Made by a program: the position numbers and the translations under genes
Shown here: piece after piece, positions 1-55,843 of the stretch
Layout: the number at the start of each line of letters is the position of its first letter
Position numbering within the stretch: position 1 is the stretch's first letter
Assembly: GCA_020851115.1 (NCBI GenBank)
Contig: JADZDJ010000016.1
Location: 1 to 55,843 of the forward strand
Reading direction: 5' to 3'
DNA from: Pirellulales bacterium
GTDB taxonomy: Bacteria > Planctomycetota > Planctomycetia > Pirellulales > JADZDJ01
DNA: 55,843 nt
Notes under the pieces: generated by a model
Told to the model about the DNA's origin: nothing
Seen by the model: the letters and a program-made list of their open reading frames with translations, nothing else
Databases searched by the model: none

Positions 1-278
1 ATTTTGACAGCGATGGCGACGTGGATGGCGCCGATTTCGTCGCCTGGCAAACCCATTTCCCCACGGCCAGCGGCGCGACGCTCGCCGACGGCGACTCCGA
101 CGGCGATGGCGATGTGGACGGCGCGGATTTTGTCGTGTGGCAAACGAATTTTCCCTACACGCCGGAGCCGGGAGCTTCGCCGGTGCCGGAGCCGCAGGCG
201 ATTTTGTTGGCAGTTTGGGTTGCCGTCGGCGCGGTAGTGTTACGACAAAATGCTCTTTGCAAAATTCGCGTCGCCTGA
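1..278 (+). CDS. 3' end of a dockerin-type secreted protein with PEP-CTERM-like tail (partial)
   Basis: The reading frame is open from base 3 and ends at 278; the start lies before the window. The visible residues carry two dockerin type I-like calcium-binding repeats of the form DxDxDGxVDGADFVxWQT, about 38 residues apart, as in many planctomycete surface proteins. A proline-rich linker follows, then a PVPEP motif, a hydrophobic helix (AILLAVWVAVGAVVL) and a short basic end. That order matches PEP-CTERM sorting signals, which direct proteins to the envelope for processing by an exosortase. The catalytic or binding part of the protein is outside the window, so its function cannot be stated. 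The call of dockerin plus sorting tail is firm; the protein family is unknown. Confidence 0.75.
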   Translation, partial: FDSDGDVDGADFVAWQTHFPTASGATLADGDSDGDGDVDGADFVVWQTNFPYTPEPGASPVPEPQAILLAVWVAVGAVVLRQNALCKIRVA

Positions 279-561
279 TTCGCTAATTCGAGCGTAGAAA
301 GGGTCGCGACCACAATGCTGATGGAATTCAACGGGACAGTTCTAATGATTGGACGCTTCCTTCGTCGGGCGACCGCGCCGGCTGAGGTCAAGGAGGCGAC
401 GTTCTCCTGAGCCAGAAGCTGATCGACCGCCGGTCCCGATTGGTAGTGGTCTTTCAAGTCGCGGCAATCAAATCGGACGAGCCGCTGACGGCAAATCGTA
501 ACACCACTGCATCGCCGTCATAGACCAGCACCTCGAGGTGGCAAATTGGGTTGGCGGAGTG

Positions 562-1206
562 CTACTTGTCGTCGGGGTTGAGCGCGCGGAATACCAAACC
601 GGCGACGATGCCGCCGGCCAGGCCGCCCACGATGTGAATCCAGGCCGACGGCGCGTGAAGCAGGCCCAGGACGCTGGCGCCGATGGCCACGGCCGGATTG
701 AATGCGCCGCCGGAGATGGAACCCACGGTAAATGCACCCGTCAGGACGGTGAAGCCAATGGCCAGACCATAAAACGAATTGCCGGAGGTGGCTTTCGCCG
801 TCGCGGTGTTCAAAACAACAAAGGCGAGGGCAAAAGTGAAGAGAAACTCGGCCAGCAACGCCTTGGACACATCCTCGGGCGGGGCTGCGGTCTTGGCAAC
901 GCCGTTGGTGAGATACATGGCCGCGCACGATGCCAACAGGGCACCGATTATTTGCGCGACCCAATACGGCACCAGCTCGCTCCAGGCGTGGCGGCCGCGC
1001 ACGCTCGCGGCCAGCGTGACCGCCGGGTTATAGTGTGCCCCGGAGATGTGGCCTCCAGCATAGACCATGACCATGAGGGCCGATCCGATCGCCAGAGGCG
1101 GAATGATGCCTCGACTGGCGTCGGACGACAGGATGACCGCACACCCAACGGTGAGCATCAGAAAGAACGTTCCAATCAGTTCCGTGACTAGTTTGCGTGC
1201 CAACAT
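562..1206 (-). CDS. MIP-family channel (aquaporin-like) with atypical selectivity filter
   Basis: This 214-residue membrane protein has the six-helix, two-half-helix layout of the major intrinsic protein family. Both NPA boxes are present: HYNPAV near residues 59-63 and FNPAV near 169-173. It should be an inner-membrane channel for water or small neutral solutes. In AqpZ and GlpF the second NPA is followed by the arginine of the aromatic/arginine filter; here that position is Val173. The position matching the AqpZ filter histidine looks like Ala or Gly (about 157-158). The pore is therefore probably wider and less water-specific, so I give no symbol. The ATG start at 1206 begins directly before the first helix. 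The gene stands alone; no glycerol kinase or transporter partner is nearby. Confidence 0.93.
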   Translation of the reverse strand: MLARKLVTELIGTFFLMLTVGCAVILSSDASRGIIPPLAIGSALMVMVYAGGHISGAHYNPAVTLAASVRGRHAWSELVPYWVAQIIGALLASCAAMYLTNGVAKTAAPPEDVSKALLAEFLFTFALAFVVLNTATAKATSGNSFYGLAIGFTVLTGAFTVGSISGGAFNPAVAIGASVLGLLHAPSAWIHIVGGLAGGIVAGLVFRALNPDDK

Positions 1207-1714
1207 ACGCTAAATTCCTTTACTTGAGTTGAACGAATTCGGTATCGACGCCACCATGCAAAACGCGGTTCACAATCTTGCCGCGAAGCTCGCAACTTCA
1301 AGGGCAACCTCATGCCAAAGAACTGCAATCCGGAACCGCTCGGCCCGAAAGCGGCTTCGGGAGATCGCTCGCGGCGTCCGGCAGCGCTAAGCGACGCAGT
1401 CCTAGAGCGCTGGGAGGAATAGTTGGCCGCCTAGCTTACGAAAGGCGGGCGCTGATTCCAAGTCCTATCGATTCGGCTCGCAGCAGCATCCCGAATTTTG
1501 ACCGGTGCGATGCTCCAAAACCGGTATACGGCATTGACCAAAGGCTTTTTCAGGCCATCCAGAACCCATTTCCCGGAGAACTTCGGCCGAAGTCCTGACA
1601 TGGTTGGCAAACAACCAGCGGTCGCCGAGCCAGAAGCAGAACGTGCCCGAACCTGTGGGCTGGCCACCATGGCGGAAGCCCGTGATACAACCAACCCGAT
1701 CGAGTGCCGCGGCG
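1207..1714. other. Intergenic stretch, no gene recognised
   Basis: About 500 bases between the aquaporin start and the oxidoreductase stop. Several frames are open for 80-110 codons on both strands, but none gives a recognisable protein, signal peptide or convincing ribosome-binding site. The left end must hold the promoter of the aquaporin gene; I could not pick out a clear -35/-10 pair. Confidence 0.5.
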
Positions 1715-3100
1715 CTAGGAGGCGTATTCGCGCGTATTCACCAGTCCTGGCATTGGCACCGGGTATTTGCCGCTGTCGTTGAGTTGCAGCGGCGCGGGGG
1801 ACTCGAACGTCAATTGCTCGAGGTTGGGGGCGAATTCATGTTCGCAATTCGAGATTTCGTCGAAGGTGATGGTCTTGCCGGTGTGGCACGCCATGCGGCC
1901 CATGGATGTGACCAAACTGGCCATTACGCCGCGATCGACTTCGTTATATGGCGTATTATTGCGAACCGCGGCAATCAGATCGTCCCATTCCATTTGATAT
2001 GGATTGGGTTCGGGGCGGCCGAACTCCCAGATCAGATCGTCTTTGTGATTGATCCGTTGCCCGCCGTAAATGCGGCATTTGGCGGGAGAGTGAGAGGACG
2101 TCGATATGACGGCCGAATTCTTGGTGCCGTGAGCATAGCTGGCAAACTCGTCGTCGCAGCCGTTCATGCCACGGCCTTCGAGCATCAGCTTGCCGCCGTC
2201 GGGGAAAGTATATTCGACCGAGTAGGTGTCAAAGTTTTGATCGACATTATTGCCGCGGTAATGGCGTCCGCCGTAGCCTTTGGCTTCGATCGGCCAGGCG
2301 TCTTTCATCCAACAGCACTCGTCGATGTTATGGATCAAGAAGTCGCTGAACGCGCCGCCGCTGGCCCAAAGGAAGCCGTGGAAGTGTTGGATCTGCCACA
2401 TTAACTCCGACATTCCCTTGGGGGCCAAACCCGTGAATGCGCTGCCGGTCTCGCCCGTCACACGATAAGCTCGCAGCAGCGTGAGATCTCCCAATTCTCC
2501 GTTCTTGATGCGGTCGAACAACTCGTAACGAGCCCGGCAATGCCGGCACATCAGGCCGACGCCGACTTTGAGGTTTTTCTTTTTCGCATCTTCGTTGATG
2601 GCAAACATCTTGCGCGACGAGGGGCCATCGACTGAAACGGGCTTTTCCATAAACACATTCAAGCCCTTCTCGACGGCATATTTGAAGAACACCCAGCGGA
2701 ACGCCGGCGGCGTGGCAAAAATCGCCACGTCTCCTGGCTTCAGGCAATCCATCGCTTGCTTGTAGCCCTCGAAGCTGACGAAGCGGCGGTCTTCGGGAAC
2801 GTCGATCTTGTCGGCAAGATGATTCTTCCGCGAGAGTTCATTGAAGCTATTCGACAGCCGGTCGTGAAACACGTCGGCCATCGCGACCAGCTTGATCGGG
2901 CCGTTGTTGACCGAAAGCGCTTGTTCGGCAGCCCCCGTGCCGCGTCCACCACAGCCGATCAGGGCGACTTTAATGGTATTTTCTTCGGCGGCGTATACTT
3001 TCGGAATTGCCACGCCCGCCAGTGCTGTGGCGGCGGCGACGCGGCCGGTGGTTTGCAGAAATTCGCGGCGAGAACTACCTGTGGTGGAACGATCGGTCAT
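1715..3100 (-). CDS. Tat-exported Gfo/Idh/MocA family oxidoreductase
   Basis: A 461-residue NAD(P)-dependent dehydrogenase of the Gfo/Idh/MocA family, which oxidises or epimerises sugars, inositols and related polyols. The N-terminus carries a twin-arginine signal (SSRREFLQ, residues 9-16, followed by an Ala-rich stretch), so it is likely folded with its cofactor and exported. The Rossmann nucleotide motif GCGGRGTG is at 49-56 and the family EKP motif at 152-154. The C-terminal half has the usual alpha/beta substrate domain. Planctomycetes carry many such Tat-exported paralogues, and the substrate cannot be predicted. The ATG at 3100 fits the signal sequence. The gene is monocistronic in this window. 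Confidence 0.93.
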   Translation of the reverse strand: MTDRSTTGSSRREFLQTTGRVAAATALAGVAIPKVYAAEENTIKVALIGCGGRGTGAAEQALSVNNGPIKLVAMADVFHDRLSNSFNELSRKNHLADKIDVPEDRRFVSFEGYKQAMDCLKPGDVAIFATPPAFRWVFFKYAVEKGLNVFMEKPVSVDGPSSRKMFAINEDAKKKNLKVGVGLMCRHCRARYELFDRIKNGELGDLTLLRAYRVTGETGSAFTGLAPKGMSELMWQIQHFHGFLWASGGAFSDFLIHNIDECCWMKDAWPIEAKGYGGRHYRGNNVDQNFDTYSVEYTFPDGGKLMLEGRGMNGCDDEFASYAHGTKNSAVISTSSHSPAKCRIYGGQRINHKDDLIWEFGRPEPNPYQMEWDDLIAAVRNNTPYNEVDRGVMASLVTSMGRMACHTGKTITFDEISNCEHEFAPNLEQLTFESPAPLQLNDSGKYPVPMPGLVNTREYAS

Positions 3101-3612
3101 CGTCTAGGCTCCAGCAAGAAGAAATGTGGGCAGGTGCATGCGCGCGAAATACGGGGGGATCATCGCACGGCAAGGGAACCCATATTATGCGCTACGGCCA
3201 TCCGCGATGGAATTACCAGAACGAGGAAGATTTCGTACTTCCCGTACATTCGTTCCACGACGGTTCGTGGCCGTTTCCGTTCGGTTCGACGTCGATCGGA
3301 CGGAATATGAACTCACGAATTCCTGCGCGAGAATGACCTTGCGAAAGTGGAGATGGCACGAGGTTTATTGCGACGTGGGTTCCAAACGCGAAATCAAACG
3401 TCGGCCGGGCACGCGCGGCCATCGTCGGATTGCCCACGGAGCGCCGGCAAAGTTGCATCAAATCGCATTCTGAACGGCAACGGACGCCAGGCCGGGCGGC
3501 CTGTTTCTCGGCAGCCGGCGAGAAAAGTTGGCTGAAATCACGCTTTTACGCGGACGGCGCGGGCGCTTGGCCGTCAGGGGCATTACTTCTTCGCAAGCAT
3601 GAAAGAATCCGA
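3101..3612. other. Intergenic stretch, no gene recognised
   Basis: Between the divergently read oxidoreductase start and a small RNA promoter. The open frames here look like random GC-rich reading frames. The right end leads into the promoter at 3613-3640. Confidence 0.45.
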
Positions 3613-3640
3613 TTGAATCGCGGAAATAGTCCGCTATTGT
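3613..3640 (+). promoter_or_regulatory. Sigma70-like promoter with a dyad in the spacer
   Basis: A -35 box TTGAAT (3613-3618) and a -10 box TATTGT (3635-3640) are separated by 16 bases. The spacer contains a perfect inverted repeat, GCGGA-aatag-TCCGC (3620-3634), lying exactly between the two boxes, where repressors or MerR-type activators often bind. The expected start point, about 3647, coincides with the first base of the terminator-like hairpin described next. No reading frame starts just downstream, so the promoter would serve an RNA. Confidence 0.45.
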
Positions 3641-3646
3641 AGAGAT

Positions 3647-3713
3647 GTGCCCACCAACAGCAGTCGCTCGTCCCAAGCGGCTGTTGCCCCCATGCATGGT
3701 GGGCATTTTTATT
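3647..3713 (+). ncRNA. Candidate short sRNA: nested hairpin with U-run
   Basis: The transcript predicted from the promoter at 3613-3640 would fold into one long nested hairpin: TGCCCACC (3648-3655) pairs with GGTGGGCA (3698-3705), AACAGC (3656-3661) with GCTGTT (3680-3685), and CGCT (3665-3668) with AGCG (3676-3679). Five T bases follow at 3706-3710. The shape is a Rho-independent terminator, but no gene on this strand ends upstream, and the promoter spacing makes a free-standing RNA of about 65 nt plausible. Alternatively it is a leftover terminator of the collapsed gene region. No RNA family is recognised. Confidence 0.45.
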
Positions 3714-3794
3714 GCGCGGAGCCTTTTTCGCTTCGGCCGAAAGATGTTCTTGCGATCTTGCTTGCTCGCAGCCATTGAATGGCAAATGATGTAG

Positions 3795-3986
3795 CCACGC
3801 ATCGGCCGCGCCGCCGATGTGCAAATGCCGCAGGTGCGTGATCCGCGGCTCAAATTGGAACTGTTCGCGGCCGAGCCTGACATCGTGAGGCCGACCGGCG
3901 TGGGCGAAATGATTACGGGCCTGGAACCGCGGATGACCACGCAAGAAATCTGCGATTTTCGGGCGTTCCTGCAGCGCCGCAATTGA
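3795..3986 (+). pseudogene. Collapsed remnant of a PVC-type membrane-bound dehydrogenase
   Basis: A short open frame whose best start is the ATG at 3825 (53 codons). Its first half reads VRDPRLKLELFAAEPDIV followed by RPTGV. That matches the opening of the large planctomycete/verrucomicrobial membrane-bound dehydrogenase domain, where hundreds of residues normally follow. Here the frame jumps directly to GEMITGLEPRMTTQEICDF and RAFLQ, which resembles the C-terminal helix that precedes the end of the haem-binding part of such proteins. The middle, well over 500 residues, is missing with the frame kept, so this looks like a gene reduced by one internal deletion. A stop lies just upstream at 3792. 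I regard it as non-functional. Confidence 0.55.
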
Positions 3987-4011
3987 ACTTCACCGACTCG
4001 ATGGTTGGCGA

Positions 4012-5298
4012 TTACGTCCAGGCGACGAAGGTTGGCTGCGTTTTCGCTTGCGACACCAAGAGAGCGGCCCGTTTGCCGTCGGTGAAATAGGGATCGCCGG
4101 TGAGATTCCTGCGCGGATTCGACGGCTGGCACGCCTGGACGCCGTCGACATAACCGGCCAGTTCGAGCCGGCCGATTTGCAGCAGATCTTCGACCACATA
4201 ATCGCGGGCTTCGTCGACGTCGGGATCGATGCGATGAGTGGTAAGGTTCCAAGTCCGCCAGGTGAATCGCACGCCGATGTCGCGGCTGACTTGACCGACC
4301 CAGACAGGCTGACCTCGAAAGCGCAGCGGCGTCGCCCACAGCCGCAAGTGAAGTCGCTCGTTGATCGATTTGCGAACTCGTTGCAGGGCGAAGTCTTGTT
4401 GGCGGCCGAAAAGGTACAGCGAGCTGACCGGCGAGTAGCGATAATCCCAGCCCGTCAAGAATGCTCGAAAAGTTTTCCAGGAGGTGGCGATCGAAATCAG
4501 TTCGGTTTCATCCCACCGAGCGCCAAACGCGCTCAGCAGCGTGGCGAACTGGCCGGCGACCAGGAGATTCACTGGATCGCCTTCGCGCGAGCCGCGGCGG
4601 TTGGTCACGGCGCGCGGCATCGCGGCCAGGCGTTTTTGCAGCTCCGCGAGGTCGCAATCGACGGTTGTTTCGGGACGACCCAGGCCAAGAAACTCACGAC
4701 GCAAGTAGTCTAGATCGAGGCCCGGCACGGCGACGTGAAAGGTGAACTCTTTCGCGCCGCCAGCGCCGAGCAATCGCACGCAGACGACTTTGCTGCCGAT
4801 GTCCAGATTGGTGAATACGAAGCCTTCCGACTGCTGGCCGGAATGGATCGGCCGTAAATGAAATGCTTGCGATTGGAAATACGTATCCATCCGACGATTG
4901 CCGCGCCACGCGCCGAATAGCTTCAGCGGCAAGATCCACAAGAACGGCCAAAACAGCAGCGCGAGGAAGCCAAAGCCGAGGAATCGCTTGCCGCTGGAAA
5001 AGTGATTCACCGAGGCGGCCTCGTGGGGCGAAAAGTAGTTGGGGTCGAGTGTCAACAAGTTCAACCGATAGGGCGTCTGATCCCCGTTAACAACCTTGAG
5101 CCACACCGGCTGCACGCCGCGGCGCGCCATCGGTACGCCGAAGAACTTGCGGCTCTCGATGGCGTCGAGTACGGCGACGGTCACTTCGAGGTCGCCGTCG
5201 CGTTGCGTTTGGGCACGCTCGAGGAACGAACGATCGCCGGGCCGTGGCGTATAGGGAACCAGCAGCCGCCGTAGAATGGGAATGCGATCGATGGCCAT
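4012..5298 (-). CDS. LssY C-terminal domain membrane protein
   Basis: A 428-residue protein with one clear hydrophobic segment around residues 105-128 (FLGFGFLALLFWPFLWILP) between soluble parts. The C-terminal half matches the LssY-C domain: NLLVAGQFATLLSAF, then WDYRYSPVSSLYLFGRQQDF, then the QRVRKSINERLHLRLW and VGQVSRDIGV blocks. LssY-C proteins are membrane-associated and of unknown biochemical role; in some bacteria the domain is fused to PAP2 phosphatase or DedA-like parts. The longer reading begins with a TTG at 5304, but the ATG at 5298, two bases after the stop of the amidohydrolase gene, is the better start. The two genes are almost certainly cotranscribed. Confidence 0.85.
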   Translation of the reverse strand: MAIDRIPILRRLLVPYTPRPGDRSFLERAQTQRDGDLEVTVAVLDAIESRKFFGVPMARRGVQPVWLKVVNGDQTPYRLNLLTLDPNYFSPHEAASVNHFSSGKRFLGFGFLALLFWPFLWILPLKLFGAWRGNRRMDTYFQSQAFHLRPIHSGQQSEGFVFTNLDIGSKVVCVRLLGAGGAKEFTFHVAVPGLDLDYLRREFLGLGRPETTVDCDLAELQKRLAAMPRAVTNRRGSREGDPVNLLVAGQFATLLSAFGARWDETELISIATSWKTFRAFLTGWDYRYSPVSSLYLFGRQQDFALQRVRKSINERLHLRLWATPLRFRGQPVWVGQVSRDIGVRFTWRTWNLTTHRIDPDVDEARDYVVEDLLQIGRLELAGYVDGVQACQPSNPRRNLTGDPYFTDGKRAALLVSQAKTQPTFVAWT

Positions 5299-5300
5299 GT

Positions 5301-6347
5301 TCAACTCTGTAACATTTGCCGGCGGTCGTCGCTGCGGGCCTGCTCGGCGAGCGATTGGAGCGTCCGGCGAGCGAGATCTTCCTGGATCGGTCGCGGCCCG
5401 CGCCGACCGACGATGCGGTAAAAGTTTTCGGAAAAGATCTGCTTCGTCACCGTTGGCGGCAGCCCCAAGCCGTGCAAGTCGGGACGCTCGTCGGGGGTCA
5501 TCGCTGGGTCGTCAGGAACCGGAAATACATCGTCGGTTTCCAGAAATTTTCGGACCATCACACCGCGATCGGGGCTGGAGCAATGATCGCACAGGCCGAT
5601 GTCGGTGCCAAAAATGATGCGGTCGGCGAAGGCGATGAAAAAGTCGCGAGCCGCCGGCCAATTCTTGGTGAAATTGTGCAGCATCTCGACTCCAGGAGCG
5701 AGATCGAGGCAAAACCCTGGATAGGTCTCCAGCAACTTCGCGGCTTCATCGAGCCGATCCGACAAAAAGAAAAAGTGCGGCAGAATCAGATTCAAATTCG
5801 GATGCCGAGCGAAAACCGCGCGAATTTCGCGGTCGATTTGCGCATGCGACGGCGTATCGGCTTCGTACCACCAGCCTTTTTCCTTCGCCCAAATCGGCAC
5901 GGTATTTTTGTCCCAAAACTCTGGTGGATCGTTCACATGCCACAGCAGAGGGAACCGCGTCGCTTCGAGCCAATTCATCATCGGCGTAAAAACCGGCGAA
6001 TCGAGCGCATGGCCGATCTTCTGCCGCACATTGGGTTTGCCACTGTACGACTTGAAGCCGTCCAGTCCCATCGCGCGTAGCAAATTCAATTGCTCGACCA
6101 GCGGGACGAGCGGCGCTTGGCCGCCGCCCATCAGGCCCGTATAGTCGAGACCGCCAAAGACAAACGCCTCGTTGGGATGGTGTAGCTTGAGCCAAATCCC
6201 CTCGGCCAGTGCGAACGTATCGGGATTTGGATCGACTTGATCGAGCACCAGCACGCAAAATTGCCGAGCCTCCGTCCGCCGCATATCCGACATCAATCGG
6301 CAGTAGTGCTTGACCGAATAGAAATGAACGTGGCCGTCGACGATCAT
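5301..6347 (-). CDS. Amidohydrolase-2 family metal-dependent hydrolase
   Basis: A 348-residue TIM-barrel hydrolase of the amidohydrolase_2 group. The metal-binding HxH appears at the N-terminus (DGHVHF, residues 4-9). A lysine-containing strand GFKSYSGKP, the strands LLWHVNDPP and LILPHFFF, and the late FGTDIGLCDH, with the conserved Asp, complete the usual metal/catalytic set. Family members are decarboxylases, lactonases and hydratases; the substrate here is not predictable. The ATG at 6347 is well placed. The stop sits immediately before the start of the LssY-C gene, so the pair is an operon, though no functional link between these families is known to me. Confidence 0.87.
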   Translation of the reverse strand: MIVDGHVHFYSVKHYCRLMSDMRRTEARQFCVLVLDQVDPNPDTFALAEGIWLKLHHPNEAFVFGGLDYTGLMGGGQAPLVPLVEQLNLLRAMGLDGFKSYSGKPNVRQKIGHALDSPVFTPMMNWLEATRFPLLWHVNDPPEFWDKNTVPIWAKEKGWWYEADTPSHAQIDREIRAVFARHPNLNLILPHFFFLSDRLDEAAKLLETYPGFCLDLAPGVEMLHNFTKNWPAARDFFIAFADRIIFGTDIGLCDHCSSPDRGVMVRKFLETDDVFPVPDDPAMTPDERPDLHGLGLPPTVTKQIFSENFYRIVGRRGPRPIQEDLARRTLQSLAEQARSDDRRQMLQS

Positions 6348-6365
6348 GGTTGGTCAGCCAATCCG

Positions 6366-6608
6366 CTACAAGTTCATCACGATAACCGTTGGAGGATCCT
6401 CTAGGATTTCAAACTCCACTCCTAACGGAGCGGTAAAAGCCACGCGCACGTTTTCGTATCTGGATTCGCCAAAATCCGCCGGATTCCATTTCAACCAATA
6501 TTCGAGTTCACGCAAGACAGAAACCAAAGCAGCAGGATCGGCAGCCTCAGCGATTAACTTCTGAACTTTGTCATCGGCATTGGGCATCCAAAAGACATAA
6601 TGCCTCAT
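6366..6608 (-). CDS. Putative RelE/ParE-like toxin of a toxin-antitoxin pair
   Basis: An 80-residue protein whose C-terminal half, WNPADFGESR then VRVAFTAPLGVEFEI and a final VIVMNL strand, has the 'P..fGESR....R.....PLgv.fev' pattern of the plasmid-stabilisation/RelE-ParE superfamily, whose members cleave mRNA on the ribosome or poison gyrase. The N-terminal helices are acidic and fit the fold. The start codon overlaps the end of the upstream small gene by four bases, which is the classical translational coupling of such modules, with the antitoxin first. The catalytic residues of RelE are not clearly visible, so activity is uncertain. Confidence 0.6.
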   Translation of the reverse strand: MRHYVFWMPNADDKVQKLIAEAADPAALVSVLRELEYWLKWNPADFGESRYENVRVAFTAPLGVEFEILEDPPTVIVMNL

Positions 6609-6844
6609 CGCGAGCCCATGCCTTGAAGGATCTCGTCCAAGGTTCGACCGGCTCGCGAGCCGCGAAGTTTCCTACTATCTTCAATCGATAAGGGAATCTC
6701 GAATCCGGTCGGCAGTAGGCCGGGCTTTCGCTCTCCTGACACAAAATAGCCAACCAATTGGCCCTGTTCGTCAAGTATCTGAGCGGAACCCTCAATGCTT
6801 CCCAACCGACCGCATGCAGCATTGTCGAGCGTAACCTTCGTCAT
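6605..6844 (-). CDS. Putative antitoxin partner of the RelE/ParE-like protein
   Basis: A 79-residue protein starting at the ATG at 6844 (a TTG at 6862 in frame is less likely). It begins with a short beta-rich stretch (KVTLDNAACGRLGSIEGSAQI, reading into EQGQLVGYFV) and ends with a helical LSIEDSRKLRGSRAGRTLDEILQ segment. The ending SIEDSRKLR....GRTLDEIL resembles the C-terminal tails of small antitoxins that wrap around RelE-type toxins. Position directly before, and overlapping, the toxin-like gene supports this. I know no precise family name for it. Confidence 0.55.
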   Translation of the reverse strand: MTKVTLDNAACGRLGSIEGSAQILDEQGQLVGYFVSGERKPGLLPTGFEIPLSIEDSRKLRGSRAGRTLDEILQGMGSR

Positions 6845-6939
6845 TGCAAAAACTCCAGCCAATTGTGCTTAACATTCGATCGAACGAGCAACTACATTCT
6901 ATCGTGCCCCTGAGCCAACGAAAACCATCAGGCCGCAGA

Positions 6940-7770
6940 TCACTTCACCTCCCAATGTCCAGCGATCCAGCGCCATTGGCCGAATAGGCCTTGCTTCCAG
7001 TGGCCGGAAATGTAGGTCGCCTTTGGATCCGGCGAAGGAGCCCAATTCGCGGGAACGAAGGTCCAGCCGTAGCCTGTCCAGTCCCAATGTGCGGGTACCC
7101 AGCCGTAATTCGGTTGCAGTGGAGACGCCGGATACGATGGCGTCGGAGTCGCTGGGAGCGGCGGAATCTCCACCGGCTTCGTGACCACCATGCCCATGCC
7201 TGGATCGGCAGTGCCCCAATGACCCGGCATCCACACGTACTTTCCAGTCTCCCATTTCCAATAGCCGCCGACCCAGCGCGCGTTGCCGAACGGGGCTTTA
7301 TCCCAATGGCCAGCAACCCATTTCCACTGGTCGGGCGTGCGATCCCAGTCGCCCGGACTCCATACGTGCTCTGGCGATGGCTCGGGAGTCATGAGTTCCG
7401 GCTTGAGCGTTGGCTCCTCGATCGGCTGCTGCGAGATAATCGGTGGCGGCACAACCGGTGCGAGAGGCGCAGTCGCTGTCGATGCCGGCGTCGTGGCGAC
7501 GGCTGGCTCACTCGCGGCGACAGCGGGCACCGCCGAAACGGGAACAAGCGGCGGCACGACAGTGTCATGCAACGCAACCTCGCTGGCCGAAGGCGGGGCA
7601 TGTTTTGGCGCAATCGGCGACGACGGAGAGGGCGATTCGGTTGGCGGGGCGGCCAAACTTGCCGTCGGCGGCTTGGCCGGCTTGCCGGCTTTCGATTCGC
7701 TTCGAGAACATCCCACCGCCACGATTGCCACACAAGCCATTGCCAATGCAACCCAAGAAAATCGCGCCAT
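6940..7770 (-). CDS. WXXGXW-repeat lipoprotein
   Basis: A 276-residue lipoprotein. The signal sequence from MARFSWVALAMACVAIVAVGC ends in a lipobox (VAVGC), so the mature N-terminus is a lipidated cysteine. Starting at the ATG at 7770 fits this better than the in-frame GTG at 7806. Residues about 25-130 are a low-complexity Pro/Ala/Ser linker. The C-terminal half holds at least five copies of the W-x-x-G/A-x-W/H motif: WSPGDW, WVAGHW, WVGGYW, WMPGHW, WVPAHW, WIAGHW. This is the WXXGXW/YXWGXW repeat of secreted proteins with no assigned activity. It stands between the toxin-antitoxin pair and the catabolic operon, read in the same direction. Confidence 0.8.
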   Translation of the reverse strand: MARFSWVALAMACVAIVAVGCSRSESKAGKPAKPPTASLAAPPTESPSPSSPIAPKHAPPSASEVALHDTVVPPLVPVSAVPAVAASEPAVATTPASTATAPLAPVVPPPIISQQPIEEPTLKPELMTPEPSPEHVWSPGDWDRTPDQWKWVAGHWDKAPFGNARWVGGYWKWETGKYVWMPGHWGTADPGMGMVVTKPVEIPPLPATPTPSYPASPLQPNYGWVPAHWDWTGYGWTFVPANWAPSPDPKATYISGHWKQGLFGQWRWIAGHWEVK

Positions 7771-7926
7771 CGCAGTTGGCCCGCTGCGGAGCCCTCCATG
7801 TTTCACAGACTGTCGCGGCCGAAATGGCGGCCGACGTTGCTGAAAGATAGGGCGAATACAAAGCCCTCGGCAAGATCAATTGTCGGCAATCCTCGAAAAC
7901 CGGCCGTCGAAAATCGCAAGAGAATT

Positions 7927-8829
7927 CTAGTTCGACGCTTTCAAGACCAAGTCAAACAACCGATCGACTTCGTGGCGAGTTTCTTCGTCCAACTGGTATC
8001 CAACCGGGCCGCGAACAATCGTATTGCGGAAAATCCCTCGCTTTTGGAGCAGATATTTTTCGACCGCCAGAAACCCATCGAGCCCGTGTTGCAGCGAAAC
8101 GAGCGAACCACTGGGAAGCGACAGACGGTAGATCCGCGGTTCATCCTGTTGCTGGAGAGCTTTCCAAAGAGCCACAATGCCATCGATCAGTTCTGCGCCA
8201 GGCATGGTGCCGACGATGCCGCGGCGGTAGCTATCGACCAGGGCGATGCCGCCGGTGCCCTCGAAGACGGCGGCGTTGCCCCCTGTCGCATCGCGCAAGG
8301 CAGAAAGATTTGGCCCGATCGGGGTCGCTTCTGGCTTGAACATGACGCGCTCGGGGCCGTATTCCTTCAGCAAGTCGGCTTGAAACGAAATCGGCATGGG
8401 CTTGCCGACGTAGCCGCTGGCGTCTTGAACGATGACGGGAATGGAGATCGATTCGATGATTCGCCGAAAGTATCTTCCGAGTTCGGACAAGAGGACGGCA
8501 ACCGAAACCGGTGGAATGACCATCACCGCTGTTGCGCCGCACTTCTCAGCGTGGCACGCGAGTGAAACGGCCGTGTGGGCGCTTTCCGCTCCGACGCTGA
8601 TGACGACAGCACCGCGGCCGCCGATCGTTTGGCAAACGCGCTCGGCCATTTGACGGCGTTCGTCGAACGAGAGGCGCAGCACCTCGGAGACCATCGCCAT
8701 CACGACGCCATTGGCTCCACGGTCCAAGAGCCAATTCAACTCGTAGTCGAGCGTTTCCCAATCGATCGATTCGTCGTCGTGATAGGGCGTTTGAAAAACG
8801 GGTAAAACGCCGGCGAGCGTTGTCGTCAT
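7927..8829 (-). CDS. DapA-like (DHDPS/NAL family) aldolase or hydro-lyase
   Basis: A 300-residue class I aldolase-fold protein, last gene of a seven-gene operon. The Schiff-base lysine lies in VMFKPEA (Lys165), and a likely catalytic tyrosine in ASGY (Tyr140). In place of the usual GTTGE substrate loop it has AMVSE (45-49), so it should not be read as dihydrodipicolinate synthase. The family also includes N-acetylneuraminate lyase, 2-keto-3-deoxygluconate aldolase and hydroxyproline-derived dehydratases. It starts four bases after the stop of the D-threonine aldolase-like gene, so the two are translationally close. The context favours a lyase for a keto acid produced by the neighbouring enzymes. 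Confidence 0.88.
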   Translation of the reverse strand: MTTTLAGVLPVFQTPYHDDESIDWETLDYELNWLLDRGANGVVMAMVSEVLRLSFDERRQMAERVCQTIGGRGAVVISVGAESAHTAVSLACHAEKCGATAVMVIPPVSVAVLLSELGRYFRRIIESISIPVIVQDASGYVGKPMPISFQADLLKEYGPERVMFKPEATPIGPNLSALRDATGGNAAVFEGTGGIALVDSYRRGIVGTMPGAELIDGIVALWKALQQQDEPRIYRLSLPSGSLVSLQHGLDGFLAVEKYLLQKRGIFRNTIVRGPVGYQLDEETRHEVDRLFDLVLKASN

Positions 8830-8833
8830 GGGA

Positions 8834-9934
8834 TTAGTTCAGCTTTCCACGGGCATCGACCGTAAGCGGCCGTAGCACGTCGTCTTCCAGCCACCAGAGG
8901 TGATCCTGCAAATTCACACAGGGGCAGATATGGTTTGGGATCACGCTGACTCGCTCGCCAAGTTGCGGCAAGCGATCGCAGGTCGAAACGTCGGTCTGCC
9001 CGTGCTCTTCGCTCAGCTTCGTGATTTTTGCAGTTGGATATTCCACAATCCGCCCGTGGCCGCTGTCGGAGGGGGAAATGCAACGATCGCTGGTCAACGT
9101 CTTGCTGCCGGCATCGAGAACAACTTGGTGCGGAACGGCCGTGCTGATGACCGTGCAAATAATCTTTGCGGCGCAGTCTTCCCATTGGCAAAATCCACCA
9201 TAGGCCGTATTAAGGTCGTTGAAGATGTACGTGCCGGGACGAATTTCGGTGAATTGCGGTACAAGGTGCGATTGATAGGCCGTGGGAGTAGAGCCGGCCG
9301 AAACGATCTTGGCCGCCAGGCCATGGCGCGACCAAAGATCGATCACTTCCGCCAATTTTGCCGCGACTTTCGCCAAGGGTTCCTGCTGGCAATCGTTGGG
9401 ATTCCAAATGTGACCCGGATAGCACAGGATGCCATCTAGCCGCACGCCAGCGGTTCGATCGATGGATTGCGCCAGCTCCAGGGCGGATGGTGCAGTTTGC
9501 AAACCCGTGCGGCCCATGCCGACATCGACATCGACGAGGATGCCGATGGTCGACGATTCTCGCTGGGCCGCTTGTGCCAAGGCTTCGACGGCGACTAGCG
9601 AATCGACAGCCACATGCAGCGTGATTTGGTGGGCAAGCTTCGCCAACTGTGCCGTTCGGTAGGGATCGAGCGCCGGGTAGGCCAGCAAGATGTCTTTGCA
9701 AACATCGGCCATGACTTGGGCTTCGCCGACTTTAGCGACCGTTAGCCCGCCCGCGCCGCACTCCAACTGCAACTGTGCCAAGTAGCGCGATTTGTGGGTC
9801 TTGGTATGCGGCCGAATCGATAGTTGGTGCGCTGCACCGTAATCGGCCAGCCGCTGCAGGTTGCGCCGCACCACCGCCCCATCGACGACCAGCGCCGGTG
9901 TTGGAACGTCGTCCATCGTAAATTGCTCTGCCAT
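8834..9934 (-). CDS. D-threonine aldolase / D-serine dehydratase-like PLP enzyme
   Basis: A 366-residue PLP enzyme of the fold-III alanine-racemase type. The PLP lysine is in RPHTKTHK (Lys45), and the C-terminal metal site of the D-serine dehydratase-like domain is visible as PNHICPC (His335, Cys337). Family members cleave D-3-hydroxy amino acids to glycine plus aldehyde or dehydrate D-serine, using PLP and a divalent metal. The stop is 4 bases before the DapA-like gene, and the start is 6 bases after the dipeptidase gene. The tight packing suggests that the dipeptidase product, possibly a D-amino acid, is its substrate. Confidence 0.88.
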   Translation of the reverse strand: MAEQFTMDDVPTPALVVDGAVVRRNLQRLADYGAAHQLSIRPHTKTHKSRYLAQLQLECGAGGLTVAKVGEAQVMADVCKDILLAYPALDPYRTAQLAKLAHQITLHVAVDSLVAVEALAQAAQRESSTIGILVDVDVGMGRTGLQTAPSALELAQSIDRTAGVRLDGILCYPGHIWNPNDCQQEPLAKVAAKLAEVIDLWSRHGLAAKIVSAGSTPTAYQSHLVPQFTEIRPGTYIFNDLNTAYGGFCQWEDCAAKIICTVISTAVPHQVVLDAGSKTLTSDRCISPSDSGHGRIVEYPTAKITKLSEEHGQTDVSTCDRLPQLGERVSVIPNHICPCVNLQDHLWWLEDDVLRPLTVDARGKLN

Positions 9935-9940
9935 CTCTTT

Positions 9941-11032
9941 TCACCCCTTCGGCAGCCATTTACGGAAGAACCGCAGCCAGTTGCCGTGAAAAATTTTATC
10001 GATGTCGGCGCTTGCATAGCCGCGCTCGGCCAACAGTTCGTCGAGCTTTTGCAAGTCGGCAATGGTTTTGAGGTCGCTGGGCGTTTGTTCGGTGCCATAG
10101 CCGCCGTCCAAATCGCTGCCAATGCCAACATGGTCGGTGTTGCCGGCAAGCTGGCAAATATGGTCGATGTGATCGACGACGGCCGTTAGGAATAGTCCCT
10201 CGGGTTTGGTTTGGCCGATGACCCAGCCGGGCTTGAGCATCCAGGCGTCCAAGACCACGCCGATGACCGCCTTCCGTGCAATGAGCAATCGGATTTGCTC
10301 GTCGGAAAACTGCCGATCGCGCGGCACCAGCGCCCGGCAGTTGTTGTGGCTGGCCATCACGGGGCCGGAGTAATTGTCGAGTGCTTCAAAAAAACTTTGA
10401 TCGGACAGGTGCGTGACATCGAGGATCATCCCGATCCGCTCAAATTCTTGGAGCAGTTCGATGCCGCGCGGCGTCAGTGGGCCGTTGTCTCCGGTGCCGA
10501 CGGAGTAATGGCTTTTACCATAGTGGGAGAGCATGACGCTGCGCAGACCCTGTTGGAACCATGCTTCCGCTTGGTCGGGATCAACGATCGGATCGGCTCC
10601 TTCCATGGCCAGAATATAGCCGATCGGCAGACGTTCGCGCGGCTCTGCCTGCCAACGCCGCCAGTGATCGTCGAGTTCGCGCGCCGTGCCGATCATTTTC
10701 ATTTCGTCTTGCTGCTCCAGTAGTCGATAGTAGGCCAATTGCCCTTGGCCAATCGCGTAGGCGATGCTTTGTGTGCCGTAGTCGCAGTCGGTGCGGCGGT
10801 GGCCGGCGGCAGGTTGAATGTGTCTTTTGGCGCGGGCCAAGATGGTTGCCAGGCAAATTCCGATGCCGGCCTTACGCAACTCTGGCAGGCTGGTCGTGGC
10901 TCTGCGGCGGGCGGCCGAGTCGGTCATGCCCGCTTCGCGCTGGTTCATCTGCTCGATCGATTCCGTTTGATCGCGGTTAAAGCTAAGCGCGTTCCAAGAG
11001 AGATCGAGGTGGGAATCGATGATGAGTCGCAT
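9941..11032 (-). CDS. Membrane dipeptidase (peptidase family M19)
   Basis: A 363-residue zinc dipeptidase of the renal dipeptidase family. The signature sites are present in order: DSHLD (6-10, HxD metal ligands), the MEGADPI strand with the bridging Glu, DVTHLS, MASHNN, and GIGSDLDGG near the C-terminus. M19 enzymes hydrolyse dipeptides and accept a D-residue at the C-terminal position. There is no signal peptide, so it is probably cytoplasmic. It lies six bases before the D-threonine aldolase-like gene, a pairing that makes metabolic sense for dipeptides ending in a D-hydroxy amino acid; this is inference. Confidence 0.92.
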   Translation of the reverse strand: MRLIIDSHLDLSWNALSFNRDQTESIEQMNQREAGMTDSAARRRATTSLPELRKAGIGICLATILARAKRHIQPAAGHRRTDCDYGTQSIAYAIGQGQLAYYRLLEQQDEMKMIGTARELDDHWRRWQAEPRERLPIGYILAMEGADPIVDPDQAEAWFQQGLRSVMLSHYGKSHYSVGTGDNGPLTPRGIELLQEFERIGMILDVTHLSDQSFFEALDNYSGPVMASHNNCRALVPRDRQFSDEQIRLLIARKAVIGVVLDAWMLKPGWVIGQTKPEGLFLTAVVDHIDHICQLAGNTDHVGIGSDLDGGYGTEQTPSDLKTIADLQKLDELLAERGYASADIDKIFHGNWLRFFRKWLPKG

Positions 11033-11110
11033 GGCAGTGCCGGTGATGGCCAGTTTGTGGTTGGCGATAAAGTTACGGTGTTCGCAACCGTCGATCGATG
11101 GGAACGGGCT

Positions 11111-11935
11111 TCACCACGCCGTCCAACCTCCGTCGATGACGAGGTTTTGTCCGGTCATGTAGCTGCTGGCATCACTAGCCAAAAAGACGACCGCGCCCTT
11201 TAATTCGTGCGGCTGGCCCATGCGACGCATCGGCGACTTGGTGCAAAGTCGGTCCACCATCGGTAACGAGGCTGCCGCCGATGGAAATGGCCCTGGACTG
11301 AGGGCATTCACGCGAATATGATCGCGCGCCCAATAGACGGCTAGATGCCGCGTCATCTGCAAGATGCCACCTTTCAGGGCATGATAGGCAACCGGGCTGG
11401 CAGCGCAGATTCCCTCGTAAGCATCGGGATACGAGCCGACCATGCCATACATCGATCCGAGCATGATGATGCTGGCCTCTTTTTTGCCGGCTACCGCATG
11501 GTCGCGCACGTGGCGAGCGAGCAGAAAATAGCCCGTGGCGTTCGTCCATTGGCGATTGAACTCCTGAGCACTGCAATTGGTCCAGTCTGATTTGCAGTGC
11601 TCGTTGCCGTTGTTCACCAGGATATCGATGGAACCGGTTAGCGCTGCGACGGCGGCGAAGCGCTCGGCCAGATTATCGGGATCCAATTGATCCAGGCTGA
11701 ATCCATGGTGGCGAGCCTTGCCCATGACCGGCAAGGTATCGGCGACCGCTTTCGCGGTGGCTTCCTCGCGGCTAGTTACGACAACATTGGCCCCCGCCTC
11801 GGCCAGCGCAGCCGCCAGCCGACGTCCCAAATAGCCCGATGCGCCGGTTATCAGCGCCGTTTTATCGGTCAGATCGAAAAGCTGATGAATGGTCGGCTCA
11901 GTGCTCATGGGAGTCAATCGCGTCGCAGGGTTCAT
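11111..11935 (-). CDS. Short-chain dehydrogenase/reductase
   Basis: A 274-residue classical SDR. The glycine motif TGASGYLG (30-37), the NNG strand (108-110, the family NNAG with a shifted glycine), the catalytic Ser161 in LGSMYG and the YHALK (Tyr184/Lys188) pair are all present, as is the C-terminal GQNLVIDGGWT. It oxidises a secondary alcohol with NAD(P). An internal ATG at 11908 (MSTEPT) is an equally good start; neither has a clear Shine-Dalgarno sequence. It sits mid-operon with an aldolase upstream and a dipeptidase downstream, about 60-80 bases from each. Confidence 0.93.
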   Translation of the reverse strand: MNPATRLTPMSTEPTIHQLFDLTDKTALITGASGYLGRRLAAALAEAGANVVVTSREEATAKAVADTLPVMGKARHHGFSLDQLDPDNLAERFAAVAALTGSIDILVNNGNEHCKSDWTNCSAQEFNRQWTNATGYFLLARHVRDHAVAGKKEASIIMLGSMYGMVGSYPDAYEGICAASPVAYHALKGGILQMTRHLAVYWARDHIRVNALSPGPFPSAAASLPMVDRLCTKSPMRRMGQPHELKGAVVFLASDASSYMTGQNLVIDGGWTAW

Positions 11936-11991
11936 GAGAATATCACGGGCAAATGGACTGGTCGCAGTTGTCTCGGAAAGCCACCTCGATG

Positions 11992-12813
11992 TTATTCACT
12001 CATGTAAGTCGCCGACGGATGATTGAGCCGATTTTCAAACTTGAAACCCAGACTGGCAAATTGCGATTGCATGGCTTCTAGGCCCTGCTTGACCATCACG
12101 ATATCCGCATGATGAAAGATCAGCCGCGCGCCTTGCGCGATCGTCTCTTGCGCCTGGGCAATGCTGCCGACGGGACGGGCCCAGTGTTTGCCGGTGTTGC
12201 GAGCGGCCTGCGCGATGCGCTCGACTGCCTTGGCCAGCTTGGGATGATCGAAGTCGCCGGGAAAGCCCCCTAGAATTGAAAAATCGGCCGGCCCAATCAT
12301 CAGCACATCCACTCCCGGCACGGCCGCAATCGCTTCCGCCTGAGCGACGGCGGCTTCATTTTCAAGCTGCACGATGATCAGCGTTTCGCGGTTGGCGTGT
12401 TCGATGTACTCGGCGATCGGAATGCTGCAATAGGGCACATCCGCGCCAGCGCCGTCAAAGCCGCGCCGGCCGAGCGGCGCGAATTTCGCCCATCGCACTA
12501 CTTCGGCCGCTTCTTCGGCGCTGTCGCACCGTGGATACATAATGGCCTGAGCGCCAAGCTCCAGCAGCCGGCTCATCCGCATCATCTCGCCTTTGGCTGG
12601 GCGGGCAACAATATCGGAACTGCCGACGCGCGCGGCGCGCATCAATTGTCCGGCCATTTCAACGCTATAGCCGTGGTGCTCCAGGTCCATCCAGATGCCG
12701 TCGAAGCCCATCAAGCTGGTGAGCTCAAACACCGTTGGATCGGTCAAGTGCAATGTCGTACATAAGGCGGTTTCGTTGCGGCTAAGCTTGCCTTTGATTC
12801 TACTTTTTCGCAT
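11992..12813 (-). CDS. HpcH/HpaI family class II aldolase
   Basis: A 273-residue metal-dependent aldolase of the HpcH/HpaI (YfaU/GarL) family, which cleaves 4-hydroxy-2-oxo acids to pyruvate plus an aldehyde. Visible sites match the HpaI active centre: WMDLEH (41-46, with the base His and metal neighbour), Arg71 in ARPAKG, YPRCDSAEEA, Glu151 in QLENE and Asp177 in IGPADFS. The start ATG at 12813 follows directly on the family N-terminus. Together with the second aldolase at the end of the operon it suggests a pathway ending in pyruvate, with a dehydrogenase and lactonase-like hydrolase upstream. Confidence 0.92.
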   Translation of the reverse strand: MRKSRIKGKLSRNETALCTTLHLTDPTVFELTSLMGFDGIWMDLEHHGYSVEMAGQLMRAARVGSSDIVARPAKGEMMRMSRLLELGAQAIMYPRCDSAEEAAEVVRWAKFAPLGRRGFDGAGADVPYCSIPIAEYIEHANRETLIIVQLENEAAVAQAEAIAAVPGVDVLMIGPADFSILGGFPGDFDHPKLAKAVERIAQAARNTGKHWARPVGSIAQAQETIAQGARLIFHHADIVMVKQGLEAMQSQFASLGFKFENRLNHPSATYMSE

Positions 12814-12887
12814 GTTCGCAAGGGTCTCGGCGTAAACCGAGACAGGTGGGGTTTGGTTGCTTGGCGGAAGATCGTGAAACGCGACTG

Positions 12888-13739
12888 TTAGATTCCCAGT
12901 AGCGAAAATCCGTCGCGAACGATCAAGGCTTCAATTTGAGGCGGATCGAGGCGCGGCAGATGGGTTCCAGCGAGCATTTCATTCAGCTTTCGCAGACCGT
13001 CGATTGTGGCGTTTACCGTCGTAAATGGATAGTCGGTGCCGAAAAGTAATTTGTCCCAAACGCCATATTCCTGCACCAGCATCAAGCTGTGATAGAACTG
13101 ATACGGTCGATAATGGAGAGCACTGATATCGGCAAAAACGTTGGCATGCGTGCGGATGACCGCGACGCACTCCCCTTCGTAGGGATGGCCGAGGTGTGCC
13201 AAAATGATTTTGCACTCTGGAAACCGAATGGCCACCTCGTCCAAGTGCCGGGGTAAAGTGCAATTGAGCGGTGCCTGCGCGACGAAGGTGGTGCCGGTAT
13301 GCAGCAGCACGGGCAATTGATGCTGCGAGGCATAGCGCCACAACGGATCGAGCCGCTCGTCTTGGGGCAAAAAACCGGCGTACATCGGCAGCAGCTTAAT
13401 GCCGCGGAGACCTAATTCTTGATGGCCAAGTTGCAGTTCTCGCTGCCAACCGTCCTGCGTGGGATCGACCGAAAGAAACCCCGTCAGCCGCTGGGCATCT
13501 TGGGCCACATAGTCAGCAACATATTGATCGTCGATCCACAGTCCGCTCAGCCGCGCTTTGCCGCCGAAGACGATGGTCCGCGTTTCGGCCGGGGCCGTGG
13601 CGCGGTAGTCGGCATACCGAACCGTCAGGTCGTCATCCAATCCAGCCCGCGCCCGGCGAACTTGCGCGCGAAATGACTCGCTGAAATGCAGCGACGGCGT
13701 CCACGCATGGCTGTGAATGTCATAGATCATGCCGACCAT
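12888..13739 (-). CDS. Amidohydrolase-2 family hydrolase (possible lactonase)
   Basis: A TIM-barrel hydrolase of about 283 residues. The metal motif is IHSH near the N-terminus; later sites are LRGIKLLPMY, LLHTG, LAHLGHPYEGE and the metal-binding Asp in FGTDYPF. The frame is open further up to a TTG at 13784, but the ATG at 13739 (or 13730) starts at the family's normal distance from the HxH, so I use 13739. Related enzymes include L-fuconolactonase-type lactonases and decarboxylases. In an operon with a Gfo/Idh dehydrogenase, an SDR and two keto-acid aldolases, a lactonase role is attractive, but this is inference from context. Confidence 0.87.
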   Translation of the reverse strand: MVGMIYDIHSHAWTPSLHFSESFRAQVRRARAGLDDDLTVRYADYRATAPAETRTIVFGGKARLSGLWIDDQYVADYVAQDAQRLTGFLSVDPTQDGWQRELQLGHQELGLRGIKLLPMYAGFLPQDERLDPLWRYASQHQLPVLLHTGTTFVAQAPLNCTLPRHLDEVAIRFPECKIILAHLGHPYEGECVAVIRTHANVFADISALHYRPYQFYHSLMLVQEYGVWDKLLFGTDYPFTTVNATIDGLRKLNEMLAGTHLPRLDPPQIEALIVRDGFSLLGI

Positions 13740-13844
13740 TCTAGCAAACCTGGCGATTTCTGCGATGCAACTGGACATTTTCAAGCGGCATGGCTCGGCT
13801 CCGCGGGCTGCACTGGCCCTGTGGCGGCGAAAACATTGCGGGAA

Positions 13845-14837
13845 TTAGACCTTCGTCCAAGCGGCCGCTTCCAGCGATCGCAAAATGCCAAGATTGACGC
13901 GCAAGGTTTGCAGCCCTTCTTCCAGTGTGCATAGGGGCCGATGGCCCCCTTCAATGGCGGAGAAAAACGCCGAAAGCTGCGCCATGAACAGATCATCGCG
14001 CTCGCCGCGAGGGAAAGGCTCGTCGTGCCACTCGTTGCCCGGCTCGGTCATCCAGCGCCAACGGCTTTCGTGCAGTTCGAAGCGAAGAGTCCCTCGCTCG
14101 CAGACGACCGTGATCGAAAGCTCGTTGGGCGCCTGGTGTTGATTCAACGAGTAGCTCGCCAGCACTTCACCGTGGCGGGCCAGCACATGCACCGTGTCTT
14201 CGACTTGCACATCGGGAAGCAAGCAATGAGCCGCGTCGGCCTGAACTCGGTCAATCGGGCCGACTAGCCATTCGCCGGCGTTGAGCATGTGCGTCAGCGC
14301 ATCTTGAATTGCGCCACCCCCGGTACTCCGGTCTCGGTAGTAGGTGTTGCGATACGCGGGACGATAGAAGGGGAAATTCTGACCGGTCACCGAGATCAAT
14401 TGAACCGGCCGGCCGAAGCGGCCCGAATGCAGAGCCTCGCGCATGGATGTCAGGATCGGATTTGCCCGATGGACATAGGCCACCGCCACCACTAAATTCC
14501 GCTCGGTCGTGGCTTGCTGCAACTCGGCGATGCCATCGAGCGATGTGCTGAGCGGCTTCTCGATAAGTAGGTGGACATTGGCAGCGACCAGTTGCCGCGC
14601 GATGGAGACATGCAAATGCGCAGGTACGCAAATCACCGCGGCCGTGGGCTGAGTCGCCAAGGCGGCATTCAAATCGGCGAAAGCGTGACTTACAGCATAG
14701 CGACGAGCAATGTCGTTTCGCAAATCGGCGTTGACTTCGCAGATGGCCAGGTCCGTACATCCAAGGCGTCCAGCACAGCGCAAATGTCGCTCTCCAATCG
14801 AGCCGACGCCGACGATCAGCAATCGCTTCATTGGCAT
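13845..14837 (-). CDS. Gfo/Idh/MocA family oxidoreductase, first gene of catabolic operon
   Basis: A 330-residue cytoplasmic NAD(P)-dependent dehydrogenase without signal peptide. The Rossmann motif GVGSIG is at 10-15, EKP at 93-95, and the family substrate-site block GGGAIQDALTHMLN lies in the middle of the chain. Unlike the paralogue at 1.7-3.1 kb it is not exported. It is the first gene of the operon that runs to 7927, so it probably catalyses an early oxidation of a sugar, polyol or related compound. The ATG at 14837 is used; a second ATG lies two codons later. Confidence 0.92.
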   Translation of the reverse strand: MPMKRLLIVGVGSIGERHLRCAGRLGCTDLAICEVNADLRNDIARRYAVSHAFADLNAALATQPTAAVICVPAHLHVSIARQLVAANVHLLIEKPLSTSLDGIAELQQATTERNLVVAVAYVHRANPILTSMREALHSGRFGRPVQLISVTGQNFPFYRPAYRNTYYRDRSTGGGAIQDALTHMLNAGEWLVGPIDRVQADAAHCLLPDVQVEDTVHVLARHGEVLASYSLNQHQAPNELSITVVCERGTLRFELHESRWRWMTEPGNEWHDEPFPRGERDDLFMAQLSAFFSAIEGGHRPLCTLEEGLQTLRVNLGILRSLEAAAWTKV

Positions 14838-15370
14838 TCGTCGAATCCTCTACACCACTACCACCGAAGCATTTGGGAATCCTACCTGGCCGAATCCGAG
14901 ACGCGCGTCGTCGAGAAGCGGTTTTGGTCGGTCCCGCTTTCTGGCGGACGGGCCATGGAAATACACCGATCGTCCATGATCAGAGATCCGAGTATAACAT
15001 TTCCCAGACGGCACGACATGAGAACTTGCCGCGTCGGCAAGAACTTCGCAAAGCACGGCTGGAAGACCGTGGATAGCAGTTTCCATCGGCGGCACGAGTC
15101 GGTTGGCGGTAGACGGCACGCGGCAAGTAGATGCGAAATTTACCGCATTGCGAAGGCCCGTCAGCACCCGTTGGCTCGCTGACTCGACAATCGCAGCATT
15201 TCCGCCGGGCGTAGACCGGCCGATCGATGCGGTCCATAAACCGTCAATTCGAGTTGGTCGAGGGCGCGATGGGCACGGCTCTCGGCGGCATCGACCCAGA
15301 GTATCAACTCGCGCCAGGGCGGAGGTTGAGACCAACTGCGACGCCTGCTGCCAAGCCCGAGCTCTTTGGT
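14838..15370. other. Leader/promoter region of the catabolic operon, no gene recognised
   Basis: About 530 bases. A 161-codon frame on the minus strand (14850-15335) has no recognisable domain and an unlikely composition, so I do not call it. The useful content is a possible extended -10 promoter at about 14991, leaving a leader of roughly 150 nt before the first operon gene. Confidence 0.4.
14991..14999 (-). promoter_or_regulatory. Possible extended -10 element for the catabolic operon
   Basis: On the minus strand the sequence TGTTATACT is an extended -10 element (TG-n-TATACT). It would start transcription near 14984, about 150 nt before the ATG at 14837. The -35 region is a poor match to TTGACA, so recognition would rely on the extended -10 or an activator. 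Offered as a weak prediction. Confidence 0.28.
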
Positions 15371-15880
15371 TTACCGCGTGACGTTCGATGCTGGCGGAGT
15401 GGCCAGGGGCGAAACTGTCGCTGGGCCTCGATTCAAGTACTTCCTGAGCGGAATATCGTAGTACGATCCACCGGAGGGTTGTCGCTGGCCGTCGACCATA
15501 TGGGTAAGGATCCGAATCTCCGCGCCGTGGGCAAGGGACTTGTGTATCTGAACTTGCCCCGCGCGACGGCCATCGACGGTCGGTTTCAACTGAAATGGCG
15601 CTTTTACATCGTATGAGCGCCGACCCTGATTGTCCGCCTGCTTGCTGAATGCAATCAGTTCGATCGAGAAGAATGGCTTCAGTCGCCCTTCGTCAGACAG
15701 GATGAACGCGACGTTCAGCTTGTCGCCGCCGGCGTCCGACACTTCCACATCGTACTTCAAGCCCCATTCGTCGTTCGAGGGGCCAAGCCCGTAATAAATC
15801 GCCCAGCAGCGGCCAGAAATCAGAGCCATCACTACCACCACCAACAGACTCGTCACCGACCGTGAAAATCGAATGCTCAT
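15371..15880 (-). CDS. Secreted hypothetical protein
   Basis: A 169-residue protein with a clear Sec signal peptide (basic MSIRFSRS, then a hydrophobic core LLVVVVMALISG and an AxA-like site at CWA, residue about 27). The mature part begins with a YYGLGPSNDEWGLKYDVEV segment and is mostly predicted beta-strand, with phrases such as KLNVAFILSDEGRLKPFFSIELIAFSK and SYDVKAPFQL. It is probably a small periplasmic or surface protein. I recognise no named domain. The start at 15880 is fixed by the signal peptide. It is transcribed alone. Confidence 0.72.
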   Translation of the reverse strand: MSIRFSRSVTSLLVVVVMALISGRCWAIYYGLGPSNDEWGLKYDVEVSDAGGDKLNVAFILSDEGRLKPFFSIELIAFSKQADNQGRRSYDVKAPFQLKPTVDGRRAGQVQIHKSLAHGAEIRILTHMVDGQRQPSGGSYYDIPLRKYLNRGPATVSPLATPPASNVTR

Positions 15881-16367
15881 GGGACGTTCACCTTATTTGA
15901 GTATGCGCGAGTGCGATCGCCGATCCGAACGCTGCCGTTTCGGCTTCTGCCCAGCCGGCGAGCAATCCCTGCCGCACACCATCGGTCGGGCAAAATATTA
16001 ATTCTTCAGAGTAGTCGCTCAGCAATCACAGGCCCAATTCCATGGCATCAGCGCGGTGCGACGAACCGTCTGCCGAAATGGCTGCGAGACACTCACCGCA
16101 CCGAATGACCGCGAACCCCTCGCAATGCTTGCCGAACCGCAAGCTGCGCGAAAAGGGTGTGTTGCTGTAACGATTCCACCTAAAAAGCTGGAACCCTCGA
16201 CTTTGATCGGCAGAAAATGCCCGCTAGGTTCACCCAAATTGGCGGTCGATCGAACGTGCCGAATGTTGTTTGCGGTTGATTTCTATTTGCCAATTGCCGC
16301 TGCCGCCGAATCTCGGCTCGGTGGGATCGCGGGCGATGGTCGCGTCACCGCAATACAGCGCGCACGA
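15881..16367. other. Intergenic stretch, no gene recognised
   Basis: Nearly 490 bases between two minus-strand secreted-protein genes. Short open frames on both strands give no recognisable protein. No hairpin followed by a T-run was found. Confidence 0.45.
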
Positions 16368-17390
16368 TCAGGAGTAGACCTCTTCGCCCGGTTCGAGATC
16401 TTCTAGATAGTTCCATCCACCCGGTCCTGGCGGATCGTAGTCGGCGGAATACCAGTGATGCACCGTGAGGTCTTTTCGGAATCGGTCGTAGCCTTCTCCA
16501 CCCCAAACGTGGTCGGACTCTTCGTAGGCACCGCCGTCCAAATCGTCGTTGCCGACATCGCCGTAGAGATAGTCCTGGCCGTCGCCGCCGTAGAGGTAAT
16601 CGTTGCCGGCACCGCCATAGAGGTTGTCGTTGCCGTCGCCGCCGTTCAATGAGTCATCGCCGTAGCTCCCGAAGAGCTCGTCGTTCCCGTCGCCGCCGAG
16701 CAAGGTGTCGATTCCGTAACCACCAGAGATTGTGTCGTTGCCATCGCCGCCATTTGCGTAGTTCGGAGCATAATCGGCGCCAACTTCGATCGTGTCGTTG
16801 CCATCGCCGCCGTAGATGGTATCGGCTCCAGTGCCGCCCTGGAGGACGTCGTGGCCACCGTTGCCATAGAGCGTATCGTCGCCATCTGCGCCCTTGAGAT
16901 TGTCCTTACCCCAACTTCCCTTGAGTTGGTCGTTGCCCGCACCGCCATCGGCGGTGACGAGCAGATAATTTCCGGACGACATGGCGGACGAAAATTTGTC
17001 GTTCCCCTGATTGCCGTAGAAAAAGATATCCCCGCCGCTCGGTCGCCAGGTCGATGAAGTCGAGACGCCGCGACCGTTTACAATTGTATGTACTGTGACG
17101 ACGATTTTGCCGTCCTTGGAGCCGACCTTCACGTCATCCGGGCCGTTGGTCCCGCGAATGATCAGGTCGTGGTTCTGGAGGCTCACGGTCACTTGCTTGG
17201 GTGCCGGCGGCAGAAACTGCAGTGTCGTCGAAGCAGCAGCCGTCGAGGCGGCGAAGTTCGCGGCCATCAGGTTGCGGTTTTCCAGTCCTTCCAAGCTCAA
17301 GATTCGCCGCTGGCTGCGATTGGTCCGCTGGCATTTTCGTTTCGGTTGCTTTGATTTGGCGCCCAATAGGTTTTGGAAGAAGCGTAACAT
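16368..17390 (-). CDS. RTX-type calcium-binding repeat surface protein
   Basis: A 340-residue surface protein. It starts with MLRFFQNLLGAK (ATG at 17390; an upstream in-frame start at 17462 is less likely) and then the planctomycete extracellular leader RRILSLEGLENRNLMAANF. After a beta-rich region, residues about 140-310 are a run of hemolysin-type nonapeptides (GGxGNDxLY and variants such as GGDGNDTI, GGAGNDYLY, GGDGQDYLY), about 18 in number. These bind calcium and fold into a parallel beta-roll. The C-terminus WNYLEDLEPGEEVYS is acidic. No enzyme domain is present, so a structural or adhesive role at the cell surface is likely. It resembles the giant protein at 26.3-31.8 kb in leader and RTX ending. 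Confidence 0.87.
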   Translation of the reverse strand: MLRFFQNLLGAKSKQPKRKCQRTNRSQRRILSLEGLENRNLMAANFAASTAAASTTLQFLPPAPKQVTVSLQNHDLIIRGTNGPDDVKVGSKDGKIVVTVHTIVNGRGVSTSSTWRPSGGDIFFYGNQGNDKFSSAMSSGNYLLVTADGGAGNDQLKGSWGKDNLKGADGDDTLYGNGGHDVLQGGTGADTIYGGDGNDTIEVGADYAPNYANGGDGNDTISGGYGIDTLLGGDGNDELFGSYGDDSLNGGDGNDNLYGGAGNDYLYGGDGQDYLYGDVGNDDLDGGAYEESDHVWGGEGYDRFRKDLTVHHWYSADYDPPGPGGWNYLEDLEPGEEVYS

Positions 17391-17971
17391 GTGTGATTTT
17401 CCCGGCTGTTTTTGAAACGAATTTGTATTCCAAGCTGCCAGGCGAGTCGCACGCACGACCAACCACCTGACTTGTGCTACTGCCTAGAGCGAAGAATCGC
17501 GGCCGATGTTACGAGCAAACTTGCAGCCTTTTCGAGTCAAAGACGCGATTTGGCTGGAATTGCGAAGAAACTTGCCGGAGCCGTTCTTGATCGCGAAACC
17601 GCCGAGATTTGGGAGCCGGGCTAGCTCCACGGTGGAAATCGAACGCAACGGAAGCGATCAACGATTGGTGCGGCCTCGAATTCGGTTTCGATGCCGAATT
17701 GCTAGCTCCCCAGGCAGGTCACCACTCCTCACCTTTTTTCGCTCCGCACTCCCCGCTCGATCTGCCGATACTGAGAAGAGGCGATTCGCGTTTTTCTGCG
17801 CCGATCGTCCCAACCGATCCGCTCGAATCATCGAAAGTTTGTGTCGCGTGCTAGCACGCGCTCGCAAGTTCAGCGTGCCGCGCGAAGCCCGAAGCGCAGC
17901 GATTGCTCGACAATACCTGAACGCCGCACGGTTCGCGGCGGCAGTTGCGCTCCGCGTCCAAGGAGAGACTG
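17391..17971. other. Divergent intergenic region, no gene recognised
   Basis: About 580 bases separating the RTX gene (minus strand) from the endonuclease-fold gene (plus strand), so both promoters should be here. A 180-codon plus-strand frame over 17506-18048 runs through the start of the downstream gene in another frame and is not credible. A perfect 14-base palindrome GCGTGCTAGCACGC lies near 17846. Confidence 0.45.
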
Positions 17972-18988
17972 ATGCGTCGCCGTCCAGTCATCGTGATTTT
18001 GCTAGCAGGGCTGCTGTACGGCGGCTACACGTTCTTCAAGAAATATGAGATTGTCGGGCTTGACCATCTTTCGGTTCGACCCCGCACGACTGCGGCATCG
18101 ACCGGATCAACTTCGTGGACCAGCCGTGAGGTCGCTACAGCCAGCGTACCGGTGCGCAGCGGCGATTCGATTCGCATCGCGACGTTTAACATCCAAGTGT
18201 TCGGCATCGACAAGCTCGGCAACCCCCAGGTGATGCGCATTCTGGCTGACACGGTGCGGAAATTCGACGCGGTCGCGATTCAAGAAATTCGCTCAACCGC
18301 GGACGACATCATGCCGCGATTTGTCGATCTGATTAACTCCACCGGCCGGCACTACGACTACGTGATCGGCCCGCGGCTGGGGCGCACCAGCAGCAAGGAA
18401 CAATATGCCTTCATCTTCGATGCGCAAACCATCGAAGTCGATCGCGGCTCGATGTTCACGGTCGAAGACCGCGACGACTTGCTGCACCGCGAGCCGCTCG
18501 TGGCGCTGTTTCGCGTCCGCAGCGCGCCGCCGCACGAAGCATTTACCTTCACGCTGATGGATATCCACACCGACCCCGACGAAGTCAAAAACGAAGTCAA
18601 CGCGCTGGCATCGGCATATCAAGCGGTGCGCAATGTGCGATTCAACGGCTTTGCCGAAGACGACACGATCTTGCTCGGCGACTTCAATGCCGACGAGAAA
18701 CACTTCGGCTTCCTGGCATCGATCCCGAATATGAACTGGGTCGTTTCTGGCGTCACGACCAACACGCGCGGTACGCACACGCTCGACAACATTTTGTTCA
18801 ATCGGTCGGCCACCGTCGAATTCACCGGTCGGTGGGGAGTCCTCGACTTAGTGCGCGAGTTCAACCTCACCGAAGCCCAAGCATTGCAGGTTTCCGATCA
18901 CTTGCCGGTTTGGGCGGAATTTAGCGTCTACGAAGGGGGCCAGCCCGGCCGCGTCGCTCGCCTGCGGACGGAAGCGCAAAAACGGTAA
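17972..18988 (+). CDS. Endonuclease/exonuclease/phosphatase (DNase I-fold) family protein, membrane-anchored or secreted
   Basis: A 338-residue protein with a basic start and one hydrophobic helix (PVIVILLAGLLYGGY), so it is exported or membrane-tethered. The DNase I-like catalytic set is complete: ATFNIQVFG (Asn), IQEIRS (Glu), LMDIHTDPDE (Asp/His region), LLGDFNAD (Asp-x-Asn) and VSDHLPVWAEF (Asp-His). Members of this family are nucleases or phosphodiesterases acting on nucleic acid, sphingolipid or phosphoinositide. A GGAGAG ribosome site seven bases before the ATG at 17972 supports this start over the upstream in-frame ATG at 17945. An extracellular nuclease for nutrient scavenging is a fair guess. 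Confidence 0.88.
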   Translation: MRRRPVIVILLAGLLYGGYTFFKKYEIVGLDHLSVRPRTTAASTGSTSWTSREVATASVPVRSGDSIRIATFNIQVFGIDKLGNPQVMRILADTVRKFDAVAIQEIRSTADDIMPRFVDLINSTGRHYDYVIGPRLGRTSSKEQYAFIFDAQTIEVDRGSMFTVEDRDDLLHREPLVALFRVRSAPPHEAFTFTLMDIHTDPDEVKNEVNALASAYQAVRNVRFNGFAEDDTILLGDFNADEKHFGFLASIPNMNWVVSGVTTNTRGTHTLDNILFNRSATVEFTGRWGVLDLVREFNLTEAQALQVSDHLPVWAEFSVYEGGQPGRVARLRTEAQKR

Positions 18989-19285
18989 ACGTCGATTCGG
19001 TTGGTGAATCGATTGGCGAAACTTTGCGGTCTCCGCGGTCGGTGCGGTGGCGGCTATCTCTTGACCCACGGCAACTTCCGGCCCGTTTGTGACGCAATCA
19101 CGCCGGCCGGCTACCAACGAGTCGGGCGATACGACGCCCGCTCGGGCGCCACCCCCCGATATGCCGCAGCGCGAGCAGCGAATTTAGATTATTCCCCCCA
19201 TCAAACCCACCCCCTTCGCTCGCACATCAGGTTGCGGTGTCTTGGCATTCGGGGCCTTTTAGGGGGCAGAGTTTATCGCGATAAT

Positions 19286-19984
19286 ATGCAGCTTTCACTT
19301 CCCATTGTTCGTGTGACCAGGACGCTTCCCCGGCCGGTTTTTCGTCGGCTCGTGCCGGTGCAGCGCGACCCCGTGTTGTGGATGACCGGAACATTTTTGG
19401 CCACCGCCGCGAAACTGATCAGCGGAGCCCGCGCGCGGTGGGTCGATTGTCAGCCCGATACCTGCCAGCGGATTTACTTCGCCAATCACACGAGCCATCT
19501 CGATGCGCTGGTCGTATGGTCGCTGTTGCCGCTGGAATTGCGCAGCATCACTCGTCCCGTCGCCGCCAAGGATTATTGGGAGCGTGGCGCAATTCGCAAG
19601 TATATGGCGACCAAAGTGTTCGATGTCCTGTTGATCGACCGCAAAGAGATTAAGGTTCACAGCAGCCCGATCGACACGATGATTCGCGCCATGGGGGACT
19701 CCAAGTCGTTGATCGTTTTTCCGGAGGGGGGCCGCAGCGAGACCGGCGAGGTCGGCGACTTCAAAAGCGGGCTGTACTATTTGGGCAAGAAGCGTCCCGA
19801 CCTTGAACTTGTGCCGGTCCATATCGACAACATGAGCCGCATCCTCCCTCGCGGCGAAGTGCTGCCTGTGCCGCTGTTGAGCTGCATCACGTTCGGTCGG
19901 CCGATTTGGCTGGAAAAAGGCGAGCCGAAAAACGACTTTTTGAAACGCGCCCGCGAAGCGGTCGTGCGGCTCAAAGACGCTTGA
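19286..19984 (+). CDS. Lysophospholipid acyltransferase (PlsC-like, 1-acylglycerol-3-phosphate acyltransferase)
   Basis: A 232-residue acyltransferase that transfers an acyl chain to lysophosphatidate in phospholipid synthesis. The family HX4D motif is NHTSHLD (67-73) and the substrate-binding motif FPEGGRSE (145-152). A hydrophobic segment precedes the HX4D box, as in membrane-peripheral PlsC enzymes. The frame is open upstream to 19001, but residues before the ATG at 19286 are not protein-like, so I start there. The gene is followed 180 bases later by cdsA on the same strand: acyltransferase, then CDP-diacylglycerol synthase, consecutive steps of the same pathway. Confidence 0.9.
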   Translation: MQLSLPIVRVTRTLPRPVFRRLVPVQRDPVLWMTGTFLATAAKLISGARARWVDCQPDTCQRIYFANHTSHLDALVVWSLLPLELRSITRPVAAKDYWERGAIRKYMATKVFDVLLIDRKEIKVHSSPIDTMIRAMGDSKSLIVFPEGGRSETGEVGDFKSGLYYLGKKRPDLELVPVHIDNMSRILPRGEVLPVPLLSCITFGRPIWLEKGEPKNDFLKRAREAVVRLKDA

Positions 19985-20164
19985 GCGGAGCTTAAACCGC
20001 TGAGACGCAGAGACGTGAACCCCTGAAACTCAAATTCTGCATTGCTACGCGTGTAAGATTCACTTCCCAATTCGTCAATTTTGCAGTCGATCGAACGTCG
20101 CTTACCTCCCAAGTCAACTGCCCAACCGATATTTCCGCGTTGCTGCGGTTACGACTGGCCTCCC

Positions 20165-21142
20165 ATGCACGAAGACCTGCGAACACTTTCTCTCGTCTGC
20201 GGCGTACTGGGATTGTTGACGATCGTCACGATCGTCGGGCAGTTTCTCAAGCGCAATCCAGACACGGGCCTGAACGCCGCGGCAGTCCGCACGTTTAACC
20301 TCCGGATTCGCGCATGGTGGACGATGTGCGCCATCTTGGCGACCGCATTTTTCATTGGCAAAGCGTGGACGGTCGGGCTGTTTTTTTTGATCTCGTTTCA
20401 TGCACTGCGTGAATTCATCACGATTACGCCGACGCGGCCGGCGGACCACTTTACCTTGTTCCTGGCGCTGTTGTTGATTGCGCCGCTGCAATACCTGCTG
20501 GTCGGATTCGACCGCTACGAGTTGTATAACGTGTTCATTCCCGTATACGCCTTCCTCTTCGTGCCGACGAGCATTGCCTTGTCGGGCGATTTCAAACGAT
20601 ATTTGGAGCGCGTGGCCAAGATTCAAGCGGGGCTGATGATTTGCGTCTATTGCCTGAGCTTTGCACCGGCGCTGTTGTATCTTAGATTCCATCCGGTGCT
20701 GCAAGAGACTCCTTACGATGCGCGCGGCGGAGCGAACTACCCGCTGCTGTTCTTTTTCATCTTCGTCGTGCAAATGGGCGACGCGCTACAGTACATCTGG
20801 AGCAAGCTCGTTGGCCGGCACGTCATGGTCGCCAGCATCAGCCCAAACCGTACCTGGGAAGGCTTCGTCGGGGGCATTGCCAGCAATACGCTATTGGGGG
20901 CCGCACTGTGGTGGGCGATTCCGCCCCTTCGGCCCGAACAAGCGGCCGGCTTGGCGCTGTTGGCAAGCATTTTAGGCTTCGCCGGCGGCCTGACCATGTC
21001 GGCCATCAAGCGCGACCGAGGCGTCAAGGATTACGGCACGCTGGTGGAAGGCCACGGCGGGATTCTCGATCGCATCGACTCCATTTGCTTCGCCGCGCCG
21101 GTGTTCTTCCACGTGACGCGAATGATGTTTGGGCAGGGGTAA
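20165..21142 (+). CDS. cdsA: Phosphatidate cytidylyltransferase (CDP-diacylglycerol synthase)
   Basis: A 325-residue polytopic membrane protein that makes CDP-diacylglycerol from phosphatidate and CTP. It has about eight hydrophobic helices. The diagnostic CdsA block is intact: SPNRTWEGFVGG, then, after a helix, SAIKRDRGVKDYGTL and GHGGILDRIDS, which bears the catalytic Asp/metal site. The ATG at 20165 is chosen because the longer reading from 20081 adds non-protein-like sequence. It lies downstream of the PlsC-like gene on the same strand and is probably coregulated with it. Confidence 0.93.
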   Translation: MHEDLRTLSLVCGVLGLLTIVTIVGQFLKRNPDTGLNAAAVRTFNLRIRAWWTMCAILATAFFIGKAWTVGLFFLISFHALREFITITPTRPADHFTLFLALLLIAPLQYLLVGFDRYELYNVFIPVYAFLFVPTSIALSGDFKRYLERVAKIQAGLMICVYCLSFAPALLYLRFHPVLQETPYDARGGANYPLLFFFIFVVQMGDALQYIWSKLVGRHVMVASISPNRTWEGFVGGIASNTLLGAALWWAIPPLRPEQAAGLALLASILGFAGGLTMSAIKRDRGVKDYGTLVEGHGGILDRIDSICFAAPVFFHVTRMMFGQG

Positions 21143-21323
21143 GCGCCGTGGACGCCGTAAAAAGTTACAAGCGCATTCACAGCAGATCGGCTTTGCAATC
21201 GTGGATGGCTCGCCGGTAACATTCGGTTTGGTCGGCTAACCTGCGAGCTTCGTCGGTCGTGGATTGGCGATTGCAGCGATGGCGAATCGATCTATTCGAG
21301 GCACAAGAGATGGGTGGCCTCGG

Positions 21324-22274
21324 TCACTCTTTGCGGAAGACGGCGCCGCTATCGGCCTGGCGAAAGCCAAGCTTTTTGTAGAGCGCCAGCGCCGCCGTAT
21401 TCTGGCGCATCGTTTGCACCTCGACCAGTGCCACGCCTTCCTCGGCCGCTCGTCGCAGCACTTCACATAGCAGGCGCGCGGCCATGCCTTGACGGCGGAA
21501 AACAGCCGGTACATTCACATCGATCAGTCCTGCCGTCCGCACGCCCCAGCTTTGACTGAAGATTTCCATGTCGATGAGCGTCGCCTCTGCCGCGGCAGCG
21601 CACAGGTCGCAAAGCTGCAGCGTATACTTCACGCGGGAGATGCTATTGAAGATGCACGATTCCCACCACGACTTGGCGGGCGGATCGTCGACGGCGTCAA
21701 CTTCCGACCGCCGGCGCAGCAACAGTTGTTGCCGGTCAACGACGGGACGGAAGTTCGTCAGCTCGCGGTGCAGCACCATGGTTCGGTCAATTTCGCGGTA
21801 GCCGGCAGCGCGAAAAAACTGCTGGTGCTGCGGATCGCTATCCAAGATGCCGGGCAATTCGCTGCCGCCGTACAACCCCAGATAGAACGCATTGAGCGGC
21901 TTGATGCCGCCGCCATAGAGCACTTTTGCGCCGCGGCGGCGCAGGTACTGCTCGCAGCGGTCGATCAATTGGGCTGCGATGGCGGCTTCGTCGGCGTGTG
22001 GCGCAACGACGATGAGAATCGATGCTCCGAACTCGTAGTCGAGCGCCGACTCGTCGTCGGTCGGGCCGAAGCCGGCATGTCCGAAGGCAATGGGCTGATC
22101 GTCCTCGGTGGCGACGATCAAGCCCGTTTCGTCGAAATACGGCTTGGCAAAGACCATTCGCTCCAACAGCGCTGCCGTCATCGGCTGGGCATAACTGCGC
22201 AGGCCGGAACGCATCCGCCAGATCCCCGCCAAATGCGGCGGATCGCTATTGCGAAACGAACGATAGCCGATCAA
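21324..22274 (-). CDS. Tandem GNAT-domain N-acetyltransferase
   Basis: A 316-residue protein with two GNAT-like halves. The first (residues 1-170) contains AFGHAGFGPTDDE and a LYGGGIKPLNAFYLGLYGG helix-strand pair; the second (about 215-316) has the clearer acetyl-CoA motif VFRRQGMAARLLCEVLRRA (about 266-284) and the ending NTAALALYKKLGF. The substrate is unknown. The only start giving the full first domain is a TTG at 22274, so this gene likely uses a TTG start. The following Rieske and methyltransferase genes are on the same strand upstream. Confidence 0.82.
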   Translation of the reverse strand: MIGYRSFRNSDPPHLAGIWRMRSGLRSYAQPMTAALLERMVFAKPYFDETGLIVATEDDQPIAFGHAGFGPTDDESALDYEFGASILIVVAPHADEAAIAAQLIDRCEQYLRRRGAKVLYGGGIKPLNAFYLGLYGGSELPGILDSDPQHQQFFRAAGYREIDRTMVLHRELTNFRPVVDRQQLLLRRRSEVDAVDDPPAKSWWESCIFNSISRVKYTLQLCDLCAAAAEATLIDMEIFSQSWGVRTAGLIDVNVPAVFRRQGMAARLLCEVLRRAAEEGVALVEVQTMRQNTAALALYKKLGFRQADSGAVFRKE

Positions 22275-22435
22275 GAGGCTGGCTCGCAGTGGTGCAGGTC
22301 AGTGGAAAGCCCCAGAATTACGATAGCAGACAATCGATGACCGAGTGAAGGGGGGATTTGAATGAGGTGCGAAGAAGAGAATATTTAGGTTTCGCCTGTG
22401 CATTGCTCGTCGCTCGTCGTTGCCCTACCTCCAAC

Positions 22436-22765
22436 TCATCCATTCAACGATTCGCTGCCTTCATCCAATTTCACCCACACCGCTCCTGCTTCCACTTTTG
22501 CCTCAAACCGCGGCTGCACCAAGGCGCGGCTCAGTTGATGTTGGCCGGTTCGCACGTCGAACTGCCAACCGTGCCAGGGGCAGGTGACGATGCAACCGCT
22601 CAATTCGCCTTCCCCCAACGATCCGCCTTGGTGCGGACAGATGCCATCGAGCGCGAAAAATTGACCATCGACGTTGAATAGTGCGATCACACGCTCGCCG
22701 GCAACCGCTTCGATGCCGCGGCCGGGAGGACAGTCTTCGACGTTTGTGATTTTGTGCCAGGGCAT
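22436..22765 (-). CDS. Rieske [2Fe-2S] ferredoxin-like protein
   Basis: A 109-residue soluble Rieske protein. The cluster ligands are CPHQGG (Cys43, His45) and CPWHGW (Cys62, His65), with the usual 17-residue separation, as in ferredoxin components of ring-hydroxylating dioxygenases and the nitrite reductase NirD type. There is no membrane helix, so it is cytoplasmic. It begins 16 bases after the stop of a methyltransferase gene and is likely cotranscribed with it. No oxygenase alpha subunit is in the window, so its electron acceptor is unknown. Confidence 0.92.
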   Translation of the reverse strand: MPWHKITNVEDCPPGRGIEAVAGERVIALFNVDGQFFALDGICPHQGGSLGEGELSGCIVTCPWHGWQFDVRTGQHQLSRALVQPRFEAKVEAGAVWVKLDEGSESLNG

Positions 22766-22781
22766 GAAAATGTCGCGTCCG

Positions 22782-23843
22782 TCACGACGCCGGGCGACAC
22801 AGGTAATAGTAGTTGATCGGATCGTGCGGTAACTCTGTCACTTCGACGTCCTTGAACCCTGCTTCGCTCAACATTGTAAGCGCAAGCTGACGGCCCCATG
22901 CGGCGCCCAATCCCGGTCCACCGGCCGCAAGCGAGACCGACATGCAGTGCAGGCACGAGATGGTATAGAGAAACGGACCCAGCGGGTGATCGAGGTTTTC
23001 TTGCAACCGGCTCGATGCTTTGATGTCTTGCATCAGAAAGATGCCGCCGGGCTTTAGCGACACGGCGATGCTACGCAGCACCTCGGCGGGTTTGGCTTGA
23101 TCGTGGATGGCGTCGAAGGCCGTGATGAGATCGAACGCGCCCGGCTGATGAAAGCTAGCCACGTCGCGCACTTCAAATTGCGCATTGTTCGAGCCGCGTT
23201 CGCGCGCTTCGGCCTGGGCCGCCGCGGTCCCTTCCTTAGAAATATCATAGCCGGTGAATCGGCTGCTGGGAAAATGGGTCGCCATTTCATTGATCGCCCG
23301 GCCGCTGCCGCAGCCGATATCGAGCACGTCGATCCCTTGCTGGAGCCGCGCGACCAGTCCCGGCACCAGCGGCAAGATGGCGTCGATCAATGCCGACACC
23401 GTGGTTTGATTGCTTTCTTCGGCCATCACCTGATGGAAGCGATGATAACATTCGTAACCCACGCCTTTGCCGTGCTCGAAAGCAGCGAGTACACGATCTT
23501 CGACATTGCCCAGCACCGCTACCCACTGCATCATGCCCGCCAGGTTGTTTGGCATGGCCGCCCGCGTGAGGCTAGCGGCATGTTCTTCCGGCAGGCGGTA
23601 GCGATCGGTTTTCGCGTCATACTCGATGGTGCCGCCGGTGACCATTGCTCCGAGCCATTCGCGCACATAGCGTTCGCTGAGCTTGGCGGCTGCGGCGATC
23701 TGCTGCGAAGTGGAAGGCGTCATCGTCGCCATCGTGTCGAACAGCTTCGTGCGATGTCCTAGCGATGTCATCAGCGCCAGGCCGGCGTTATTCATCGTGT
23801 TCAACATCTGTTTTTGAAACGCTTCGACTTTGCTTTGGTCCAT
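22782..23843 (-). CDS. SAM-dependent methyltransferase with N-terminal winged-helix domain
   Basis: A 353-residue class I methyltransferase. Residues about 20-95 form a winged-helix dimerisation-like domain (SQQIAAAAKLSERYVREWLGAMV), and the Rossmann part begins with VLDIGCGSG (173-181), followed by TGYDIS (acidic SAM-ribose contact) and AFDAIHDQAKP. The closing LPHDPINYYYLCRP is typical of this subgroup, which resembles plant O-methyltransferases and bacterial small-molecule methyltransferases. The substrate is unknown. It pairs with a Rieske protein 16 bases downstream, hinting at oxygenation plus methylation of some metabolite. Confidence 0.88.
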   Translation of the reverse strand: MDQSKVEAFQKQMLNTMNNAGLALMTSLGHRTKLFDTMATMTPSTSQQIAAAAKLSERYVREWLGAMVTGGTIEYDAKTDRYRLPEEHAASLTRAAMPNNLAGMMQWVAVLGNVEDRVLAAFEHGKGVGYECYHRFHQVMAEESNQTTVSALIDAILPLVPGLVARLQQGIDVLDIGCGSGRAINEMATHFPSSRFTGYDISKEGTAAAQAEARERGSNNAQFEVRDVASFHQPGAFDLITAFDAIHDQAKPAEVLRSIAVSLKPGGIFLMQDIKASSRLQENLDHPLGPFLYTISCLHCMSVSLAAGGPGLGAAWGRQLALTMLSEAGFKDVEVTELPHDPINYYYLCRPAS

Positions 23844-23869
23844 GATCGATTGCCTTTCGTTGCGAAGTT

Positions 23870-24796
23870 TTATTGGAATGCGTGCTGGTAACCGAGAGTT
23901 TGGAGCGGCTCGATTTTGCCGGCAGCATCGCGCGATCGCAGTCCCGGCAGTTGTACAATTTCGCCGATGTCGGTGAGCGTGACGCCTTCGAGCGGCTGGT
24001 CGGCGATCATTTGCTCGGCCGATCGCGGCTCGACGGCCAGGATCAGCTCGAAATCTTCGCCGTCGCCCAGAGCATGCTCCAGCGCAGAGGTTGCACTGCC
24101 TTGCTGGCGGGCCAATCGATGGGCGGCCTCAGCAATCGGAATCTTATCAAGATTGAGGATGGCGCCGCAGCCGCTTTCTTGACAGATGCGCGATAAATCG
24201 AGCGACAATCCATCACTGCAATCGAGGCCCGCGTGCAATTCGTAGCGCTGATGGAGCAGGATCGACTCCTCCACGCGCGGCTCGACATCGAGATGCCGTC
24301 CCAAGATGCTGCCGCCAAAACTACCAGTGACGATGATGCGGTCGCCGGGTAGCGCGCCGCGGCGGCGCAGCGGCCCGTCCAGCGTCACTTCACCGATCGC
24401 GGTGACGGCAACCACCAACGGGCCATCCCAACTGTTTGTATCGCCTCCGGCAATGGCGATCCGATGCTTCTCCGCCAGCGGCAATAGTCCAAGATACAGA
24501 TGCTTGGCCAATTGCTCACCATTGATTCGCGGCAAATTAACGGCGATCACCGCTGCCAGCGGCCGCGCCGCCATGGCGGCCAAATCACTCAAGTTGATTG
24601 CCAGCGCCTTGTGACCAATTCGTTGAGGGTCGGCGGCTGAAGTGAAATCGACCCCCTCGGCAATCAGGTCGGTCGTGACAACGATGTTTCCGCGCCCGGC
24701 AGTGGCCAATATCGCCGCGTCGTCGCCGGGGCCTAGCTTCAAAATCGGCGACGGCAGCAAGTTTTCTCGCAGCCAGCGAACAAATTCCGCTTCCAT
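23870..24796 (-). CDS. thiL: Thiamine-monophosphate kinase
   Basis: A 308-residue enzyme that phosphorylates thiamine monophosphate to the active diphosphate with ATP. The N-terminal ATP/Mg motif GPGDDAA (22-28), the TTDLIAEGVDF strand, GGDTN, CSDGLSLDL and the GDGEDFEL block match ThiL and its PurM/SelD relatives. The SelD-specific Cys/Sec residue is not present near the start, so I do not read it as selenophosphate synthase even though tRNA-Sec lies next to it. The ATG at 24796 begins the family N-terminus. It sits 26 bases downstream of the methyltransferase start, in opposite order to transcription (thiL first). Confidence 0.92.
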   Translation of the reverse strand: MEAEFVRWLRENLLPSPILKLGPGDDAAILATAGRGNIVVTTDLIAEGVDFTSAADPQRIGHKALAINLSDLAAMAARPLAAVIAVNLPRINGEQLAKHLYLGLLPLAEKHRIAIAGGDTNSWDGPLVVAVTAIGEVTLDGPLRRRGALPGDRIIVTGSFGGSILGRHLDVEPRVEESILLHQRYELHAGLDCSDGLSLDLSRICQESGCGAILNLDKIPIAEAAHRLARQQGSATSALEHALGDGEDFELILAVEPRSAEQMIADQPLEGVTLTDIGEIVQLPGLRSRDAAGKIEPLQTLGYQHAFQ

Positions 24797-25037
24797 GCCA
24801 ATTGACGGTAGTTGAATCCCCGCGCCAATGCAAGGTTGGCAATCGTTGGTAGATCGCGCCGCTGGACTTGCAGATAGCCGCTCGAAAGTTCAAGCTGAAT
24901 TAGTGGTCGAACGATGGCGGAATGCCTTATACTGGCATGGTCGTCGAGTTGAGAGCGGCGATCGGCTAGCCGCCCCCTCGCCTTGTCCTCTCCGGCGAGA
25001 AATCGCAGAGGGAAGAGAAGAAACCTGGCATGTTCTT

Positions 25038-25131
25038 GGGAGCGAATGCGGCTCTGGTGACCGCCCCGGTCTTCAAAACCGGCGGAACGTCGCTCGCGAC
25101 GTTTGGTGGGTTCGATTCCCATCCGCTCCCG
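25038..25131 (+). tRNA. selC: tRNA-Sec (anticodon TCA)
   Basis: A 94-base selenocysteine tRNA. Acceptor GGGAGCGA (25038-25045) pairs with CCGCTCCC (25123-25130), all but the last pair; discriminator G25131, with no encoded CCA. The D arm is GCGG/CCGC around CTCTGGTGA. The anticodon arm is CCGGT-CTTCAAA-ACCGG with TCA at 25073-25075. A long variable arm AACGTCG-CTCG-CGACGTT (25086-25103) and a T arm GTGGG-TTCGATT-CCCAT complete it. The UCA anticodon, extended acceptor, large variable arm and 94-nt length are the defining marks of tRNA-Sec, which inserts selenocysteine at UGA with SelB and a SECIS element. The genome should therefore encode SelA, SelB and SelD elsewhere. The mismatch at pair 8 is the only oddity. 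Confidence 0.92.
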
Positions 25132-25365
25132 TTGTTTGACGAGAACAACCGACCAACTCGGTTTGCCAAACGGAACCGAACTGGCTTTGATTTTGATCGC
25201 GACACCATGTTAGCCCGACGCGTTAGCCCGCGAAGCAATGGAACCCATTTTCCGATAGGGTCCGATTCCCTCGTTGCTTGCGCGGCAGGCTTCGATGTCG
25301 CCGTTGCTTGCAAAAATCACCAGCTTTGACTTGACGATTTTAGTGGCTTTGCGGAAATACGAAGC

Positions 25366-26247
25366 ATGCGAACCCTCGTTGCCTGCCCAAAATGCAATCG
25401 CCAGTATGACGCCGAAGGGTTGTCCGTCGGCAAACAGTTTCATTGTCAGTGCGGAAAGGTGCTGCGGGTTCAACAGGCGATCGGACTCGACGCCCGCGTC
25501 GTCTGTTGCTCGCACTGCGGGGCGCCGCGGATCAAGGGATCGCTGAGTTGCGATCATTGCGAAGCCGACTTCACGCTCCACGAGCGTGATTTGGATACGG
25601 TCTGCCCGCACTGTGCCGCTCGCGTGAGCCACAAGGCGCGGTTTTGTCATCATTGCGGCAAGGCAATCAATCCGGAAATGGCGGCTGGCGAAAAGACGAA
25701 ATTCCGCTGCCCTGTATGTGAAGGCCGCCAGCTCATGAGCCGCGCCTGGAGAGAGATTTCGATCTTGGAATGCAATCGCTGTGCGGGAATTTGGCTGGGG
25801 CATAAAGCGTTTCAATTGGCACTGACGCAGGCGGAACAGGATCAGCCGCCAGCCGACTGGTTGATCGCCACAATCGCTCGTCCGGGCGAAGTGGATGCGG
25901 CGCCTCCGGACGGCGGCCGGCGCTATCGTCCCTGCGCCGTTTGTGGCCAATTGATGCCGAACAAACAGTTCGAAGCAAGCGGCGTAATCATCGACCATTG
26001 CAAGGACCACGGTGTATGGTTCGACGCGGACGAGTTTTCGCGAATTTTGGATTGGGTTCACGGCGGCGGATACGCAGTCCATCAGCGCAGTCAGACCGCT
26101 GAACACGTCAACGAGCAGCAGGCAAAACTTCTTGAAGACGCGCGGATATCCAAGAAAAAGCAGCGGGGCGCCGCCGGCCCGTGGACGACCGGCGACCGCG
26201 ATGAATCGTTGCTCGCAGAGGTCATCCGCTGGATATTTCGCGTCTGA
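25366..26247 (+). CDS. Multi zinc-ribbon protein with two zf-TFIIB domains
   Basis: A 293-residue cytoplasmic protein built of zinc-binding knuckles. From the N-terminus: CPKC..CQCG (8-30s), CSHC..CDHC, CPHC..CHHCG, then two zf-TFIIB-like modules, CPVCEG...CNRCAGIWLGHKAF and CAVCGQLM...CKDHGVWFDADEF. The last has His in place of one cysteine, which is normal in this family. The C-terminus is a short helical tail. Such proteins are common in planctomycetes and myxobacteria, and their binding partners are unknown. The ATG at 25366 directly precedes the first knuckle. The reverse-strand frame over the same region is an artefact of the high GC content. Confidence 0.87.
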   Translation: MRTLVACPKCNRQYDAEGLSVGKQFHCQCGKVLRVQQAIGLDARVVCCSHCGAPRIKGSLSCDHCEADFTLHERDLDTVCPHCAARVSHKARFCHHCGKAINPEMAAGEKTKFRCPVCEGRQLMSRAWREISILECNRCAGIWLGHKAFQLALTQAEQDQPPADWLIATIARPGEVDAAPPDGGRRYRPCAVCGQLMPNKQFEASGVIIDHCKDHGVWFDADEFSRILDWVHGGGYAVHQRSQTAEHVNEQQAKLLEDARISKKKQRGAAGPWTTGDRDESLLAEVIRWIFRV

Positions 26248-26273
26248 GCCAACGGATTGCCACCGCTTGATGC

Positions 26274-29200
26274 TTACTTCGTGCAAGGCTGAGCAAGCGC
26301 TTCGTTGATCGCCTTTTGCACGTTTTTACTGCTGGACGTCAAGAACCTGGCGCGCAGCCAATCGACGGCGGTAATTCCCTTGGAATTGCCAATGATCGTG
26401 TCGCCGACGTTGCCGCCGGCACTGATGATATCGATTTTCACCGCGACAATCGTATCGATTCCTGGGCCTCCCATCATATTGTCGTTGTTTTCGGCATGTT
26501 TGACGCGCGGATGGCGATTGTTGAATTCATGGTCGCCAAACAGGAAATCGTCGCCGCCGTTTCCCGTTAGCATATCGACGCCGTCGCCGCCGAAGATGAC
26601 ATCAACTTTACTCCAGCCGAGCAGTGTGTCATCGCCGTCGCCGCCATCGATCAGTGACGAAACCGGGGCGCGATTATCGAGGGTATCGTTGCCGCCGTAG
26701 CCGAACATTTGCAAGCATTCCACCTGTTGCAAGCGAAAATCGCGGGTTGAAGCAAACGAGCCGACGCGGACCATGTCGCCGCCGCTGGTGCCTTCGATCC
26801 GAACACAGTCTTTCGTGCCGCCGCCGCCGTCGAATCGCATCGTCAGGCCCGGTTTCGACGGCAGCCGTACCCTGAATTTATCGCTGCGCGAATTTGAGCC
26901 GATCAGCGTTAGTTCGAGATTTCCGTCGAAGTCGTAGTGAATATCGGAATTGTTGCTGGCGCCGGCAAATCCGCGAATGCGATTGTTGAGCACTTCGACG
27001 CTGCTGTTGTGCAGGCCGACTTGGCCGCTGTCGCTGACGACGAGCTTGTCGTTGCCACTATCGGCATCAACCCGCAGCGCTCCGACAATGCCATCGAGCG
27101 TACCCAGATTGCTGGGTGCGTCCGAGGCGACGTTCACCGTGTCGTCTTCCGTGCCTCCGGCCACGTTTACCACGCTGCTGACAGCAACCGACCGCACGTT
27201 CACGATATCGTCGCCAGCCCTTCCATCAAGCAAAACGTTGCTGGCGTCGCCATTGGCCGTCAAGGTAATCGTGTCGCCCGAGCCGTTTCCACGGACGATG
27301 AGATTGACGCTCGAAGCTGTACCTTGCACATCGATTACATCTGCCAACACGCCGGCATCAAGGATGATCGACTCGCAGGTATCGAACGTAACGAGCGCCA
27401 TGCCGGTACGGAAGAACGTTATCGGCGTCAGAGAATAAGTTGCACCGGCGCTATTCGCGGAGTCGTCGAAGTGGAGCGTATCTCCCACGGGCAAGGTATT
27501 GCTTGTCGGTCCTGCGGTAAGTGTCGTCGTTGGCGATGCGCTATGGCTCTCGCCGTGGATCGTGATCGCACCCAACATGCCGCTCAGTGAGCCGGCATCG
27601 CCAAGCACGATTGCGTCGTTGCTCGCGCCGGAGCTTAGTGTATACACGGTCGCGGCATTGGTGGAAAGCACGTCGAAAGTATCGACTCCGCTCGTGCCGT
27701 TGAGGTTGAGTAGCGCCAATCCCGTGTAGTTTACCGCGCCATCGCCGGCACGTTGAACAAGAGCGTCGGTCAAAGTGACTGCGCCTGCAGTCGTCGCATT
27801 CAGGGTGAGCGACTCGCCATCGGCCCCGGCATTGATGGTCAGACCGGCGGTTCCGATCGTCGTCAGCGAGATGTCGTGAATGATGTCGGTTCCGCCGCCG
27901 GCGTTGATGATCGTTGTCGCGGGGTCGGCGGTTGAAGCCACGTTGAACGCGTCCGCTCCCAGCGTGCCGATGATGATCAGCGTCGCCAGCCCCGTATACT
28001 CGATGAGTCCATTGCCGGAGCGTTGTACGCCGGTGCTGGAGATGTCTACGCTACCCGTGAGTGCCACGTTGAGCGTGAGCGCTTCGCCATCTCCGCCGGC
28101 ATCCACGTTTAATCCTGCGATGCCAATGCTTGTCAATGCAATGTCGCCAAACAGGTCGTGGCCGCTGCCGGCATGGATGGTGGTCTCGGTAGAAATTGCC
28201 GTCGAGACGACATTCAATGTGTCGGCTCCGCCGGTTCCCTCGATGGTCAATGCTCCCAAGCCAAGGTAATTCAACAATCCGTTTCCCACTCGCTGAACGG
28301 TCGCTGCGGAAACATCCACGGTTCCCGTCGTCGCCGTGTTAAGCGTGAGTGCTTCGGCATCGTTGCCGGCGTCGATCGTGAGGCCGGCTGCGCCGATGGT
28401 CGTCAGGTCAATGTCGCCAAACAGGTCCGTTCCACCGAGAGAGTTGATGCGCGTGTTTGTGACGGCAGCCGTCGAAGCGATGTTGAACGCGTCGGCTCCG
28501 GCAGTGCCCTGGACGATCAGCGTGGCAATGCCGCTGTAATTGACCGACCCATTGCCGATTCGCTGCACCGTGGTGCCGGTAACATCGACGATGCCGGTCG
28601 CGGTTGTATTGAGCGTCAGCGTCTCTCCATTGCCGCCTGCGTTGATTGCCAATCCGGCCGCACCGATCGTTGTCAGATCGATATCCGCAAAGACATCCAG
28701 CCCTCCTAGCGCGTCGATCGTGGTAGCTGTCGCAGAGTGGGTCGAGGTGACATTGAATGTGTCGGCTCCTGCTGTGCCATTGATGTTTAGAGAGGCAAAT
28801 CCATGGTAGGCGACTTGCCCATTGCCAGCGCGTTGTACCGTCGCGGGCGAGAGATGGATCGTGCCCGCTGCGGTCACGTTGAGCGTGAGCGATTCGCCAT
28901 CACCGCCGGCATCGACCACAAGTCCGCTTGCGGCCACGGTCGTGAGATCAATGGCGCCAAATAGATCCAGTCCAGCGCCGGCATCGATGGTTGTGGCTGT
29001 TCCAACGGCAGTGGATGCGACATTGAACGTATCCGTGCCCGCTGTACCATTGGCTTGTAGCGTTGCAAATCCGCTGTAATTGACCGGCCCGTTGCCGGCG
29101 CGCTGCACGGTTGTTGCGAACACATCAACGGTTCCCGCCGCCGTTGTGTTCAAGGTAATCGCTTCGCCATTGCCTCCCGCATCGATGGTCACTCCAGCCG

Positions 29201-31811
29201 TACCGATCGTGGTGAGTGCGATGGCGCTGAAGACGTCGACGCCGCCCGCCCCTTGAATCGAAGTAGCAGTTCCTGCCGCGGTGGATATGAGATTGAAAGA
29301 GTCGCTGACCGCAGTACCGACAACTTGCAAGTTTGCCAGAGTAGAGTAGCCCACTGCGCCGTCGCCGCTGCGCTGGACGTTGAAGTCGGAAATCGAAACG
29401 ACGCCGGCCGAGTTCAAGTTGAGAATCAGCGTTTCGCCATTGCCGCCGGCGTCGATGTTGATTCCCGCGCTGATGGTTGTTAGGTCGATTGCACCCAAGA
29501 GGTCGAGGCCCGCTCCGGCCAGAACGTGGATCGATGTGCTAGCCGAGGTCGATGCGATATTGAAGGTGTCGGCCCCAGAAGTGCCATTGACCGTGATGAG
29601 GCCAAGCCCGCTGTAAGTTAACGCGCCATTTCCAACTCGCTGGAGGCTAGAGGCGTTGAGCTGGATTGTGCCGGTCGAAGCGACATTTGCCGTGATGCTT
29701 CCGGCAGCATGGATTGTCAATCCGGCTGCGCCAATCGTAGTCAGATCGACATCGCCAAAGAGATCGACGGCGCCCATTCCATCGATCGTGGTCGCCGTTC
29801 CAGCAGCCGTCGAGGTGACATTGAATGTGTCGACGCCTGCGGTGCCGTTGACCAATAAATTCGCCAACCCCACATAGTTGATTGCGCCATTTCCGCTGCG
29901 CTGAACAGTCGTCGAGTTGAGATTAACGGTCCCAGTCGTCATCGTGTCGAGCGTCAGCGACTCGCCATTGCCGCCGGCGCTGATGGTTAACCCTGATGCG
30001 CCGATCGTGGTCAGGTCGATGGCACTGAAGGCGTCCAATCCGCCGGCTGCTGCAACGGTCGTCGAGACTCCGACGGCGGTCGATGCGACATTGAAGGTGT
30101 CGATTCCTGCCGTGCCATTCACGAGCAGCGTTGTGAGTCCCAAGTAATGCACCGCGCCGTTGCCGGTGCGCTCGACCGCGGTGCTGGAAACCGAAACGAT
30201 TCCCGCAGTGCTGGCATTGAGCGTCAACGACTCACCGTCACCACCCGCATGGACGGTGAGCCCTGCCAGACCGATCGTGTCGAGTCCAATCGCCGTAAAC
30301 AGATCGATTCCACCGCCGGCCTGGATCGTTGTCGCGGTGGCCGCCGCAGTGGAAGAGACATTCAACGAGTCTGCGCCGCCAGTTCCTGTAACGATCAGAT
30401 TGGCAAGACCCGAGTAATTGATCGCGCCGTTGCCAATCCGTTGAACGACCGTCGAATTGACAGTTACCGTTCCGGCGATCGCGGTGTTCAGCGTGAGAGA
30501 TTCGCCGTCTCCGCCGGCGTTGATCACCAATCCCGAAGTGCCGATTGTGGGCAAATCGATCGAACCGAATAGGTCCAATCCGCCGGCCGCCACAACGTTC
30601 GTCGTGACTGAGGCGGCGGTGGATGCGACGTTGAAGGTGTCTGCTCCCATCGTTCCATTCACCACCAGCGTGGTCATGCCGCCGTAAGTCACTGCGCCGT
30701 TGCTAGTGCGTTGAACAGTCGTGGAATTGACGTTCAAAGTGCCCGCCACCGCTGCGTTCAGCGTGAGGGTTTCACCGTCGTTGGCGGCATCGATCGTGAG
30801 ACCGGCCGCGCCGATCGTGGTGAGATCGATCGCGCCAAAGACGTCCAGCCCGCCAGCGGCATTGATCGTCGTTGTTGTCAGACTGTCGGTCGAGGCAACG
30901 TTGAACGTATCGGCCAGCGGCGTGCCATCGATTTGTAGCGTCGAAAATCCCAAATAATGGACCGCGCCATTACCAGTTCGCTGGACCGCAGCCGAACTGA
31001 TGGCAACGGAGCCAGCACTGGTCGCATTCAGCGTTAGCGACTCACCGTCGCCACCGGCGTCAATCGTCAACCCAGCAGCGCCGATTGCGGTCAGATCGAT
31101 TGCGGCAAATACATCCAAGCCGCCATTTCCATTCGCCACGGTTACCGCCCCCGCAGCAGTGGTGAAAACTGAAATTGTGTCCGCAGCCACGGAGCCATCC
31201 ACATGCAAGGTCTCGATACCAGCATAGGAAGCCGCGCCGCCGCTGTCGCGAAGCACGATGCCTGAATGAATGCCGATCGTTTCTGGCCCGGCTGCGGACG
31301 TGCTGAGGCTCAGCGCGTCGCTGCCCATCGCACCGGTGTCGGCAATCGTGGCGTGGGCCACCGTCAATAGGCCGCTCTGATCGACCAGATATTGATCGCT
31401 GCCGTCACCCCCGTCAAGAACGACCACCAACAGCGACGAGAACGAGGCCTGTGTAATCGCCGTCAAGTCGATCGTGTTCGCATAGTCGCCTGAGGCCGTC
31501 ACCGAGATTTTTAATATCGGATCGGCCAAATGGACTCCGCTGAGTGGGTCCATTCCGTTGATTTTTACGTTTCCGCCACTTTCACTGACGACCACCGCAT
31601 CGTTGTTATCGACGGTAATGGTTAGAATATCGGTCGCTACATTGGCGGTCACACTCAGTAGGCAACGACTTTCGAGCAACTCCATCTTTGCCGGACGCCG
31701 AGCTTCACGGCTGGTACGACGCCTGCCCGAGCCAAGGCCCCCCAGCCGCAGTCGCCGCCGCGATCGAGTCGCCAAGAAGGTGCGAGATGTCCAATCGGTC
31801 CAGCGCGACAT
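26274..31811 (-). CDS. Giant planctomycete surface protein with ~14 tandem 90-residue repeats and RTX-like C-terminus
   Basis: A protein of about 1,845 residues. A basic arm is followed by the planctomycete extracellular leader AKMELLESRCLLS. After a calcium-binding-like beta region come about fourteen repeats of roughly 90 residues, each with AGGLDxFxxIDLTTIGxAGLxIxAGGDGExLTLN, then VQRxGNGxVxYxGLxxL, then NGTxGxDTFNVxST. The C-terminal 400 residues hold RTX-like GGDGDDTLLG and GGDGVDMLTGNGGDD motifs. The whole should fold as a long beta-solenoid at the cell surface, probably adhesive or structural. I start at the ATG at 31811 (MSRWTDW) because the upstream frame opens with TTG at 31835. The first repeat is the most diverged (VLRDSGGAASYAG instead of VQR). 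Confidence 0.85.
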   Translation of the reverse strand: MSRWTDWTSRTFLATRSRRRLRLGGLGSGRRRTSREARRPAKMELLESRCLLSVTANVATDILTITVDNNDAVVVSESGGNVKINGMDPLSGVHLADPILKISVTASGDYANTIDLTAITQASFSSLLVVVLDGGDGSDQYLVDQSGLLTVAHATIADTGAMGSDALSLSTSAAGPETIGIHSGIVLRDSGGAASYAGIETLHVDGSVAADTISVFTTAAGAVTVANGNGGLDVFAAIDLTAIGAAGLTIDAGGDGESLTLNATSAGSVAISSAAVQRTGNGAVHYLGFSTLQIDGTPLADTFNVASTDSLTTTTINAAGGLDVFGAIDLTTIGAAGLTIDAANDGETLTLNAAVAGTLNVNSTTVQRTSNGAVTYGGMTTLVVNGTMGADTFNVASTAASVTTNVVAAGGLDLFGSIDLPTIGTSGLVINAGGDGESLTLNTAIAGTVTVNSTVVQRIGNGAINYSGLANLIVTGTGGADSLNVSSTAAATATTIQAGGGIDLFTAIGLDTIGLAGLTVHAGGDGESLTLNASTAGIVSVSSTAVERTGNGAVHYLGLTTLLVNGTAGIDTFNVASTAVGVSTTVAAAGGLDAFSAIDLTTIGASGLTISAGGNGESLTLDTMTTGTVNLNSTTVQRSGNGAINYVGLANLLVNGTAGVDTFNVTSTAAGTATTIDGMGAVDLFGDVDLTTIGAAGLTIHAAGSITANVASTGTIQLNASSLQRVGNGALTYSGLGLITVNGTSGADTFNIASTSASTSIHVLAGAGLDLLGAIDLTTISAGINIDAGGNGETLILNLNSAGVVSISDFNVQRSGDGAVGYSTLANLQVVGTAVSDSFNLISTAAGTATSIQGAGGVDVFSAIALTTIGTAGVTIDAGGNGEAITLNTTAAGTVDVFATTVQRAGNGPVNYSGFATLQANGTAGTDTFNVASTAVGTATTIDAGAGLDLFGAIDLTTVAASGLVVDAGGDGESLTLNVTAAGTIHLSPATVQRAGNGQVAYHGFASLNINGTAGADTFNVTSTHSATATTIDALGGLDVFADIDLTTIGAAGLAINAGGNGETLTLNTTATGIVDVTGTTVQRIGNGSVNYSGIATLIVQGTAGADAFNIASTAAVTNTRINSLGGTDLFGDIDLTTIGAAGLTIDAGNDAEALTLNTATTGTVDVSAATVQRVGNGLLNYLGLGALTIEGTGGADTLNVVSTAISTETTIHAGSGHDLFGDIALTSIGIAGLNVDAGGDGEALTLNVALTGSVDISSTGVQRSGNGLIEYTGLATLIIIGTLGADAFNVASTADPATTIINAGGGTDIIHDISLTTIGTAGLTINAGADGESLTLNATTAGAVTLTDALVQRAGDGAVNYTGLALLNLNGTSGVDTFDVLSTNAATVYTLSSGASNDAIVLGDAGSLSGMLGAITIHGESHSASPTTTLTAGPTSNTLPVGDTLHFDDSANSAGATYSLTPITFFRTGMALVTFDTCESIILDAGVLADVIDVQGTASSVNLIVRGNGSGDTITLTANGDASNVLLDGRAGDDIVNVRSVAVSSVVNVAGGTEDDTVNVASDAPSNLGTLDGIVGALRVDADSGNDKLVVSDSGQVGLHNSSVEVLNNRIRGFAGASNNSDIHYDFDGNLELTLIGSNSRSDKFRVRLPSKPGLTMRFDGGGGTKDCVRIEGTSGGDMVRVGSFASTRDFRLQQVECLQMFGYGGNDTLDNRAPVSSLIDGGDGDDTLLGWSKVDVIFGGDGVDMLTGNGGDDFLFGDHEFNNRHPRVKHAENNDNMMGGPGIDTIVAVKIDIISAGGNVGDTIIGNSKGITAVDWLRARFLTSSSKNVQKAINEALAQPCTK
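27640..31280 (-). repeat. Tandem array of ~270-bp coding repeats (about 14 units)
   Basis: Inside the giant surface-protein gene the same 270-base unit recurs about fourteen times, recognisable in translation by VQR-x-GNG followed by Y-x-G-L and DTFNV-ST. Units differ at many codons, so the array is old or has diverged under selection rather than being a recent expansion. The unit nearest the protein start is the most divergent. Boundaries are approximate. Confidence 0.8.
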
Positions 31812-32396
31812 GTCGCAAACTCTCCGGGGGGCCAAATATCAGGGTCGAATCGCGCAGCCTTTCCGAGACAGCCGCTAGTCTCGGGCCGCAAGTCTCAGAG
31901 AAAATCGACCGCGTAGGACGAAAACCTGCGCCGGTCGACACCTCGAACATTTGGAGTCGGTTTGAAGATGGCCCGGCGCACGGGCAACCATCGTCCCCGT
32001 GCCTTTGCCGATGCTCAACGCTCGCGGTGTCGACCTTAAGGCGCGTTCTTGAATGAAACCTATACGATTGAGGCTAATTACTGACTACCAGAATTGCAAG
32101 ACTTTTGCCGCGAATCCAAGAGCATTTCACTTGTTTCCAATTGGACGGCCGAACCGAACAGCCCGGCGCATTGGTAAAGGGATGCGGCCAAGCAAATTAC
32201 CTGGCATTTCTCGCTTCGGCCGTTCCAGCTTCGAAAATTATTCGGTCGTGCGATACCCTCCGCCTCGGCAGCCGCGTATCCGGACTTTACTAGGCTGTTG
32301 TATCTCGGATATACCAGGATACAAGTTCAACTGAACCATTCGATGGACGGTGTTGATTTCGTATCCACACGTCCCAGTTTATTTCGCCTTCCGTCG
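31812..32396. other. Divergent intergenic region, no gene recognised
   Basis: About 585 bases between the giant surface-protein gene and the ABC ATPase gene. The plus-strand frames here extend the ABC frame upstream without protein-like composition. Promoters for both genes must lie here, but none stands out. Confidence 0.45.
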
Positions 32397-33137
32397 ATGA
32401 TTGAATCTATCGATCTGCACAAGTATCACGGTACGCTCGCGGTGCTCCGCGGCGTTTCCCTGGTCCTTGAGGAAGGAGAGGTGGCGGCGGTCATTGGTCC
32501 TTCGGGGGGTGGGAAGAGCACGTTTCTGCGGTGCTTGAATGGGTTGGAGATTTTTCAACAAGGTAAAGTGAACGTCGGGGAATTTGTGCTCAAGCCGGGC
32601 GAGCGGGACGGCGCAGCGCAGGCGTCGCTGCTGGCCGTGCGGCGGCAGCTAGGAATGGTGTTTCAACAGTTCAATTTGTTTCCGCATTTGTCGGTGCTGG
32701 GGAATGTCATCGAAGCGCCGATGAAAGTGCTTGGCCTGGCGCGCGAGGAAGCGGTCGCGCGCGGGACGGCACTGCTGGAGCGCGTGGGATTGGCGGACAA
32801 GCTGGAGTCGCGGCCCGATCGGCTATCGGGGGGCCAGCAGCAACGCGTGGCGATTGCGCGGGCGCTGGCGATGCAGCCGCGGGCGATGCTCTTTGACGAA
32901 CCGACCAGCGCGCTCGATCCGAAAATGACGGCCGAGGTGCTCGACGTGATGGCAGACCTCGCGCGCGAGGGGCAAGCGATGATCGTCGTGACGCACGCGA
33001 TGAGCTTTGCCCGGCGAGTGGCCAAGACAGTGCATGTGTTTCATGAAGGCCGCGTCGCGGAAAGCGGGCCGCCGGAGCAGATTTTTGAATCCCCGCGGAG
33101 CGAAGCGACGCGGGAGTTTTTGCGGGAGTGTGAGTGA
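32397..33137 (+). CDS. ABC transporter ATP-binding protein, polar amino-acid (GlnQ/HisP) type
   Basis: A 246-residue ABC ATPase. Walker A is GPSGGGKS (34-41), Q-loop QQFNLFPHLSV (90-100), signature LSGGQQQ (143-149), Walker B MLFDEP (164-169) and the switch His in VVTHA. FNLFPH-type Q-loops and the EIFESPR ending are typical of the polar amino-acid uptake (PAAT) ATPases GlnQ and HisP. The frame is open from 32298, but the ATG at 32397 is at the family start. The permease and binding protein usually next to such a gene are absent: the next gene is an O-antigen ligase-like protein, so it acts with components encoded elsewhere or is an orphan. Confidence 0.9.
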   Translation: MIESIDLHKYHGTLAVLRGVSLVLEEGEVAAVIGPSGGGKSTFLRCLNGLEIFQQGKVNVGEFVLKPGERDGAAQASLLAVRRQLGMVFQQFNLFPHLSVLGNVIEAPMKVLGLAREEAVARGTALLERVGLADKLESRPDRLSGGQQQRVAIARALAMQPRAMLFDEPTSALDPKMTAEVLDVMADLAREGQAMIVVTHAMSFARRVAKTVHVFHEGRVAESGPPEQIFESPRSEATREFLRECE

Positions 33138-33405
33138 AGAGAAGCTGGCAATCTGAAAACAAACGGTAGACTTAGCGCGCGAGGAATTGATTGCGGCTGA
33201 CGGGGATGTGCGAGTATCACTAGCACATACTAGCTTCCCTGAATGGTCTCCTTTATCTACTGGCCAGGAAAGATCTGGAGCGCCTCAAAAATATGAAACA
33301 TCAAGATCGTAGAAAGTATCCCAAGAAGGCGTTTCCTGGCTTACGACTGTCACATTTTCATTGGAACGAGCCATCGCTTCGTGTCCTGTGGATTGGTCGC
33401 TTGCG

Positions 33406-34953
33406 TTAGGCGGTTACCGCTGAGGCGGTCGCGGCGTCGTCTTCCGCTCTGCTCCGTGGATATCGACCTGCGTCTGCTGACAGGCTTGTTTGTGCGTGGT
33501 TGCATTTTTCGGTGGCGTAAACGCCAATTACCAAGCCTCCCATGGTGAAGAGCCAGACATTCATCATCTCGATCATATTTGTGTCGTGGAAGTTGGCATT
33601 GGGGAGGTAGGCGCCCAGCAGTGCCATGAAGACGATGCCGACTTGGCGCATCCAAAGCGGCGACGTTTGATTTCGCGCCAACCGCCAAGCGGCTAATGTC
33701 CAAGATGCGAGTAGTGCGATGAACAGCCCAGCTCCAAGGAGGCCAGTTTCGGTGAGCAGAGCGAGAAAGGCATTATGCTGGATATACGGCTTGGTTTTTT
33801 CGAGTGGCATCGTTTCCGTGCGGTCGGCGAGATAAGGCAGTTTTTCGCGATCGTATTGGCCGAAGCCGCATCCTACCAATGGGTGATCGGCGAACATGTT
33901 CCCGGCGACTTTTGCCAATAGTGGACGAAGCTGGGCGGATTCGACCGAGGCGGATGCGTCGAGATCCGCGTCGCGTTTCAGGTTCCAGATTTGATCCCAT
34001 TTGGCAATGCCGACCATGAGGACTCCGGCGGCTCCGGCGGCAATGAGCAGGTTGCGCCATGCCACGGGAGCGGAAAGACCAATGAAAATGCCCAGACCGA
34101 GTGCGCCGCCGATCCAGGCGCTGCGCGTGAGGGTGGCATAGATGGCGGTCATCGAAAGCGCCGCGAACGCAAGCAATGATAATTGTCCGCAGCGCTCAAC
34201 GAATGCACCCTTCACGCTCCGCGTGAAGCTGGACGCGCGATGAGCGTCGCTCTTGGAGTCTGTTGGGAATGGCGAGTCACGTTGCAGTTCGTCCTCGCGC
34301 GGAGCGTGAGGAGTCCATTGAGGGGCGCGTTGCCAGAAAGTGAGACCGGCGGCAAGACAGAGGGTGATCAAAATGCCGTTGCCGGCGGGGTTGAGTAGCG
34401 GGCCGCGGGCGCGACCGAAGAATTCGAGCTTGGGTGAAGCAAGATGCGTGGGGAACAGCGCCCAGTGCCAGCCGAGCAGCTCGGCGATGGCCGTTAACGA
34501 AATGTAAACGCCCAGCAATCCGATCGCAACGAAGATCCACCGTGCTTTGCGTTCGTCGAGCGGCGATTGACGGATGACCCAATAGGCCATCGCGGGAATT
34601 GCAAAATATTGAAACAGCTTGAAAACCGGTTTGAACTGCTGAAACCGCCAATCGTGCGTGAACGTGCTGAAAGTAAGGACGGCGAGAAACGCGAGCATCA
34701 ACCAGTCGGCGCGTACGAGCGGCTTGGGATCCGTCCAGCCTAGTTGGCGGTGAACGGCATACATGACCACGAGGAGCAACGCCAGCAGACGGTCGATCGT
34801 CAGTGGCGGCGTGCCGGCATTCCAATAAGCATAGCCAAACGGCGTGCCGCCAATGAGCAGCATCAAACTGCCGGCCACCAGCGAGGCGCGCAGCATCAGA
34901 GCGACAAGCCAGACTAGCGCGATGACGGCAAGAAGGATGACGAAAAAATCCAT
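33406..34953 (-). CDS. O-antigen ligase/polymerase (Wzy-type) membrane protein
   Basis: A 515-residue polytopic membrane protein with about ten hydrophobic helices, of the Wzy_C/O-antigen ligase family, which polymerises or attaches polysaccharide units on the periplasmic side. The diagnostic stretch is the large external loop with DHPLVGCGFGQYDREK and, after a variable part, IQHNAFLALLTETGLLGAGLF. Residues about 210-252 (WTPHAPREDELQRDS... SFTRSVKGAFVERCG) form a charged insert between two helices that corresponds to a palindromic DNA element (34211-34311). It opens an exopolysaccharide locus with Wzz, flippase and glycosyltransferase genes around it. Confidence 0.85.
   Translation of the reverse strand: MDFFVILLAVIALVWLVALMLRASLVAGSLMLLIGGTPFGYAYWNAGTPPLTIDRLLALLLVVMYAVHRQLGWTDPKPLVRADWLMLAFLAVLTFSTFTHDWRFQQFKPVFKLFQYFAIPAMAYWVIRQSPLDERKARWIFVAIGLLGVYISLTAIAELLGWHWALFPTHLASPKLEFFGRARGPLLNPAGNGILITLCLAAGLTFWQRAPQWTPHAPREDELQRDSPFPTDSKSDAHRASSFTRSVKGAFVERCGQLSLLAFAALSMTAIYATLTRSAWIGGALGLGIFIGLSAPVAWRNLLIAAGAAGVLMVGIAKWDQIWNLKRDADLDASASVESAQLRPLLAKVAGNMFADHPLVGCGFGQYDREKLPYLADRTETMPLEKTKPYIQHNAFLALLTETGLLGAGLFIALLASWTLAAWRLARNQTSPLWMRQVGIVFMALLGAYLPNANFHDTNMIEMMNVWLFTMGGLVIGVYATEKCNHAQTSLSADAGRYPRSRAEDDAATASAVTA
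34211..34311. repeat. REP-like palindromic element inside the O-antigen ligase gene
   Basis: Two arms in inverted orientation, TTCACGCTCCGCGTGAA (34211-34227) and CCTCGCGCGGAGCGTGAGG (34293-34311), share the core TCACGCTCCGC/GCGGAGCGTGA. About 65 bases separate them. The element sits in frame in the coding region, giving a hydrophilic insert in a loop between transmembrane helices. A further arm is at 36657-36674. Copies of this kind are probably dispersed in the genome. Confidence 0.6.
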
Positions 34954-35107
34954 CGGGACGATTGCGAGCGCCGGAGCGCGTCGCCACTGGTTCTAACCGT
35001 TTGCAGAATTCACCAAGTTATCAACTTGTACGTCGATTCGCTTGTGGACCTAGGCCATTGATGCGAATCGTCCGCGATCCAGCCATCTCTGCGAAATCGG
35101 CGGATGG

Positions 35108-36583
35108 TTACCCGCCAGATAGCGCTTGTTTCAAGCTTAGCCCGGCGTTGTAGAGATCGCCGAGGCGACTCGACGTTCGTTTTCTTGGAATGGCCGGAAA
35201 AACTTCCGCACCGAAGGCCGCCTGTTCCGATGCGGCCGACGGCACCGAATGCACCGTGAGAAACACGATGGCAAAGCCCAACACGAGACCTCCGCAGCCG
35301 CCAGCAGCAATGATCGCGGTCTTGCTCGGGCCGACGGGGTCGTCGGCCGGTACCGGTCCATCGATGGCGGTAATGACGCTGGTCGTGCGGGCCGCCGCCT
35401 GGCTGGCTCGGGCTTCGGAAAGTTGCTGTTCGGCGGTTTTCAAAATATCGACGCGACGATTGCGCTCCGCCACGACATTGGCATATTCGGCCCGCATGTC
35501 CGCGAGTTTCGATAGCCTCGAGCGGGCGTCGGCTAGTTGCTGTTCGAGCACGTCGGCCCGGTCTTGCGACAGGCGCAGTTCGACTTCACTGCCGCGAATG
35601 GCCGAATCGAGTTCTTGACGCACATGGTCGGCGATTTCCCCTTCGGAAATTTTCGCGGCGACGACAAGGGGGTGTGATTCCGACATATTTCCGGAAAGTT
35701 GGGCCGTGCGAATCTGGGCATCGACCAGGCCATCTTTTAGACGACGCAATACGGGCTGGGCTTCGAGCAAGCGGTTCGGCGCGGCGACAAGCGAGTTGGT
35801 GTCGGCTTTTGACAACTTTAAGAGCGACAGCAATTCTCGGTTGGCATCGATGGCTTGCTTGGCTTGACGCAATTCGAGTTGCATTTCATTGATCGAACGG
35901 CGGAGCGGGCTGTCGCCTCCACCGACTTCTTCCAGTACGCGCAGCTCGCCGAGATCGCTGCCGACGTGGCTTTCGATCGTGGTCAATTCGCTTGTCGTTG
36001 TATTCAGATCGACTTGTGCCAGTTCGACCGTCTTGTTTAGTTCGGCCACGAGCCCACCAGCTTTTTGATCGCGCAGCTCTTGCGAGCGGGCCTTGAGGTG
36101 CTGACAAATCGCATTGGCCAACGCGACGGCTCGCGCGGATGATTCGGCTTCGACCCGCAGATAGAACACTTCCGTCTTGCCAAATTCGGCCCCTTTGGGC
36201 GGGGCGAGCTTGACGATCTTGGCAAGCGCTGACACGGCGGCTTCGGTAGGCCAGGGTTTGCTGGCGTCGTGCTTGGAATCGGGACCGATTTCTGCCAGCG
36301 CTGCACGCAAGACGCTGCGACCGCGGGCAAGTTCGAGGATGGTTTCCTGTACGGTTTTCATGTCTTCAAGTTGCTGGAACTTGCCGGGACGGATGGGCGC
36401 CCCCATCGCTTCATCGCGAACGATGAGCGCTTGGGAAGCTTCCCAAGAGGCGGGCTTGACAAGTGCATACGCGGCGGCGGCGAGCGCGACGGCGATGGCA
36501 GGTACGATCCAGCGGCGCTGGTAATGTCGCAAGACCACCAAAATGTCGGACGGAGTAATCGTGGAGGTTTGGCGATTGGACAT
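35108..36583 (-). CDS. Wzz/GumC-like polysaccharide chain-length determinant
   Basis: A 491-residue inner-membrane protein. TM1 is about residues 28-48 (WIVPAIAVALAAAAYALV), followed by the Wzz fold and long coiled-coil segments (about 190-420: AELNKTVELAQVDLN, QLELRQAKQAID, LEQQLADARSRLSK). TM2 is near the C-terminus (GGCGGLVLGFAIVFL), preceded by the Pro-rich VPADDPVGPS. There is no tyrosine-kinase domain. Such proteins set exopolysaccharide chain length with the polymerase. The frame is open to 37021, but the ATG at 36583 (MSNRQTST) begins the first helix at the usual distance; the upstream stretch is not protein-like. It lies upstream of the Wzy-like gene on the same strand. Confidence 0.87.
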   Translation of the reverse strand: MSNRQTSTITPSDILVVLRHYQRRWIVPAIAVALAAAAYALVKPASWEASQALIVRDEAMGAPIRPGKFQQLEDMKTVQETILELARGRSVLRAALAEIGPDSKHDASKPWPTEAAVSALAKIVKLAPPKGAEFGKTEVFYLRVEAESSARAVALANAICQHLKARSQELRDQKAGGLVAELNKTVELAQVDLNTTTSELTTIESHVGSDLGELRVLEEVGGGDSPLRRSINEMQLELRQAKQAIDANRELLSLLKLSKADTNSLVAAPNRLLEAQPVLRRLKDGLVDAQIRTAQLSGNMSESHPLVVAAKISEGEIADHVRQELDSAIRGSEVELRLSQDRADVLEQQLADARSRLSKLADMRAEYANVVAERNRRVDILKTAEQQLSEARASQAAARTTSVITAIDGPVPADDPVGPSKTAIIAAGGCGGLVLGFAIVFLTVHSVPSAASEQAAFGAEVFPAIPRKRTSSRLGDLYNAGLSLKQALSGG

Positions 36584-37223
36584 ACAACGGATTCCTGTGA
36601 ATTCGATGGTAGTGGGTCGGTCTAATGTCGATGGTTCGCTTTGCGAGCAGATTCCCTTTCGCGGAGCGTGAGAACCACCATTCGGCAACCAAACGAACCA
36701 GTTGAAGTTGGGAATAGAAAAGACGACGCTGGTTTCAATCGCCGGCCCAGTGGGAAAGTACGGCTCGCGCCGATGCCCGCTGGCATCAGCCCATTGGAAA
36801 AGCAAACCCAATACCGTCGGACCGGCGTTGTGCGTTCGCCGGCGCGCCGCGATGTCGTAAGTGTTTGACCGCATGAAAGTTACGATGCGGCCGCACGATT
36901 CGACGCCGATGGAATGTAAAGACGCACATCGTCGCGTCCACGTTGACGAAACACATCGTCGTGTTGCATTTTTGGCGCGCGTTGCCGAATCGCGACTAGC
37001 TCTCTTGGCCGTGAGATTCATGAATTCGTGGCGAATCTCCCGAAATCATTTGCTTTCTTCGGGTTATGGAGAAATGTTTCAGTACGAAGCAGAGTCGGAT
37101 AGTGTCTGGTTGTCTGATGCTTGGTTTCAGTCTTTGGAAAGGCATCTGCGGCTATGACTGCGCTTTCGATTCGCCACTTACCGGACGACCAGAAACAAGA
37201 TCACCAGCCAGCCAGCCGCGCCG
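36584..37223. other. Divergent intergenic region with one palindromic arm
   Basis: About 640 bases between the chain-length gene (minus strand) and the acetyltransferase gene (plus strand). Apart from the palindromic arm at 36657-36674 I see no gene. A weak hairpin AACAC-atcgtc-GTGTT at 36950-36965 precedes a short T-run, which is too weak to call a terminator. Confidence 0.45.
36657..36674. repeat. Single arm of the palindromic element
   Basis: TTTCGCGGAGCGTGAGAA shares the 11-base core GCGGAGCGTGA with the two arms at 34211-34311. It lies in the leader region of the chain-length gene, so copies occur both inside and outside genes of this locus. Confidence 0.45.
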
Positions 37224-38411
37224 ATGTACATCACCCGTCACGACAACTTCGATTCTCTGGCCGCTGTCAAGTCAACATGGAACGAGCTTTCCCGCGGCGT
37301 AGCGTTTCGCGCTTGGGGGTGGCTTGATGCGTGGTGGCGATATTATGGGTGCGGCGCGGACGGACGTCCGCTGGCCGGTCGAGAATTGTTGCTGCTGGCG
37401 GCGTGGAGCGAGCAACAGCAGCTCGTGGCCGTGGCGCCGTGGTATCGACAGCGGACGCGCACCGGAACGCAACTGGTGCGGTTTCTTGGCAGCGGCGAAG
37501 TTTGCTCCGAATATCCAAGCATTTTGTGCCGCCGCGAGCACGAAGGAGAAGTTGCCGACGCGATTACTCAATGGCTGATGGCGGCCAATGCATCGCCGGG
37601 CAACGCGGCCGATGCACATTGGGACCGGTTGGAACTCACTCCCCTGGATCCCGACGATTCAATGGCCCAGGAGTTGTTGAATCGGCTGGAAGCGTGCGGC
37701 AACCGCACGATTCGCGAGGCGGCGGCAAGCTGCTGGCGAGTGCCGCTGCCAACGACCTGGGACGAATACTTGGCAACGCGCTCGAAACAGCACCGAAATC
37801 GGCTGCGTAATGCCGACCGAACCTGGATTCAATCGGGCAAAGTGATCTTACGAACCGCGCCGCGCGACTGCGACGCCGAATCGGCGTTCGACATCTTGGT
37901 CGATCTGCACCAGCGCCGCTGGCAAAGTCGTGGCTTGCCGGGATGTTTTCGTTCGCAGCAATTCTCAGGATTTCATCGCGACGTTTGGCAAAGCCTGGCG
38001 GCTGCCGGACAAGCGCGAATCTATTGGCTCGAAATGGATGGCAAGCCACTGGCGGCCGATTACGTTTTACTCAGCGGCAAGACCATGTGCGGCTATCAGT
38101 CGGGCATCGACCCCGATCGGTTGTCGATGCAGCCGGGGCAACTGATGAACTCGACGGCGATTCGAGCGGCCCTGGAAAGTGGCTTTACCACCTACGACTT
38201 CTTGCGCGGCGACGAACCCTACAAGGCTCATTTGGGCGCACAGCGCCATGAAATGTTCGCCGTCCGCGTCGTTCCACAGACCGCCGAAGCGCGTCTCCGC
38301 TACGCGGCCTGGAACGCAGGACGGCAGATGCGCGGCTGGGCCAAACGCGGGTTGCAGGTGGCGCGCGAATGGCGAGCGGGACACACGCGGATGGAAACCA
38401 CGAGAAAATAG
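37224..38411 (+). CDS. FemAB/BioF2-like GNAT acetyltransferase of the exopolysaccharide locus
   Basis: A 395-residue protein with two GNAT-like halves, matching the Acetyltransf_6 (BioF2/CelD-like) group found in exopolysaccharide clusters of bacteria with PEP-CTERM systems. Visible marks are WLDAWWRYYG near the start, YLATRSKQHRNRLRNADR, LVDLHQRRWQSRG, ARIYWLEMDGKPLAADYVLL and the final SGFTTYDFLRGDEPYKAHLG, the conserved ending block of the family. It probably acylates a sugar or lipid-linked intermediate. The start ATG at 37224 fits. The flippase gene follows on the same strand after about 110 bases. Confidence 0.85.
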   Translation: MYITRHDNFDSLAAVKSTWNELSRGVAFRAWGWLDAWWRYYGCGADGRPLAGRELLLLAAWSEQQQLVAVAPWYRQRTRTGTQLVRFLGSGEVCSEYPSILCRREHEGEVADAITQWLMAANASPGNAADAHWDRLELTPLDPDDSMAQELLNRLEACGNRTIREAAASCWRVPLPTTWDEYLATRSKQHRNRLRNADRTWIQSGKVILRTAPRDCDAESAFDILVDLHQRRWQSRGLPGCFRSQQFSGFHRDVWQSLAAAGQARIYWLEMDGKPLAADYVLLSGKTMCGYQSGIDPDRLSMQPGQLMNSTAIRAALESGFTTYDFLRGDEPYKAHLGAQRHEMFAVRVVPQTAEARLRYAAWNAGRQMRGWAKRGLQVAREWRAGHTRMETTRK

Positions 38412-38523
38412 TTCGACGGAATGGGTGAGAGCAGCCGTCGATTACGAAACCGAGCGCTCCACAGCAATTCGCTCGATGACCCGTTCACTCGTTTCCCCTT
38501 CACCCACCCACCTGTTCATTGCA

Positions 38524-40116
38524 ATGTCCATCGTTCTCGAACCACCCCTAAGCCAGCCTGCCGCGGAGCCCACGGTCCCGGTCGCCGCGAAAACGAAGTC
38601 CGCGGTACGACACGATACACTGGCGGAAAGCGTCGTGGCACTACTCGTGTTGGCGGTGTTGCAGCGGGGAATCGGATTTGTCCGTGGCATACTCGTGTGC
38701 CGCTGGCTGTCGCCGGATGAACTTGGTCAATGGGATTTGGCCTTTAGCTTCTTGACGTTAGCGGCGCCGCTGGCGGTCCTCGGTTTACCGGGGAGTTTCG
38801 GGCGATATGTCGAGCATTTTCGGCAGCGTGGCATGTTGCCGATGCTGCTGCGTCGTACCGCGGCGGTTTGTGCGGCTCTGACCGTAGTGACAGTGGCTGT
38901 TATCGCAATGGCTGCGCCTCAGATTTCGCTATTGGTGTTTGGGCGGGCCGATCAGGCGCACCTGGTGCTGGCCCTGGCGGCAAGTCTAGCGGCCGTGGTG
39001 GTTTTCAATTTCGTGACCGAACTGCTTACCGCGCTGCGCATGGGCCGAGCAATGTCGGTGTTGCAGTTTTTGAATAGTCTGTTGTTTGCGACAATGAGCA
39101 TCACCTTGCTGTTATTCTGGAAAAGCGAAGCGGTGGCAATGGTTGTAGCTTATGGGCTGGCCTGCTTGCTCGTGTTTGTGGTAGCGGCGTGGGTGTTGGC
39201 GCGCAACTGGCAAAATGGCAGTCCGCTTGCGCCGCGAGGGGCATGCTGCTGGTGGAACGAGCAGTCGGCAGCGAAACAGTCGGCATTTTGGTCGCGGCTG
39301 CTGCCCTTTGCCGCATGGGTTTGGGTGACGAATTTGCTGTTCAACTTGTTTGAAGTCGTCGACCGCTGGATGATCGTTCACTTTTCGACGACAATCGATC
39401 CTCTGGCGATGGTCGGTGATTATCACAGTTCGCGCGTGGTGCCGTTGTTGCTGGTATCGGTGGCAACCATGGTTTCGACGATCACGCTGCCGCACTTGAG
39501 CTGCGATTGGGAAGCGGGACGACGAGCGGAAGTCGCGCGGCGATTGAATCTATCCATCAAACTGCTGGCATTATTGCTGTTTGTCGGTTCGATAACGATC
39601 TTGCTCGCCGCGCCCGTGCTATTCGATGTAGTCTTGCGCGGCAAATTCAGCGGCGGCAGGCAAGTGTTGCCGTGGACACTAACCTATTGCGCCTGGCTTG
39701 GACTGACGACAATGGCTCAAACCTATTTGTGGTGTGCCGAACGGGCGCGGCTGGGCTGTGTGGCGCTGGGGGTTGGATTGGTGATCAACGTCGGTTTGAA
39801 TCTACTCCTGCTGCCTCACTATGGGTTGCTCGGCGCTGTGCTGGCCACCGCGGCGGCGAACGCGGTGGCGCTAGGAATCATCTTTCTGTTCGATGCACGA
39901 TTGGGTATGCGCGTCGACCAATCGACCCTGATCGTTGCGCTGTTGCCGGTGACGATTGGCTTCGGACTTTGGGTAGCCCTGGTGGGATTGATGGCGACGG
40001 CCGTCGTGGCAATCAAGACGACTTGGATTTTCACGGAGAGCGAAAAAGAGAAGTTGCTTGGGAGTGTGCGGCAGGGAGTTGCGCGGTTTTGGCGAGTAAG
40101 TTTGAGCGTCGATTAG
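38524..40116 (+). CDS. Polysaccharide flippase (Wzx/MATE-like oligosaccharide exporter)
   Basis: A 530-residue protein with 12-14 hydrophobic helices, of the polysaccharide_synt/MurJ-MATE type that flips lipid-linked glycans across the inner membrane. The N-terminal helix begins SVVALLVLAVLQRGIGFVRGILVCRWLSPDELG, the standard family opening. A cytoplasmic loop at residues about 235-260 carries a Cys/Trp-rich SPLAPRGACCWWNEQ stretch, unusual for the family. The frame is open far upstream from 38179, overlapping the acetyltransferase, but the ATG at 38524 sits at the family start. It belongs with the acetyltransferase and GT4 genes in one plus-strand unit. Confidence 0.87.
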   Translation: MSIVLEPPLSQPAAEPTVPVAAKTKSAVRHDTLAESVVALLVLAVLQRGIGFVRGILVCRWLSPDELGQWDLAFSFLTLAAPLAVLGLPGSFGRYVEHFRQRGMLPMLLRRTAAVCAALTVVTVAVIAMAAPQISLLVFGRADQAHLVLALAASLAAVVVFNFVTELLTALRMGRAMSVLQFLNSLLFATMSITLLLFWKSEAVAMVVAYGLACLLVFVVAAWVLARNWQNGSPLAPRGACCWWNEQSAAKQSAFWSRLLPFAAWVWVTNLLFNLFEVVDRWMIVHFSTTIDPLAMVGDYHSSRVVPLLLVSVATMVSTITLPHLSCDWEAGRRAEVARRLNLSIKLLALLLFVGSITILLAAPVLFDVVLRGKFSGGRQVLPWTLTYCAWLGLTTMAQTYLWCAERARLGCVALGVGLVINVGLNLLLLPHYGLLGAVLATAAANAVALGIIFLFDARLGMRVDQSTLIVALLPVTIGFGLWVALVGLMATAVVAIKTTWIFTESEKEKLLGSVRQGVARFWRVSLSVD

Positions 40117-40235
40117 AACGAGCAATCGCGGATAACGCGCAATTTTCGCAGATACGAAGCTCGTGCTAAATCCGCGTAATTCATCGTGAGACAGCAAATC
40201 AACGTGCATAGGACGTGACTTCACAAACGGCATCA

Positions 40236-41447
40236 ATGGCTACCGCAATAAACCTCGTCAAGCAAGATTCTGGCGTTGAGAGAGCGAATCGCCCACTGCG
40301 GGCGATGTTTGTGATTACGACGCTGGAAGTGGGCGGGGCGGAAACGCTGCTCGTCAACTTGCTCCGGCGAATGGATCGGGCGCGGTTTTTGCCGGAGTTG
40401 TGCTGTTTGAAGTCAATGGGCGCGTTGGGCGAGCAAATCGCGGATGAAGTTCCGGTGCATCACGATTTGCTCAGGCACAAGTATGATGTGGCCGTACTCG
40501 GTCGATTGACGCGGCTGCTTCGCGCGCGGCAAGTCGACGCGGTGATCACCGTCGGCGCGGGAGACAAAATGTTTTGGGGCCGACTGGCAGCGGCGCGGGC
40601 GAGAGTGCCCGTGGTGATCTCGGCGTTGCATTCAACCGGTTGGCCCGATGAGATCACGTTCTTGAACCGTCGCTTGACTGGACTGACCGATGCGTTCGTG
40701 GCGGTCGCCGGTCGCCATGCACGCTATTTGGCGGAGCAGGAAAAACTGCCGAGCCGCCGCGTGGTAGTGATACCCAACGGCGTCGATCTCAAAACCTTTC
40801 ATCCGCGGCCTAAAAATGCGGCAATGCTTGCGAGACTGGGAATTCCCAAGGGAACGCCAGTTGCAGGCATTGTCGCCGTCTTGCGGCCGGAGAAGAATCA
40901 TGAACTGTTCTTGCAGATGGCCGCTCGCGTGGTGCGGCAACTGCCGGAGGCGCATTTTTTGGTAATCGGCGATGGCCCGCGGCGCGCCGAATTGGAGGTT
41001 CTCGCCAGTCGATTCGGTCTCGGTGGCCAAACACATTTTGTCGGCCGTCGCGCCGATGTGCCGGAGTTGCTGAGCTTGCTCGATGTGTTCGTGCTGACTT
41101 CGCAGATCGAGGCAAACCCCGTCTCGATTCTTGAAGCCGGGGCCACGGGCAAGCCGGTGGTGGCCACGGCCGTCGGTTCAATTCCTGAAGCCGTACTGGA
41201 AGGGCAAACCGGGTTTCTGGTCGAGCCTGGCGATGTAAATCTGCTTGCTAAACGCGTTTTAGAGGTGTTTACCAACCCCGGCATGGCCCAGCGACTTGGG
41301 GCTGCTGCGCGGCAACAGATGGTTCAAAATTGGTCGATTGAACGAACGGTCTCAGGCTACGAAGAATTGATCGAGCGGCTCTACGAGAAAAAACGCGCTC
41401 GCCACGCTTCACCACTCACGAGAAAAGGAGATGGCAGGAATCGGTGA
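40236..41447 (+). CDS. Glycosyltransferase family 4
   Basis: A 403-residue GT-B retaining glycosyltransferase. The N-terminal EVGGAETLLVNLLRRM binds the acceptor, and the C-terminal domain has VLRPEKNHELFLQMA, IGDGPRRAELE and the EX7E nucleotide-sugar motif in EANPVSILEAGATGKPVVA. The sugar donor is not predictable. An upstream GTG at 40215 is open in the same frame, but the ATG at 40236 is the better start. It closes the plus-strand exopolysaccharide unit; acceptor and flippase functions are encoded immediately before it. Confidence 0.9.
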   Translation: MATAINLVKQDSGVERANRPLRAMFVITTLEVGGAETLLVNLLRRMDRARFLPELCCLKSMGALGEQIADEVPVHHDLLRHKYDVAVLGRLTRLLRARQVDAVITVGAGDKMFWGRLAAARARVPVVISALHSTGWPDEITFLNRRLTGLTDAFVAVAGRHARYLAEQEKLPSRRVVVIPNGVDLKTFHPRPKNAAMLARLGIPKGTPVAGIVAVLRPEKNHELFLQMAARVVRQLPEAHFLVIGDGPRRAELEVLASRFGLGGQTHFVGRRADVPELLSLLDVFVLTSQIEANPVSILEAGATGKPVVATAVGSIPEAVLEGQTGFLVEPGDVNLLAKRVLEVFTNPGMAQRLGAAARQQMVQNWSIERTVSGYEELIERLYEKKRARHASPLTRKGDGRNR

Positions 41448-41552
41448 ATGGGAAACGCCGAAAGCGACTGACGAAAACTTCTCTCGCTTTCCCCTTCCCT
41501 CCTTCTCCCGTGTTTCAAAAGCAATCGTACGAGCTCTGCAATTGCTAGGCGA

Positions 41553-42305
41553 TCACTCCGCAATTTGTTCCATCGCTTCATCGGGAATGTTAAAATTCGC
41601 TGCCACACCTTGCACATCGTCATGATTGTCGAGTTGTTCCATTAGCTTCAGCACTTTGCGGGCGATTTCCGGGTCTTCGACGTTCACTGTATTCGTTGGG
41701 ATCCGCGCCAGTTGACTCGATTCCGGCTCCAACCCGGCGGCCTTTAGCGCGTCGGCAACCGCGCCAAACAGCGTGGCGTCGCAAACGACTTCAAACTTCC
41801 CTTCAACGTGTTTCACGTCGTCGGCGCCGGCTTCGAGCGCGATCTCCATCAAGCGATCTTCTTCGACTCTGTCGTTGCCTACGAGGAACACTCCTTTGCG
41901 CTCGAACATCCACGCCACGCAGTTCGTAGCGCCAAGCTTGCCTTCATGCAGTTCGAAGATCTTGCGGATTTCCGGAGCTGTACGATTGCGATTGTCGGTA
42001 AGGATCTCGCACATGACGGCGACGCCGCCTGGACCGTAGCCCTCGTAAATCGATTCCTCCAGGTTGCCGCTTTGCAGTTCGCCGGTGCCCGTCTTAATGG
42101 CGCGATTGATGTTGTCGTTGGGCATGCTGACGGCTCGCGCGGCGTCGATCGCGTATCGTAGCCGCAAGTTGGCATCGGGGTCGCCGCCGCCCATTTTCGC
42201 GGCCACAATGATCGCTTTGGCCAGCTTGCTCCAAAGCTTGCCGCGTTTATTGTCAACGAGTGCTTTCTTACGAGCGATATTTGCCCAATGAGAATGACCT
42301 GCCAT
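41553..42305 (-). CDS. YebC/PmpR family protein
   Basis: A 250-residue protein matching the TACO1/YebC family along its full length: MAGHSHWANIARKKA at the start, DPDANLRLRYAI, GTGELQSGNLEESIYEGYGPGGVAV, and NKxRTAPEIRKIF-like NRNRTAPEIRKIF. These proteins bind DNA or the ribosome and are reported to ease translation of proline-rich stretches. The start at 42305 is canonical. The gene faces the exopolysaccharide unit end-on, about 100 bases from the GT4 stop. Confidence 0.95.
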   Translation of the reverse strand: MAGHSHWANIARKKALVDNKRGKLWSKLAKAIIVAAKMGGGDPDANLRLRYAIDAARAVSMPNDNINRAIKTGTGELQSGNLEESIYEGYGPGGVAVMCEILTDNRNRTAPEIRKIFELHEGKLGATNCVAWMFERKGVFLVGNDRVEEDRLMEIALEAGADDVKHVEGKFEVVCDATLFGAVADALKAAGLEPESSQLARIPTNTVNVEDPEIARKVLKLMEQLDNHDDVQGVAANFNIPDEAMEQIAE

Positions 42306-42516
42306 CGGAGTTAGCCTTGATTGCTAGATAGTGTTTGTGGAAATGGAACGAGTCGCCCGCCGATGATGTGGATTTGCACGAACCGATGGAACGAATGAAG
42401 TTAAAACGTCAACGAACGCTATCGAGCAACAATGAGCAAAGCCATCGATCGGCGACTATGAGCGTCCAGCGCTAGAAACTTCCCAACCATCCGCGAGAAT
42501 CCGCGTGATCCACGAT

Positions 42517-44766
42517 TCATCTGCCGTCGCCGCTGGGCGGGGGCTTCTCGGATGCCCTCAACTTTTGCTCGACGGGCTTAATCTTGTCGGTTTCTTTTTC
42601 GCGCTGATATCCTTCGATCGACTGCTTCCATGACACTCGCGCGTCCGCGATGCGCCCGAGTTTTTGATAAACATCGCCTAGATGGTCAAGCACCGTCGGA
42701 TCGGGGCCTTTGCCGTTGGCCTTTTCTAATTCCACGGCCTTCTGTAACTCTTCGAGCGCTTCCGCAAGACGTCCGAGGCGGAACAGCGCCCAGCCAAGGC
42801 TGTCGCGGTAGGCCGCGTTTTCAGGCTCGTTGGCGACAGCGACTTGAATCATGCGATGGGCGCGCTTCAAGTGCCGATTCTCATCGACCCAGAGGTACCC
42901 CAAGTCGTTATTCGCTCCGATGTCGTTGGGAAACTCATCGAGCACTTGCTCCAGATACTCCACCCCTTGCGACTGGTCGCCGCGCAACACGGAGAGATTC
43001 GACAACACCAGATTCGCTTGCTGGACCATCTCCCGCGCGCCGGGGGTTGAAAAATCGTCGTTGAATTTCTCCAAAAATGTTTGGTAGGCAAGTTCGGCGT
43101 CATCGTATCGCTTGGCATGATACAAGATCCACGCCGGACGACTGGCGAACATGGGGTCGTCGGGCTTCTGCTTGGCGGCACGTTGGGCGGCCGCCAGCGC
43201 TTCGTCCGATTGACCTTCCATTTCTAGCGCTCCAGCCAGATAGAAGCTGCAAGCCGCAATTTCATCCTTAACGGCTATTTCGTCGATGCCACGTTGAAAG
43301 ACAGCAGCCGCGCGATCATATTTTTCCGCGACAAACAAATCGATCCCCCATGCTATCAGCAAGCCAGCGGTCGCGCTGGGGTCCGCTTGGATTGCCAGGT
43401 TCATCAGCCTTTCGGCATCGTCCCAGCGTTTGGCTTCCGAAGCTAACAGGGCGGCCACGCGCAGCGCGGCGGCATCGTTGGCCTGGGCTTCGCGGTGTTG
43501 CTCGATTGCGACGGCCAGAACCTTGGCCAGCAATTTTTCGTTTTTGATGAGTGCAATCGACTCGCCCCCTAGTGCCGAGAGCGAACCAGTTTTTTCCGCC
43601 ACGCTGACCAACAATTTCAACATGGCGGCGGCATCGCCCGTATGGCAATAAACCTGCGACAGCGACTGGTAAGCATCCGCCGTCGGTCGGGCAGCAATGG
43701 CCGCTTCGAACAGCGCAGCGGCGTCCTGCCAGCGCGAGGCTTGGCGATATTCTTCGCCCAAATAAAAGGCGAGCGATGCGCTCTCTGGCTGTGACTTGCG
43801 TAGCACCTCCAATCGCGATACAAGCTGATCGGATTGGTTCAACTCTTTGAGCGCTTCAGCCAATACCTCGTACGGTGTCGTCGTTTCTGGCGGCTGTTTG
43901 GCGTCGAAGAATTTCTGGAGTTCGTCGAGCGCGGCTTGTGGATTTCCGGTGACGAGCTTCACGCGAGCAGCATTGAACGACCGCCGTGCGCCGTCGGGAT
44001 CTCGCTGATCCAGCATCGTGAAGGCCTGCAGCGCTTGCTCTGGACGCTTGGCTTCCAAAAAAACGGAGCCCATAAGTTCGAAAAGTTCGCCATCGTCGCC
44101 CGCCAGCGCCCGTTGCGTCTTTGGATCGAGGCCGAATTTCTTCGGATCCGACAAGGCGTCCAGCACTTGCTGGTAAGCCGCCGCCGATTCGGCGTAGTTG
44201 CCTCTCAAGAAGTTCAATCGGCCTAGTTCTAACTGCACCAGCACTTGTGCTGGCGATGGCTTGTCACCGGCCAACAAAAGCTCAACTTGCCGATAGAGTT
44301 TGAGCGCCGCCGACCAATTGCCCTCTTCAGCCAAATATTCCGCCGCGGCTCGCAGCAACAATGGGTCGCTGATGCCTGTTTCGTCGAGATGCGCCGTCAG
44401 AAAACGCAACACCACGTCACGGCGTTCCAGACTGAACGCCAACGGCAGCATTTCTCGCAAGATTGGCTTTGCATCCGGCGCATATCGGAGCGCGCGTTGA
44501 TAGCGCCGCAAGGCTGCAGGAAGCTTTTGCCGCTGTTCGAGTGTCCGTCCGGCGGAAAACAGCGCGGCAGCCGTTAGTTTGTCTTCGTCTTCTTCCGTGC
44601 GAGCGACTTTCGGCGCGAGTGGCTCGATGGCATCGTCGAGCGTTTGAGTGGCTGTCGGCGAAGCAACAGCCGGTGGCGATGAGCAGACTGTCACCCACGA
44701 AATAAAAGCCATCCACAGGGCGACGGAAAAACGCATCATGTTTTTGCTGGCCATCGATCGCCGCAT
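42517..44766 (-). CDS. Secreted tetratricopeptide-repeat protein
   Basis: A 749-residue protein with an N-terminal export signal (MMRFSVALWMAFISWVTV) and an almost continuous run of TPR-like helix pairs. Examples are LPAALRRYQRALRYAPDAKP, WSAALKLYRQVELLLAG, RPEQALQAFTMLDQRDPDG, RWQDAAALFEAAIAARP, and, clearest, GYLWVDENRHLKRAHRMIQVAVANEPENA followed by DSLGWALFRLGRLAEALEELQKAV. These act as protein-binding scaffolds. No enzyme domain is present. It is the last gene of the minus-strand run from nusA, about 60 bases beyond the helix-hairpin-helix-like gene. Confidence 0.87.
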   Translation of the reverse strand: MRRSMASKNMMRFSVALWMAFISWVTVCSSPPAVASPTATQTLDDAIEPLAPKVARTEEDEDKLTAAALFSAGRTLEQRQKLPAALRRYQRALRYAPDAKPILREMLPLAFSLERRDVVLRFLTAHLDETGISDPLLLRAAAEYLAEEGNWSAALKLYRQVELLLAGDKPSPAQVLVQLELGRLNFLRGNYAESAAAYQQVLDALSDPKKFGLDPKTQRALAGDDGELFELMGSVFLEAKRPEQALQAFTMLDQRDPDGARRSFNAARVKLVTGNPQAALDELQKFFDAKQPPETTTPYEVLAEALKELNQSDQLVSRLEVLRKSQPESASLAFYLGEEYRQASRWQDAAALFEAAIAARPTADAYQSLSQVYCHTGDAAAMLKLLVSVAEKTGSLSALGGESIALIKNEKLLAKVLAVAIEQHREAQANDAAALRVAALLASEAKRWDDAERLMNLAIQADPSATAGLLIAWGIDLFVAEKYDRAAAVFQRGIDEIAVKDEIAACSFYLAGALEMEGQSDEALAAAQRAAKQKPDDPMFASRPAWILYHAKRYDDAELAYQTFLEKFNDDFSTPGAREMVQQANLVLSNLSVLRGDQSQGVEYLEQVLDEFPNDIGANNDLGYLWVDENRHLKRAHRMIQVAVANEPENAAYRDSLGWALFRLGRLAEALEELQKAVELEKANGKGPDPTVLDHLGDVYQKLGRIADARVSWKQSIEGYQREKETDKIKPVEQKLRASEKPPPSGDGR

Positions 44767-44825
44767 AGAAAATCAATTCGCCGGGGGAATCGTTTGCCCG
44801 ATTCCATCGTTCTCTAACCTAAATC

Positions 44826-45842
44826 TTACCGCGGTTTGCGCTTGGCGAGTTGCTTGCTGGCCGATTTTTTCGCGGCGGGCCGCGCAGCGGTCGATTCACG
44901 CCCCTTCGTGGGGCGGGCAGACTTGACCGCCGGCTTTGCGGCGAGGGGCTTTGCCGAGGTAGGTTTCCGCCCAGTTGGTTTTTCTTTGGTCGTTTCTGTT
45001 GTGGTAGCCTGCTTCTTGCCATGCTTGGCGAGGTCGGCTTTCGTGCCGGCTTTCTCGGACTTCGTGGCACCGTTCTGGCCGACTTTGGGAGCCGTTGGTT
45101 TTTCGGAGGATTTTGCAGCAACTTGCACCGGCGCGGCCGGTGGCGGAGGCGTTTCTTTCTTTTGGCCGCGCTTGGGCAACCGTTCTTTCGCGGTCGGATT
45201 GACGGCCAGCAAAATGCTTTTCACCGATTGGGAAAACGGGCTTACCACCAGATCAGCGGCCAATTGGTGCAGCAGCGCGCCGAATTCCGCTCCTTTGTTT
45301 TTGGGAATCGCCCGTTCCAGGCCGGAGACGTTGCCCGATTGTCGCTCGGACTCGGTGGCGATGCCGACGATGAATAGCACATCGAGCGCGCCGCGGTCGA
45401 GAGGGATGAAGTGCCCTCCGAGAGAATGCTGAGTCGCAAATGCCACCACAAATGGCGTCGACCCTTCCAGGCTTTCCAACTTCTTGATGCCGGCCCCGAT
45501 ATTTTGCTTCTTTATTTCCTCCAACTCAAACGAGTAGGTCGATTCGAACACCGTTTGCAAGAGCCGCTTCAAATTTGATGCGGCCGACTCGGGAGCGGGC
45601 AGCTCGCGCATCGCCTCGGCCAATTCATTGACCGTGCTGACGCGCACTTCGTTCCAGTCAAAAAACGACGTGGCCAAATGCTCATAGGTCTTCGCCGCCT
45701 TGTCAAACGGCGCGTTTTCCAAGCAGCAAGCAAACAGCATTTGCTCCAGCAGCGGTCGATGATCGGTCGCCACCGGCTTATAGTGCTGTTTAAGCACTTT
45801 ATACAACTTATTAATCAACGGTCCGCGGTTGGAACCAGACAT
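44826..45842 (-). CDS. Endonuclease III-like (HhH-GPD fold) protein with lysine/alanine/proline-rich tail
   Basis: A 338-residue protein. Residues about 1-205 resemble an all-helical HhH-GPD DNA-glycosylase-like fold: LLEQMLFACCLENAPFDKA, an ELPAPESAASNLKRLLQ stretch, and THSLGGHFIPLDRGALDVLFIVGI, where an Asp falls near the position of the catalytic Asp of endonuclease III. The catalytic lysine and the FeS-cluster cysteines of that family are not evident. The tail from about 225 is Lys/Ala/Pro/Thr-rich (KSEKAGTKADLAKHGKKQ and similar), histone H1-like, suggesting DNA or RNA binding. Between rbfA and the TPR gene. Function unassigned. Confidence 0.72.
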   Translation of the reverse strand: MSGSNRGPLINKLYKVLKQHYKPVATDHRPLLEQMLFACCLENAPFDKAAKTYEHLATSFFDWNEVRVSTVNELAEAMRELPAPESAASNLKRLLQTVFESTYSFELEEIKKQNIGAGIKKLESLEGSTPFVVAFATQHSLGGHFIPLDRGALDVLFIVGIATESERQSGNVSGLERAIPKNKGAEFGALLHQLAADLVVSPFSQSVKSILLAVNPTAKERLPKRGQKKETPPPPAAPVQVAAKSSEKPTAPKVGQNGATKSEKAGTKADLAKHGKKQATTTETTKEKPTGRKPTSAKPLAAKPAVKSARPTKGRESTAARPAAKKSASKQLAKRKPR

Positions 45843-45852
45843 GGAGGGATCG

Positions 45853-45868
45853 GGGTTCAGGGTTCAGG
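45853..45868. repeat. GGTTCAG-type intergenic repeat copy 1
   Basis: GGGTTCAGGGTTCAGG, two and a half copies of the heptamer GGGTTCA. The same sequence type recurs on the other side of rbfA (46400-46421) and inverted near the infB stop (46498-46514), and the surrounding bases also share words such as AACC..GGGAGAG. These look like dispersed small intergenic repeats rather than parts of genes. Confidence 0.5.
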
Positions 45869-45992
45869 GGGGCAGGAATGAGAACCGTGGAGAATGGGAG
45901 CAAGGGAGAGGGGGCCCATCGGCCTCGCTCCGCCCTGTTTCTTCCGTTTTCCATTCTTCCCGTCTCTGCTGCCTTTTCTAAGTTGGTTGCGA

Positions 45993-46394
45993 CTATTCGT
46001 CGTCGTGTGCCTCTATTTCGCGTGCCTCTAAATCGAAGTCTTGCTCTGCTTCTGGCGGGAGCACTTCTTTCAAGATTCTGGCAATTTCAATCGACTTTTT
46101 CACGCCTTGGTCAAGCACGAACATCAGCCGCGGCGTGTAGCGGGTGTCGATCCGCTCGGCGATCTTCGCTTGCAAAAAGCCTGCCGAGCTTTGCAGCCCG
46201 CGCAAGCTCAGATTCTGTTGTCGCTCGTCGCCCATCACCGACACGTGAACTTTTGCATTTCGCATGTCGGGCGAAACTTCGACGTGCGTGACGGTCACAT
46301 CCTTTACGCGCGGATCTCGAATCTCCGCTAAGATCGCCATGCTGACGACTTCGCGAATTGCTTCGGCGGCTTTGAGCAGGCGGCGGGATGACAT
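45993..46394 (-). CDS. rbfA: Ribosome-binding factor A
   Basis: A 133-residue RbfA, the 30S maturation factor that binds the 16S 5' end region. Recognised by [54 protein letters not shown] and [23 protein letters not shown], the family's KH-like core, plus an acidic tail. It follows infB as in most bacteria, so the nusA-infB-rbfA order is conserved, although the intergenic space of about 120 bases holds GGTTCAG repeats. The start at 46394 is canonical. Confidence 0.95.
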
Positions 46395-46399
46395 GGGGA

Positions 46400-46514
46400 G
46401 GATTCAGGGTTCAGCGTTCAGTCAACGGGAGTGAGGGATATGGAATCAGAACCAAGGGAGAGCGATCAGAGTTACGGAAGACTGCGGCGGCCAAATTCCT
46501 GAACCCCGAACCCT
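46400..46514. repeat. GGTTCAG-type intergenic repeat, direct and inverted copies
   Basis: Between infB and rbfA a copy reading GATTCAGGGTTCAGCGTTCA (46401-46420) and an inverted copy CCTGAACCCCGAACCCT (46498-46514) could pair over about 13 of 15 bases in RNA or single-stranded DNA, forming a stem with a roughly 75-base loop immediately after the infB stop. It may act as a processing or attenuation structure or simply be a repeat pair. Confidence 0.45.
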
Positions 46515-49166
46515 CTACAGCGTCCTCGCCACCTCCTCAATACGATAGCATTCTAAAACATCCCCCTCCTTCAGGTCATTAAACCCGGTCAGTTTAATAC
46601 CGCACTCAAGCCCTTCGCGGACTTCTTTAACGTCGTCCTTCTCGCGCCGCAGCGAATCCAGGGGGTAATCGCCGGCGACGCGGCTTTCGCGGATCAAACG
46701 CAGACGACTGTTTCGCTGGATTGTGCCCGAAAGCACTCGGCAGCCAGCGATCGTCCCCAGCCGGCTAATGCTGAAAGTTCGCAGCACCAAGGCGCGGCCC
46801 AAATCGGCCTCGCGCTTCTCCGGTTTGAGCAGGCCTTCCAGGGCCTTTCTTAAATCGTCGGTTACTTGATAAATGATGTCGTAGCGGCGAATCTGCACGC
46901 CCTTTTGGTCGGCCAACGCGCGCGCTTTTTCGTCGGGCACCACATTGAAGCCGATGATGACGGCATCCGACGCATCGGCCAAATGCACGTCGGCTTCACT
47001 GATGCCGCCGACGGTCGCTTGCAGCACCTTGATTTTGACTTCCGGATGTTCGAGCTTGCCGAACTCTTTCAAGATTGCTTCGATCGATCCGCGCACATCC
47101 GCCCGCAGAATGATATTGAGCGTTTGCACTTCTTGCTTGCCGAGCCGGTCGAACAAGTTTTCAAGTGTGACATGGACCGGCGCGGCACCAAGCGCTGCGA
47201 CTCGCTGTTGGCTGAGTCGTCGCTGGGCGATGTCGCGGGCGGCACCGATTTCATCCATCGCATAGAACTTGTCGCCGGCACCGGGAGCGATGTCCAGACC
47301 GGTCACGTTGACCGGCATCGAAGGGCCGGCAGCATCGAGCCTCTTGCGACCGTTGAGCGTGTCGTACATCGCCTTGATGTGGCCGCTGGACATGCCGCAG
47401 ACCACGGCATCGCCCACCTTGAGCGTGCCCCGCTGCACGAGCAATTTTGCTACGACGCCGCGTCCTTCGTGCAACTCTGCTTCCAAGCAGGTGCCGATCG
47501 CCTTGCGATGCGGATTCGCTTTGAGTTCGTGTAATTCGGCGATGGTCATCAATGTTTCGATGAGTTCATCGATGCCCTGACCCGTCAGTGCGCTGCACTT
47601 CACGAGTTCCACATCGCCGCCCCATTCGGTCGGCTGCAAGCCGGCCGTGACCAATTGGGTGTAAATCCGATCGTAGTTGACACCCGGCAGATCCACCTTA
47701 TTGAGTGCAATCACGATTGGCACGCCGGCGGCCTTCGCGTGGCTGATCGCTTCTTCCGTCTGGGGCATAACGCCGTCGTCGGCGGCCACCACCAGCACGG
47801 CGATATCCGTAACATTCGCTCCTCGGGCGCGCATTTCGGTAAACGCTTCATGCCCCGGCGTATCGACAAAGGCGATTCGCCGCCCATCGCGCTCTATCTG
47901 ATAGGCGCGAATGTGCTGGGTAATGCCGCCGCTTTCACCGCTGGCCACGTCAATGCCGATGATCTTATCCAGCAGCGATGTCTTGCCATGATCGACATGC
48001 CCGAGAAAAGTAATGACCGGCGGACGCGGCTCAAGCTGCGATTCGTCCTCAGGTTGACCGTTCGACAGGTTATCCAATTGCTCGTCGACGGTCTGCGCCC
48101 GGCGAATTTCAATTTCGACGCCGAATTCGCTCGCTAGCAGATCGACCGTATCGTGATCGAGCGGTGCCATCAGATTAGAGACCGCCATCCCCAATTGCAA
48201 CAGCTTGCCCAGCACTTGTTGACCTGGCACGCCAAGCGATTCGGAAAAACTGCGCACATTGCACGGCAGCGCGACAACGATCTTCCCCTTGCGCGGCGCG
48301 GCGGTGTTCTTGCCGGTGGAAGGGGGCTTCTTGGCGCGGCGCAGCTTGCGACGGCGACCTTCGTCGTCATCCAAGCTCACTCGCCTGGACGTGTCGGTCC
48401 CCAATCGCTTGCGATTAAGCTGACGAGCCTCGCGGCCACCCAGGGTGCCGGTTAAATCTCCTTTACCGGTAGCCGCACCTTTGCCACCACCGCCACCACG
48501 CCGACGTTGTTCGCGACTCTCGGGAGACAGTGGCCCCAAGGGACCGCGTCCGGCGGCCGATGGCGTACCCGTGCGTCCGCCGGTCTTTTTTTGTTGCTGT
48601 TCTTCCGCGCGACGCCGGTCTTCCGTTTTCTTCAAATGCTCCGCCAGCGGTTTCGCGCCCGATTTACTTGCGCGCAGCACATCGGCAGGCAGCCTCAAGT
48701 CGGGCTTCTGAGGCGCTGGCTCCGCCGGCTTGAGCGGCTTTGCCGGACCTTTGGTGGACGAAGGCGGAAGTTGCGCCAATCGAACGGTGGGCGTCGGTTT
48801 CGGCGAGGGGCGCGGCTCCGATGGCTTTCTTGGAGCTTCAGGCGGCTTTTCCTTTTTTGGCGTTGTCAAGACCGGCGGTTTACCGGCAACGCCGGCTGGC
48901 GGAATATAATGTTCGCGAGAGAGTCGATCAGGCGGAGCGGCCACCGCCACACCCCCGCCGCTCGATGCGCTGGCGCTGCGAGCCGGCCCCGCACGCCCTG
49001 TGCTTGCGCGGCCACCCAAAAATTCCTTCAGACGAGTGACCTCTTCGTCGGTCAAGCTGGCCAGCGCCGAGCCTTTGTCAGGGATCCCCGCTTTTGCGCA
49101 GATCTCGACCAGCTCTTTGCTGTCAATCTTCAATTCTTTCGCCAGCGTGTAAATGCGTGCGGGCAA
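46515..49166 (-). CDS. infB: Translation initiation factor IF-2
   Basis: An 883-residue IF-2. The N-terminal IF2_N domain ([24 protein letters not shown]) is followed by a long Pro/Lys/Arg-rich linker (about 60-290). A second IF2_N-like helix and the G domain follow, with GHVDHGKT at about 389-396, DTPGHEAF and NKVD, and then domains II-IV. The start is a TTG at 49166, with GGAGGG about seven bases before it; no in-frame ATG precedes the IF2_N domain. It lies 290 bases downstream of nusA and before rbfA. The long linker is typical of planctomycetes and similar to that of myxobacteria. Confidence 0.95.
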
Positions 49167-49458
49167 GTGCAGCCCTCCCTCAATCTAGCCAGCCCCGGCT
49201 TGCCCGCAGGCTGTGCTTTCGTCGATTAAACCATAGTGCTTTTCTCCCCAACGATTGAGCGAACCTTGAACGATAAATCTTGTACAATGAACGGATTTGA
49301 CTTCGTTCACTGCACGTCGTTCGCGGTGCGCTCCCCAGTCGAAAGCGGTTTAGTATACAAGCCAAATTGCCGGAGCGAAACATCCCTCCGGCGAACCGCT
49401 CGCGGAATCTTACTTACTACCACGATTTCCGCCAGATCCTGCAAAGCGCCGGCGGCCG

Positions 49459-50850
49459 CTAACCGGTCGCCGATTCCTCCCCGGTCGCCGCAGTTTCCTC
49501 GGCAGACCCGTGTTGAGCAACTCCATTCTCCTCCACCCCATTGCTGCCAGGCAAGACCTCTTCATCGTCCGGCACGGCGCTTGCTTCCGAAGTTTCGGCC
49601 GTTTGAGCCGCCAGTTCGGCTTCCTTCCTGTCGGCCTCTGCGGTGGCGGCGTCAATTCGTTCCTGTTCGCGCTGCCGCTTGCGTTCGGCCGCGGCCGCGG
49701 CTTCGGCTTCTTCGGCCCGAGCTTCGGCTTGATCGACTATAGCCTGTACTTGTTCTTCGCTGAGATTGCCCATTGCCATCAACTGGTCAGGCTCGATGAC
49801 CGATAATTCATCGTAGGTCAAAAAGCCTTCGCCGACCAACCGCTCGGCCAGCGACGAATCGACCCCTTCCAGCTCCGAAAACCCGGCGACGGCCCGCTCG
49901 ATCTCCGAATCGAGCTCTTCGCGGGTCATAATCTCTATATCCCATCCGGAAAGCTTGCTCGCCAGTCGCACATTCTGCCCGCGACGGCCGATCGCCAGCG
50001 AAAGCTGGTCTTCACGCACCAGGACGATCGCTTTGCCGATCATCTGGCACAAAATAACTTCCTCGACCTCGGCAGGCTGCAAGGCGTTGGGAATCAGCAC
50101 CTGCAGGTCGTCGCTCCAGCGTACAATGTCGATCCGTTCGCCGCCGAGTTCATCGACGATATTTTTGATGCGATTTCCCCGTACTCCGACACATGCGCCG
50201 ACACAATCGACGCGTGAATCGCTGCTGCTCACCGCCACTTTGCTGCGGTAGCCAGGTTCGCGTGACATCGAGCGGACTTCTATCACGCCGTCGGCAATTT
50301 CGGGATTTTCTTGCTCGAACAGCCGCTGCACTAACTGCGGGCGCGTGCGGCTGAGAATTACCTTGACCCGACTGCCTTGTTTTTTTACTTCAAACACCGT
50401 CGCCCGCACGCGTTCGTTGGCATGGTGCGTTTCTCCGGGAATCTGCTCGCTGCGCGGCAGGATTGCTTCGGTGTTCCCCAACGAGACCGTCGCGGTTCCA
50501 TTCTCGTATTTCTGCACAACGCCGGGGACCATTTGGCCGACCAACTCTTGGTATTCGTTGTACAGCGCGTCGCGTTCGGCCTCGCGAATTTTCTGTATGA
50601 TCACTTGCTTTGCCGTCTGGGCCACAATGCGCCCCAGCGTTTCCTGAGCGTCGAGCGGCTGGCCGTTGTGCGTACCTGAAATGGCTCCGTTCACCCGGTC
50701 GATGTTGACGACAATATCCTGGTCCTCGCCATACTGCTTCTTGGCAGCCGACACCAGCGCCGCTTCGATTGCCTGAAAGACGATTTCCTTATCGATATTC
50801 TTATCGCGATGGATCGCATCGACGATTCGCAGGACTTCGGTGGCGTTCAT
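49459..50850 (-). CDS. nusA: Transcription termination/antitermination factor NusA
   Basis: A 463-residue NusA. The N-terminal RNA polymerase-binding domain ([24 protein letters not shown]) is followed by an S1 domain (about 135-200), KH1 and KH2 domains with [18 protein letters not shown] and [18 protein letters not shown], and a helical domain. The final 70 residues are an Ala/Glu-rich acidic tail. It heads the nusA-infB-rbfA unit; rimP, which usually precedes nusA, is not in the window. The ATG at 50850 fits. A terminated structured RNA lies 260 bases upstream on the same strand and may or may not affect this operon. Confidence 0.95.
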
Positions 50851-51110
50851 GGGGGAATTTTGAGTTGTGGGTATCTGCGTGCCAGGAGAACGCGATTTCG
50901 GTTCCGGTCAGTTGTCGGTTGTCCGTTGTTTGCCGTTGATTCCTCAATCTTTGGCAAAATTGCCCCATTCCAAAACGATGTTACAAATCCAAACAGCAAC
51001 TCCGCCCGACAGAGTTCAAACAGTCAAATTCTCGAAATACGCCTTCGCCATCGGTCTGTCGTCTCGCTTGATAGCAATCGACCCAACGGACAACCGACCA
51101 TTCCGCCAAC

Positions 51111-51138
51111 AAAAAACGGGAACGTCCTTCCGTTCCCG
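51111..51138 (-). terminator. Rho-independent terminator
   Basis: On the minus strand CGGGAACG (51131-51138) pairs perfectly with CGTTCCCG (51117-51124) around a six-base loop, followed by six T bases (51111-51116). It ends the structured RNA at about 51111-51321. Confidence 0.85.
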
Positions 51139-51321
51139 AGCCAAAGCCCCGATGGGTTCTACCGCCGGCGAAGCGATTTCGCCGGTCACGAACGCCCGGG
51201 GCGGACGGTCACCGCATTATGTCCCAAGGGAACGGGAAACTCCCGGTGGATTTCGGCCGTCCGTGCCTCACAGAACCGCACGAAACCCGTTTTCGCGACA
51301 CAACTTAGTGCATTTTTCAGC
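51111..51321 (-). ncRNA. Structured non-coding RNA of ~210 nt (6S-like candidate)
   Basis: No protein is encoded here, yet promoter and terminator bracket about 210 bases. Read on the minus strand, stems are: GTGcGGTTCT (51272-51281) with AGAACCCAT (51152-51160) as a closing helix; CCGTCCG/CGGACGG (51202-51208 with 51257-51263) with an inner CACCG/CGGTG pair (51244-51248 with 51210-51214) and small hairpins inside; and CCGGCGAA/TTCGCCGG (51165-51172 with 51178-51185). A closing stem, a large bubble with a hairpin on its 3' side and a distal arm is the general shape of 6S RNA, and the length fits. I see no conserved 6S sequence block, so the family is open. Conceivably it is instead a leader of the nusA operon ended by attenuation. 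Confidence 0.65.
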
Positions 51322-51327
51322 CAACTA

Positions 51328-51356
51328 AATCTATCGGTCTAAAGGGTGACTGTCAA
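51328..51356 (-). promoter_or_regulatory. Strong sigma70-type promoter of the structured RNA
   Basis: On the minus strand TTGACA (51351-51356), 17 bases, then TAGATT (51328-51333). The -35 is a perfect match and the spacing ideal; the -10 matches four of six. The start point would fall near 51321. It is the best promoter match found in the window. Confidence 0.7.
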
Positions 51357-51582
51357 GCGGCAAATTCGTGAGCCAAGGACGTTGCACACTTTGGGTTTTC
51401 GGAATCGTAAGCATTCTCAGCGGCTCAACAATCTGTTCGATCTACTCGGTACCAGGAGCTACAAGAGCCGATTCTTGACGACTGTGATGACACATTGACT
51501 CGATCGGTCTCACCTATTCTATGAATTCTTGGGAAGATGAGCGGAGTCGTGTGGCACTCGGAGAATGTCCACGAACAAGCGA

Positions 51583-52458
51583 TCACCACGCGATCTTCTC
51601 CGCATCAAACACCGGTCCCTCGACGCAGGTTCGTTTGTAATCCCAACTCCCATCCGACTGTATCACTTTCGCCACGCAGGTAAAGCAGATACCAATGCCG
51701 CAGGCCATCGGCGTTTCGAGAGAGACTTCGCACGAAATCGTGTAATGCCGTGCAATTTCCGCGACGGCCTCCATCATGGGTTCGGGGCCGCAGCAGACGA
51801 TTTTTCGCGTACCCAGCGGCGGTTCGTCGAGCAACATGCGTAATACGTCGGTTACGAAGCCGTGATGCCCCGACGATCCGTCGTCCGTGCTCAGTCGCAC
51901 GTCGATTCCTAACGCACGGAAATCGTCCAATCCCGCAAAAAACTCCGAGTTTCGCGCGCCGTAGCAAAACGTGATTTGCTTCGGCCGAGCGACTGTTTGC
52001 CGCCGATGGCCGTAGCGCTGCCGTCCGAGATGCTCTTTCGCCAGCGACAAGAACGGCGTCTGCCCGATGCCGCCGGCGACCATGATGAGATGCTCGGCCG
52101 CTTGCGGCGAGAAACCGTTTCCGAGCGGACCCCAAATTTCCAGGCCGACTCCAGCTCGACAGTTTGCCAGCCGCCGCGTAAGCTTTCCGGCGACTAAATA
52201 GACCACATCGAGTCCAATCGCGTCTCCAGTCGAATCTTGCACGACATCGTAGACTGCCAGCGGGCGCCCCAGCAACGGATCGTCGCAGCCCGCCAGTCGC
52301 AGCATGATAAACTGCCCCGGCACGATTTGCCGCGCGACCGACGGGCATTCGAAGCGCACTCGAAACGTGTTCCGTGCCAAAGGAACGTTTTCGACAATTT
52401 CGGCGGCCACCTGCGATGCGTTGTCGGCATAAAACGCCGCGTGCAACGGATTGCTCAT
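51583..52458 (-). CDS. pyrK: Dihydroorotate dehydrogenase electron-transfer subunit (PyrK-type)
   Basis: A 291-residue FAD/[2Fe-2S] protein of the ferredoxin-reductase-like family. The FAD motif RPLAVYDV (about 65-72), the NAD-binding GGIGQTPFLSLA and the C-terminal cluster cysteines CGIGICFTC...TC (Cys253, 258, 261, 278) match PyrK, which passes electrons from type 1B dihydroorotate dehydrogenase to NAD+ in pyrimidine synthesis. The pyrD catalytic subunit is not adjacent. The ATG at 52458 overlaps the stop of the pseudouridine synthase gene by four bases, so the two are translationally coupled. Confidence 0.88.
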   Translation of the reverse strand: MSNPLHAAFYADNASQVAAEIVENVPLARNTFRVRFECPSVARQIVPGQFIMLRLAGCDDPLLGRPLAVYDVVQDSTGDAIGLDVVYLVAGKLTRRLANCRAGVGLEIWGPLGNGFSPQAAEHLIMVAGGIGQTPFLSLAKEHLGRQRYGHRRQTVARPKQITFCYGARNSEFFAGLDDFRALGIDVRLSTDDGSSGHHGFVTDVLRMLLDEPPLGTRKIVCCGPEPMMEAVAEIARHYTISCEVSLETPMACGIGICFTCVAKVIQSDGSWDYKRTCVEGPVFDAEKIAW

Positions 52459-53666
52459 CGCCGCCCTCGTTGCTGTCGAATCTTTCGGCCGCGTACACCG
52501 CCTGTTCGATCTTTCCGCGGCGTCTTCGGCTTCGCGCCGATCAAGGTCGGTTGGGGCCTACGATCGCGGCGTCGCATTCCGCCTGGCTCAATGGGGCTGA
52601 GATCGATCGGCGAAACTTCGGCCTCCTCCAGCGCTGGCGCAACCGTTTGTTCAAAGTCGGACAATTCGTCCTGGTCCGACGGCGGATCATTCCATAAATA
52701 GGACAGATCGCCCGTATCGTCGCCGGAGGGAATCGACTTGTCGATACTGGGGCGAATCGCGCGACGGTCGTCGCTCTTTGGCTTCGCGCGCAAGGGGCCG
52801 TCCGTTTTTGCCGCTCGCTGTTTCGTAGGGTCTTTCTTTCTCCCGGCACGAGCGACTCGATAAAGCTGCTCCACTTCTTCGGCCCGCAGCGAGCGGCTTT
52901 CGCCCGGCTTGAGTGCCCCTAGCCGTAGTGGTCCAATGGCGATTCGTCTGAGCTTCAACACTTTGTGGCCGATGCGCGCCAGCAATCGTCGCACCTCGCG
53001 ATTTCGCCCCTCGTCGAGCACCATTTCCATCACCGTACTGTGCTTGTGAGACCGCCGCACATGAACGCGCTTGGCGTGTGCGTATCCCTCGGCCAGATGC
53101 ACGCCCTTGCGGAGCTTTTGCACCGATTCCGCCGACGGCACTCCGGCCACTTCGGCCAGGTACGTTTTCTCTACTCCATAGCGCGGATGCGTCAGCAAGT
53201 CGGTCAATTCGCCATCGTTGGTCGCCAAGATCAAACCATCGCTCGACTTGTCGAGCCGGCCGACGGTAAAAAGCCGCTCGCGTGTCGGCGCCAAATCGAT
53301 CACTCGTGCGCGACCGCTTGGATCGTCGCTGGTGGAAATGACGCCGATCGGTTTGTTGATCAGCAGATAAACTCGCTTTGGCCGCCTCAATCGTTCGCCG
53401 TCGACGCGGATCTCTTGCCGCTGCGGATCAACGCGCGTGCCCAGCTCCGTCACGGTCTGGCCATCGACATCCACTCGCCCTTCGGCGATCAACTCTTCGC
53501 ATTGCCGCCGACTGCCGACGCCCGCGGCCGCTAGCACCTTCTGCAATCGGATCGGACCATCCGTGGCGTCGGCACCGCGCATCGGACCTTTGGCTCGGCG
53601 ATGTTTGCGCTCTGGCGATCCTCCATAGCGAGGTTTGCGATCGTTGTGCTTTGAGTGCTTTGGCAT
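52455..53666 (-). CDS. RsuA/RluB-family pseudouridine synthase with long basic tail
   Basis: A 403-residue enzyme that makes pseudouridine in rRNA. The N-terminus is basic; the S4 RNA-binding domain is about 40-88 (RLQKVLAAAGVGSRRQCEELIAEGRV), and the catalytic Asp is in GRLDKSSDGL (Asp139). INKPIGVISTSDD and EGRNREVRRLLARIGHKV are the usual RluB blocks. About 150 extra C-terminal residues are charged and low-complexity, with an acidic part followed by an Arg-rich end (RRRDRRPQPT). I start at the ATG at 53666 (MPKHSKHND). The target site cannot be told from sequence, so I give no symbol. Confidence 0.9.
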   Translation of the reverse strand: MPKHSKHNDRKPRYGGSPERKHRRAKGPMRGADATDGPIRLQKVLAAAGVGSRRQCEELIAEGRVDVDGQTVTELGTRVDPQRQEIRVDGERLRRPKRVYLLINKPIGVISTSDDPSGRARVIDLAPTRERLFTVGRLDKSSDGLILATNDGELTDLLTHPRYGVEKTYLAEVAGVPSAESVQKLRKGVHLAEGYAHAKRVHVRRSHKHSTVMEMVLDEGRNREVRRLLARIGHKVLKLRRIAIGPLRLGALKPGESRSLRAEEVEQLYRVARAGRKKDPTKQRAAKTDGPLRAKPKSDDRRAIRPSIDKSIPSGDDTGDLSYLWNDPPSDQDELSDFEQTVAPALEEAEVSPIDLSPIEPGGMRRRDRRPQPTLIGAKPKTPRKDRTGGVRGRKIRQQRGRR

Positions 53667-53831
53667 AAGTCTATCTATCATAGCCCAGACCGCTGCATGC
53701 GGTGAGGGGCGTAACGCAGGCGTGCTGAATTCGATGAAGCTCACTGAATCCACGAGCCTTCAGCACTTCGGGCGAATTCGCGCGAAGCGGGCGCACGACC
53801 AATCGAGAAGGTCGGCGAACCCCGCTCGCGG

Positions 53832-54107
53832 CTAATACGCGGTGGCGTACGGCGACGGTGGAACGCCCGGCACGAATTGATGCTTGACGGGGTTCGGTTC
53901 CGGCCGCGGCTCCATAAACCCTTGCGGGCGACCACCTAAAATGGGTGTTCCGATCGTCGGGTCGGGGAACGGATCGAACTGTCGAGTCTGGGCGAGTTGG
54001 TGCGATGCCGACGGTGGATTACACCAACTTGGATAGCCAAAATCGGCCGTCTGACACCCCGAAAGAGTCGAGACGAACCACAGTAGCAGCCAAACTCGCG
54101 AGCGCAT
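53832..54107 (-). CDS. Small secreted lipoprotein of unknown function
   Basis: A 91-residue protein. The signal MRSRVWLLLWFVSTLSGC ends in a lipobox (LSGC), so it is a lipoprotein. The mature part is short, Pro-rich (PDPTIGTPILGG, RPEPNPVKHQFVPG) and ends in PSPYATAY; no domain is recognised. The ATG at 54107 is fixed by the signal sequence. It lies about 165 bases upstream of the pseudouridine synthase gene on the same strand, and is probably expressed separately. Confidence 0.68.
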   Translation of the reverse strand: MRSRVWLLLWFVSTLSGCQTADFGYPSWCNPPSASHQLAQTRQFDPFPDPTIGTPILGGRPQGFMEPRPEPNPVKHQFVPGVPPSPYATAY

Positions 54108-54921
54108 GAATAGAGCCTTTCAAGAATGGAGCGAACGTGGCAGCGGGGATCATACCTAAATTCAGTTTCTCGACGCCAGCCTGCTTGCGGCGTCACGATG
54201 CGATTTTCAAAAAAATTTTTGAATGGAAATGAAGGAATCGGAACAGTGCGGTTTTCCCGAGCGCCGTGAAGATTTTCGCGGCATTCATTTCCGGTTCATT
54301 TCCGGGGGGGTGTGCACAAAACTGGGAGGCGGAAGCAAAATGGATCGGGAATTTACGAGTGTTATTGAGGTTTGAGGCGTGGCGAGGGTCAATGGAAAAT
54401 AAGGGGGTGGCTGCTGGATGACCGTTGATACAGACTCCTTTTCTCGCTTTTGAACGCTGCTTGATCCGCCCAGGAGCAAATCGGCAACCTCATGCAAAAT
54501 CGCGGGCGGACATGGGGGAAGCCGTCGAGTGCTGAGCCTGGAGCGAACTGCGGTGGCCGTGGGTTGCGATGTGCGAAGTGAATTGTCAAGGATCGTCGGC
54601 CACCGCATGCCGTTCGGCACGGCGGGCCGCGCCAGCGATGGTGCTGGCCTGTTCATGTTATCGCATGTATAGGTTCCTGTCAAGGGGCGAGGGAATAGAT
54701 ATTTGGGATTGGAGCTGCCGGGAGGGGATCGGATCACGAAAACACGGAAGAAAGTAGAGACCACTTGCCCGGTTGCCCGTAATTCTCCAAGGTCGGCACA
54801 CGGGAGGAAGAGTTCGGAGGTCGATGGCTGGCCTGCGTGGCCCCCGGCCCAGGCTACACCCATGCTGTTGCCGCCGCTGTCCGCAAGTATTAGGCTATCG
54901 CAGGCAGCAGGGTCTAAATCA
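54108..54921. other. Long stretch without a credible gene
   Basis: Some 800 bases between the small lipoprotein and the truncated beta-helix gene. A 231-codon minus-strand frame (54285-54980) overlaps the beta-helix gene's end in another frame and has no recognisable content. A perfect inverted repeat TTCAAAAA-AA-TTTTTGAA is centred near 54216, and TTCATTTCCGG occurs twice in tandem near 54284. The stretch may be decayed sequence. Confidence 0.4.
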
Positions 54922-55650
54922 TTATTCATGACTCCTTGTAAACTTGTGGTGAATGGTGTGAAGAACCAAACAACCGTCAATTGCGCCTCCCCTTTGTTCC
55001 TTGCAACCGCGAGACGGCATCGGAAGTGCCAACATGCAACATGCTGTTGACATCGTGCTTGTGGTGTCCGGCTCCGGTATCGGATATACTGGCCGAGCGC
55101 CTAAAAAAGTACCGTTACGCGAGCCGTGTAAGATCGAGTCAGGATTGCTGGAATCCAGGTATAGAAAGTACGGACTCGATGGATTGGTAGTACGTAAGAC
55201 TGGCTGTACGTTCGTCAGCGTTCCAACGCCGAGTTGCGTCCAGCCGGTGCGGGCACCTTTCCCATTCCCCCAAAATGCAGTGTGGCCCATTACATTCCGA
55301 TCTACTGAGAAGGAGCCTATCGCGCCTCGTACTCCGTAGTCACCGTTGTCAATAATCAACGAATCCCTGATCGTCATGTTGGGCGACGGGCGACCCATGA
55401 TAATACCGTCGCTGTTATTTCCAATAATCGTGACGTGCTCGATGTCGACTGAATAAGGGCCAATATCTACATCCAAATCGTCTGGGTAGGCAAGCAGAAT
55501 CCCATAAGTATTCGCTTGAAAAATGCTGTTGCGAACAACCGCATTCTGGATCCTCTGGGTGCTAAGGTTCATTTCAAAATCGATCCCCGATTGTGGCGAT
55601 GTTCCGTTCGTGTTCTTGATGATTGAGGTGGTGCCGATTCCACGGACGGG
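54922..55650 (-). pseudogene. 3' part of a beta-helix surface protein gene, cut off by an IS3 element
   Basis: The frame is open from a TGA at 55651-55653 down to 54922. The translation is protein-like from its beginning: TTSIIKNTNGTSPQSGIDFE, then QNAVVRNSIFQANTYGILL, DIEHVTIIGNNSDGIIMG, SPNMTIRDSLIIDNGDYGV, the repeating VxNSxF/xNxYGI pattern of a right-handed parallel beta-helix (NosD/pectate-lyase-like). Near the end a PIPEP motif with a weak hydrophobic stretch (STACCMLALPM) looks like a degenerate PEP-CTERM tail. The first internal ATG is at 55572, but homology-like sequence runs upstream of it up to the transposase, so the 5' part was separated by the insertion. Confidence 0.65.
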
Positions 55651-55658
55651 TCAGTCTC

Positions 55659-55843
55659 TTAAATGGGACTGGTGTGGATGGCTTCGAATTGGGCTGGGGT
55701 CAGATAGTCCAGCGCCGAGTGCTTTCTTTCGAGGTTGTAGTAGGCGATGTACTCGCCGAGCTCGCCCTCAGCCGCGCGATGGTTTTCATATTCGGTCATT
55801 TCCAGTTCAGTCTTGATGGTTCCGAAGCAAGATTCCATGAATG
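55659..55843 (-). mobile_element. IS3-family transposase OrfB, C-terminal end (partial)
   Basis: The last 61 codons of an IS3-family DDE transposase run off the window edge. MESCFGTIKTELE holds the catalytic Glu with the Lys seven residues later, followed by the family ending YIAYYNLERKHSALDYLTPAQFEA. The stop TAA is at 55659-55661. The element's end must lie between this stop and the beta-helix coding sequence (about 55630-55658); the terminal inverted repeat could not be fixed with only one end in view. It shares orientation with the gene it interrupts. Confidence 0.85.

Follow-up and report, generated by a model that had tools for sequence, protein, structure and literature searches.

The window, a stretch of 55,843 nucleotides from a Pirellulales bacterium, carries nusA on its minus strand, with infB and rbfA behind it. 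The gene upstream, pyrK, runs in the same direction as nusA. The features between pyrK and nusA, together with nusA itself, are listed here by their positions in the window.

51328–51356, minus strand: sigma-70-type promoter of the nusA leader, TTGACA-N17-TAGATT, in the same arrangement in the aligned relatives
51281–51322, minus strand: conserved 5′ element, made up of the start (GAUUAC in relatives, GGCUGA here), UAAGU (51307–51303), and AAAACGGGUUUCG (51293–51281)
51216–51304, minus strand: long helix from the 5′ block, GUUGUGUC (51304–51297) with GACAUAAU (51223–51216), which re-forms in the related genomes G001 and G002
51139–51215, minus strand: variable leader body including the distal arm, unconserved in relatives
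51111–51138, minus strand: intrinsic terminator, CGGGAACG-GAAGGA-CGTTCCCG-TTTTTT, kept in G001 and G002
50909–50929, minus strand: ACAACGG-ACAACCG-ACAACTG, a degenerate tandem repeat lying 79 to 59 nt ahead of the start of nusA
49459–50850, minus strand: nusA, the controlled gene (NusA_N, S1, and KH domains), then infB and rbfA

A sequence-only reading of this DNA had claimed a promoter, a terminator, and an RNA of about 210 nt between them without a credible reading frame, and each of these was borne out. TTGACA (51356–51351) and TAGATT (51333–51328) are separated by a 17-nt spacer and match the consensus at 10 of 12 positions. This is the sole promoter-like site within 50850–51583, where 0.4 would be expected, and the same scan found no second site between the terminator and nusA. 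The terminator has an eight-pair stem (51138–51117) followed by TTTTTT (51116–51111), and the nusA start lies 260 nt downstream of it. The list of open reading frames holds none of at least 80 amino acids on the minus strand of the leader region. In G001 and G002, the stretch that aligns with the leader also sits directly upstream of nusA. There pyrK is replaced by a gene for a secreted protein that is divergent from nusA, so nusA in these genomes cannot depend on the promoter of an upstream operon.

The 212-nt transcript, including the terminator, has a predicted folding energy of −95.5 kcal/mol (z = −3.2 relative to shuffled sequences), and the fold keeps a z of −2.5 when the terminator is removed. 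The folded RNA proposed by the sequence-only reading is real; the distal arm and the closing helix, which were part of that proposal, are unconserved. In a BLAST comparison with related genomes, just two pieces of the region aligned, both in G001 and G002: one covers the promoter and the first ∼48 nt of the RNA, the other the terminator. The body is 210–232 nt long in the family, and its sequence, length, and fold differ between relatives. In an alignment of the three family sequences, GUUGUGUC/GACAUAAU is the one helix of the predicted fold that is well kept in both relatives; 86% of its cells are paired, with wobble changes and one double change. The outer closing helix is paired in 61% of cells and the distal arm in 47%, and the helices other than GUUGUGUC/GACAUAAU keep 44%–67%, values to which the window itself contributes one third. 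Three sequences on a G/U-rich strand lend the helix at 51304–51297/51223–51216 no more than modest support.

The promoter and the 5′ end belong to a pattern that recurs across the order. Upstream of nusA in the ∼110 genomes that were read, TTGACA, 17 nt, and TAnnnT are repeatedly followed by GATTAC at the presumed start; UAAGU lies ∼15 nt into the RNA and AAnGAnUUUyG 9–13 nt further on. The consensus of the element is thus GAUUAC...UAAGU...AAnGAnUUUyG within the first ∼45 nt. TTGAC, TAnnnT, and TAAGT belonged to the search pattern and owe their invariance partly to that selection; GATTA and AA...TTTyG did not. A sequence-only model of the element (R1) was built from 40 leaders and run over 157 Pirellulales genomes, NusA being found in 151 of them. 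It gave a match at E < 1e-5 in 64 of the 157, exactly one per genome. All 64 strong matches are on the nusA contig and upstream of nusA (in G149, located via the NusA reading frame). No second strong copy was found in any of the 157 genomes, and this single copy per genome rules out a dispersed motif under many genes. The other 93 genomes, whole families among them, are without a strong match. Samples of 294 phylum and 249 class genomes, each with some Pirellulales among them, yielded no convincing copy outside the order and one partial match (G527, E = 2e-4). Judged from these comparisons, the Pirellulales nusA operon leader is a real cis element, and the assignment of the stretch in the window to that leader is well supported.

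A hairpin around UAAGU forms in many leaders. In family f7 its covariation score is 624 compared with 356 ± 80 when the 3′ sides are permuted (reached in 0 of 1000 permutations), with 161 paired cells compared with 144 ± 5. Families other than f7 gave nothing above chance in the same register, and a wider arm-swap test gave modest signals only (p = 0.003 to 0.02). With covariation confined to f7 in that register, a single order-wide helix around UAAGU is unsupported; as far as the alignments go, the sequence of the element is more conserved across the order than any one helix. An AUG-CAC-UAA mini-ORF over UAAGU was also considered and rejected, as it is present in the window and lost in relatives (alignment judged by eye). 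The element was not seen in the 16S leaders of the order. It is possibly a protein site, a DNA-level initiation or pausing signal, or an RNA switch.

In most families nusA is the first gene after the element, and the distance from the −10 box to the start codon ranges from 84 nt (L058) to ∼550 nt. In several others the element lies 1.4–2.7 kb upstream, and a MalK-type ABC ATPase gene (ABC_tran, OB_MalK) comes first with nusA next. The ATPase gene starts ∼115–150 nt past the promoter in the examples read, leaving a leader of ∼150 nt or less. Because the first gene is either nusA or the MalK-type ATPase, the element behaves as the 5′ leader of an operon and not as a free-standing RNA gene. This bears on the idea of a lineage-specific, trans-acting small RNA of ∼210 nt that lies upstream of nusA by chance, nusA having its own or an upstream promoter. 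Such an RNA would fit the discrete promoter and terminator, the stable fold, and the 260 nt that separate the terminator from the nusA start. It would not account for an element whose 64 strong copies all accompany the nusA operon, often with no terminator before nusA and with no more room than the 84 nt of L058. Nor would it fit a body that is unconserved even within the family, or the window's lack of any other promoter-like site from the terminator to nusA. We consider an independent small RNA improbable.

The sequence-only reading had preferred an abundant housekeeping RNA resembling 6S RNA, the RNA that engages RNA polymerase holoenzyme by mimicking a promoter. The leader resembles 6S RNA (RF00013) in its length near 200 nt, its strong promoter and terminator, and a predicted closing stem, and the rest of the genome that the window comes from yielded no 6S RNA. 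That absence may reflect a gap in the assembly (304 contigs) or divergence. The Rfam covariance search proposed with that reading (6S, SRP, rimP leader) found no match over the leader region. When the whole window and 40 related loci were compared with Rfam, the families that passed the gathering threshold were tRNA and tRNA-Sec alone; the lone sub-threshold match, ncS16 at E = 3, was judged to be due to chance. Of 40 Pirellulales relatives, 9 have a 6S RNA that the Rfam 6S model recognizes, and its loci have no relation to nusA. A second model (R2), built from those nine sequences, detects 6S RNA in four carriers of the nusA element: G018, G034, and G022 (E of 2e-38 or better) and G047 (E of 8e-16). 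In the window's leader region it reaches at most 3.7 bits. True 6S genes at loci separate from the leader are found in these four genomes and in G003 and G020, also element carriers. Since sequence and covariance matches are lacking, 6S RNA is encoded elsewhere in leader-carrying relatives, and the closing helix, distal arm, and body length are unconserved, the preferred reading falls, and we regard a 6S identity as very remote.

The Pirellulales 6S genes (L214–L222 and L226–L229) include several below the Rfam gathering score and share the strongly conserved blocks CUCUGCCAUGUUCGUG, GUGAGCC, and CGGAUCAC. Away from the nusA region, the window contains a selenocysteine tRNA gene (RF01852, 72.8 bits) at 25038–25130 on the plus strand, which suggests selenoprotein synthesis in this planctomycete.

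A terminator between the element and nusA was recognized in 7 of 43 element-bearing leaders, compared with 7% of shuffled leaders. The seven are all three members of the window's family, G034 from a second family, and three others; a related terminator sequence, GTTCCCGTTTTTT, occurs in G034 and G018 of that second family. The remaining 36 leaders have no recognizable terminator, and attenuation by an intrinsic terminator therefore cannot be the general function of the element. Rather, on the leaders surveyed, terminator attenuation is a trait of some lineages and not of the element as such. In the window, an 8-nt sequence, CCGTTCCC, is complementary to the 5′ arm of the terminator and could form an antiterminator pairing. 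The candidate was rejected since the complement is present in the window only and is absent from G001, G002, and G034.

NusA is essential, and to our knowledge the setting of its level is understood in few bacteria and little RNA regulation is known in Planctomycetes. The nearest known precedent is B. subtilis, where NusA is autoregulated through NusA-stimulated termination in its 5′ leader (PMC12288461), and it is on this precedent that we propose a mechanism. We read the region as the nusA-infB-rbfA operon's 5′ leader, which probably works as a transcription attenuator with NusA as the likely effector. The promoter at 51356–51328 would start the operon mRNA near 51322, and the first ∼45 nt would carry the element conserved in Pirellulales (UAAGU, then AAnGAnUUUyG) in a role that we can only infer. 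In the window's lineage, much of the RNA polymerase would stop at the terminator (51138–51111) and release an RNA of ∼210 nt, and polymerase reading through would make nusA mRNA. The signal is likely to be the level of NusA itself, more NusA giving more termination and less nusA mRNA; we infer this effector from the B. subtilis precedent and from autoregulatory logic.

The architecture, its conservation, and the linkage to nusA are directly supported. Every one of the 64 strong matches is a cis leader beside the operon that encodes NusA, and a terminator lies between the promoter and the first gene in the window, G001, G002, and G034. The nusA-operon leader or attenuator, which the sequence-only reading had kept as a fallback, is what the comparison bears out: its promoter and 5′ end are always nusA linked, and in the window's family a terminator precedes nusA. 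By analogy, the leader and terminator together probably work as an attenuator in that lineage. Besides the many leaders without a recognizable terminator and the 93 genomes without a strong match, further points count against the attenuator. In loci with an intervening MalK-type gene, the tie between element and nusA is not unique. In addition, NusA-dependent terminators in B. subtilis tend to be weak, and the terminator in the window looks strong.

Like the B. subtilis leader, the one described here places a terminator in the 5′ leader of a NusA-encoding operon. It differs in that no rimP lies between leader and nusA, in the order-wide conserved element at the 5′ end of the RNA, and in that most relatives are without a terminator. 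NusA dependence is established in B. subtilis and would apply here by analogy, and no conserved antiterminator pairing was found among the window, G001, G002, and G034. In the E. coli metY-rimP-nusA-infB operon, nusA-infB is likewise preceded by an RNA gene, promoters, and terminators, and transcription reads through into the operon (PMC6511841). The upstream promoter and terminator layout is shared, as read-through presumably is, whereas the Pirellulales leader has no tRNA, no rimP, an unrelated sequence, and a single conserved promoter. We found no earlier description of a Pirellulales nusA leader element in Rfam or in open-access papers.

Many Pirellulales carry a second conserved feature closer to nusA. 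The motif ACAAYYYG lies there 40–85 nt ahead of the start codon, as one to four copies in tandem (e.g., ACAACTCGCACAATTCGGACAACTCGG). Of 107 nusA leaders, 32 have tandem copies (examples are L013, L022, and L037), whereas 642 control windows taken further upstream have none. A search of ten whole genomes for the two-copy pattern gave 22 matches, 17 of them at nusA. Of the five others, most are inside long reading frames and one precedes what its translated start suggests is a Clp-type ATPase gene. The copy in the window at 50929–50909 fails the strict pattern; it is a possible counterpart of the repeats in other Pirellulales. In four leaders of family f7 (L035, L039, L043, and L071), a GC-rich hairpin-like sequence, e.g., GCGGCGGGCGAATACGCCGCG, lies between the repeats and the nusA start.

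The same sequence occurs in rRNA leaders. In three 16S leaders from the order, ACAATTTG comes directly after CTCTTTG or TCTTTG, the presumed boxA as bacterial rRNA leaders generally have it; a fourth leader has a variant in that place. Among these four, the motif after boxA reads CTCTTTGACAATTTGG or TCTTTGACAATTTGG in three and CTCTTTGGCAATTCGG in one. At sites of this kind, boxA is the target of NusB-S10 and the boxC side the presumed target of NusA (PMC6614801). The repeats may be a Nus-factor site on nusA mRNA. They share the post-boxA sequence of an rRNA nut site but differ from such a site in that no boxA core (CUCUUU) lies next to or within them, in their one to four tandem copies, and in being weak in the window.

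An alternative to the attenuator is control through two sites. Here the repeats, which precede the nusA ribosome-binding site, would be bound by NusA or a different Nus factor, with repression or antitermination of nusA as the outcome, and the 5′ element would have a separate role, e.g., as a protein site or a promoter-proximal pause. The enrichment of the repeats in nusA leaders over the control windows, their genome-wide concentration at nusA, and the match to the sequence after boxA all point this way. Set against them, the window, G001, and G002 carry at best a degenerate copy, and the boxA core is missing from the repeats. We think this two-site control unlikely, although somewhat less so than a small RNA. 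A broader proposal, which we put forward tentatively as possible but doubtful, is that the order has a previously undescribed two-part autoregulatory nusA leader, composed of the 5′ element (UAAGU...AAnGAnUUUyG) and tandem ACAAYYYG repeats that copy the boxA-proximal sequence of rRNA. If true, NusA or the Nus complex would read the same kind of signal on nusA mRNA and on rRNA, and the supply of NusA would be tied to rRNA transcription. A nusA-tied element that extends across much of a Planctomycetes order and is absent from Rfam offers a concrete site for testing NusA homeostasis, and boxA-like repeats beside nusA would allow a direct test of whether Nus-factor supply is linked to rRNA transcription.

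The MalK-type ABC ATPase gene stands between the element and nusA in L125, L126, L128, L136, L139, L143, and L144, and in those families nusA may share a transcript with an ATPase of the sugar-transporter type. Family f16 leaders (L125, L126, L136, and L143) also have a short upstream reading frame, ATGACCGGGGAAGTTGCAGGCTGA, which follows a GGGG-rich stretch and is located after the 5′ element and ahead of the MalK-type gene. The frame is identical in the leaders seen.
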